This document shows, in pieces, positions 1-38,451 of a stretch of DNA of 38,451 bases; positions within the stretch are counted from its first letter, which is position 1, and each line of letters opens with the position of its first letter. Source of the DNA: Chitinophagaceae bacterium. GTDB lineage: Bacteria; Bacteroidota; Bacteroidia; Chitinophagales; Chitinophagaceae. Under the pieces are notes generated by a model. The model made no database searches, was not told the origin of the DNA, and saw only the letters and a program-made list of their open reading frames with translations. The translations under genes were made by a program, and so were the position numbers. Location of the stretch: the NCBI GenBank assembly GCA_013694745.1, contig JACDBU010000222.1, positions 1 through 38,451 of the forward strand. Reading direction: 5' to 3'.

Positions 1-503
1 GTTGTATTATTTCCCATCGCAGTAGACAAAATACCATTGGCAATTGTAGAATTTCCCATTGCAGTGGAATAATCACCGCTGGCATTTGTACCAATTCCCA
101 TTGCAGTGGAAGAACTACCACCAGCAGTTGTATTCGATCCCATTGCAGTGCAAGAACTCCCACTTGCAGTTGTATTCGATCCCATTGCAGAGGAATAATA
201 ACCCACATTGGCATCATCCCACTGAGTTCCATAAACGATGCCTGCACGGAAGGCAGATTTACCGGGATAAAACATTAACCTGCTGCCTGCACCAAGATTT
301 GGCACATAAGCAGGATAAGTTGCAGTACCTGTCACCAACAAACCTTTGGTTGAACTGGTGCCAACATCTACGTGTAACATGGCTGTTGGGTTAGATATAG
401 CGCCAGTGCTGTTAATGCCTACACTTTGTGCATAGCCATTCGACAAGCTCAGGATGACAAATGCAAAAATTAGAAGTGTAGTAAAGAATTGTTTTGTTTT
501 CAT
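1..503 (-). CDS. Secreted YadA-head-repeat protein, partial (3' end missing)
   Basis: Partial: ATG at 503-501, and the frame is open to the left edge. The first 25 or so residues are a signal peptide (MKTKQFFTTLLIFAFVILSL, ending near GYAQ). A region shared with the upstream neighbour follows (AMLHVDVGTSSTKGLLVTG, VPNLGAGSRLMFYPGK, GTQWDDANVG). After it come 14-residue repeats of the type TAMGSNTTASGxSS, the left-handed beta-roll repeat of YadA-like trimeric adhesin heads. Each repeat is 42 bp in the DNA. It starts 24 nt after the stop of the complete paralogue, so the two are probably co-transcribed. By analogy the missing C-terminus may carry an S74 chaperone domain, but this cannot be seen. 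Likely a trimeric surface or secreted fibre; ligand unknown. Confidence 0.8.
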   Translation of the reverse strand, partial: MKTKQFFTTLLIFAFVILSLSNGYAQSVGINSTGAISNPTAMLHVDVGTSSTKGLLVTGTATYPAYVPNLGAGSRLMFYPGKSAFRAGIVYGTQWDDANVGYYSSAMGSNTTASGSSCTAMGSNTTAGGSSSTAMGIGTNASGDYSTAMGNSTIANGILSTAMGNNT

Positions 504-527
504 AAAAATTTATTAATGATATTTTAA

Positions 528-1901
528 TTATTTTACCGCTACTGTTTCTTTAATAGCCTGTTTTAAGGCAAGCGTTTTTAATTGATCAAGACTTTGCGCA
601 ATTAATTTTTGTTGTTGATCAAACTGTGTTTGTAATCTTGCAACAGATTGCTTTAAATTTTCATTTTCTTTTTTTAATTCATCTACCTCAGCGACTTTTT
701 TATTAAGCACTGCATTTTGATTTTTTAATTCGTTAGTCCTTTTTTCCAATGCCTGTATAGCAGTCATATCAATGCCGATCATATCAATGGGGTTAACGGT
801 GGTATCGTTTCCGATGGTGCCAAATTTATCTTTGCCAAAAGCATTATAAAAGTCCTGCGCCATAATACCATAGTGTCTGTAAATTTTTGGGTCCTGTTGT
901 TTGTAATTCCATGAGGTAAAATTTATTTTAGCAATTTTTTGTAAAACATCTTCACCATCGAGCTGCTCAAAATTTTCTTTCCGGTTTTTATCGCAGATAC
1001 TTACCCATGCATTGCCATTATGTCCAATCTGCACACCCATACGTGGAGTTAGCGGCGTACCATCTCCGGTGGTTAATAAGTAATACCCATTATTAAACCT
1101 GGCAACGAATTCGTTATCTTTTCCTGAAAAAGTAATTCCTTCTCCGTTCGGATTATTATCGCCAATTATAAATGCACCTTGTTGTCCATTGGTATTTACA
1201 TCTGAACCCATTGCAGTAGAATAGATGCCACTTGCAGTTGTATTTGATCCCATTGAAGTTGATACAATACCACTTGCAGATGTATGTGATCCCAAAGCAG
1301 TGGATTCACGACCACTTGCATTTGTGAATATTCCCATTGCAATGGAATAATCACCACTAGCAATTGTTTCAGATCCCATAGCAATAGAAGTTCCTCCGTT
1401 AGCAGCGGATTTATATCCGATTGCAGTAGATCCAATACCTTTTGCAGTTGTTAAAAACCCCATTGCAGTAGCACCTGCAGAATTAATGCCGTCAGAATTA
1501 CCGGCATTCGTATAATACCCCACTGCAAATGAATAAGCCCCTGTAGCTGTTGTTCCATTCCCCATTGCAGTGGAAAAGGTGCCACTGGCAGTTGTATTAT
1601 ATCCCATTGCAGTGGAATAAAATCCCACATTGGCATCATCCCATTGGGTTCCACCAACATTGCCAGCACGGAATGCTGCTTTACCGGGATAAAACATTAA
1701 CCTACTGCCCGCACCAAGATTTGGCACAGTGCCACTTATAGCATTGCCGGTTACCAAGAAACCTTTGCTAGTGCTGGTACTTACATCTACATGTAGCATT
1801 GCACTTATGTCAGGTGTAGGAGTACCAATGCCCACCTGTGCGTTTGCTTGAGTAACAATAAGAATAATTGATAAGGTGGTTAATACATAAAACTTTTGCA
1901 T
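528..1901 (-). CDS. Secreted trimeric fibre protein: YadA-type head repeats plus S74 chaperone domain
   Basis: 457 residues, ATG start. Signal peptide about 1-22 (ends NAQ). Residues 30-92 form the module shared with the downstream paralogue. Residues 93-240 hold about ten 14-residue YadA-head repeats (STAMGSNTTASG type). Residues 288-380 match the C-terminal intramolecular chaperone of endosialidases (peptidase S74): CDKNRKENF at 303-311, then TSWNYK and IRHYG-like YRHYGIMAQDFYNAFG. Residues 381-440 are a leucine/lysine-rich coiled coil. In S74 domains a Ser-Asp bond is cut by a Ser/Lys dyad; here C303 replaces the Ser while D304 and K308 keep their spacing. The family trimerises the fibre and then may release the chaperone. 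Role here is inferred to be a trimeric surface fibre; ligand unknown. Confidence 0.85.
   Translation of the reverse strand: MQKFYVLTTLSIILIVTQANAQVGIGTPTPDISAMLHVDVSTSTSKGFLVTGNAISGTVPNLGAGSRLMFYPGKAAFRAGNVGGTQWDDANVGFYSTAMGYNTTASGTFSTAMGNGTTATGAYSFAVGYYTNAGNSDGINSAGATAMGFLTTAKGIGSTAIGYKSAANGGTSIAMGSETIASGDYSIAMGIFTNASGRESTALGSHTSASGIVSTSMGSNTTASGIYSTAMGSDVNTNGQQGAFIIGDNNPNGEGITFSGKDNEFVARFNNGYYLLTTGDGTPLTPRMGVQIGHNGNAWVSICDKNRKENFEQLDGEDVLQKIAKINFTSWNYKQQDPKIYRHYGIMAQDFYNAFGKDKFGTIGNDTTVNPIDMIGIDMTAIQALEKRTNELKNQNAVLNKKVAEVDELKKENENLKQSVARLQTQFDQQQKLIAQSLDQLKTLALKQAIKETVAVK
1195..1625 (-). repeat. 42-bp coding repeats (YadA-head beta-roll)
   Basis: The sequence ATTCCCATTGCAGT or a close variant recurs on the plus strand, mostly 42 bp apart, where the minus strand encodes TAMG-type turns. 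The same unit recurs at 1-190 in the paralogue. The repeats are in frame and diverged, with longer units near 1440-1520. The periodicity explains several open antisense and alternate frames here. Confidence 0.8.
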
Positions 1902-2279
1902 AAAATATTTTTTACAGGTTATACACTAATTGTTGAAATTAACTCTTCTCTTATTTCGAAAAATTGTAAATGAGTGAGCAGTAATTTTGAATATGTAGAA
2001 TAACCACCAGAAAGTGTAGAGGGAATAAAGTTTAAGAAATAAAAACCTTCATTATTGCAGGTTACATAAATAACATTTATCATACTTTGATTACAGTTAC
2101 CTGAAGTTCTTACAACAGGGCTAACCTTGCTTTTATTATCCTTATCAACCATACGCAAACGGAAATAATTATTTTGGCTTTTTTTCCCCCAGCCAATTAC
2201 TTTTCCAAAAAAGAATCCCTTCCTTTACTGTATATTTTATTATTTATTTTGAAGCTGGCTATTTCTTACTTTTAAGAAA
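1902..2279. other. Divergent intergenic region with one doubtful short frame
   Basis: This 378-bp gap separates the divergent fibre and alpha-galactosidase genes and should hold both promoters. I see no clean TAnnTTTG box. A perfect 6-bp inverted repeat, TTGGCT / AGCCAA, lies at 2174-2179 and 2191-2196. A 77-codon minus-strand frame (ATG at 2152, stop at 1919) includes SVIYVT-like and FYFLNFIPST stretches but has no recognisable domain or signal peptide and sits just upstream of the fibre gene. It may be chance, a gene remnant or a small gene; I do not call it. Confidence 0.3.
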
Positions 2280-4484
2280 ATGAAAATATTTCTTTTCCTA
2301 TCTTTTCTTTGTATTGCATCCCTATTACAGGCACAGGATAAAATCATACTTGCAGATCCTGAATTCATAACGGGTAATAATGATCACTGGAAAGATATTT
2401 CATTCGATGATTCAAAATGGAAGACTATCCGGCCGAATATTTTATGGGAACCCCAGGGATATCCTGACTACAATGGCTACGCCTGGTACCGGTTTCATTT
2501 TAGGCTGCCATCATCTTTAAAAGACAATTCTTTCCTGAAAGATTCGCTCAGGATATTTCTTGCAAAAATTGATGATGCTGATGAAACATTTTTAAATGGA
2601 GAAAAGATCGGTGCAACAGGAAGTATGCCGGAAGATAAAGAAGGATACATTGGAGCCTACAATGTTACCAGGGAGTACCACGTTGCAACGGCCAGTAAAT
2701 TTTTGCGATGGGATAAAGAAAATGTGCTCGCCGTTAAAGTGTACGATGGTGGTGGCGGAGGTGGAATGTATGGTGGCCATCCTTATATCGATATGATCGA
2801 TATCATTGATGCAATTTCTTTAACATTACAACATGCAGTTGAAAAAAATGAAGTGAGTGTGATCATAACCAACCAGCTGGGAATAAATATAAACGGGAAC
2901 CTGCATCTCCAAATCAAAGACCGTAAAAACAACAGGACCATTTTAAATAAAAACATTTCTCTTGTTCTTTCACCTTTAAAAAGCGCTTATAAAAATATTG
3001 AAGTGCCGGAGGGTGAAATGGAATTAAGTATTTCTTTCAAAGAAAAAAATACCGGTAAAATTAAAAGCCTGGTTTATGTAATGCCGTACATACTTACCCC
3101 TTTGCCAGGTGATGTACCCCGCATTAACGGAGCCAAAATATTTGGTGTAAGACCCGGATCACCTTTCCTTTTTAAAATTCCGGTAACCGGGAAAAAGCCC
3201 TTACTGTACCATGTTGATAATTTGCCTGCAGGCTTGCAGGTGGATGCGGCAACCGGGATCATAACCGGCACATTATCAAACCGGGGAGAATATAAAACAC
3301 AGGTAACGGTTACTAATAACGCTGGTAAAGCAGCACGGGAATTTACCATAATAGTGGGGGAGCATTTATCGCTAACACCGCCGATGGGCTGGAATAGCTG
3401 GAATTGCTGGGGCCTCAGCGTTAGTGCGGAAAAAGTAAAAAGCTCAGCCCAGGCTTTAATAGACAAGGGATTGGCAGATCACGGATGGAGCTTCATGAAT
3501 ATTGATGATGGATGGGAAGCAGAAAAGCGCAGCGCAGACAGCAGCATATATGCAAATGAAAAATTTCCTGATATGAAAGACCTGGGAAACTGGCTGCATG
3601 CAAAAGGATTAAAATTTGGAATATATTCTTCGCCAGGCACACAAACATGTGGTGGATATTCAGGCTCGTACAAAAATGAAGTGAGTGATGCAAATACGTA
3701 TTCGGGTTGGGGAATTGATTATTTAAAATACGATTGGTGCAGCTATGATGAGGTTTATAAAAAAGAAGGTGACACAACTTTAGCTGCCTACATGAAACCA
3801 TATCGTGTAATGCAACAAGCATTAAAAATACAACCCCGCGATATAAATTATAGCCTTTGCCAGTATGGAATGAAAGACGTGTGGAAATGGGGAAACCAGG
3901 TAAGTGGAAATAGCTGGAGAACTACGGGTGATATTGAAGATACCTGGGAAAGTCTTAGCAGTATTGGATTTAACCAGGATAAACTTTTTTCTTATGCGGC
4001 ACCGGGCCATTGGAATGATCCGGATATGTTGATCGTAGGGCAGGTTGGCTGGGGGAAACCACACCCAACAAGGCTTACGCCCGACGAACAGTATACCCAC
4101 ATAAGCTTGTGGTGTTTGTTATCTTCCCCCCTACTTATTGGATGCGATATCAGTAAACTTGATGATTTCACTTTAAATTTATTGAGCAATGATGAAGTAC
4201 TAGCCGTTAACCAGGACGTATTGGGAAAACAAGCCAGGCGAATAAAGCGAACAGCCACTTATCAAATATGGCTGAAGGAACTGGAAGATGGAAGTAAAGC
4301 GATCGGGATTTTTAACCTGGGCGAAACATACCAAACTGTTTCTGTAAACTGGCATGAGTTTGGAATTTCTGACAATGAAAAAGTAAGGGATCTATGGCGG
4401 CAAAAAGACCTTGGATTTTTTAAAAATAATTTCATCTCTAACGTTGCTCCTCATGGTGTGAAGTTTATAAAAATTTGGAAATAA
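2280..4484 (+). CDS. Secreted alpha-galactosidase, GH27 family
   Basis: 734 residues, ATG start. Signal peptide about 1-19 (ends LLQAQ). Residues 20-180 resemble a galactose-binding jelly roll (DDSKWKTI, YAWYRFHF, LNGEKIG). Residues 285-358 look like a cadherin-like putative Ig domain (LPAGLQVDAATGIITGTL). The catalytic GH27 barrel begins at 366 with TPPMGWNSWNCWG. The nucleophile should be D485 in YLKYDWC and the acid/base D551 in WRTTGDIEDTW; GHWNDPDMLIVG follows at 576-587. A C-terminal beta domain ends the protein. The expected reaction is hydrolysis of terminal alpha-galactosides from galacto-oligosaccharides or plant polymers in the periplasm or outside. It stands alone, with no SusC/D pair in view. 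Substrate is inferred from family only; alpha-N-acetylgalactosaminidase is the main alternative. Confidence 0.9.
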   Translation: MKIFLFLSFLCIASLLQAQDKIILADPEFITGNNDHWKDISFDDSKWKTIRPNILWEPQGYPDYNGYAWYRFHFRLPSSLKDNSFLKDSLRIFLAKIDDADETFLNGEKIGATGSMPEDKEGYIGAYNVTREYHVATASKFLRWDKENVLAVKVYDGGGGGGMYGGHPYIDMIDIIDAISLTLQHAVEKNEVSVIITNQLGININGNLHLQIKDRKNNRTILNKNISLVLSPLKSAYKNIEVPEGEMELSISFKEKNTGKIKSLVYVMPYILTPLPGDVPRINGAKIFGVRPGSPFLFKIPVTGKKPLLYHVDNLPAGLQVDAATGIITGTLSNRGEYKTQVTVTNNAGKAAREFTIIVGEHLSLTPPMGWNSWNCWGLSVSAEKVKSSAQALIDKGLADHGWSFMNIDDGWEAEKRSADSSIYANEKFPDMKDLGNWLHAKGLKFGIYSSPGTQTCGGYSGSYKNEVSDANTYSGWGIDYLKYDWCSYDEVYKKEGDTTLAAYMKPYRVMQQALKIQPRDINYSLCQYGMKDVWKWGNQVSGNSWRTTGDIEDTWESLSSIGFNQDKLFSYAAPGHWNDPDMLIVGQVGWGKPHPTRLTPDEQYTHISLWCLLSSPLLIGCDISKLDDFTLNLLSNDEVLAVNQDVLGKQARRIKRTATYQIWLKELEDGSKAIGIFNLGETYQTVSVNWHEFGISDNEKVRDLWRQKDLGFFKNNFISNVAPHGVKFIKIWK

Positions 4485-4492
4485 ATAAACCC

Positions 4493-4532
4493 GTTCTAAA
4501 CCTTTTGGAAAGTTTAGAACTTCCCAAAAGTT
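4493..4532. terminator. Overlapping hairpins after the alpha-galactosidase gene
   Basis: GTTCTAAAC (4493-4501) pairs perfectly with GTTTAGAAC (4512-4520). A competing, longer imperfect stem pairs AACCTTTTGGAAAGTT (4499-4514) with AACTTCCCAAAAGTT (4518-4532) around a 3-nt loop. The folds exclude each other in part. No U-tract follows on the plus strand, so it may be an atypical terminator or a dispersed palindromic element. Confidence 0.45.
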
Positions 4533-4555
4533 GAACCTGTTATATTAAAATAAAA

Positions 4556-4579
4556 AAAGAGAGAATCGCTTCTCTCTTT
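4556..4579 (-). terminator. Rho-independent terminator of the atp operon
   Basis: A perfect 10-bp stem AAAGAGAGAA / TTCTCTCTTT with loop TCGC. Read on the minus strand it lies 23 nt after the atpA stop and is followed by a run of T residues (4558-4552) and more T-rich sequence, the classic intrinsic terminator layout. Confidence 0.85.
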
Positions 4580-4602
4580 AATAAAATATTATTTTAAAAA
4601 TT

Positions 4603-6183
4603 TTATGATTTGTACTGGTGCATTATTTCCTGTGCCAGGGCAGTCATCTTTTTAATACCGTCTTCCGGCAAATTACCTTTTTTAAATTCGGCTAAAATTT
4701 CAGGATACTTGCTATCCATCTGCATTAAAAATTGTTCTTCAAATTCTTTCACATGTTTTACCGGAATAGAACTTATTAGTCCATTTGTTCCAAGATAGAT
4801 CATGGCAACCTGCTTCTCAACAGCGTAAGGTGAAAACTGTGGCTGTTTCAGTATTTCAACATTCCTTGAACCTTTATCCAATACAGATTTTGTTGCAGCA
4901 TCAAGGTCACCACCAAATTTTGAAAACGCTTCCAGCTCGCGGTATAATGCCTGGTCGAGCTTTAAAGTACCCGCCACTTTTTTCATTGATTTTATTTGTG
5001 CATTACCACCCACACGGCTCACAGAAATACCAACGTTAATAGCAGGACGTATACCCGCATTAAAAAGGTTTCCTTCTAAGAATATTTGTCCGTCGGTAAT
5101 GGAGATCACATTTGTAGGGATGTACGCAGATACGTCACCCGCCTGGGTTTCAATGATAGGAAGTGCCGTTAAAGATCCACCGCCTTTTACTAAGTGTTTT
5201 ATTGATTCAGGCAGGTCATTCATCTTCTGTGCTATCTCATCTTTGGAAATAATTTTTGCAGATCTTTCCAGTAAGCGGCTATGCAAGTAAAATACATCAC
5301 CAGGGTAAGCTTCACGGCCCGGAGGTCTTCTAAGTAAAAGAGAAACTTCACGATAAGCAACGGCCTGCTTTGAAAGATCATCATAAATGATCAAAGCCGC
5401 ACGGCCCGTATCCCTGAAAAATTCGCCCAGTGCAGCGCCTGCAAACGGTGCGTAGAACTGCAATGGTGCAGGATCAGAAGCTGATGCAGCAACAATGGTT
5501 GTATATTCCATTGCGTCATTTTCCTGCAATGTTTTCATCACCTGTGCAATGGTAGAAGCCTTTTGACCGATGGCAACATATATGCAATAAACGGGTTTAC
5601 CCGCTTTAAAAAATTCTTTTTGATTGATGATTGTATCAACGCAGATCGCACTCTTGCCGGTTTGACGGTCACCGATTACCAACTCTCTTTGTCCGCGGCC
5701 GATGGGGATCATTGCATCAATTGCTTTGATACCCGTTTGCAACGGTTCTTTAACGGGCTCTCTAAAAATTACACCGGGTGCTTTGCGCTCCAATGGCATT
5801 TCGTAGAGTTCACCAGTAATAGGGCCTTTGCCATCAATAGGTTCACCAAGTGTATTAATAACACGCCCTGCTAATCCATCTCCTACTTTTATGGAGGCAA
5901 TTTTGCCGGTACGGCGAACTGAGGCGCCTTCTTTGATATCACCGCTATCACCCATTAACACCACACCCACATTGTCTTCTTCAAGATTGAGTGCGATGGC
6001 TTTTACTCCATTTTCAAATTCTACGAGCTCTCCGGAACTAACATTGTTTAATCCGTACACACGTGCAATACCATCTCCTACCTGCAGCACCGTACCTACT
6101 TCTTCAAGGTTTGCCTCAACATTAAAATTGCTTAGTTGCTGACGAAGGATCGCCGAAATTTCATCAGGTTTAATATCAGCCAT
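4603..6183 (-). CDS. atpA: ATP synthase F1 subunit alpha
   Basis: 526 residues, ATG start, full family length. It is the non-catalytic nucleotide-binding subunit of the F1 head that alternates with beta on the cytoplasmic face. Visible: N-terminal beta barrel ([11 protein letters not shown]), P-loop GDRQTGKS at 171-178, [10 protein letters not shown] at 360-369, and [10 protein letters not shown] at 387-396 with R390, the arginine finger reaching into the beta active site. The stretch before [15 protein letters not shown] is longer than in E. coli, a usual Bacteroidota feature. It is the last gene of atpB-E-F-H-A, 39 nt after atpH, followed by a strong terminator. The gamma gene that commonly follows alpha is absent; beta and epsilon are usually encoded elsewhere in this phylum. 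Confidence 0.98.
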
Positions 6184-6222
6184 AAAAAATATTTTATTTT
6201 TAAAATAATAATTTGCGGATCT

Positions 6223-6786
6223 CTACCTTAGCCTGTGTAGATAATCATTGTTCATAAATTGCTTCTTAATATCCCGGAGATCCCTTTGTATACTGGTATC
6301 TACCAGTTTGCCTTCCATTTCCAACACAAATCCCCCGATCAGTTTTTCATTAACCGCGGTTTCCAATTCAATATTTTTTGTGTCCTCTGCAGATTGTATT
6401 TTTTCTATAAACGCCTCTTTCATTTCTTCACTCATCGCTTCAGCTGTTGTGATCTTTACTTTGTGAATACCTTTTACCTGGTTGTATTGCGCAATGAATG
6501 AAGTAATAATTTCAGGCAGGTTTGATTCACGATTTTTAACCCCAAGCAATTTTATAAATGCGCCGGTAAGCTCGCCTACCCGGCCTTTTGTTATTGATTC
6601 AATGATTTTATTTTTTTTATCTTCGGGTATTATCGGGCTTCGAAGTACAGCAGTAAAATCAGGATTTCCTTTACAAACCGCTTGCAAAAACTTCATCTCA
6701 TTATTTACCTCGTCTAACTGGTTGCGTTCTGTTGCCAGGTCAATTAAACTTTTTGCGTACCGTATTGCTAAACGTGGATTGTTCAT
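6223..6786 (-). CDS. atpH: ATP synthase F1 subunit delta (OSCP)
   Basis: 187 residues, ATG start, slightly over the usual 175-180. Delta caps F1 and joins it to the peripheral b stalk. Visible: NPRLAIRYAKSLIDLA at the N-terminus, the typical first helix of the six-helix bundle; a central SPIIPEDKKNKII segment; and near the C-terminus ELETAVNEKLIGGFVLEMEGK followed by DTSIQRDLRDIKKQF, the family signature. It sits between atpF and atpA. The 154-nt gap from the atpF stop is unusually long for this operon and holds an inverted pair of GC-rich palindromes. Only 39 nt separate it from atpA. Confidence 0.96.
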   Translation of the reverse strand: MNNPRLAIRYAKSLIDLATERNQLDEVNNEMKFLQAVCKGNPDFTAVLRSPIIPEDKKNKIIESITKGRVGELTGAFIKLLGVKNRESNLPEIITSFIAQYNQVKGIHKVKITTAEAMSEEMKEAFIEKIQSAEDTKNIELETAVNEKLIGGFVLEMEGKLVDTSIQRDLRDIKKQFMNNDYLHRLR

Positions 6787-6790
6787 AACT

Positions 6791-6940
6791 AAAGCCCCTA
6801 AATCCCCGAAGGGGACTTTGAAAATTCTTTATAATTTAAAAAATATTTTTTCATTCTTAATTTCGTCTATTTCCTTTTTTATGCTTACCAACTCAGCATA
6901 GTCTTACTTAGTTCTCCCTTCGGGGAAGTAGAGGAGCTTA
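6791..6940. repeat. REPIN-like inverted pair of palindromes
   Basis: Copy 1 (6791-6827) contains AAAGCCCCTAAATCCCCGAA then GGGGACTTTG. Copy 2 (6903-6940), read on the minus strand, contains TAAGCTCCTCTACTTCCCCG then AAGGGAGAACTAAG. Both share the core CCCCGAAGGG with a 3-nt loop and the flank AAGCnCCT, in opposite orientation about 75 nt apart. The arms could fold into one long hairpin. It fills the atpF-atpH gap. REP-type elements often have this doublet form; copy number elsewhere is not visible here. Confidence 0.6.
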
Positions 6941-7435
6941 TTAATTCAGTTTTACAGAATCAGCCAGTTGTTTAATATACTTTTCCTGTTCTTCTTTATT
7001 GCTTAGTTCGCGGCGCAATATTTTTTCACTTACTTCTACTACCAAATTTCCCACCTGGTTCTTAAGATCTGTAATGGCAGCCATCTTCTGCATGTTTATG
7101 GCAGATTGCGCGTCAGCAATGATCTTATTGGTTTCGATCTTTGCCTGCTCTTTTGCTTCGCCAATAATTTTATCTTTCGTTTCCTTTGCTTCTTTAAGCA
7201 TTTGCGCTCTTTCTTCACGAGCTTTTACCAGCAAGGCCTCATTTTCACTTTTCATAAGAGCCATTTCAGCTTTTATTTTTTCTGCGGTTGCCAGCGAATC
7301 AGCGATCCCTTTTTCACGTTGATTCAATGAATTGAGAATGGGCTTCCAGGCAAATTTCTTAAGAATAAGGAAAACGATTATAAAGGAAAGTAGTGTCCAG
7401 AATATCAATCCAAATCCGGGTGTGAGTAATTGCAT
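6941..7435 (-). CDS. atpF: ATP synthase Fo subunit b
   Basis: 164 residues, ATG start, usual family length. The b dimer is the peripheral stalk that holds F1 still against the rotor. Visible: short N-terminus with TPGFGLIFWTLLSFIIVFLI, one membrane helix at about 8-27, then KKFAWKPILNSLNQREKGI and a long charged helix rich in Ala, Lys and Glu through about residue 150, ending near KYIKQLADSVKLN. One gene copy of ordinary form, so a b2 homodimer is expected. It lies 168 nt after atpE and 154 nt before atpH; both gaps are long for an atp operon and carry dyad-symmetric sequence. Confidence 0.97.
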   Translation of the reverse strand: MQLLTPGFGLIFWTLLSFIIVFLILKKFAWKPILNSLNQREKGIADSLATAEKIKAEMALMKSENEALLVKAREERAQMLKEAKETKDKIIGEAKEQAKIETNKIIADAQSAINMQKMAAITDLKNQVGNLVVEVSEKILRRELSNKEEQEKYIKQLADSVKLN

Positions 7436-7603
7436 TGTGAGCGATTAAATAGTTAAAAAGTTTAATTTTTTAATCAGATGATTAAACTTGTATGCTGATA
7501 AATGAACAACAGTACAAGTGAGTGACACAACGAAGATGCCATGAAAAACATATGCTGGTCACAAAATTGTAACTGGTACAGTCCCGAAAATTACTTTTCA
7601 GTC
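7436..7603. other. Long atpE-atpF spacer with dyad symmetry
   Basis: This 168-bp non-coding spacer holds a perfect 8-bp palindrome TTTAATCA-GA-TGATTAAA near 7473-7490, overlapping a second possible stem AGTTTAAT / ATTAAACT. Further left-to-right is a moderately GC-rich block (about 7508-7587) with GTGAC / GTCAC dyads. The only minus-strand frame is 25 codons and is not convincing. It may be RNA processing sites or a dispersed element. Confidence 0.35.
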
Positions 7604-9026
<1,423 letters not shown>

Positions 9027-9045
9027 ACTTCTCCTAAATTTGCCG

Positions 9046-9053
9046 CAAAGATA
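9046..9053 (-). promoter_or_regulatory. Candidate atp operon promoter, -7 box
   Basis: TATCTTTG on the minus strand matches the Bacteroidota -7 consensus TAnnTTTG exactly. It lies 19 nt upstream of the atpB ATG, with AGGAG between. No clear TTG is seen at the -33 position. Confidence 0.5.
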
Positions 9054-9102
9054 AGGATGGACAGGGAAAATTAAAAATCAGAGTTAAGAAATAAGTCCGT
9101 TT

Positions 9103-10875
9103 TTATATAATAATTGATGTTTTTTCCTGGGTTTCGAATTGCATTTTGTGCAGCTGGTAATAAAACCCTTCTTTGGCCAGTAATTCTTCATGGTTACCCA
9201 GTTCTTTTATTACTCCTTTATCAAGCACCATTATTGTATTTGCTTTTTTAATGGTAGATAAACGATGTGCAATAATTATGGATGTGCGACCATTTATAAG
9301 TTTATCAATTGCCTGCTGAATGAGCATTTCGCTTTCTGTGTCAATAGATGAAGTTGCCTCATCCAGTACAAGTATTGAAGGATCGTACAGTAATGCCCTG
9401 ATAAAAGATAATAGTTGTCTTTGTCCTAGTGAGAGGGTGGCGCCTCTTTCCATAACATTATAATCATACCCGCCAGGCAACCTGGTAATAAAATTATGCA
9501 CGCCGATAAGCCTTGCTGCTTCTATTACCTGTTCGCGTTTTATGGCGGGATTGCGTAAGGTTACATTGTCTATCACCGAGCCACCAAATAAAAAAACATC
9601 CTGTAAAACAACCGCAATATTGCTTCGTAAATAATCTACATCATATTCATAAATGTTTTTATCATCAATTTTTATTTGTCCCTTTTGTATATGATACAGC
9701 CGGTTAAGCAAACTGATTATTGATGTTTTACCACTTCCCGTGTGGCCAACAATGGCCAGTGTTTTCCCTGCTTCTATTGTAAAGGAAATATTTTTGAGCA
9801 CATAATTTTCATCGGAGTATGCAAACCAGACATTTTGAAATTCAACCTTGCCGTTTAATTTTTTTCCCGTTGTAGAATGTGCCGGATCAACCGGTATATA
9901 ATCCTGGTTATCCAGCACTTTAAATACTCTTTCGCTGGCGATCATGCCCATTTGCAATACATTAAATTTATCAGCAATAACCCTTAATGGCCTGAACAAT
10001 AAATTTAAATACATGATGAAGGATATGATAACGCCGGCATTAAATGCATAATTAGCGCCCCACCACACGAGCAAGCCAATTGAAAATGCAAGTACAATTT
10101 CAACGATCGGGAAAAATATGGAATACGCTAATATGGACCGCACATTGGCATTGCGGTGTTCCGTATTTATGGCCTGGAATTTTTTGAACTCTTTGTCTTC
10201 CACTGCAAAAGCCTGCACCACTGCCATACCCGTAATATGTTCCTGCACAAATGCATTGAGATTAGCTACGGCATTGCGTACCCGTATAAAGGATATGTTT
10301 ACACTTTCCTTAAAAAAATACGTTGCAATAATTATTATGGGGAAAGGTGCAAGGCTTATTAATGACAAACGCCAGTCAACAAAAAACATAAATAATAAGA
10401 TCGATATTATAGAAAGCATATCAGCTACGATGGGAATAAATCCATCAGAAAAAATATCATTCACAGATTCAATATCATTGATAGTGCGGGTGGTTAAAGT
10501 ACCTATCGGCGTATTATCAAACTGGGAAAGATTTAAGCCAAGTATCTTTTTATAAACTGCTACCCGCAAGTCTTTTACAACTGACTGGCCAAGCCAGGCA
10601 GTGATGTAGGTAAAATAAAAACGAAGCCAGGTTTCACACAGTAACATACCTACCTGGATAACGGTTATCCATACCAGCCAGAAGGTGTTCCGGTCCCTGA
10701 TAAAATGGTTTACCGTGTATTGAATTAAAAAAGGCCTCAGCGGAGAAATTACCGCCAGTACTATTGAGAGGACAATGGAGAGATATAATTTTTTTTTATA
10801 GGGAGAAGCAAAATGAAAAACCTTTTTCAACTGGGTAAAATCGAAAATTTTTTTTCGTTTTTTTTTATCGGGCAT
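9103..10875 (-). CDS. ABC exporter, fused membrane and ATPase domains (MsbA/MdlB-like)
   Basis: 590 residues, ATG start; a half-transporter that must dimerise. The N-terminus is very basic (PDKKKRKK). Residues 25-310 form a type IV exporter membrane domain of six helices. The ATPase domain follows: Walker A GHTGSGKT 377-384, Q-loop Q425, signature LSLGQ 481-485, Walker B ILVLDEA 501-507, switch H537. All catalytic residues are present, so a working homodimer is possible. Substrate unknown; lipid, lipopolysaccharide precursor or drug export are the family roles. Same strand as the atp genes, 76 nt upstream of atpB, but atpB has its own candidate promoter, so co-transcription is uncertain. Confidence 0.93.
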   Translation of the reverse strand: MPDKKKRKKIFDFTQLKKVFHFASPYKKKLYLSIVLSIVLAVISPLRPFLIQYTVNHFIRDRNTFWLVWITVIQVGMLLCETWLRFYFTYITAWLGQSVVKDLRVAVYKKILGLNLSQFDNTPIGTLTTRTINDIESVNDIFSDGFIPIVADMLSIISILLFMFFVDWRLSLISLAPFPIIIIATYFFKESVNISFIRVRNAVANLNAFVQEHITGMAVVQAFAVEDKEFKKFQAINTEHRNANVRSILAYSIFFPIVEIVLAFSIGLLVWWGANYAFNAGVIISFIMYLNLLFRPLRVIADKFNVLQMGMIASERVFKVLDNQDYIPVDPAHSTTGKKLNGKVEFQNVWFAYSDENYVLKNISFTIEAGKTLAIVGHTGSGKTSIISLLNRLYHIQKGQIKIDDKNIYEYDVDYLRSNIAVVLQDVFLFGGSVIDNVTLRNPAIKREQVIEAARLIGVHNFITRLPGGYDYNVMERGATLSLGQRQLLSFIRALLYDPSILVLDEATSSIDTESEMLIQQAIDKLINGRTSIIIAHRLSTIKKANTIMVLDKGVIKELGNHEELLAKEGFYYQLHKMQFETQEKTSIII

Positions 10876-10925
10876 TATGCAAATTACTAAATGTTAGCTG
10901 CGGAGATTTACCCTTTATAAAATTT

Positions 10926-13130
10926 TTATCCCTTTGCCTTTGTGTAAGCTTTTATAAATAATGCGCCAAGATTTTTATGTGGTGGTACATAATCATCAAA
11001 CAGATCTTTTTTATCGTGCGGGCCTTTTGCAAAAGAAGCATCCAGTGTATTCCACATTTCTCTCCAGTCAATATTTTTACCTGCACGTAAAGTATTATTG
11101 AGTGCTTCAATTATTGGCTTATTAATATCCTTTGCGCCAATTTGTTTGGTAGAGATTATGTGAGCCTCGGGTGCATAGTCTAAAATTTGTTTAAGATTTT
11201 TATAGCCGCCACATGATCCAAGCATGATGATCTTGGCAGTTTCGGGCAACTGTTCAATGGTATATTGTAAATGATAACTATGACCGCGATGGATAACAAC
11301 TGCGGGGCGTAGATTTTTTTCATCCAGGTAATCTATCAGGTGTTTTTGTGCATCCGCATCTTTATCTGTTACATTATCCAATGGAAGATTTGCGTATATC
11401 CAGATCGGTTTTCCTTTTATCGATTTTATTTCAACCCATTCCTTTGTGGTTGTTACTTTCCAATCACTTGCAGGGAATGAACTCATGTAACTGCTAAAAG
11501 ATTCTTTACCATCTTTATCCCCATAAAAAAATACCTGCTGTATGATACGGCCTGTGTCATCTGCCAGGTAATTGTAATCAACCGTATATACAGGCGGGAT
11601 CCCTATTTCTTTTGCCAGGTCAATATTATTAGCAGGATCTGAAGAAAGGAAAATGGTCCTTAAAAGATGATATAATTTTTGCCCAGGCTGGTTACCGCTT
11701 TGCAAACACCTTTGTTCATTTTCGGTTACATAATCAAGCATTGATTTAAGCAAATTCGGATCACGGATACTACCGTACGAATCGGCTACATCTACTGCAT
11801 CTTCAAGGGTTCCTGTACTCTCCAACTTGCTTACAAAGGCTTTCATTAATATCTCCGAATTATCCTTCATCGTTCTTAAAAAGGTGTCCAGCTTATTATA
11901 AGCTGCAGCCATTTTTATAAACTTTTTAAAGTGATCAAAGTTTACCGACATCAATAATGAATCACCTTTGGGTTTGGGACCCAAGCGTTGCATCATCCTG
12001 TCAAAACTATTTTTATAACTCGAAGTAAAAATTTCATTTTCTCCAAACACCATCATGTAATAAAGTTCCTGTGGCCCCAGCGGATCAATCGCTCTAAAAC
12101 GAATGGCCGGGTTGTTTACTTCATGCAATTCATTGATGGGTGTAATGAAATGCTGTATGGCTTTACGCTGCAGCATATCCATAAGCCCATCCGTACCTGC
12201 CATAGCAATGGGTGTATCACCATGCTTTAACCTGTTGTAATAATCGATCTCTGTTTTTACTAGCAGTTTGAAATAGCCAACACTATCATATTTTTTTTCA
12301 TTGCTGCCAATATATTTTGAAATGCTTTCTATTGTTTGCTTACCACTTATTAGGTCGTCTAAAAAAGGAAAATAAAATAATGCGCCATCCAAATGACTAA
12401 GCTGTACAATGATCTTTATGCGGCTGTCCTGGTTTCTTTTTATAAGCTGTCCGGGCAAACTTGAGGTTGACTGGGCATAAGAATAAAGCTGGGAAGGACT
12501 ATTTTCAAATGCTACAAGTACCAGTGTATCTGCAAATGGCTCATTTATATAAGGGCCGATGTTGGCTAGAATTTTATCAGGATGCAGTTGTGCAAATTTT
12601 AAAAATAAAGTTTTTTTACTTTCCTGGTAACCCGGGTTCTCCTTAAAAATTTCTGAATTGATGAGGCCAACTTCGTATGGAACCTGCTGAATATAAGGCA
12701 CCATATTTTCGCCGCGGAGGTTAGCTTGTAAAATAGCAGAAAAATTTTCCACGAGCACCGGGGCAAGTGCCGGAGAAAATTTTCTCGCCCTCCAGTTGTT
12801 TGTAAAATCTCTAACCAGGCTTTCGATATACCTTAAATACCTGATCTTATCATTGCTTGTGGGAAGTGATTTATTAGCTTCAATGCCGTAACGCAGAATA
12901 TCCACCTTTCTCATGATCGCATCGGTAACCTGCATGTTGATATCATCCGATTTAGAAACTTTTATCATGCCATCTGCCTTGCCATCTGTTTTATCGGCTC
13001 TTAACTGCTCAGCTTTTATTTTATCATGAAATCCCTGGCGCCCAATGGGGATGATGGTTGAATCGGGACTGGCAAAAGATCTAAGTTGAAAAACCAGGAG
13101 GAAAATGAGCAGGTAAAAAATTTTATTCAT
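10926..13130 (-). CDS. Large secreted protein with clan CD (caspase/gingipain-like) C-terminal domain, putative
   Basis: 734 residues, ATG start, signal peptide about 1-20 (ends SFAS). I do not recognise the family by name. Residues 60-520 are mostly predicted helical with no repeat I can define. Residues 570-690 alternate hydrophobic strands and helices: KPIWIYANL, then AVVIHRGHSYH at 610-620, AKIIMLGSCGGY at 632-643, AHIIST at 656-661. A His on one strand (H614 or H617) followed by Cys after the next strand (C640 in GSCGG) is the arrangement of clan CD cysteine peptidases (caspases, gingipains, CHAT). The peptidase call is inference from motif and order only. It lies 50 nt upstream of the ABC exporter, so export or processing links are possible. 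A candidate -7 box precedes it. Confidence 0.7.
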   Translation of the reverse strand: MNKIFYLLIFLLVFQLRSFASPDSTIIPIGRQGFHDKIKAEQLRADKTDGKADGMIKVSKSDDINMQVTDAIMRKVDILRYGIEANKSLPTSNDKIRYLRYIESLVRDFTNNWRARKFSPALAPVLVENFSAILQANLRGENMVPYIQQVPYEVGLINSEIFKENPGYQESKKTLFLKFAQLHPDKILANIGPYINEPFADTLVLVAFENSPSQLYSYAQSTSSLPGQLIKRNQDSRIKIIVQLSHLDGALFYFPFLDDLISGKQTIESISKYIGSNEKKYDSVGYFKLLVKTEIDYYNRLKHGDTPIAMAGTDGLMDMLQRKAIQHFITPINELHEVNNPAIRFRAIDPLGPQELYYMMVFGENEIFTSSYKNSFDRMMQRLGPKPKGDSLLMSVNFDHFKKFIKMAAAYNKLDTFLRTMKDNSEILMKAFVSKLESTGTLEDAVDVADSYGSIRDPNLLKSMLDYVTENEQRCLQSGNQPGQKLYHLLRTIFLSSDPANNIDLAKEIGIPPVYTVDYNYLADDTGRIIQQVFFYGDKDGKESFSSYMSSFPASDWKVTTTKEWVEIKSIKGKPIWIYANLPLDNVTDKDADAQKHLIDYLDEKNLRPAVVIHRGHSYHLQYTIEQLPETAKIIMLGSCGGYKNLKQILDYAPEAHIISTKQIGAKDINKPIIEALNNTLRAGKNIDWREMWNTLDASFAKGPHDKKDLFDDYVPPHKNLGALFIKAYTKAKG

Positions 13131-13148
13131 GTATCAGGGTGCTTTAAG

Positions 13149-13156
13149 CAAAAATA
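13149..13156 (-). promoter_or_regulatory. Candidate promoter -7 box for the clan CD-like gene
   Basis: TATTTTTG on the minus strand fits TAnnTTTG and ends 18 nt upstream of the ATG at 13130. No firm -33 TTG is seen. Confidence 0.45.
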
Positions 13157-13180
13157 GTACGAATAGCGCCATTTTTATTG

Positions 13181-13203
13181 AAACCTTTAAAACATTAAGG
13201 TTT
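13181..13203. promoter_or_regulatory. Inverted repeat in divergent intergenic region
   Basis: AAACCTT (13181-13187) and AAGGTTT (13197-13203) form a perfect 7-bp dyad with a 9-nt centre, between divergent genes and about 150 bp upstream of the response regulator. It could be an operator; nothing ties it to a particular protein. Confidence 0.3.
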
Positions 13204-13330
13204 TATAATGCAAGCCACGAATAATATAGATGTGGATTTTTTATTTATGGTTGCCTGGGGTTTTAAACAGTTCAATATTAAAAAATTGTAAACTCATAGT
13301 TGTAAAGAAATTGTTAACTATAAATTGATA

Positions 13331-13338
13331 TAGGTTTG
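13331..13338 (+). promoter_or_regulatory. Candidate promoter of the response regulator gene
   Basis: TAGGTTTG matches TAnnTTTG, with TTG at 13311-13313, 17 nt upstream. The gene's ATG would lie only about 10 nt after the start of transcription, giving a very short leader. Confidence 0.4.
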
Positions 13339-13353
13339 CAAAAACTTTCTGTA

Positions 13354-14031
13354 ATGGAAAATAAAGCTGGTAAAATTTTAATTGCTGATGATGAACCGGA
13401 CATACTTGAGATCATCAGCTTTAATCTCCAATCAGAAGGGTACGAAGTTTTTACCGCAAAAAACGGGGAGCAGGCAATTGAGCAGGCAAAAAAGCATATG
13501 CCCGATCTGATAATTTTAGATGTGATGATGCCCCGTAAAAACGGATTTGAAGTTTGCAACATTCTCCGGTTACAACCTGCTTTTAAAGATACCATCATCA
13601 TTTTTCTTACCGCTCTTAATGATGAATCTACAGAAATAAAAGGATTGGAAACGGGTGGTGACGATTATATTACCAAACCTATAAGTCCGAAAGTTTTAAT
13701 TAGCAGGATCAACGCATTATTCCGCAGGATCACGAAGGAAACAGGAAGTATTTTGCAGATAGGTGATCTGCAAATTGATCGTGAAAAGTATAATGTAGTT
13801 TATAAGAACGAAGAAATTTTTTTAGCAAGAAAAGAATTTGAACTGCTCGCATTGCTTACATCAAAGCCACAAAAAGTTTTTTTGCGCAATGAGATTTTGC
13901 ACCAGGTATGGGGCACAGACGTTATTGTTGGTGATCGTACCATTGATGTACACATAAGGAAAATACGCCAAAAGCTGGGTGCAGACTGCATTACAACAGT
14001 TAAAGGAGTAGGCTATAAATTTCAGATGTAA
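13354..14031 (+). CDS. PhoB/OmpR-family response regulator (orphan)
   Basis: 225 residues from the ATG at 13354; a TTG at 13336 lies inside the candidate -7 box and is unlikely. Receiver domain 6-120: acidic pair D12-D13, phosphoacceptor D56 in LIILDVMMP, T86 and K108 (DDYITKP). The C-terminal winged helix (about 130-225) shows ARKEFELLALLTSKPQKVF and TIDVHIRKIRQKLG, then the terminal GVGYKF hairpin, typical of PhoB/OmpR DNA binding. The protein would be phosphorylated by a sensor kinase and bind direct repeats. No histidine kinase gene is adjacent on either side; Bacteroidota PhoB-like regulators are often paired with a PhoR-type kinase. Target genes unknown. Confidence 0.94.
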   Translation: MENKAGKILIADDEPDILEIISFNLQSEGYEVFTAKNGEQAIEQAKKHMPDLIILDVMMPRKNGFEVCNILRLQPAFKDTIIIFLTALNDESTEIKGLETGGDDYITKPISPKVLISRINALFRRITKETGSILQIGDLQIDREKYNVVYKNEEIFLARKEFELLALLTSKPQKVFLRNEILHQVWGTDVIVGDRTIDVHIRKIRQKLGADCITTVKGVGYKFQM

Positions 14032-14032
14032 C

Positions 14033-14053
14033 CTCGTCCCAACCAGGAACGAG
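14033..14053. terminator. Weak hairpin between convergent genes
   Basis: CTCGT (14033-14037) pairs with ACGAG (14049-14053), extended by CC/GG with one bulge. It lies between the convergent response regulator and M28 peptidase genes. No U-tract follows in either direction, so it is only a possible bidirectional terminator. Confidence 0.3.
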
Positions 14054-14073
14054 CAACCAAAAACTACGAACTT

Positions 14074-15537
14074 TTAAAGTGCCTGTAATGGAATATCCCT
14101 CTTCAACATTTTATCACGGTTAGCAATTTCCCATGCGGTAAGAAAAATAAGGCGCACTCTTTTTTCGTACAGATCCCAGTTTATTTTCTCAATAGTATCC
14201 GTTGGTTTGTGATAATCTGCCAGCAGCATTCCATCATAAAAAAATAAGATCGGAACTCCTTTGCGAGCAAAATTATAATGATCACTCCGGAAATATATCC
14301 TTTGTTTATCCGCAGGATCATCGTATTTATAATCAAGTTTAAGATGGGTGTATTTATTGTTAGCAGCTTCATTGATCACGGGCAGGTCGCTGCTTAATTT
14401 ATCATGACCAATAACATAAATATAATTGGTAGTATCACCGGTTTTGCGCTCTGTATCTATACGGCCAACCATATCGGTATTAAGATCAACAGAGGTTTTA
14501 TCTAATGGAAATAAGGGATGGTCTGAATAATATTCAGATCCCCATAAACCTTTTTCTTCACCACTCACTGTCATAAAAACAATTGTTCGTCTTGGGCCCT
14601 TGCCCGCAGCTTTTGCTTTTGCAAATGCCTGTGCCATTTCTATCACGCCCACTGTTCCACTGCCATCATCATCGGCGCCATACCAGATAACCGTATCACG
14701 TTTACCAAGATGGTCGTAATGCCCGGTTAAAAAAACGTATTCATCTTTCAGGTCTGTTCCCGGCAAATAACCGATCACATTACTGCTCTGTAAAAGGATG
14801 GTTTGTTTTTCAACCGACAAGAGAATATCGGCAGAATAAATTTTTCCATTTTGTTCAGGCAGGTTTGGTGTACCGGTTATTGCAGCTGCCACTTGTGGCG
14901 TGATGAAAAAGTTTTGCCGGCTAACAGATTTTACAAACTGGTGCAGGTACATATTTCTCCGCTTACTATTATTGCGGTCGAACACCTGCTTGTTTGTGGA
15001 TACATTTAAAACAACTGATGCAGTATTAAGCGCGGCCTGCAACTTTGAATTGGTGGTTGCCGCAGATGCTAAATTGTTTTCAAATAGTAAAACTATTTTA
15101 CCCCTCATGTCAGGGCTGATCTTTGCAGTATCGCTCATGTTATTAATAGCAACCACTTCAGAAAAATGGTATGTGGCAGGTAAAACATTATTAATATTGA
15201 AAGCAAAATCTTTATCAACTGAAAAGCTTTTACCATTTATTTCCAGTACTGCTTTTGTAATACTGTCCTGGTAAACAGTATAATACATTTGGTAGCTGCC
15301 ATTATTTCCCGGTACCAGTCCAATATTTTTAAACTGCTGCTCAATGTAGGCGGCGGCTCGTTTTTGACCGGGTGTGGCAGTTTCCCTTCCTTCCATTTCC
15401 CGGCTGGCAATTATAGTAAGATGTTTTTTAAGATCTGCTCCTGTAATGGCTTTTGCAAATACTTCTGGGTTTGATTTTTTTTGTGCGCCGGCAAAAAAGC
15501 CATTCAGCAATAAGGCCAGTAATACTATTTTATGCAT
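14074..15537 (-). CDS. Secreted M28-family zinc peptidase
   Basis: 487 residues, ATG start, signal peptide about 1-18 (ends FAGAQ). The catalytic M28 domain holds the full two-zinc set: H273 (TGHYDHLG), D290 (GADDDGSG), base E327 and ligand E328 (SGEEKG), D355 (NTDMVG), H443 (ADYHKPTD). An insert between about 120 and 245 resembles the protease-associated domain that often precedes M28 (SPDMRGKIVLL). The expected role is an aminopeptidase or carboxypeptidase acting on peptides in the periplasm or outside. It lies 88 nt after the TPR gene with its own candidate promoter, and is convergent with the response regulator. Substrate specificity cannot be read. Confidence 0.92.
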   Translation of the reverse strand: MHKIVLLALLLNGFFAGAQKKSNPEVFAKAITGADLKKHLTIIASREMEGRETATPGQKRAAAYIEQQFKNIGLVPGNNGSYQMYYTVYQDSITKAVLEINGKSFSVDKDFAFNINNVLPATYHFSEVVAINNMSDTAKISPDMRGKIVLLFENNLASAATTNSKLQAALNTASVVLNVSTNKQVFDRNNSKRRNMYLHQFVKSVSRQNFFITPQVAAAITGTPNLPEQNGKIYSADILLSVEKQTILLQSSNVIGYLPGTDLKDEYVFLTGHYDHLGKRDTVIWYGADDDGSGTVGVIEMAQAFAKAKAAGKGPRRTIVFMTVSGEEKGLWGSEYYSDHPLFPLDKTSVDLNTDMVGRIDTERKTGDTTNYIYVIGHDKLSSDLPVINEAANNKYTHLKLDYKYDDPADKQRIYFRSDHYNFARKGVPILFFYDGMLLADYHKPTDTIEKINWDLYEKRVRLIFLTAWEIANRDKMLKRDIPLQAL

Positions 15538-15560
15538 ATGATTTTATTAAAAAAGATGGG

Positions 15561-15568
15561 CAAACTTA
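15561..15568 (-). promoter_or_regulatory. Candidate promoter -7 box for the M28 peptidase
   Basis: TAAGTTTG on the minus strand matches TAnnTTTG and ends 23 nt upstream of the ATG at 15537. Confidence 0.45.
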
Positions 15569-15625
15569 ATGGAAATTTAATTTGGCTGGAAAAAATTTGA
15601 TGAATGGAAACAGGTTATTAAAGTA

Positions 15626-17443
15626 TTATAAAACGGCAACATCCTTTTCAATTTCTATTTCCGGGTTATCAGCCTGTTTCTTTACCCTGTGCCACCATTT
15701 GCTAAATGAGAACCGGGTTCGGGCTTCTAATAATTTTCTTGATTCTAAAAATTTTATCAGGTTACTTTCCAGGAAATGCTGCAGGGGTACCAGCAAGCCT
15801 ATAAGCCCAATTTTTATAAGCCACAACTTTAAAGGTTGCCCGTGTGTTGCATTGTTCAAAAAAGTATTGTCTAAAAGCATTACAATAAATTCAAATAATG
15901 AGATAAAGAAAAAATACCCCAGGATCTTGATAACAAGTTTGGAAACGGCAAACATACCGATGACCAGCATACTCAGGAAAACGATACTAATTGCTATTGT
16001 TATGAACATGTACTGGATGTTGCGCTGGTTCTTTGAGCGTTCCTCTTCCTGCAATACTTCTTCATCATGCTTCCGGTTTTCTCTATCCACTCCTAAGAGG
16101 GCAATGTCCTTATCTTTCGATAATTGTAAAAGCGTATCTTTTGTGGCTGTTGCTACTATTTTATAGTTTAAGGCTTTTTTAAAATCTCCCTGCAGTTGGT
16201 ACAATTGAAATAATGAATCGGAAATTGATTCTACGTAAGTGAGATTAACAAGACCAGTACAATATTTAAGTGCTTTTTCATAGTATGTGATAGCGTTGCT
16301 GTTGTCGTTCCGGGCTCCGTAACAGGCAGCCATTTCCGAATACACATATTTCGCCTTATCAGGATCAAAAGTTTTAAAAAGATCTGTTTCAGCAAGGGTG
16401 AAATATTGCAGGGCCGAATCCATATTATTTCCGAAGCGATATATTTCTCCCAGTTCAAAATAATAATTACCAAGTCCACCCTGCATGTAAAAATCTTTCA
16501 GATCGGCCTGTGAATTAAGATAATCAAGTGTGCGTTTACTGTCTTTTAATTTGGTTGTATAAATAGCCAACAATATATTTTTTGCCCGCACTTTGTATTT
16601 ATCTATATGCAGTGAATCTGCTAAAGCCAGGGAAAGATTGATATAATAAATTTCATTGGTAACCCGGCCAAGTGATGTATAATCATTTATCAGACCTTCG
16701 CCATAATTTAATTTTTTATTGACGCCAACACTTTTCAATAAATTATTTTTTGCTTCCACCTGGTCACCCAGCAGGTAATACAGATCAGCAAGGCGATGAT
16801 AAATATCAGATTCCAAATGATAATTTTTGCTCTTAAGGGAAATATCAAAAGCAGTGTTATAATTTTTACATGCCTGCACAGAATTTCCTTTTGATTGGTA
16901 GGTATCTCCCAGTTCCAGGTATACCAAGGCTTTTACCGAATCGGATTGTATGTTCTGAATATTCATCAAAGCCATGTTTGCATTTTCCAGGGCTTTATCT
17001 TTTTCACCGCGCTTACGCAAAATACAGGCAAGCCGGGTATATCCTAAGGCGACGTAATCATTTGTGTTGATCGATTTTGAATTTATTGATTTGGAAAAAT
17101 CGATCCCACGCTGAATGAAGTCACTTGCCCTGTCAAAATCTTCTTTTGTGGACCAGGCAGAAATACCTGAAATATAATTATCAAAATAGGTTTTGAGGAT
17201 AAGTGAATTATTATTTGATAACTCAGCTATGTGTAATTGTTCAGTAAGAACACTGTCTGCCTGCTTATACAACTTATTGGTGCAAAAATAATTTGCCAGG
17301 TTATTTAATGCATCCACTTTATCGGGTTCTGTAACACTTATCGTGCATAGTTTACACAGGCTGTCAATTTCTTTTTTGCTTTTTTGTGCAATACAAAAGT
17401 TGAAAGCTGTGATCAAAAACAATATTAAAAAATATGACCTCAT
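15626..17443 (-). CDS. TPR-repeat membrane protein without kinase domain
   Basis: 605 residues from the ATG at 17443; a TTG one codon earlier is unlikely. Signal peptide about 1-19 (ends FCIAQ). Residues 25-440 are tetratricopeptide repeats, recognisable as LNNLANYF, YTRLACILRKRGEKDKAL, YLELGDTYQSKGNSVQA, YYFELGEIYRFGNNMDSAL and YSEMAACYGARNDNSNAITYY. A charged coiled segment (about 450-473) leads to three hydrophobic segments (about 479-499, 503-524, 538-558) and a basic tail. The layout of periplasmic TPRs then membrane segments resembles Bacteroidota sensor kinases of the LytS type, but there is no kinase or DNA-binding domain. Probably a sensor or scaffold in the inner membrane; partner unknown. 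It follows the kelch gene by 27 nt, so they are likely co-transcribed. Confidence 0.85.
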   Translation of the reverse strand: MRSYFLILFLITAFNFCIAQKSKKEIDSLCKLCTISVTEPDKVDALNNLANYFCTNKLYKQADSVLTEQLHIAELSNNNSLILKTYFDNYISGISAWSTKEDFDRASDFIQRGIDFSKSINSKSINTNDYVALGYTRLACILRKRGEKDKALENANMALMNIQNIQSDSVKALVYLELGDTYQSKGNSVQACKNYNTAFDISLKSKNYHLESDIYHRLADLYYLLGDQVEAKNNLLKSVGVNKKLNYGEGLINDYTSLGRVTNEIYYINLSLALADSLHIDKYKVRAKNILLAIYTTKLKDSKRTLDYLNSQADLKDFYMQGGLGNYYFELGEIYRFGNNMDSALQYFTLAETDLFKTFDPDKAKYVYSEMAACYGARNDNSNAITYYEKALKYCTGLVNLTYVESISDSLFQLYQLQGDFKKALNYKIVATATKDTLLQLSKDKDIALLGVDRENRKHDEEVLQEEERSKNQRNIQYMFITIAISIVFLSMLVIGMFAVSKLVIKILGYFFFISLFEFIVMLLDNTFLNNATHGQPLKLWLIKIGLIGLLVPLQHFLESNLIKFLESRKLLEARTRFSFSKWWHRVKKQADNPEIEIEKDVAVL

Positions 17444-17470
17444 CAAATGAAACTGGTTTTGAAAGAAAAT

Positions 17471-20008
17471 TTAATTCGGTTTAATAATTAATTTTTTACC
17501 CGACTGTATAGTAAGCTTTCCCCCAGGCTGAACGGTTATTGTTCCGATATATGTGCAATCACCTGACACAGGATTTATCAGAACATCCATCCCATCAGAA
17601 ATGATCGTTTCCGTTCCCACGCTTGGCGGAACTCTTTCATTTGTCCAGTTCCTTGTATCACTCCAGTCACCGTTTCCCATAGCATTGATAAAATTATACG
17701 GAACAGGTAAAGAGCTTACTATAAATGATGGTGAATTAAAACTGGTAATGTTATTCCGGGTTAAAGTAAATGGACCAGGGAGTGTGCCTGTAGCTGCCGA
17801 ACGTGCAGCAGCATCATAAAAACCATCAGAACAATTAACGGGAGGCGGGCAAACCTGGTAATGCGATATATAACAATCAGTACGGTCAAAACCCGTTTGC
17901 TCATCTAATTGATCCCATTGTACCGTGAGATTAATATTTCCTGTTCCACTCGTTGTTTCACGGGTTACCAACCAGGTAAGATTTACGGTACCATTTATAA
18001 TCGGGTTTCCATTTACTCTGCCGGTGCTTAATACCCACTTGGCAACCCTAACTCCGATAGTATCACTGACTCCGGAAGTAGCTGAGTTTATTATCGCAGG
18101 TGTATAAGAAGTAAGACTGGTGCCAACAGGAAAAAGAACATTTTTTGTTAGTACTCTTCTTATCAAAATGCCTGAATCATTTGTGATAATGAAATTATTT
18201 TTATCGGCTCCTGATAATGCTGCACCGCCCATATCAAGATTGAATTTGTTGAGCATAATAGTGGCATTAGAAGAAAGAGTTATCGTATTTGTTGTGCTGG
18301 TATTGCCACTTAAGAACATCTGTTTGTTAGAAATTGTCATAGGGGTAGAAAGCAAGCCTGAAGAGCTTAAACTGGCAGGAGGCCCACCGGAAAAATTTAC
18401 AATACCTGAGCCTCCCAAAATTCCTGCGTTTGAAAGATTGCCATTTAAAATGTTCAATATTTTACCGGTACGAATAGTGAGCAGCGCGAATTCTTGAATA
18501 TTAATATTTCCTGTTTCATCACACTGACCCGGGACTGAATTATCAACAATTACAGATGTTCCGGCAGGTATGTTTTTTGGACCAGTAAGTTTATTAAGCC
18601 AGTTACTGTTTGTTTCCCAACTTCCTGTTCCATTAAAAATATAAGTTAATCCGCCATAGATTTTCCAGAGATCATTATAATCTGCGCCTCCCAAATTCTT
18701 TCCGCCAGATAACCACAAACTACCGGTTAGATCAAACCATGAAACACTCGATGATCTTGCACCGGGGGTATTTGCAGCATCTTCAATTCCCTGCTGACCA
18801 TACACATCCTGGTCATTGCCGGCGTTGCCGCCTTTTATCCACGTCCATTGATTTGTTGATACCTTATATTTCCACAGATCGTTAAAAGAAGCAGTTCCAC
18901 CAGTCACGATTTTACCGTTACCCCCAAATAACCATAAGTTTCCTGCGTGGTCGGTCCAGGATACACCATCACTTCTGCACCCGGGTTTATTGGATGATGA
19001 TGGTGTACCCTTTGTTCCGTACACGCCTAAAATCCCTGTTGATGTATCTCCTTTCTCCCACGTCCATTGTTTAGAAGCAATATTATATTTCCACAGATCA
19101 TTCAGGAAACCTGAACTCCCACTTGCAGCAAATCCATTACCACCATACAACCATAGATCACCGATACTATCGGTCCACGATATAGATGATGCTCTGCAGC
19201 CGGGCTTGTTTGCGGTTGCTGGTGTTCCAGGTATACCATAAATCCCGGGTATATTAGTGGCACTATCACCCTTGATCCAGGTCCATTGTTTTGATACAAG
19301 ATTAAATTTCCAAAGATCATTTAACAAACCGAAACCATTTACACCGATCCTGCTTCCACCAAAGAGCCAGAGGTTTCCTGTATTATCTGTCCATGAAATA
19401 CTGGCGTACCCGGCACCAGGTAAATTTCCCGGCGCTTCTATGCCTTTTATGCCGTAAGATCCTGGATCAACAGCTACATTAGTTCCACTCATCCATGTCC
19501 ATTCATTTATTGTAGGATCATATTTCCACAAATCATTCCGCGACGCGGTAATTACCGCACCACCAAACAACCATAGATTGCCAGACTTATCAATCCATGA
19601 AATACTTTGTGACCTGGCACCCGGCTGGTTTGTAGGTGACGCGAGCCCTTTTGTACCATAGTTTCCCGAAATATCTTTAATACTATCACCTTTAATCCAT
19701 GTCCATTGATTGGTTGAAATATTATATTTCCATAGGTCGTCTAAATAACCCCGTGCCCCACTTGCTGCATATCCATATCCGCCAAAGAGCCATAAATTTC
19801 CTAATGAATCAGTCCAGGAGATAGCATCTTCCCTGGCGCCAGGTTTGTTCGCTGCACCGGAAACCCCGATGGTTCCATAAACTCCGAATGAATTTGTAAC
19901 ATTGTCTCCTTTCATCCAGGTCCAGTAGCTGTTTACATAAGGATCGGGAGACTGTGATAAAGAGACCACAGAATAAAACATAATAAATAAGAAGAAGATT
20001 TTCTTCAT
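17471..20008 (-). CDS. Secreted kelch-like beta-propeller protein
   Basis: 845 residues, ATG start, signal peptide about 1-19. Residues 54-452 hold six repeats of about 70 residues with the pattern NKPGARxxxISWTDxxGNLW, LFGG, LNDLWKYN, QWTWIKGD. The sixth stops after NDLWK. Its missing WTW-G-YG part is supplied by residues 28-53 at the N-terminus (YWTWMKGD, GVYGTIG). This fits a six-bladed propeller closed by its own N-terminal strand. Residues 455-845 are beta-rich with two similar motifs (GSWETNSNWLN and GDWSDTRNWTNERVPP), each followed by a IxVQPGGxLTI-type strand ladder. No type IX secretion tail or enzyme motif is seen. Likely cell-surface binding or adhesion; ligand unknown. Confidence 0.85.
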   Translation of the reverse strand: MKKIFFLFIMFYSVVSLSQSPDPYVNSYWTWMKGDNVTNSFGVYGTIGVSGAANKPGAREDAISWTDSLGNLWLFGGYGYAASGARGYLDDLWKYNISTNQWTWIKGDSIKDISGNYGTKGLASPTNQPGARSQSISWIDKSGNLWLFGGAVITASRNDLWKYDPTINEWTWMSGTNVAVDPGSYGIKGIEAPGNLPGAGYASISWTDNTGNLWLFGGSRIGVNGFGLLNDLWKFNLVSKQWTWIKGDSATNIPGIYGIPGTPATANKPGCRASSISWTDSIGDLWLYGGNGFAASGSSGFLNDLWKYNIASKQWTWEKGDTSTGILGVYGTKGTPSSSNKPGCRSDGVSWTDHAGNLWLFGGNGKIVTGGTASFNDLWKYKVSTNQWTWIKGGNAGNDQDVYGQQGIEDAANTPGARSSSVSWFDLTGSLWLSGGKNLGGADYNDLWKIYGGLTYIFNGTGSWETNSNWLNKLTGPKNIPAGTSVIVDNSVPGQCDETGNINIQEFALLTIRTGKILNILNGNLSNAGILGGSGIVNFSGGPPASLSSSGLLSTPMTISNKQMFLSGNTSTTNTITLSSNATIMLNKFNLDMGGAALSGADKNNFIITNDSGILIRRVLTKNVLFPVGTSLTSYTPAIINSATSGVSDTIGVRVAKWVLSTGRVNGNPIINGTVNLTWLVTRETTSGTGNINLTVQWDQLDEQTGFDRTDCYISHYQVCPPPVNCSDGFYDAAARSAATGTLPGPFTLTRNNITSFNSPSFIVSSLPVPYNFINAMGNGDWSDTRNWTNERVPPSVGTETIISDGMDVLINPVSGDCTYIGTITVQPGGKLTIQSGKKLIIKPN
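18650..19850 (-). repeat. Six tandem coding repeats of about 210 bp (kelch-like blades)
   Basis: The minus strand encodes six units starting with N-x-PG-(A/C)-R and ending with WTW-x-KGD and YG. Plus-strand landmarks such as CCACAGATCATT and ATCCATGTCCATTG recur at about 205-220 bp. Units are diverged, so recent expansion is not evident. Confidence 0.75.
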
Positions 20009-20254
20009 AACTTATTTGAAAAAAAACAGTAAAAAATTTGTTTTATTTACAGAGAAAATTCAATGCATTTCTTATAATATGCGAGGATTGCAGTTTGGGG
20101 TTTCAATAGAATTGGGGATTAAGAATGCAGAACATGTTCTCAGGATGCTGATAACATGTATTAAATTTATAAAATACTCGGATAAATATTCTTCTTAAAT
20201 ATAATAAAATACCGGGGAAATATGAATATTATTAAAATTTTTCGTGAGGGGAAA
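20009..20254. other. AT-rich intergenic region upstream of the kelch gene
   Basis: The 432-bp gap between the kelch gene and rpiB holds the microprotein frame described separately. The remaining part, 20009-20254, is AT-rich and should contain the kelch promoter, but no exact TAnnTTTG is seen on the minus strand. A 60-codon plus-strand frame here has no protein-like features. Confidence 0.4.
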
Positions 20255-20365
20255 TTATTTACGCCTGATCTTTGAGACTCGTTTGTCGTAGTAACGCACG
20301 GAAAGATATACGCCCGTACAAAGGCCAGTCGATACAGAAAAGAAGATTACTGTAAATAATTCCAT
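20255..20365 (-). CDS. Candidate 36-residue membrane microprotein
   Basis: ATG at 20365-20363, TAA at 20257-20255. The N-terminal part MELFTVIFFSVSTGLCTGVY forms one hydrophobic helix of about 20 residues. It is followed by a short basic tail ending in SKIRRK, so the positive-inside rule puts the N-terminus outside. The composition is what a real single-pass microprotein would have and differs from the AT-rich flanks. No ribosome site or promoter is obvious. It lies 75 nt after the rpiB stop on the same strand and may be co-transcribed with it. Function unknown; chance is the alternative. Confidence 0.45.
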   Translation of the reverse strand: MELFTVIFFSVSTGLCTGVYLSVRYYDKRVSKIRRK

Positions 20366-20381
20366 GCTAAGAAAACGAAAC

Positions 20382-20435
20382 GGGCGTTTACTTATTGTAT
20401 GGCCAGGATATATAAAGAGTTACTCGTATACGCCC
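20382..20435 (-). other. Hairpin between rpiB and the microprotein frame
   Basis: GGGCGTTTAC (20382-20391) can pair with GTATACGCCC (20426-20435), ten pairs with one mismatch, around a 34-nt loop. A third related block, TACGCCCGTAC, lies at 20308-20318 inside the microprotein frame. It could be an RNA processing or stability element. Confidence 0.4.
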
Positions 20436-20440
20436 AACCG

Positions 20441-20896
20441 TTAGGCACAGGCGATCTTCTCTACTCTTTTTTCGTGGCGGCCACCTTCAAAAAAAGTATG
20501 GATAAATATTTCTATCATCTTCTCCACATCACCTTCTCTCACAAATCTTGAAGGGATACATAAAATATTTGCATCATTGTGTTTTCTTGCCAACTCAGCA
20601 AGTTCTTCTCCCCAGCAAACGGCTGCTCTTATATGCTGGTGTTTATTGGCCGTTATGGCCACACCATTTGCACTTCCACAAATTAAAATTCCAAAAGCCA
20701 TTTCATTATTTTCTACCGCGGCGGCAACAGGGTGAGCAAAATCAGGGTAATCAACTGAGTCAATAGAATGAGTGCCAAAATCATGGTATTCCAACCCCTT
20801 CCCTTCCAGGAAAGAAATGATATCTTCCTTATATTCGAAGCCTGCGTGATCGCAGCCTATGGCAACTGGTTTGGTGAGATTGAATGGAGATGACAT
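20441..20896 (-). CDS. rpiB: Ribose 5-phosphate isomerase B
   Basis: 151 residues from the ATG at 20896, close to the family's usual 145-155. An ATG 18 nt upstream (20914) would add six residues, but the MSSPFNLTKPVAIGCDHAGF start fits the family better. The enzyme interconverts ribose 5-phosphate and ribulose 5-phosphate in the pentose phosphate pathway, in the cytoplasm. Visible: GCDHAGFEYK near the N-terminus, then HDFGTHSIDSVDYPDFA, the active-site ILICGSANGVAITANK with its Cys, and HIRAAVCW. The C-terminal FFEGGRHEKRVEKI is also typical. A near-match -7 box (TACCTTTA) lies just upstream. Some RpiB relatives act on allose or galactose phosphates. Confidence 0.95.
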   Translation of the reverse strand: MSSPFNLTKPVAIGCDHAGFEYKEDIISFLEGKGLEYHDFGTHSIDSVDYPDFAHPVAAAVENNEMAFGILICGSANGVAITANKHQHIRAAVCWGEELAELARKHNDANILCIPSRFVREGDVEKMIEIFIHTFFEGGRHEKRVEKIACA

Positions 20897-20968
20897 GGCT
20901 AGATTTTTATACATTAAAGGTATAATAAATCAACCTGCCGGTGAGGAAATACGCCATAAAAATTAATG

Positions 20969-21021
20969 CACATAATAAGCCTCTGTAAAACAGGGAACAA
21001 GAACTTTTCTTACATTATGTG
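20969..21021 (-). other. Structured spacer between barrel gene and rpiB
   Basis: CACATAAT (20969-20976) pairs perfectly with ATTATGTG (21014-21021). Inside this stem are two further hairpins, CC-t-CTGT/ACAG-GG (20980-20995) and AAGAA/TTCTT (20999-21011), so the RNA could form a branched fold. It is either the 3' end of the barrel operon or a leader for rpiB. No U-tract is present. Confidence 0.3.
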
Positions 21022-21040
21022 GCAGGCTTTGCCTTACTGT

Positions 21041-21916
21041 TTACCAGTTACTAAAACGAATTCCCACATTATACGGCAGCATTTTCAAGCCATTTTCAAA
21101 AATGGAATTCGGACTGTAAGAACCATATAAATGTGCAGGGCCTAATCCCAGTTCGGCGATGTAAGAAAATTTCCATTTCTCAAGATCATAATCACCCCTG
21201 TTTTTATGTTTGCCGCGTTCATTACTTTTTTGTTTATTGCGGCTGCTGTACAAATACCCAATACTTACCCCGCCACTCAAACTTATTCCTTTGTGCGAAT
21301 TCTCAGAATTGGAACGGAAGTTTAACATCATTGGCACTGTTACATAATCAGCTGCAAGCTTATCCTTATTGATTGAAATAGAATCCCTGAAAATAAATGG
21401 ATGATTGATCGCCTGCGAAGTATTGAAAGGATTTACTCCATCTTCTTTAAAAGTTATGTCTGATTTAAACCGGTAATTATTCAATTCCACACCCAACCCG
21501 TATTTTAAATTCACATAATGTTTAATGAGGTTAAGGCGTTGCATGAATAACCAGATATTTACATTTACAGATTTTCCGGTGCGTAATTTGAAATCATTTT
21601 TATCCAGAGAAGGAAAACCCGGCCGGTTTATAAGATAATCCTGCGAGGTTACACCAGCATAATCTGTTTGATCGGTCCAGTTGGCAAAGCCAAGATCAAA
21701 AATAAATTCTGAGGTGCTAATGTTTGAACCACTATTGTGCCGGTTATAACCATCAGTCTTCACTGGCTTATCATCCGTCTTCCCATTATTAACAATGATC
21801 ATTCCGCCAATTCGAATACTATCTGCTGTGCGGGATTTTGTAGAATCAATTTGGGCAAACACGCTACAGAAGAGAAAGACCATAGTGAATGTGGTTATTA
21901 TAAATTTCATTTTCAT
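21041..21916 (-). CDS. Outer-membrane beta-barrel protein
   Basis: 291 residues, ATG start, signal peptide about 1-21 (ends SVFAQ). After a linker (22-70) the rest alternates short amphipathic strands and polar loops (FIFDLGFANW, VNVNIWLFMQRLNL, YVNLKYGLGVELNNY, VTVPMMLNFRS, GISLSGGVSIGYLY, FSYIAELGLG, PYNVGIRFSNW). The last residue is an aromatic Trp, as expected for barrels inserted by BAM. This fits the Bacteroidota outer-membrane barrel families of 8-10 strands. It is the last gene of a sigma factor / anti-sigma factor / barrel operon, only 7 nt after the anti-sigma gene, so the three likely act as an envelope-response unit. No enzyme motif is seen. Confidence 0.85.
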   Translation of the reverse strand: MKMKFIITTFTMVFLFCSVFAQIDSTKSRTADSIRIGGMIIVNNGKTDDKPVKTDGYNRHNSGSNISTSEFIFDLGFANWTDQTDYAGVTSQDYLINRPGFPSLDKNDFKLRTGKSVNVNIWLFMQRLNLIKHYVNLKYGLGVELNNYRFKSDITFKEDGVNPFNTSQAINHPFIFRDSISINKDKLAADYVTVPMMLNFRSNSENSHKGISLSGGVSIGYLYSSRNKQKSNERGKHKNRGDYDLEKWKFSYIAELGLGPAHLYGSYSPNSIFENGLKMLPYNVGIRFSNW

Positions 21917-21923
21917 ATTTTAT

Positions 21924-23000
21924 TTATTGATTAGATGCAATATCTGCACCCGATTTTGAATTATTAAATGGCGATGCTCTTTCTACCATTCGGGTAACTT
22001 TCTTTAAAAACCCACCGAGTTTACTCTTTTTAAATTTTTCATCACTCACATTATAAAAAACATAATTTTCATTTTTCGTCTCAGGTGTATTGGTGTAAGA
22101 TACAGGATGAGCGTTATCTGTTGTAGCTTTCTCTGCTATATGCGCCGGTACGGTAATTTGCTTTACAGGAAGATCTTTGGCATTCTCCAGCGAATTTGGT
22201 AGTTGTTCTTTGATACGCGCCGGCGGCAGATCCGCAACCAACTCACGGTCTTCATTTTTTATTTTAGCCGGAACATTTTGCAATTGCTTTATTGAATTGA
22301 GAGCATTTTTCGCCCTCATTGCCGGCGGCGCAATTGCTCTTTTTGTTTTAATTAGCGGTAATGGTTTGGTAGCTTGCATTACTACCACATTTGGGACCTG
22401 TATTTTTTGCTGTATGATATTTTCATGCTTAGGTATACTTTTAATTGGCTCATTTATTTTGCCAACAATAACAGGCTCTTTCGATCTATAATTTTGCAAA
22501 ATATTTATTCCGCTCCAGAGTCCAATACCAGCCAACATTGCCGCTGCTGCAAATTTTTGCCAGGCCGGGAAAATAAATTTTGGTTTTTCTTCATAGTGAT
22601 ACAGCAATTTTTTAGATGGAAAAACTATTAATTCGTCTGTAACCAGTTTCGTTTTTTTGAAAATTTCAAATTGCTCTTTGAGTGTTGGGTGTTGTTGTAC
22701 AAAGCTTTCTGTTTCTTTTTTTTCAGCATCATTTAATTCACCATCGAAATACAATATAAAGATCTCCTCGTAATTCTTTTCATCAATAAATATTTCCGAA
22801 TGCCTGTATAAAAAACTTTTATCGCCCAGCAACAGATCTTTGTCAGGCATTGCAACTAATTGCTGAAACATTAACAACTCTTCTTCCAGGTCTGGATTCT
22901 GTTTAATAAATTCTTCTACCAACAATCTTTTAGATAACGACAATTCATTATCTGTATACAGTAAAAAATATTCTTCGTAATTATTTCTGTTGATGTTCAT
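21924..23000 (-). CDS. Putative membrane anti-sigma factor with duplicated N-terminal module
   Basis: 358 residues, ATG start. The cytoplasmic part carries the same short module twice: NYEEYFLLYTDNELS (7-21) followed by VEEFIKQNPDLEEEL, and NYEEIFILYFDGELND (76-91) followed by ESFVQQHPTLKEQF. Both resemble helices used by anti-sigma factors to clasp sigma. One membrane helix lies at about 147-169 (FAAAAMLAGIGLWSGINIL). The 180-residue periplasmic tail is basic and rich in Pro, Lys and Ala. The gene is 9 nt after the ECF sigma gene. The role as its regulator is inferred from position and layout; no zinc-binding HxxxCxxC is present. Confidence 0.75.
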   Translation of the reverse strand: MNINRNNYEEYFLLYTDNELSLSKRLLVEEFIKQNPDLEEELLMFQQLVAMPDKDLLLGDKSFLYRHSEIFIDEKNYEEIFILYFDGELNDAEKKETESFVQQHPTLKEQFEIFKKTKLVTDELIVFPSKKLLYHYEEKPKFIFPAWQKFAAAAMLAGIGLWSGINILQNYRSKEPVIVGKINEPIKSIPKHENIIQQKIQVPNVVVMQATKPLPLIKTKRAIAPPAMRAKNALNSIKQLQNVPAKIKNEDRELVADLPPARIKEQLPNSLENAKDLPVKQITVPAHIAEKATTDNAHPVSYTNTPETKNENYVFYNVSDEKFKKSKLGGFLKKVTRMVERASPFNNSKSGADIASNQ

Positions 23001-23009
23001 TGTTCTTTT

Positions 23010-23492
23010 TTAAATCACATTTTCCACCCGTACCAGGTACGTTTTTAAAATAAGTCTCGCCCGGTGCAGGTAAACTTTTACCTGGCTTTCACTTAACCCG
23101 GTGATAGTGCCAATCTCTTCATAAGAATATCCTTCATAATCCTTTAGCAATACGAGGCTGCGTTGGGTTTCCCCAAGTTTGTTAAGCGCTGTGTCTAAGA
23201 TCTTTTTTATATTATGCTGCTGGTATGTAACCACGGTGTCGGAAGAAAATTCATCTTTAAAAGTGGTTTTATTGTTCTTTCGTATGTGGTCTATCATCTG
23301 GTGGTATGCTATTGTAAAAAGATAAGACTTGCACCGGGTGTTATCAACCTGGTCACGGTTTATCCATAATTTCTCAAATGCACCCTGCACCACATCCTTT
23401 GCATCCTCTTCATGACGAAGGTTTTTAAAAATAAACCGGTACACATTGTCTGCGTAAAGGTTTACACAATGATGGTATTCTTTCTCCGTCAT
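23010..23492 (-). CDS. ECF-family RNA polymerase sigma factor
   Basis: 160 residues, ATG start. Region 2 about 10-75 shows YRFIFKNLRHEEDAKDVVQG and LFTIAYHQMIDHIRKN, which recognise the -10 region and core polymerase. Region 4 about 100-155 shows RSLVLLKDYEGYSYEEIG and LSESQVKVYLHRARLILK, a helix-turn-helix for the -35 region. Region 3 is absent, as in all ECF factors. Length and sequence match the Bacteroidota group. It opens the sigma / anti-sigma / barrel operon. Autoregulation is likely but no target promoter motif is evident. Confidence 0.93.
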   Translation of the reverse strand: MTEKEYHHCVNLYADNVYRFIFKNLRHEEDAKDVVQGAFEKLWINRDQVDNTRCKSYLFTIAYHQMIDHIRKNNKTTFKDEFSSDTVVTYQQHNIKKILDTALNKLGETQRSLVLLKDYEGYSYEEIGTITGLSESQVKVYLHRARLILKTYLVRVENVI

Positions 23493-23503
23493 AAAACAAA
23501 TAA

Positions 23504-23511
23504 CAAATTTA
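23504..23511 (-). promoter_or_regulatory. Candidate promoter -7 box for the sigma factor operon
   Basis: TAAATTTG on the minus strand matches the housekeeping TAnnTTTG box, 11 nt upstream of the sigma ATG, so any leader is very short. No -33 TTG is seen. Confidence 0.4.
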
Positions 23512-23629
23512 CAATTACTCTGATAAGCGCTTCATTTATTGTTATACGCATACATACAAGCGAATGTTACACGCTACAAGCTAATTTATTTTAAGTACTA
23601 CGGATACCTTTCATTCTGTCATTTTCATG

Positions 23630-23637
23630 TAGGTTTG
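23630..23637 (+). promoter_or_regulatory. Candidate promoter -7 box for the kbl operon
   Basis: TAGGTTTG matches TAnnTTTG exactly and is identical to the box before the response regulator gene. It ends 20 nt before the kbl ATG at 23658. Confidence 0.45.
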
Positions 23638-23657
23638 TATCCTATAATTTTTGCAGT

Positions 23658-24848
23658 ATGAATAAAAATTTTGAAAGCAGGATCTCCGGTGAACTGGAAG
23701 AAATAAGAAAAGCAGGTTTGTATAAAACAGAAAGGATAATTACCAGTGCGCAGGGAGCTGAAATAATCGTGGATGATAAAACAGTCTTTAATTTTTGTGC
23801 CAATAACTACCTGGGTCTTTCATCCCACCCAAAGGTTATAAAGGCGGCAAAAAAATACGTTGACAAACGCGGGTATGGACTTAGCAGCGTTCGTTTTATC
23901 TGCGGTACGCAGGATATTCATAAAGAGCTGGAAGAAAAGATCGCTGCATTTTTAGGCACAGAGGATACCATATTATACGTTGCTGCATTTGATGCCAATG
24001 GTGGAATTTTTGAGCCATTGTTTGGTGAACAGGATGCAATAATTTCTGACGCATTAAATCATGCGAGTATAATTGATGGGGTAAGATTATGCAAAGCACA
24101 GCGTTTTCGTTACGAGCATAATAATATGGATGACCTTGAAAATAAATTAAAGGAGAGCGCCGGCTTGCGCAGCAGGATCATTGTTACAGATGGCTCTTTC
24201 AGTATGGATGGCACCATTGCAAAACTAGATATTATATGCGACCTTGCGGATAAGTATGATGCTATTGTTATGATAGATGAAAGTCACTCCAGTGGCTTCT
24301 TAGGAAAGAATGGACGGGGCACGCATGAGTACCGGGATGTAATGGGAAGAATTGATATTATTACCGGCACCCTCGGCAAAGCCTTAGGAGGTGCCAGTGG
24401 TGGTTTTACGAGTGGCAAAAAAGAAATTATTGAAATGTTACGCCAGCGCAGCCGTCCTTATTTATTCAGTAACAGCGTTGCCCCGGCGATCGTAGGCGCA
24501 TCTATTGCAGTGTTTGATATGCTGAGCGAAACAACGAAACTGAGAGACAAGCTGGAAAAAAATACAAAATATTTCAGAAAAAAAATGACGGCAGCAGGCT
24601 TCGATATAAAACCGGGTGATCACCCGATAGTTCCCATAATGCTTTATGATGCGGTGCTGGCACAAAGCTTTGCAGAAAAATTGCTTGAAGAAGGAATTTA
24701 CGTAGTGGGTTTTTTCTTCCCTGTTGTAGCAAAAGGACAGGCACGTATAAGAGTACAACTGAGCGCAGCACACAAGAAAAAACACCTTAACCAGGCCATA
24801 ACGGCTTTTACAAAAATCGGGAAAGAGCTTGGCGTTATAAAAAATTAA
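23658..24848 (+). CDS. kbl: Glycine C-acetyltransferase (2-amino-3-ketobutyrate CoA ligase)
   Basis: 396 residues, ATG start, usual family length (about 398). A pyridoxal-phosphate enzyme of the alpha-oxoamine synthase family that cleaves 2-amino-3-ketobutyrate with CoA to glycine and acetyl-CoA, the second step of threonine degradation. Visible: [17 protein letters not shown] at 44-60, [35 protein letters not shown], and the cofactor lysine K241 in [13 protein letters not shown]. Serine palmitoyltransferase and KAPA synthase are relatives, but the N-terminal motif and the RFICGTQ pattern favour Kbl. No threonine dehydrogenase gene is next to it. The next gene starts one nucleotide after its stop, so they are in one operon. 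Confidence 0.93.
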
Positions 24849-24849
24849 G

Positions 24850-26226
24850 ATGACTGATAAATCCACCACTTTTATTGCAAAGAGTGCAATAAAAAGCGCA
24901 GATCTTAAACACAGGCAAAAGATCAATTTCAATATTGGAAGGTACAATGCTTCGGTACCACAGGGTAAGCACCAGTTTACAGAACTTCATACAGCAAGGG
25001 AAAGGGCAAAAAATATTAAATGGCGTGCCATTGAAACCCTTGATCAGCAATTGGAACAATTTGAAAAAATCTTTACAAAACAGGGTGGAAAAGTTTTATG
25101 GGCACAGGATTCACAACAGGCTTTGGATGAAATTTTAAAGATCTGTACAGAGAAAAATTGCCGCACCCTGGTGAAGAGTAAAAGTATGGTTACGGAAGAA
25201 ATTCATCTCAATGATTTTTTAAAAAAAAATAATATTGATAGTATTGAAACCGACCTGGGAGAATATATACAGCAACTGGATGGCGAAGCCCCCTATCATA
25301 TTGTTACCCCCGCTATGCACAAAAGCAAGGAAGATGTGGCAAAATTATTTGCTGAAAAATTAGGCACAACACCAGGACTTTCTCCTGAACAACTTACCCA
25401 GGTAGCGCGAAATAATTTAAGAGAAAAATACATCACTGCGGAAGTTGGGATAACCGGCGCTAATTTTATTATCAGCGATACCGGCTCAATAGCCATCACT
25501 GAAAATGAAGGAAACGCCAGGCTCAGTTGCTCCTTACCAAAAACACATATTGTAATTGTTGGTATTGAAAAGATAATTCCATCCCTGCACGACCTGGGAT
25601 TGTTCTGGCCATTGCTCTCAACATTTGGAACCGGCCAAAAAATTACGGTTTACAATTCTATTATTTCAGGTCCCCGGCAAGCAAATGAAACGGATGGACC
25701 AGATGAAATGTATGTGATATTATTAGACAATAACCGTACAAATATTTTGGCAAACACAAGGCAAAGAGAGAGCCTGTATTGCATACGGTGTGGCGCCTGT
25801 TTAAACGCCTGCCCGGTGTACAAAAATATTGGCGGCCACGCGTATGGAGCAACTTACAGCGGTCCAATCGGGAGTGTGATAACCCCGCATTTACAGGGAA
25901 TGAAAGAATACAAACACCTTAGTTATGCATCATCACTTTGTGGAAATTGTACCGAAGTTTGTGCAGTGAAGATCAACCTGCATGAGTTGCTGCTGGATAA
26001 CAGGAACGAATCTGTTGAAGAAGGTCTTGTATCGTCAGCTGAAAAATTTGCCTGGAAGATCTGGAAAACAGCATCCCTTAACAGGAAGTTAATGAACATG
26101 GGAAATGCATCGATAAAAAACAAGATAGTAAATAAATTATTCAAGGGATGGAAAGAACACCGGAGCAAATTAAATTTTAGTGATAAGACTTTTAATGTAA
26201 TGTGGAAAGAAAGATATAAAAGATAG
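24850..26226 (+). CDS. lutB: LutB-like iron-sulfur protein (lactate utilisation)
   Basis: 458 residues, ATG start. The N-terminal 60-300 is a LUD domain (GITGANFIISDTGSIAITEN, IVIVGIEKIIPSLHDL). Two ferredoxin-type clusters follow: C311, C314, C317 and C321 (CIRCGACLNACP), then C364, C367 and C371 (CGNCTEVCAV). The second has Ala where Pro is usual, and its fourth ligand is likely C321 or another nearby Cys. LutB is the iron-sulfur subunit of the LutABC L-lactate dehydrogenase complex, which feeds electrons to the respiratory chain. LutA and LutC are not adjacent in this window, so either they are elsewhere or this protein has another partner. The gene lies one nucleotide after kbl and four nucleotides before the next gene. 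Confidence 0.88.
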   Translation: MTDKSTTFIAKSAIKSADLKHRQKINFNIGRYNASVPQGKHQFTELHTARERAKNIKWRAIETLDQQLEQFEKIFTKQGGKVLWAQDSQQALDEILKICTEKNCRTLVKSKSMVTEEIHLNDFLKKNNIDSIETDLGEYIQQLDGEAPYHIVTPAMHKSKEDVAKLFAEKLGTTPGLSPEQLTQVARNNLREKYITAEVGITGANFIISDTGSIAITENEGNARLSCSLPKTHIVIVGIEKIIPSLHDLGLFWPLLSTFGTGQKITVYNSIISGPRQANETDGPDEMYVILLDNNRTNILANTRQRESLYCIRCGACLNACPVYKNIGGHAYGATYSGPIGSVITPHLQGMKEYKHLSYASSLCGNCTEVCAVKINLHELLLDNRNESVEEGLVSSAEKFAWKIWKTASLNRKLMNMGNASIKNKIVNKLFKGWKEHRSKLNFSDKTFNVMWKERYKR

Positions 26227-26230
26227 TTAC

Positions 26231-27586
26231 ATGGTTTTAATTTATACTACCAAAGCAACTGCAAGACTCCAGTATACTGCTGCCTTTATATTTAAAGAAA
26301 TTATTAAAACACCCTATGCTATTACATCGCATGCAGATAGCTTTAGAAAATTTGATGGTGTAAAAATAAATTATACCGGAGAAATAATTGCTGAAGATGA
26401 ATTAATAATTCCTAATTGTGGATTGTTGTTTGAAAGCGGGGTGCGCCCGGTTAGCATTGACGCTTTTGAATTTAATGGCAGTACAGCATTTTTTAAATCC
26501 CCTTCCTATAAACCTGTATCAGCAACAACAACCCCGTACCATAAGGAATACGCATTTGATATTTTTTCGGCCACTTTTTATTTACTAAGCCGTTATGAAG
26601 AATACCTACCACATGAAAAAGATAAATACGGCAGATTTCACCACACCAATTCCATTGCTTACAAAGAAAATTTTCTGCATCTTCCATTGATCAATATCTG
26701 GTTAAAAGATTTTACAGAAACACTAAAAAAATATTCGCCTGTTATTAATTACCAGTTACCATCATACAAATTCACCCCAACTTATGATATTGACATAGCC
26801 TGGTCTTTTTTAAATAAGGGTTTAGCAAGGAATACGGGAGGAGCATTGAAATCACTTACCAGGCTTGGCTTTCATTCTATTTTTGAACGAATTAAAGTAT
26901 TGGCGGGGAACGAAAAAGATCCCTTTGACAATTATGACTGGCTGCATCACCTGCACACAAAATTTGAGATGAAGCCCGAATATTTTTTTTTGGTTGCCGA
27001 AAAAAATGGCCTTTATGATAAAAATATTTCACCGCGATCAGAAGCCATGCAATTGTTGATAAAAGAACATTCCGGTAAATATAAAATTGGCCTGCACCCA
27101 TCATGGCAAAGTGGAGAAAATGAAAAAATATTGAAAAATGAAAAGCAACTACTGGAAAAAATTACCGGTTCAGTTATAATCGGAAGCAGGCAACATTACC
27201 TCAGGTTTACATTGCCTGCGGGTTACCGGCGCCTGCTGGATGCAGCTTTAACGGAGGATTATTCAATGGGATATGGCAGTACCAATGGTTTCCGCGCTTC
27301 TGTGGCAGCTCCTTTTTTTTGGTACGATCTCGAAAAAGAAGAACAAACAAAACTGAGAGTGCACCCATTTTGTTTTATGGACTCACAAATTTTTTTTTCA
27401 AAAAAGATCACGCTCGATCAAGGGTACAATGAATTGATGCATTACTACACTGTTTGCAAAAACACGGGTAGCCACTTTATCAGCATCTTTCATAATCATT
27501 TACTGGGGAGTGATAATATTGAATGGCGAAAACTGTACGAGCGGTTTTTGGCTAATGCCGCAGCAGAAAAATCCGGAGTACATTAA
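26231..27586 (+). CDS. Polysaccharide-deacetylase-like protein (DUF7033 type)
   Basis: 451 residues, ATG start, no signal peptide. The C-terminal two-thirds resemble the divergent glycan-deacetylase family of Bacteroidota. Candidate metal or catalytic residues: D186 and D188 in PTYDIDIAW (NodB motif 1), H289 in IGLHPSW, R320 and H322 in SRQHYLRF, and H421/H423 in IFHNHLLG. The middle motif GYGSTNGFRASVAAPFFWYD is also typical. If active it would remove N- or O-acetyl groups from a surface or wall polysaccharide, but cytoplasmic location without a leader is odd for that role. It follows lutB by 4 nt, so it is co-transcribed with kbl and lutB. Substrate unknown. Confidence 0.8.
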   Translation: MVLIYTTKATARLQYTAAFIFKEIIKTPYAITSHADSFRKFDGVKINYTGEIIAEDELIIPNCGLLFESGVRPVSIDAFEFNGSTAFFKSPSYKPVSATTTPYHKEYAFDIFSATFYLLSRYEEYLPHEKDKYGRFHHTNSIAYKENFLHLPLINIWLKDFTETLKKYSPVINYQLPSYKFTPTYDIDIAWSFLNKGLARNTGGALKSLTRLGFHSIFERIKVLAGNEKDPFDNYDWLHHLHTKFEMKPEYFFLVAEKNGLYDKNISPRSEAMQLLIKEHSGKYKIGLHPSWQSGENEKILKNEKQLLEKITGSVIIGSRQHYLRFTLPAGYRRLLDAALTEDYSMGYGSTNGFRASVAAPFFWYDLEKEEQTKLRVHPFCFMDSQIFFSKKITLDQGYNELMHYYTVCKNTGSHFISIFHNHLLGSDNIEWRKLYERFLANAAAEKSGVH

Positions 27587-27626
27587 ATTATTTTATAATT
27601 GCTGGTAAAAACATTCGCATTTCAGG

Positions 27627-29144
27627 TCAATGCTTAAAATGGCGCATAGCCGTAAGCACCATTACCAGGTTATTATCTACACAATATTTTATGGAATCTT
27701 TATCGCGTATTGAACCCCCGGGCTGGATAAAGGCGGTAACACCGGCCTCGTGAGCTATTGTAACACAATCATCGAATGGAAAAAATGCGTCACTTGCCAA
27801 AACGGCGTCCTGTATTTCAAATTTAAATTGCCCTGCCTTTTGTATGGCTTGCTTCAATGAATCTATCCGAGAAGTTTGACCACAGCCTTTACCGATCAGC
27901 TGTTTATTTTTTACAATTGCTATCGCATTACTTTTTAAATGTTTGCAAATAATATTTGCAAAACGTAAATTTTCTTTTTCATTTTCACTTGCTATCCTTC
28001 CGCCAGATTCGTTCCATTCTAAAAAATTTCCTACATCAGTTTGCTGGGCGAGGGCGCCATTTAAAACAGATCTTATTTGTTGTACGGGCAGTTGATTTTT
28101 GTTTTGCTTAAGCAGTATCCTGTTCTTTTTACTTTTTAAAATTTCAAGTGCCTCAGGATCATAACCAGGTGACAGCAGCACTTCAAAAAAAAGTTCATTA
28201 ACAGCAAGCGCTGTTTCTTTATCGATGATTTTATTGGTTATGAGCACACCACCAAAGGCGCTTTCCGGATCACATGCCAAAGCTGCCTCCCATGCTTCGT
28301 GTACGCTATCCCGTAAGGTAATGCCACAAACGTTTGTATGCTTAATAATGGCAAACATGCAATCATCATTTGTACCGGCAAATTCCCCAGACAGGTTTAT
28401 GGCAGCATCAATATCAACCAGGTTATTATAAGAAAGTTCTTTGCCATTTAGCTGGTCAAAATTATCTTTCAGATCGCCATAAAAGGTTGCCTGCTGGTGA
28501 GGATTTTCGCCATACCGTAAAACTGTTTTATGGTTACTGAAAGGATTATTAAAAGCAGTAGCATTAAAATAATTAGAAATAGCAAGATCGTAACCCGTAC
28601 AAACATTAAAAGCTTTTGCTGCGAATTCCCTTCTTTCCGCTAGTTCAGTTTCTCCATTTTGCTGAGTTAATATTGTTTCCAGTCCGGCATAATTTTCTTT
28701 TGATGCTACAACCAGTACATCGTAATAATTTTTTGCTGCCGCTCTTATCATTGACGGCCCTCCTACATCTATCTTTTCAATTATCATTTTCTCATCAGTA
28801 GTATTCTTTACCGTTTCTTCAAAGGGATACAGATCAACGATAACCAGATCGATTTCGGGTATATTGTATTCCTTCATTTCTTTCAAATGACCCTCATCAT
28901 CTCTTTTACCTAAAATTCCTCCGAAAACCAATGGATGCAAAGTTTTAACCCTGCCCCCCAAAATTGAAGGATAAGAAGTAAGCGTTTCCACCGCAATGCA
29001 GGGTAAGCCCAGCTTTTCAATAAATTCACGCGTGCCGCCTGTAGTATAAATGGTTACACCCAGTTTCACTAACTGCCGGACAATGCTTTCCAGTCCATCT
29101 TTATAATAAACGGAAATGAGAGCAGCCTTGATTTTTTTTGACAT
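27627..29144 (-). CDS. purH: Bifunctional AICAR transformylase / IMP cyclohydrolase
   Basis: 505 residues, ATG start, full family length. It performs the last two steps of purine synthesis: formyl transfer from 10-formyl-tetrahydrofolate to AICAR, then ring closure to IMP. The N-terminal IMP cyclohydrolase part (MGS-like fold, about 1-140) shows ISVYYKDGLES, GVTIYTTGGTRE and GGRVKTLHP at 63-71. The transformylase part shows LRYGENPHQ at 209-217 and the catalytic pair K268-H269 in IIKHTNVCG. It lies 17 nt downstream of comEC and is probably co-transcribed with it. Convergent with the kbl operon across a 40-bp gap in which I see no strong hairpin. Confidence 0.97.
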   Translation of the reverse strand: MSKKIKAALISVYYKDGLESIVRQLVKLGVTIYTTGGTREFIEKLGLPCIAVETLTSYPSILGGRVKTLHPLVFGGILGKRDDEGHLKEMKEYNIPEIDLVIVDLYPFEETVKNTTDEKMIIEKIDVGGPSMIRAAAKNYYDVLVVASKENYAGLETILTQQNGETELAERREFAAKAFNVCTGYDLAISNYFNATAFNNPFSNHKTVLRYGENPHQQATFYGDLKDNFDQLNGKELSYNNLVDIDAAINLSGEFAGTNDDCMFAIIKHTNVCGITLRDSVHEAWEAALACDPESAFGGVLITNKIIDKETALAVNELFFEVLLSPGYDPEALEILKSKKNRILLKQNKNQLPVQQIRSVLNGALAQQTDVGNFLEWNESGGRIASENEKENLRFANIICKHLKSNAIAIVKNKQLIGKGCGQTSRIDSLKQAIQKAGQFKFEIQDAVLASDAFFPFDDCVTIAHEAGVTAFIQPGGSIRDKDSIKYCVDNNLVMVLTAMRHFKH

Positions 29145-29161
29145 ATTTTTTGATTAAGCAC

Positions 29162-31255
29162 TTACAGATCTTCGATGTATGCGCCTTGCGCCGGTACCGA
29201 AAAGAAGCGCAAATGTAATTGTTCGCATTCTTTTGTCCAGTTGGCAATTTTCCACAAACTGTTTGAAGCATCAAAAATATATTTATCACAATTGAATATT
29301 GCGGAAATTTTGCTGATGAGGATTTTTGCATTTTTTGAAAGAATGATCACATCAATGGGCATTTTTTTTGGTGTCATATCAAATGAAATAGTAGCATCTA
29401 TCACTAAAATGGTTTTGTTTTTAAATTGATAGAATTTGCCTGACTCAGAAAATGTGGACATGGAATTTGGTAATTTATTGAGCTGTAAATCAATTCTTGC
29501 AGGTTTTAAATGAAAATTCTTCAGGGGACTTTCTGCCGATAAATCCGTATCGCCTACAAACTTGTAATCATTGCCTTTCACAAAATCAATAGCCTGGTGC
29601 TGCGGCACATTATAAACAATTAGCTTTTGCTGATTTGCTGATTTCCATTTTGATGAAGCCGATAAAAAAGTAAATGCAAATAAGGAAAACAAAGCGATCT
29701 TAAAAGCATACCTGTTTTTAATCATAAGCCAGGAAGCAAAAGAAATAATTATAATATATAAAATTATTGTTGAGGTTAGCGTGGCTGAAAACCCTTTCCA
29801 CAGCGCATATGGCAGGTTATTGAAAAATAAAATTATCCTGTTCATCAGCCAGACAAGATGCCACGTAACCTTACCAATAAATGTGGCAACAAATGGTATC
29901 CAGGCAAATGCAACAAGGAAAATTTCAATGAATAATATTAAACTGGAAAGTGGCACCATTATTAAATTCGTTAGCAAAAAAGTATTTGGAAACTGGTGAA
30001 AATAAAAAAGGCAGACCGGAAAAGTAAAAATTTGTGCCGCCAGAGAAACGGCTGCCAGCTTCCATATTTTATCAGCCATTTTATTTTTTAAATAGAACCA
30101 GTTGTATACAGGCTTCTGAAAGATCACGATCCCGGCTACCGCGAGATAGGAAAGCTGGAAGCCTACATCCCATAAAAAATATGGATTATAACACAACAGG
30201 ATGAATGCAGAGGCCGCCAGCGAATTAAAAATGGAAGATCTCCGGGCAAAATTTTCGCCGATAACAATACAGGTGAACATCACTGCCGATCTCAGCACCG
30301 ATGCAGCTCCACCGGTTAGCAGTGAAAACAACCACAGGCAGGTTAAGGTAAAGATCACTTTTAATATTTTTGACTTTTTGATAAATGGTATGCGCGCAAA
30401 TATCCATACCAGCATGATGTATATTAATCCAAGGTGAAGCCCGGATATAGCAATGATGTGCACTACACCTGTATTGCTGTATGCCTGTACCAGGTCTTTA
30501 TCCAGGTCCTGGGTATAGCCTATCAATAACGCTTCTGCAATGGAAAGCTGATCATCATTTGCACCCATGTTTTGTCGCAGGATGTCCAGGATATTTGCCC
30601 TGGTGTTGAAGAGGAACTGTTTGAAGTAATTAATGTTTTTATCACTCAATAAAATCCAATCACCTTTTTTTAAAAAAACAGTATGAAAAACATTCTGAAA
30701 AGCTGAATAGCGTTCATAATCAAAAGCGCCGGGATTACCTGAATTTTTTATCAGTTGTAACTTTTTATTTATAACTATTCTATCTCCATACTGTAAATTG
30801 ATTGCATGAGAATCATTGGCAAAATACAATACCACGTTTCCTTTGCAGTTTTTTGTGTGCTCATCACTAATAATATTTTCTATGGCTGCGGTGACCTTAA
30901 AAGATTTTGCTTTTTGTAGCAAAGGCTCATTAATTTTCAACACCAGGCAATCACTATCGCTATAGGTATTTCCAAACCAGTTTTTTTGGTGACGAATATC
31001 TTTTTGATAAACCACGAATAAACCCAGTACAGCGAGTATAAGATTGATCATGAATCCTTGTACAGCCTGCAGTTTAAACCTGGCGGAAAGTGGTAGTAAA
31101 AGGAATGCAAAATAAGCTGCTATAAAACAGGTAGCGGCAAAAATGATTTGCAGGAGGCTAAATTGTAAATACCATTGCAGTATGATACCGGCTATAACGG
31201 GAACGAGTAAACGAAGAAAAGGCGCTTTCTTCCATATCGGGATCCAGACCGGCAT
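29162..31255 (-). CDS. comEC: ComEC/Rec2-family DNA uptake channel protein
   Basis: 697 residues from the ATG at 31255; a TTG two codons earlier is unlikely. ComEC forms the inner-membrane channel for single-stranded DNA uptake in natural transformation. Visible: N-terminal membrane helices, a DUF4131-type soluble part with GNPGAFDYERY at 172-182, then the competence domain with EALLIGYTQ and HIIAISGLHLGL at 266-277, followed by about eight hydrophobic segments. The C-terminal 150 residues resemble the usual beta-lactamase-like domain in position, but no HxHxDH metal motif is present, so it would be catalytically dead or a different domain. Upstream of purH by 17 nt. Other competence genes are not in the window. 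Confidence 0.9.
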   Translation of the reverse strand: MPVWIPIWKKAPFLRLLVPVIAGIILQWYLQFSLLQIIFAATCFIAAYFAFLLLPLSARFKLQAVQGFMINLILAVLGLFVVYQKDIRHQKNWFGNTYSDSDCLVLKINEPLLQKAKSFKVTAAIENIISDEHTKNCKGNVVLYFANDSHAINLQYGDRIVINKKLQLIKNSGNPGAFDYERYSAFQNVFHTVFLKKGDWILLSDKNINYFKQFLFNTRANILDILRQNMGANDDQLSIAEALLIGYTQDLDKDLVQAYSNTGVVHIIAISGLHLGLIYIMLVWIFARIPFIKKSKILKVIFTLTCLWLFSLLTGGAASVLRSAVMFTCIVIGENFARRSSIFNSLAASAFILLCYNPYFLWDVGFQLSYLAVAGIVIFQKPVYNWFYLKNKMADKIWKLAAVSLAAQIFTFPVCLFYFHQFPNTFLLTNLIMVPLSSLILFIEIFLVAFAWIPFVATFIGKVTWHLVWLMNRIILFFNNLPYALWKGFSATLTSTIILYIIIISFASWLMIKNRYAFKIALFSLFAFTFLSASSKWKSANQQKLIVYNVPQHQAIDFVKGNDYKFVGDTDLSAESPLKNFHLKPARIDLQLNKLPNSMSTFSESGKFYQFKNKTILVIDATISFDMTPKKMPIDVIILSKNAKILISKISAIFNCDKYIFDASNSLWKIANWTKECEQLHLRFFSVPAQGAYIEDL

Positions 31256-31360
31256 AAACAAAATTTTTCATTTGAACATGCTAGTTTAAATCTTATTACC
31301 ATACTGCAGTTGGGAAATTAACCTGTGAAATGTGGCTTGAAAAATTATCAATGCTGAGAT

Positions 31361-34195
31361 CTATTTGCTAAGGTGCATGCTCCGCTCTTTGTACAACTGC
31401 CTGAAATAAGGATCACGCAGGTCTTTAATAAAGCGGATGGCTTCTCCTGTGCTTTTCATTTCAGGACCTAATTCTTTATTAACCCCCGGAAATTTATTGA
31501 AAGAGAAAACCGGTTCTTTTATGGCGAAGCCTTTTAGCCTTTTTTCGAATGTAAAATCCTTAAGTTTTGCTTCACCCAGCATAATTTTAGTGGCAATATT
31601 AAGGTATGGGATCTCATAAGCTTTTGCAATGAAAGGCGTGGTACGCGAGGCGCGTGGATTTGCTTCGATCACAAAAACATTCCCGTCTTTAATAGCAAAC
31701 TGGATATTGATGAGTCCTTTAATATTCAATGCCCTGCCAATCATTTCTGCATAATGTTCCATGGTGGTAACCACCAGCGGCGTAAGATTGAATTGCGGCA
31801 AAACTGCATTGCTGTCGCCGCTGTGAATTCCGGCGGGCTCAATGTGTTCCATCACACCCATCACATGAAAATCATCTCCGTCAAAAATGGCATCGATTTC
31901 GGCTTCCTGGCATCGATCCAAAAAATGATCTATCAAAATTTTATTTCCCGGCAAATGTTTCAATAAGCTCAATACTCCTTTTTCAAGTTCTTCATCATTC
32001 AAAACTATGCGCATTCTTTGTCCCCCCAAAACATAGCTGGGGCGCACCAACACAGGGTAGCCCACGGTTTTCGCTACTTCAATAGCATCATCCGTATTGT
32101 ATGCCGTGCCATAATTTGGATAAGGAATTTTTAATTCTTTCAGCATGTCGCTAAAGCGCCCGCGGTCTTCGGCAATATCCATGCTGTCGAATGAAGTACC
32201 AATTATTTTAATCCCTTTTTCGTGAAGACGCTTTGCAAGTTTTAATGCCGTTTGGCCGCCCAGCTGAACAATTACGCCATAAGGTTTTTCATATTCTATT
32301 ATCTCCCAGATGTGTTCCCAAAAAACCGGTTCAAAATATAATTTATCAGCAATATCAAAATCTGTGGAAACAGTTTCCGGGTTGCAATTTATCATGATGG
32401 CCTCGTAGCCGCATTCCTTTACAGCCAGTAAACCATGTACGCAGCAATAATCAAATTCAATTCCCTGGCCGATGCGGTTGGGGCCGCTTCCAAGAACAAT
32501 GACAGAGCCTTTTCCACCTTTCTTTTTGTGACTATTATTTATTTCATTTTGTCCTTCGAAAGTGGAATAAAAATAAGGTGTCTTTGCTTCGAATTCTGCG
32601 CTGCAGGTATCTACCATTTTAAAAACGCGGGTAATGCCAAGCGCTTTTCTCTTTTCATAAATATCTTCATCAGTACTTCCATCTTTCATTATCCTTGCCA
32701 GTTGTTCATCACTAAATCCTAATTGTTTGGCATCTTTTAATAATTCAGCCGGCAATGAATTAAAATCATATTTTGCTATTTCCTTTTCACAATTGCATAT
32801 TTTTTGGATCTGGTAAATGAACCACCGGTCTATACCAGTGCTCTCGCAAATTCTCTTTACACTTACCCCCATCATCAGCGCATCTTTTATTCTGAAGATG
32901 CGGTCCCACTTTGGAATTTTTAAATACTCAATGATCTCATCAGCATACATCATGCTTTTTCCATAATATCCCAAACCAACGGCTTCATTTTCGAGACTCT
33001 GACAGGCTTTTTGCACTGCTTCTGCAAAGCTTCTTCCGATAGCCATCACTTCGCCAACCGATTTCATTTGTAATCCTAATGTATCATTTGCACCTTTGAA
33101 TTTATCAAAATTCCAGCGGGGAATTTTTACAATAACATAATCAAGCGCAGGCTCAAAATAGGCAGATGTTGTTTGAGTGATCTGGTTCTTTAATTCATCA
33201 AGGTTATACCCGACGGCAAGCTTTGCTGCGATCTTCGCGATGGGATATCCGGTTGCCTTACTGGCCAGGGCCGATGAGCGGCTAACGCGTGGATTTATCT
33301 CGATAGCAATGATGTCTTCTGTTTGCGGATCTAAGGCAAATTGCACATTACAGCCACCTGCAAAATTGCCAAGGTTTCTCATCATGGCTATGGCAGTGTT
33401 GCGCATTTTTTGATAGGCCGTATCGCTCAAAGTCATAGCAGGCGCAACTGTTATTGAATCGCCGGTGTGAATACCCATCGGGTCAAAATTTTCAACTGTG
33501 CAAATTATAACCACATTATCATTGGCATCGCGCAATAATTCCAGTTCAAACTCTTTCCATCCAAGTACCGCTTTTTCAACAAGCACCTCATGCATGGGAG
33601 AAGCCTGCAATCCCCGGTTCAATGCCTCGTCCAGCTCATCTTTTATAAACACGATGCTGCCCCCGGTGCCACCCAATGTAAATGATGGACGAATTACAAG
33701 CGGGAAACCAATCTCCTGCGCAAATTCTTTACCTTCTAAAAATGAATTAGCAGTTTTAGCCGAAGCAACCGGTATATTCATTTCGATCATCCAGTTGCGG
33801 AATTTTTCCCTGTCTTCCGCTTTATCAATGGCTTTAATATCTACCCCTATTAGTTTAACATTGTATTTTTCCCAAATACCTAATTCATCTCCTTCTTTAC
33901 AAAGATTAAGTGCTGTTTGTCCGCCCATAGTGGGCAATACAGCATCTATCTGATTCTCTTCCAGAATTTGTTCGATGCTTTCGATGGTAAGTGGCAACAG
34001 GTAAACCTTATCCGCCATCATTGGATCGGTCATGATGGTAGCGGGATTGCTGTTTATAAGAATTACTTTGATCCCTTCTTCGCTTAGACTGCGTGCTGCC
34101 TGTGTGCCTGAATAATCAAATTCACAAGCTTGTCCTATCACTATTGGACCAGAACCGATAATTAATACAGAAGTAATTGATGTATCCCGGGGCAT
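31361..34195 (-). CDS. carB: Carbamoyl-phosphate synthase large subunit, without MGS domain
   Basis: 944 residues, ATG start. It makes carbamoyl phosphate from bicarbonate, ATP and ammonia passed from CarA, for arginine and pyrimidine synthesis. Two homologous ATP-grasp halves are visible: IGSGPIVIGQACEFDYSGTQ near the start and GSGPNRIGQGIEFDYCC near 560, with IEINPRVSRSSALASKATGYPIAK and VIEANPRASRTTPFIAKAYE. The protein stops at RERSM-like YKERSMHLSK, about 130 residues short of the E. coli protein, so the C-terminal methylglyoxal-synthase-like domain that binds UMP, IMP and ornithine is missing. The short form is known in other Bacteroidota. Only about 100 non-coding bases follow, so no frameshift explains it. 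carA is not adjacent. Confidence 0.96.
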   Translation of the reverse strand: MPRDTSITSVLIIGSGPIVIGQACEFDYSGTQAARSLSEEGIKVILINSNPATIMTDPMMADKVYLLPLTIESIEQILEENQIDAVLPTMGGQTALNLCKEGDELGIWEKYNVKLIGVDIKAIDKAEDREKFRNWMIEMNIPVASAKTANSFLEGKEFAQEIGFPLVIRPSFTLGGTGGSIVFIKDELDEALNRGLQASPMHEVLVEKAVLGWKEFELELLRDANDNVVIICTVENFDPMGIHTGDSITVAPAMTLSDTAYQKMRNTAIAMMRNLGNFAGGCNVQFALDPQTEDIIAIEINPRVSRSSALASKATGYPIAKIAAKLAVGYNLDELKNQITQTTSAYFEPALDYVIVKIPRWNFDKFKGANDTLGLQMKSVGEVMAIGRSFAEAVQKACQSLENEAVGLGYYGKSMMYADEIIEYLKIPKWDRIFRIKDALMMGVSVKRICESTGIDRWFIYQIQKICNCEKEIAKYDFNSLPAELLKDAKQLGFSDEQLARIMKDGSTDEDIYEKRKALGITRVFKMVDTCSAEFEAKTPYFYSTFEGQNEINNSHKKKGGKGSVIVLGSGPNRIGQGIEFDYCCVHGLLAVKECGYEAIMINCNPETVSTDFDIADKLYFEPVFWEHIWEIIEYEKPYGVIVQLGGQTALKLAKRLHEKGIKIIGTSFDSMDIAEDRGRFSDMLKELKIPYPNYGTAYNTDDAIEVAKTVGYPVLVRPSYVLGGQRMRIVLNDEELEKGVLSLLKHLPGNKILIDHFLDRCQEAEIDAIFDGDDFHVMGVMEHIEPAGIHSGDSNAVLPQFNLTPLVVTTMEHYAEMIGRALNIKGLINIQFAIKDGNVFVIEANPRASRTTPFIAKAYEIPYLNIATKIMLGEAKLKDFTFEKRLKGFAIKEPVFSFNKFPGVNKELGPEMKSTGEAIRFIKDLRDPYFRQLYKERSMHLSK

Positions 34196-34221
34196 AATTT
34201 TTTGCAGATGAAACTGGCGTG

Positions 34222-34229
34222 CAAATGTA
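34222..34229 (-). promoter_or_regulatory. Candidate carB promoter, -7 box
   Basis: TACATTTG on the minus strand matches TAnnTTTG and ends 26 nt upstream of the carB ATG. A TTTG lies 23 nt further upstream, somewhat far for a -33 box. Confidence 0.5.
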
Positions 34230-34281
34230 ATGCAGCCGGAGTAATTTCATCACAAATAAATCAGCCGTTAATAATTACACT

Positions 34282-34560
34282 TTACAGCAAATATCTTTTG
34301 GTTGAACCAAATAAATCGGTAAGCATATTTTTTACTACCAGCAGTTTATCAACCGGCTGATCTTTGCGGTCAATCTCAGCAAAATGTTGTTTAACTTTTT
34401 CAATTGTACCCTGGGTATCATCGAGCATATCGTGTGCGCGGTTTTTTAAATGTTCTATAAAATCATCTCTTTCCTCTTTAGGCATGTTAAAGAACCTGAG
34501 GATAGCTACACTGGCTGCAGCTCCTAAAATGATTGCTCCTATTGTATCTGACTTTGTCAT
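34282..34560 (-). CDS. YtxH-like small membrane protein
   Basis: 92 residues, ATG start. The N-terminus has one membrane helix at about 7-24 (IGAIILGAAASVAILRFF). The rest is a charged amphipathic helix (KEERDDFIEHLKNRAHDML, TIEKVKQHFAEIDRK) ending in a short Leu/Lys tail. Size and layout match the YtxH-type family of stress-associated small proteins, whose function is not settled. It lies 86 nt upstream of carB on the same strand and is divergent from the M23 gene. Its own promoter may be the near-match TACGTTTA at about 34580-34587. Confidence 0.75.
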   Translation of the reverse strand: MTKSDTIGAIILGAAASVAILRFFNMPKEERDDFIEHLKNRAHDMLDDTQGTIEKVKQHFAEIDRKDQPVDKLLVVKNMLTDLFGSTKRYLL

Positions 34561-34594
34561 AATAAATGATTTAAATTTTTTAAACGTACGATCT

Positions 34595-34602
34595 TAAATT
34601 TG
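34595..34602 (+). promoter_or_regulatory. Candidate promoter -7 box for the M23 peptidase
   Basis: TAAATTTG matches TAnnTTTG on the plus strand and ends 19 nt before the ATG at 34622. Confidence 0.4.
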
Positions 34603-34621
34603 CATCCTAATTCACGAATTA

Positions 34622-36352
34622 ATGGATTTTAAAATTGTTACTCTACATAAACCGTTCCTTTTTTTTTATTTCCTTATCATCATTTCTATTACTGTTGAAG
34701 CACAGTTTGCTGTGAAAAAATATCCTCAGGGCTATTTTATTTACCCAGTTGGTGCTACTATCGCACTTGCTGCCAACTTTGGTGAATTACGCCCTAACCA
34801 TTACCACATGGGGCTAGATTGCAGAACTGAACAAAGAGTGAACTTGCCTGTATATGCGGCCGCAGATGGATATGTGGCTAAAGTAAGGATAGAGCCAGAG
34901 GGATTTGGCAGGGCTATATACATCAATCATCCAAACGGGTTAACAACATTATACGGGCATCTTAATGATTTTTATCCCGAACTTGAAAAATATGTAAAAC
35001 AGCAACAGTATAAACTGGAATCCTGGCAGGTTTTTTTAGATATTCCCCCTAACCTTTTCCCGGTTAAGCAACACCAGTTTATTGCAAATAGTGGAAATGC
35101 GGGGGCATCTCAGGGACCACACATGCATTTCGAAATAAGGGATACAAGGACCGATAAAGTTTTAAATCCCTTGTTATTCGGTTTCCCCATAAAAGACGAT
35201 GTACCGCCCACCATTGTGAGGTTAGCAGTGTACGACAGATCAATAAGCACCTACAGCCAATCGCCCAGGTTATTGAGTCTAAAAAAGATCAATGGCGTAT
35301 ATATTCCTGTAACACCGATCATAAATGTTAGCAGCAGTAAAGTAAGCTTTGCCATCTCTGCCTTTGATAAGATTAGCGGATCAGCCAATCCAAATGGTAT
35401 TTACCAGGCCGTTCTGTATGATAATGATGAGGCCCAGGTTGGCTTTCAGCTTGACAGCATTACATATGATGAGACCCGTTATTTAAATGCACACATTGAT
35501 TATAAATTAAGGGCCGGCGGTGGACCATTTGTTGAACATTTATCCCGGTTGCCGGGATATCCGCAAGGCATTTATAAAGATTTTAAAAATGACGGGGTGA
35601 TTGATTTAAGCGATGAGGCTTTACACAATATAAAGATCGAAGTAAAAGATACATATGGTAATACGTCGATATTAAAATTCCAGGTTAAGGGAAACAGTGA
35701 TAAAAAGTCCTCCGGTGCCAATCAGCAAACAGAATTTCAGCCCGGCTTTTTAAATATTTTTGATAAAGATGATATACAGGTTATTGTTGGAGAAAATGAT
35801 CTTTATGATTCCATCACATTTTTATATAGCAAAACGGCTTCCGCCACAGCAAATGCCATTTCATACGTGCATCATATTCATACAGGTCTTGTTCCGGTTC
35901 ATGGATTTTACACCATAAAGATCAAGCCATCGGTACTTGCGGCAAATCTCAATTCAGATAAGATAATTATGGAAAGAACCTGGGGCGATAAAACAGATGT
36001 GGTAAAAGCAAAGCGTGAGGTGGATTGGCTCACGGGAACTTTCAGAAATTTTGGAAATGTACAGTTATTGATTGACAATGTGCCCCCGGTTATAGCTCCT
36101 GTTGGAATTAGCGATGGCGCGAATCTTTCACATGCAGCCCAGGTTATCTTTGTTGTAACGGATAATAATAAAGCGATCAAAAATTTCCGGGCAGAGCTTG
36201 ATGGAAGATGGCTGCGTTTTACAAATGATAAAGGGAGGTCTTTTATTTATAAATTTGACGAGATGTGCCCTGCCGGTGCACACGAATTAAAAGTTAGTGT
36301 TGAAGATGAGGCAGGAAATACGGTGGTTAAGCAATATCATTTTAGCAGGTAA
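34622..36352 (+). CDS. Secreted M23-family metalloendopeptidase
   Basis: 576 residues, ATG start, signal peptide about 1-28 (ends TVEAQ). The M23 (LytM/lysostaphin) domain spans about 40-185: zinc ligands H62 and D66 in HYHMGLDC, catalytic H113 in YGHLND, and H167 plus H169 in GPHMHFEIRD. All five residues are present, so it should cut peptidoglycan cross-links or glycine-rich peptides. After it come about 390 residues of beta-rich sequence with DDVPPTIVRLAVYD and VDNVPPVIAPV, each marking an Ig-like segment; their ligands are unknown. Likely acts in the periplasm in wall turnover. The next gene, bcp, is 64 nt downstream, separated by a perfect 11-bp hairpin. Confidence 0.92.
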   Translation: MDFKIVTLHKPFLFFYFLIIISITVEAQFAVKKYPQGYFIYPVGATIALAANFGELRPNHYHMGLDCRTEQRVNLPVYAAADGYVAKVRIEPEGFGRAIYINHPNGLTTLYGHLNDFYPELEKYVKQQQYKLESWQVFLDIPPNLFPVKQHQFIANSGNAGASQGPHMHFEIRDTRTDKVLNPLLFGFPIKDDVPPTIVRLAVYDRSISTYSQSPRLLSLKKINGVYIPVTPIINVSSSKVSFAISAFDKISGSANPNGIYQAVLYDNDEAQVGFQLDSITYDETRYLNAHIDYKLRAGGGPFVEHLSRLPGYPQGIYKDFKNDGVIDLSDEALHNIKIEVKDTYGNTSILKFQVKGNSDKKSSGANQQTEFQPGFLNIFDKDDIQVIVGENDLYDSITFLYSKTASATANAISYVHHIHTGLVPVHGFYTIKIKPSVLAANLNSDKIIMERTWGDKTDVVKAKREVDWLTGTFRNFGNVQLLIDNVPPVIAPVGISDGANLSHAAQVIFVVTDNNKAIKNFRAELDGRWLRFTNDKGRSFIYKFDEMCPAGAHELKVSVEDEAGNTVVKQYHFSR

Positions 36353-36353
36353 T

Positions 36354-36381
36354 ACGTTTAAACGGATAAACGTTTAAACGT
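36354..36381. promoter_or_regulatory. Tandem CGTTTAAACG palindromes forming a perfect hairpin
   Basis: ACGTTTAAACG (36354-36364) and CGTTTAAACGT (36371-36381) are 11-bp arms around GATAAA. Each arm contains the self-complementary CGTTTAAACG, so the site is at once a hairpin and two palindromes 15 bp apart. It lies 2 nt after the M23 stop and 36 nt before bcp. It could be a terminator, though no U-tract follows, or an operator for a dimeric regulator of bcp and mfd. Confidence 0.5.
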
Positions 36382-36416
36382 GCACTCAATAATTGTATGT
36401 AAAAATTTGTAACAAA

Positions 36417-36884
36417 ATGCAACTCACAGAAGAAACCAAAGCGCCATCTTTTAAATCAACTGATCAAAATGGGAAACCTGTATCCCTGGCTGATTACAAG
36501 GGGAAAAAAGTTGTGCTGTATTTTTACCCGGAAGATGATACTCCTACCTGTACCATTGAAGCATGTAACCTTCGCGATAATTTTTCTGAACTAAAGAAGA
36601 AAGGTTTAGTGATTTTAGGGGTTAGTCCGGATGACGAAAAAAAGCACAAGAAATTCGAAGAAAAATATTCATTACCTTATACACTCATCGCTGATCCTGA
36701 AAAAAAGATCATTGATAAATATGGCGTTTGGGGAGAAAAGAATTTATACGGCAGAAAATATATGGGCCTTCACCGGACCACTTTTTTGATAGATGAGAAA
36801 GGAATTATAAAAAAAATATTTAAAAAACCGAGATCAAAAATTCATTCGGAAGAGATCTTAAAGGCGCTTGAAATTTTGAATTGA
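36417..36884 (+). CDS. bcp: Thiol peroxidase, Bcp/PrxQ family
   Basis: 155 residues from the ATG at 36417; a TTG at 36393 is unlikely. It reduces hydrogen peroxide and organic peroxides in the cytoplasm using thioredoxin. Visible: thioredoxin fold with LADYKGKKVVLYFYPEDDTP, peroxidatic C45 and resolving C50 in TCTIEAC, the PrxQ arrangement with five residues between, then LVILGVSPDDEKKHKKFEEK and RTTFLIDEKGIIKKIF. All residues needed for the two-Cys cycle are present. The mfd gene begins 9 nt after its stop, so the two are probably co-transcribed; peroxide defence beside DNA repair is plausible but may be coincidence. Confidence 0.94.
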   Translation: MQLTEETKAPSFKSTDQNGKPVSLADYKGKKVVLYFYPEDDTPTCTIEACNLRDNFSELKKKGLVILGVSPDDEKKHKKFEEKYSLPYTLIADPEKKIIDKYGVWGEKNLYGRKYMGLHRTTFLIDEKGIIKKIFKKPRSKIHSEEILKALEILN

Positions 36885-36893
36885 AATATTGGA

Positions 36894-38451
36894 ATGAGTG
36901 AAGCAGTGTTGACGAACTTTTATTTGAATGATCCCCGCATTTATAAAATAGCGGACAGGATCGTTTTGTCTCAATCCCAAAAAATTCACCTCAAAGGCCT
37001 TGCCGGCAGCAGCTCCCAGTTTATAGTAAACGGTGTTTTTAAGCATCCCGTAGCATCGCAGGTTAATCATCTTGTTATTTTAAAAGATGCGGAAGAGGCC
37101 GCCTATTTTCATAATACGCTTGAAAGCATAAGCAATGCTTTGAACATATTTTACTTCCCTTCTTCTTTTAAAAATAAAAAAAATTACCGGTTGCTGAACA
37201 GCAGCCATGTGATGTTAAGGACTGAATGCCTTACGAAATTTTCAAACCCGCTCAGCATTAACCGCACAGGTATTATTATAACCTACCCCGAAGCATTATT
37301 TGAAAAGGTTGTACTCTCAAAAATACTCGCGGCAAATATTATTTCACTCAAACAGGGTGAAACAATAGATGTTGACAATATGCTTGAGAAGTTTGTTGGG
37401 TATGGGTTTGAAAGAACGGATTTTGTTTATGAGCCTGGGCAGTTTGCCATCCGGGGTGGTATCATTGATATTTATTCTTTTGGAAATGAAAAACCTTACC
37501 GGGTAGAATTATTTGGAAATGAGATAGACAGCATCCGCATATTTGACCCGGAAAACCAATTGAGTGAACGAAAATTATTGCAGGTGAATATCATTCCAAA
37601 TGTGGAAACACAATTTGATGATGGTGAAAAAGTTTCGTTACTTAATTTCCTTCCTGACAATACTGCCGTATGGATGGAAGACTGGGAATTTATAAAAGAA
37701 AAACTGGAACAGCAGGAAGATGACCTGGAGATCTTTTTCGAGGTAGAAAAATTAAATACGCTTCCGGGCACAAAAAACAGGCAACATGAAGATGATGAAC
37801 TGAATGAAAAAATTAAAGTGAATGCAAATGATTTTGTAACAGCGTCTGTTTTTGAAGACCAGGTAAATGAAAGACACGTAATTGAATTTGGAAATAAATC
37901 TTACTTCGGCAAACAGGCACAAGGCAACCTTACCGAAACTTTTAATACAAAGCCTCAACCGGCTTTTAACAGGCAATTCAATTTGCTTATCCAGAACTTA
38001 AAAGAGCTTGAGCAAAAAAAATACGATATCTATTTATTTGCAGATAATCCCAAACAACTCGAAAGGCTGCACAGTATTTTTGCGGATCTAAAAGCAGAAA
38101 TTCAATTTACCCCGATCCCGGTTTCTATTCATCATGGTTTTATTGACGATGATCTGAAACTGGTATGTTATACTGATCACCAGATATTTCAACGCTATCA
38201 TAAATACAAAGTAAAGCAGGCCTTCAGCAAAAATAAAGCGCTTACTTTAAAAACACTCAGGGAGTTGCAGCCCGGGGATTTTGTTACCCATATAGATCAT
38301 GGAGTGGGCGTGTACAGCGGGTTACAGAAGCTTGATGTAAATGGAAGAATGCAGGAGGCCGTCAGGATCGTTTATAAAGACAGTGACCTTTTATATGTAA
38401 ATATTTCTTCCCTTCACAAGATCAGCAAGTACAGTGGCAAGGAAGGAACGG
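36894..38451 (+). CDS. mfd: Transcription-repair coupling factor Mfd, partial (3' end missing)
   Basis: ATG at 36894; the frame stays open to the right edge, giving about 519 residues of a protein that is normally 1100-1150. Mfd removes RNA polymerase stalled at DNA damage and recruits UvrA. Visible: the UvrB-like domain with GYGFERTDFVYEPGQFAIRG and IIDIYSFGNEKPYRVELFG, EIDSIRIFDP, then near the end the polymerase-binding CarD-like domain LQPGDFVTHIDHGVGVYSGL. The helicase motifs and UvrA-binding C-terminus lie beyond the window. A stretch of about 150 residues between is charged and less conserved, as usual. It follows bcp by 9 nt. Confidence 0.95.
   Translation, partial: MSEAVLTNFYLNDPRIYKIADRIVLSQSQKIHLKGLAGSSSQFIVNGVFKHPVASQVNHLVILKDAEEAAYFHNTLESISNALNIFYFPSSFKNKKNYRLLNSSHVMLRTECLTKFSNPLSINRTGIIITYPEALFEKVVLSKILAANIISLKQGETIDVDNMLEKFVGYGFERTDFVYEPGQFAIRGGIIDIYSFGNEKPYRVELFGNEIDSIRIFDPENQLSERKLLQVNIIPNVETQFDDGEKVSLLNFLPDNTAVWMEDWEFIKEKLEQQEDDLEIFFEVEKLNTLPGTKNRQHEDDELNEKIKVNANDFVTASVFEDQVNERHVIEFGNKSYFGKQAQGNLTETFNTKPQPAFNRQFNLLIQNLKELEQKKYDIYLFADNPKQLERLHSIFADLKAEIQFTPIPVSIHHGFIDDDLKLVCYTDHQIFQRYHKYKVKQAFSKNKALTLKTLRELQPGDFVTHIDHGVGVYSGLQKLDVNGRMQEAVRIVYKDSDLLYVNISSLHKISKYSGKEGT

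Follow-up and report, generated by a model that had tools for sequence, protein, structure and literature searches.

The question raised by this locus is what kind of protein is encoded by the open reading frame (ORF) at 10926..13130, minus strand, of the window, which is the whole analysed stretch of 38,451 nucleotides from contig JACDBU010000222.1 of a Chitinophagaceae bacterium (assembly GCA_013694745.1). From this single ORF and its homologues, the product is a 734-aa exported protein with a helical arm followed by a predicted caspase-like domain at the C-terminus. It is probably a cysteine peptidase of the caspase-haemoglobinase kind, most likely periplasmic, which would make up a family of its own.

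Sequence databases gave no name to the protein. It had no match in Pfam, NCBIfam or PADLOC at E values up to 5, and none in a sequence search of the PDB at E values up to 10; membership in a defence system was considered and dropped with the empty PADLOC result. When 30 homologues were scanned against Pfam (E<=1), weak matches were scattered over 20 families, the best with an E value of 0.01. No peptidase family was among these 20, and C11, CHAT, C14, C25 and separase were all absent. A PDB search with a 30-row profile returned a single match at E 2.1, to a DUF3732 protein, and separase was matched neither in Pfam nor in the PDB sequence searches with the window protein and with the profile. 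In the open full-text literature, no paper on this family was found by title or abstract start among the matches listed. The string HRGHS was met there in a plant paper on SOS1.

The gene is real and old. In the order it was matched in 128 of 298 genomes, comprising 83 of the 85 from the window's family and 45 of the 213 from other families, counts which were taken from a listing with the matched genomes first and the unmatched ones after them by kinship. The two genomes of the family without the gene (2.3 Mb, listed as 100% complete) indicate that it can be lost. Among near relatives it was present in 41 of 59 genomes, and in 35 of 36 within the window's own family. Across the phylum, matches came from 15 of 395 genomes. 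Fourteen of these belong to the window's family; the exception (G107), a fragment with 18 bits and one internal stop, was rejected as chance, and outside the order no convincing match was found among the 395. A pattern scan of named contigs, the reach of which is close relatives only, gave homologues at 30 loci. Carriers by name were Ginsengibacter hankyongi, Segetibacter aerophilus, Flavisolibacter nicotianae and Pollutibacter soli, all placed in Chitinophagaceae by the NCBI taxonomy.

Two sets of sequences were used for conservation. The full-length set contained 71 rows including the window, with the partial loci L030, L059 and L065 and identical C-terminal ends excluded. The domain set, which used part of the order-wide genome matches among those listed, was reduced from 155 C-terminal domains to 151 by removal of identical cores, with a pairwise identity of 42% at the median and 24% at the minimum. 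Twenty-four of its loci (L196-L219) were chosen through an ORF with the pattern H.G.S...G.C, a choice that tilts the set in favour of conservation; all 24 contained an ORF of this kind. For the remaining 60 added stretches (L232-L291) the frame with the fewest stops was taken.

The protein begins with a signal peptide of the Sec type (residues about 1-21, 13068..13130, minus strand), read from the sequence as MNK, a hydrophobic core and SFA/S, here without a Cys. A crude hydropathy test for the signal was passed by 68 of the 71 homologues, the three failures being one masked by X (L066) and two that were borderline (L083 and L087). In the homologue L046 a lipobox pattern was triggered as well. 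The protein had been described beforehand as secreted; the signal peptide bears this out, but the periplasm is more likely than release by the type IX secretion system (T9SS), because no NCBIfam model, and hence no T9SS C-terminal signal model, was matched at E<=5. The candidate of a T9SS cargo was dropped on the same result.

Residues 29-509 (11604..13046, minus strand) were assigned to the helical N-terminal part by DSSP. In the full AlphaFold model they consist of helices only and no strand occurs before residue 516, in agreement with the helical N-terminal part of the preliminary description; the fold class of this arm is taken from the full-length model only. The C-terminal alpha/beta domain (residues 516-734, 10929..11585, minus strand) is clan CD-like, as judged from a model of residues 510-734 and its structural matches. 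In five of five long homologues (931-1076 residues), which come from other families of the order, the helical module was matched twice in tandem ahead of the catalytic domain, which makes the arm a discrete module. A copy of normal length adjoins the long form in three of the five cases (L070, L071 and L077).

An ABC exporter gene (ABC_membrane and ABC_tran in Pfam; 9103..10875, minus strand) starts 50 nt past the stop of the 734-aa ORF and is likely to be co-transcribed with it. The position upstream of an exporter, pointed out at the start, therefore holds for the window, but this neighbour is only partly conserved, being found immediately downstream and in the same orientation in 33 of the 69 sequences with enough flank (window included). 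In many loci the exporter is followed by atp genes. A divergent response regulator upstream is commoner (44 of 71 sequences), and in the window it was identified at 13336..14031, plus strand (Response_reg and Trans_reg_C, Pfam). Beyond the regulator an ORF of ~350 residues exists in many loci, and both of those scanned (L015 and L021) were histidine kinases; in the window this place is occupied by an M28 peptidase gene (14074-15537, Pfam). L077, which lies outside the family, has two tandem copies, and ahead of them stand a regulator, a histidine kinase and a DUF547 gene. The neighbourhood suggests a link between the 734-aa gene and a two-component system, but the pattern may in part reflect slow rearrangement.

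Four conserved stretches of the C-terminal domain, all on the minus strand, could make up the active site. H614-R-G-H617-S618 (11277..11291), where the His strand ends, contains the candidate catalytic histidine, and G638-S-C640-G-G642 (11205..11219), after the next strand, contains the candidate nucleophile C640. D538-K-D540-G541 (11508..11519), after the first strand, would provide the acids of an S1 pocket, while K662 to N670 (11121..11147), after the strand following the Cys strand, is part of the conserved sheet edge. In the full-length set H614, R615, G616, S618, G638, C640 and G641 were found in 71 of 71 sequences and H617 in 70 of 71. Over the domain set H614, R615, G616, S618, G638, C640, G641, W689, W693, Y714, P717 and N720 were invariant (151/151), followed by H617, N581 and N670 (150/151), D538, S639, K662 and G665 (149/151), and D540 and G541 (148/151). 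The only change of H617 is to Tyr (HRGYS), in the tandem copy L077 5474-8266. Since 83 of 85 family genomes have homologues and the two motifs vary little or not at all over the 151 domains, the motif layout is not a matter of chance; the conservation of Cys and His among homologues, which the preliminary description had left to be checked, is thus evident.

No invariant His follows C640 in the 151 domains, where the best column is H657 with 111 of 151, so the order is His and then Cys, as in clan CD. Both histidines of the first motif are candidates, with a slight preference for H617 over H614. The pair G616-H617 occurs in 150 of 151 domains; the residue after H617 is Ser and that after H614 is Arg. 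The spacing to C640 is 23 from H617 and 26 from H614. H617 is favoured by the preceding Gly and by a profile alignment with CHAT (see below), and H614 by its strict invariance, its position at the strand end and a spacing of 26 like that of separase.

The full AlphaFold model (30 sequences) had a mean pLDDT of 88.8, and the ten-residue blocks of 611-670 had values of 85, 87, 85, 82, 91 and 73; residues 510-734 modelled alone reached a pLDDT of 91.0 and a pTM of 0.90. In the models, strand 611-614 (611-615 in the domain model) leads into helix 618-626, then strand 634-637 and G638-S639-C640, so that HRGHS at 614-618 and GSCGG at 638-642 with one helix between them, as described beforehand, were confirmed both in the sequence and in the models. 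By DSSP, strand 529-534 is followed by D538 and D540, strand 576-581 ends at N581, strand 611-614 has H614-S618 at its end, and C640 and K662 come after strands 634-637 and 657-661, respectively. The conserved residues would accordingly sit at the C-terminal ends of successive strands, which is the active-site position of an alpha/beta domain. The predicted linear order of the domain is beta1-alpha1-beta2-beta3-beta4-alpha2-beta5(His)-alpha3-beta6(Cys)-alpha4-beta7-alpha5, then further helices, and it shows the clan CD feature of two consecutive strands whose C-terminal ends carry first a His and then a Cys.

When the full model was searched with VIA-align 2, the top match was SAVED-CHAT (8tl0, Z 9.8, rmsd 3.4, 163 aligned), followed by Gtr/EGO (Rag/Gtr) GTPases (Z 8.8), Csx29 (8eex, Z 8.6, 150 aligned), DdvA and ARF1 (both 8.5) and separase (5fc2, Z 8.4, 155 aligned), with the C11 peptidase iotapain (6nag, Z 8.1, 183 aligned) lower; clan CD made up 10 of the 50 listed rows. 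For the domain, iotapain came first (Z 8.8, rmsd 3.9, 183 of 225 aligned) with 6n9j at Z 8.7, and Rag-type GTPases reached Z 8.6 and 8.4 (137 and 156 aligned). Only these two C11 entries of the 50 listed rows belonged to clan CD, CHAT and separase being absent and the rest mostly Ras-like GTPases. Rows differing by <=1 were treated as ties. Foldseek with the domain was led by the G-domains of MglA (E 9.7e-4), FeoB and Rab; with the full model its best E value was not below 0.14, the matches being helical-repeat proteins and G-domains, with a chain of the Csx29 complex at rank 24. Published Dali Z scores of 9.2, 9.2, 9.1 and 7.6 relate the C11 peptidase PmC11 to caspase-7, gingipain-K, legumain and TcdB-CPD, respectively (PMC4850288), so a Z near 9 is the level seen between different clan CD families.

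The check for a fold unlike clan CD thus did not refute the clan CD-like layout first proposed, though its outcome is not clean, and the layout gains from the strand order, the His and Cys at strand ends, their invariance and the clan CD matches. Fold scores alone do not settle it, because Ras-like GTPases reach Z 8.8 with the full model and 8.6 with the domain. The coverage of the alignments differs: most GTPase alignments stop by residue 172-197 of 225 (Ran 205-217), whereas those of C11 extend to 225, with 183-186 residues aligned versus 126-156 for the GTPases.

Profile comparison was made with 26 CHAT, 23 C14, 28 C25 and 10 C11 stretches, selected from larger genome-search tables. With hhalign the family gave E values of 0.027 against CHAT, 0.053 against C14, 0.2 against C25 and 0.61 against C11, not significant in either direction, and a direct homology to these four was dropped on that result; global hhalign against the known families gave nothing useful. 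In a control on six pairs of known families, at a threshold of E 0.01 in both directions, CHAT-C14 (about 1e-7) and C11-C14 (below 1e-3) were found and four were missed. With only two of six known clan CD pairs detected, the missing profile signal says little. The best local alignment with the CHAT profile pairs H617 with the THG His and C640 with the SAC Cys, the catalytic pair of CHAT. Column-permuted profiles reached the real score in 0 of 60 cases for CHAT, 2 of 60 for C14, 15 of 60 for C25 and 44 of 60 for C11, a result that speaks against C11 being the closest family in sequence.

Clan CD enzymes take part in cell death, chromosome separation and toxin processing, and their core strands are all parallel, in the order 2-1-3-4. 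PmC11 has nine strands in the order 4-3-2-1-5-6-7-8-9; beta3 and beta4 are not part of the caspase core, and beta5 and beta6 carry His133 and Cys179, respectively, at their C-terminal ends (PMC4357240, PMC4850288). The predicted domain would agree with this in its linear order, in which two additional strands follow beta2 and in which His and Cys end beta5 and beta6. Besides, iotapain is the best structural match at the domain level, and a secreted Bacteroides member of C11 exists according to the title of 6nag. The family differs from C11 in having G-H-S and S-C instead of the His-Gly...Ala-Cys motif described in PMC12445089, and a Gly (G638) two residues before the Cys where PmC11 has Asp177. 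It also has a large N-terminal helical arm, and neither a match to Pfam C11 (PF03415) nor profile similarity to it. In H-R-G-H-S a Gly stands directly before H617 but directly after neither His, which differs from the classical His-Gly motif of clan CD.

The layout of helical repeats and then a C-terminal caspase-like domain is shared with TPR-CHAT (Csx29) and CHAT (PF12770). Csx29 belongs to a CRISPR complex (PMC9729208), whereas the 734-aa protein has a signal peptide, and the His-Cys spacing is 42 in TPR-CHAT/Csx29 (H585/C627) versus 23 or 26. Separase (C50) likewise has a long helical N-terminal region and a C-terminal caspase-like domain (PMC4626109), and in the human enzyme the spacing of H2003 and C2029 is 26 (PMC9729208), equal to that of H614 and C640. 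In the inactive state, the His and Cys of TPR-CHAT and of human separase are reported to lie about 7 A apart (PMC9729208). Unlike separase, the 734-aa protein is bacterial, exported and without a Pfam match. YabG is not known to have a helical arm. It is a bacterial His-Cys peptidase for which membership in clan CD has been proposed in the absence of sequence similarity to the other members, and differs as a sporulation protein with an Ala-Cys motif (PMC12445089). For the S1 pocket, Arg87 on loop L1 of caspase-7 binds the P1 side chain (PMC4357240), and Asn50 of PmC11 superposes on Asp365 of MALT1 (PMC4850288); by analogy, D538 and D540 might be their counterpart, which is a guess. PmC11 is a basic-P1 enzyme and is inhibited by Z-VRPR-FMK (PMC4850288).

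On the predicted models, the best reading is a clan-CD-like putative cysteine peptidase family with a separase-like layout. In a fuller version the protein would be what separase and TPR-CHAT are inside cells, but in the periplasm: a clan CD domain (HRGHS/GSCGG) gated by a helical arm that can be duplicated, under two-component control, nearly universal in Chitinophagaceae and a new peptidase family; this is put forward tentatively, as a possibility with the odds against it.

Among the alternatives, the one that survives best is an active Cys/His alpha/beta enzyme that is not a peptidase, such as a thiol acyltransferase, a transpeptidase or an amidase acting on envelope peptides or lipids, with the ABC exporter supplying the substrate. 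G-x-C-x-G is the pattern of a nucleophile elbow, so GSCGG would fit one, and a weak match to GATase_3 was found in one of 30 homologues (E 0.15, chance level). The conserved set also exceeds a dyad (R615, S618, N581, K662, N670, W689, W693, Y714 and N720), and the exporter lies downstream in 33 of 69 sequences. The order Cys and then His is that of class I glutamine amidotransferases, alpha/beta-hydrolases and papain-like enzymes, and these require a conserved His after C640, for which the best column is H657 (111/151); the three were dropped for the want of an invariant one. Since clan CD peptidases in addition stand among the top structural matches, an enzyme other than a peptidase is considered unlikely.

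Less probable still is a non-catalytic protein, in which the clan CD-like fold now serves for binding or scaffolding. The parallel would be pseudo-orthocaspases, in which Tyr and Ser are reported to replace His and Cys (PMC6426788). The HRGYS of the tandem copy L077 5474-8266 resembles that change, but neither C640 nor H614 differs in any of the 151 domains, and H617 differs in one. The inactive binding module offered at first as a second option is unlikely for this reason, with a His/Cys site that is invariant or nearly so. A Ras-like or other P-loop nucleotide-binding domain, suggested by the Foldseek leaders and the Rag/Gtr scores given above, is highly improbable and was dropped, because the P-loop is missing (none of the 151 domains has GxxxxGK[ST] in its first loop, and K542 is a Lys in only 45 of 151) and the protein carries a signal peptide, in addition to the short alignments.

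For the putative peptidase, a mechanism may be proposed. His614 and/or His617 would activate Cys640, which would then attack the peptide bond, while D538 and D540, in the loop after the first strand, may form the wall of the S1 pocket, which would then prefer a basic residue at P1. The helical arm would bind a substrate or a regulator and restrain the catalytic domain, comparable to the control by partners of separase and TPR-CHAT. The protein may play a regulated role in the envelope, on an envelope or exported protein; such a role is suggested by the divergent response regulator together with the operon-like order with the ABC exporter in about half of the sequences.

The unbroken His-Cys site in a caspase-like domain means that the protein is probably a new protein-cutting enzyme of the envelope, as far as the model goes, and since the site residues are invariant, the prediction is directly testable by single point mutants. 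If true, clan CD would gain an unnamed family that 83 of the 85 genomes sampled from one bacterial family possess; its site is unusual (HxxHS, not HG), and its architecture would be exported and separase-like. In that case solenoid-gated caspase-like proteolysis, which is known inside cells, would operate in the bacterial envelope too.

In five loci from other families of the order, the helical module was matched twice ahead of the catalytic domain, giving long paralogues of 931-1076 aa (L070 3957-7184, L071 2974-6201, L074 4928-7924, L076 6293-9286 and L077 5474-8266). A normal-length copy stood in tandem with the long paralogue at three of them (L070, L071 and L077). The long paralogue of L077 was also the only one of the 151 aligned domains in which H617 was substituted (HRGYS), and the copy adjoining it was intact; it could possibly be a pseudoenzyme partner. 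An internal stop was observed in the second copy of one sampled genome (L238, G614 C4 843320-844075), which is perhaps a duplicate in decay.

In the window, on the ABC-exporter side of the gene, the exporter gene was adjoined by F-ATPase genes (4603-9026), and this neighbourhood of F-ATPase and exporter was found again in many relatives. An alpha-galactosidase-like protein (Melibiase_2) with a putative Ig domain (He_PIG) in front was encoded at 2280-4484. On the other side, an M28 peptidase gene (14074-15537) adjoined the response regulator, at the position where many relatives carried an ORF of about 350 residues, which was a histidine kinase in L015 and L021. Thus the window is without the usual partner of the regulator at this place.

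The genome of the window also encoded a CHAT-domain protein (L118, contig C94, open frame of 1698 aa), a C14-domain protein (L145, contig C31, 684 aa) and a C25-domain protein (L190, contig C213, 1675 aa), so known clan CD families coexist there with the new family.
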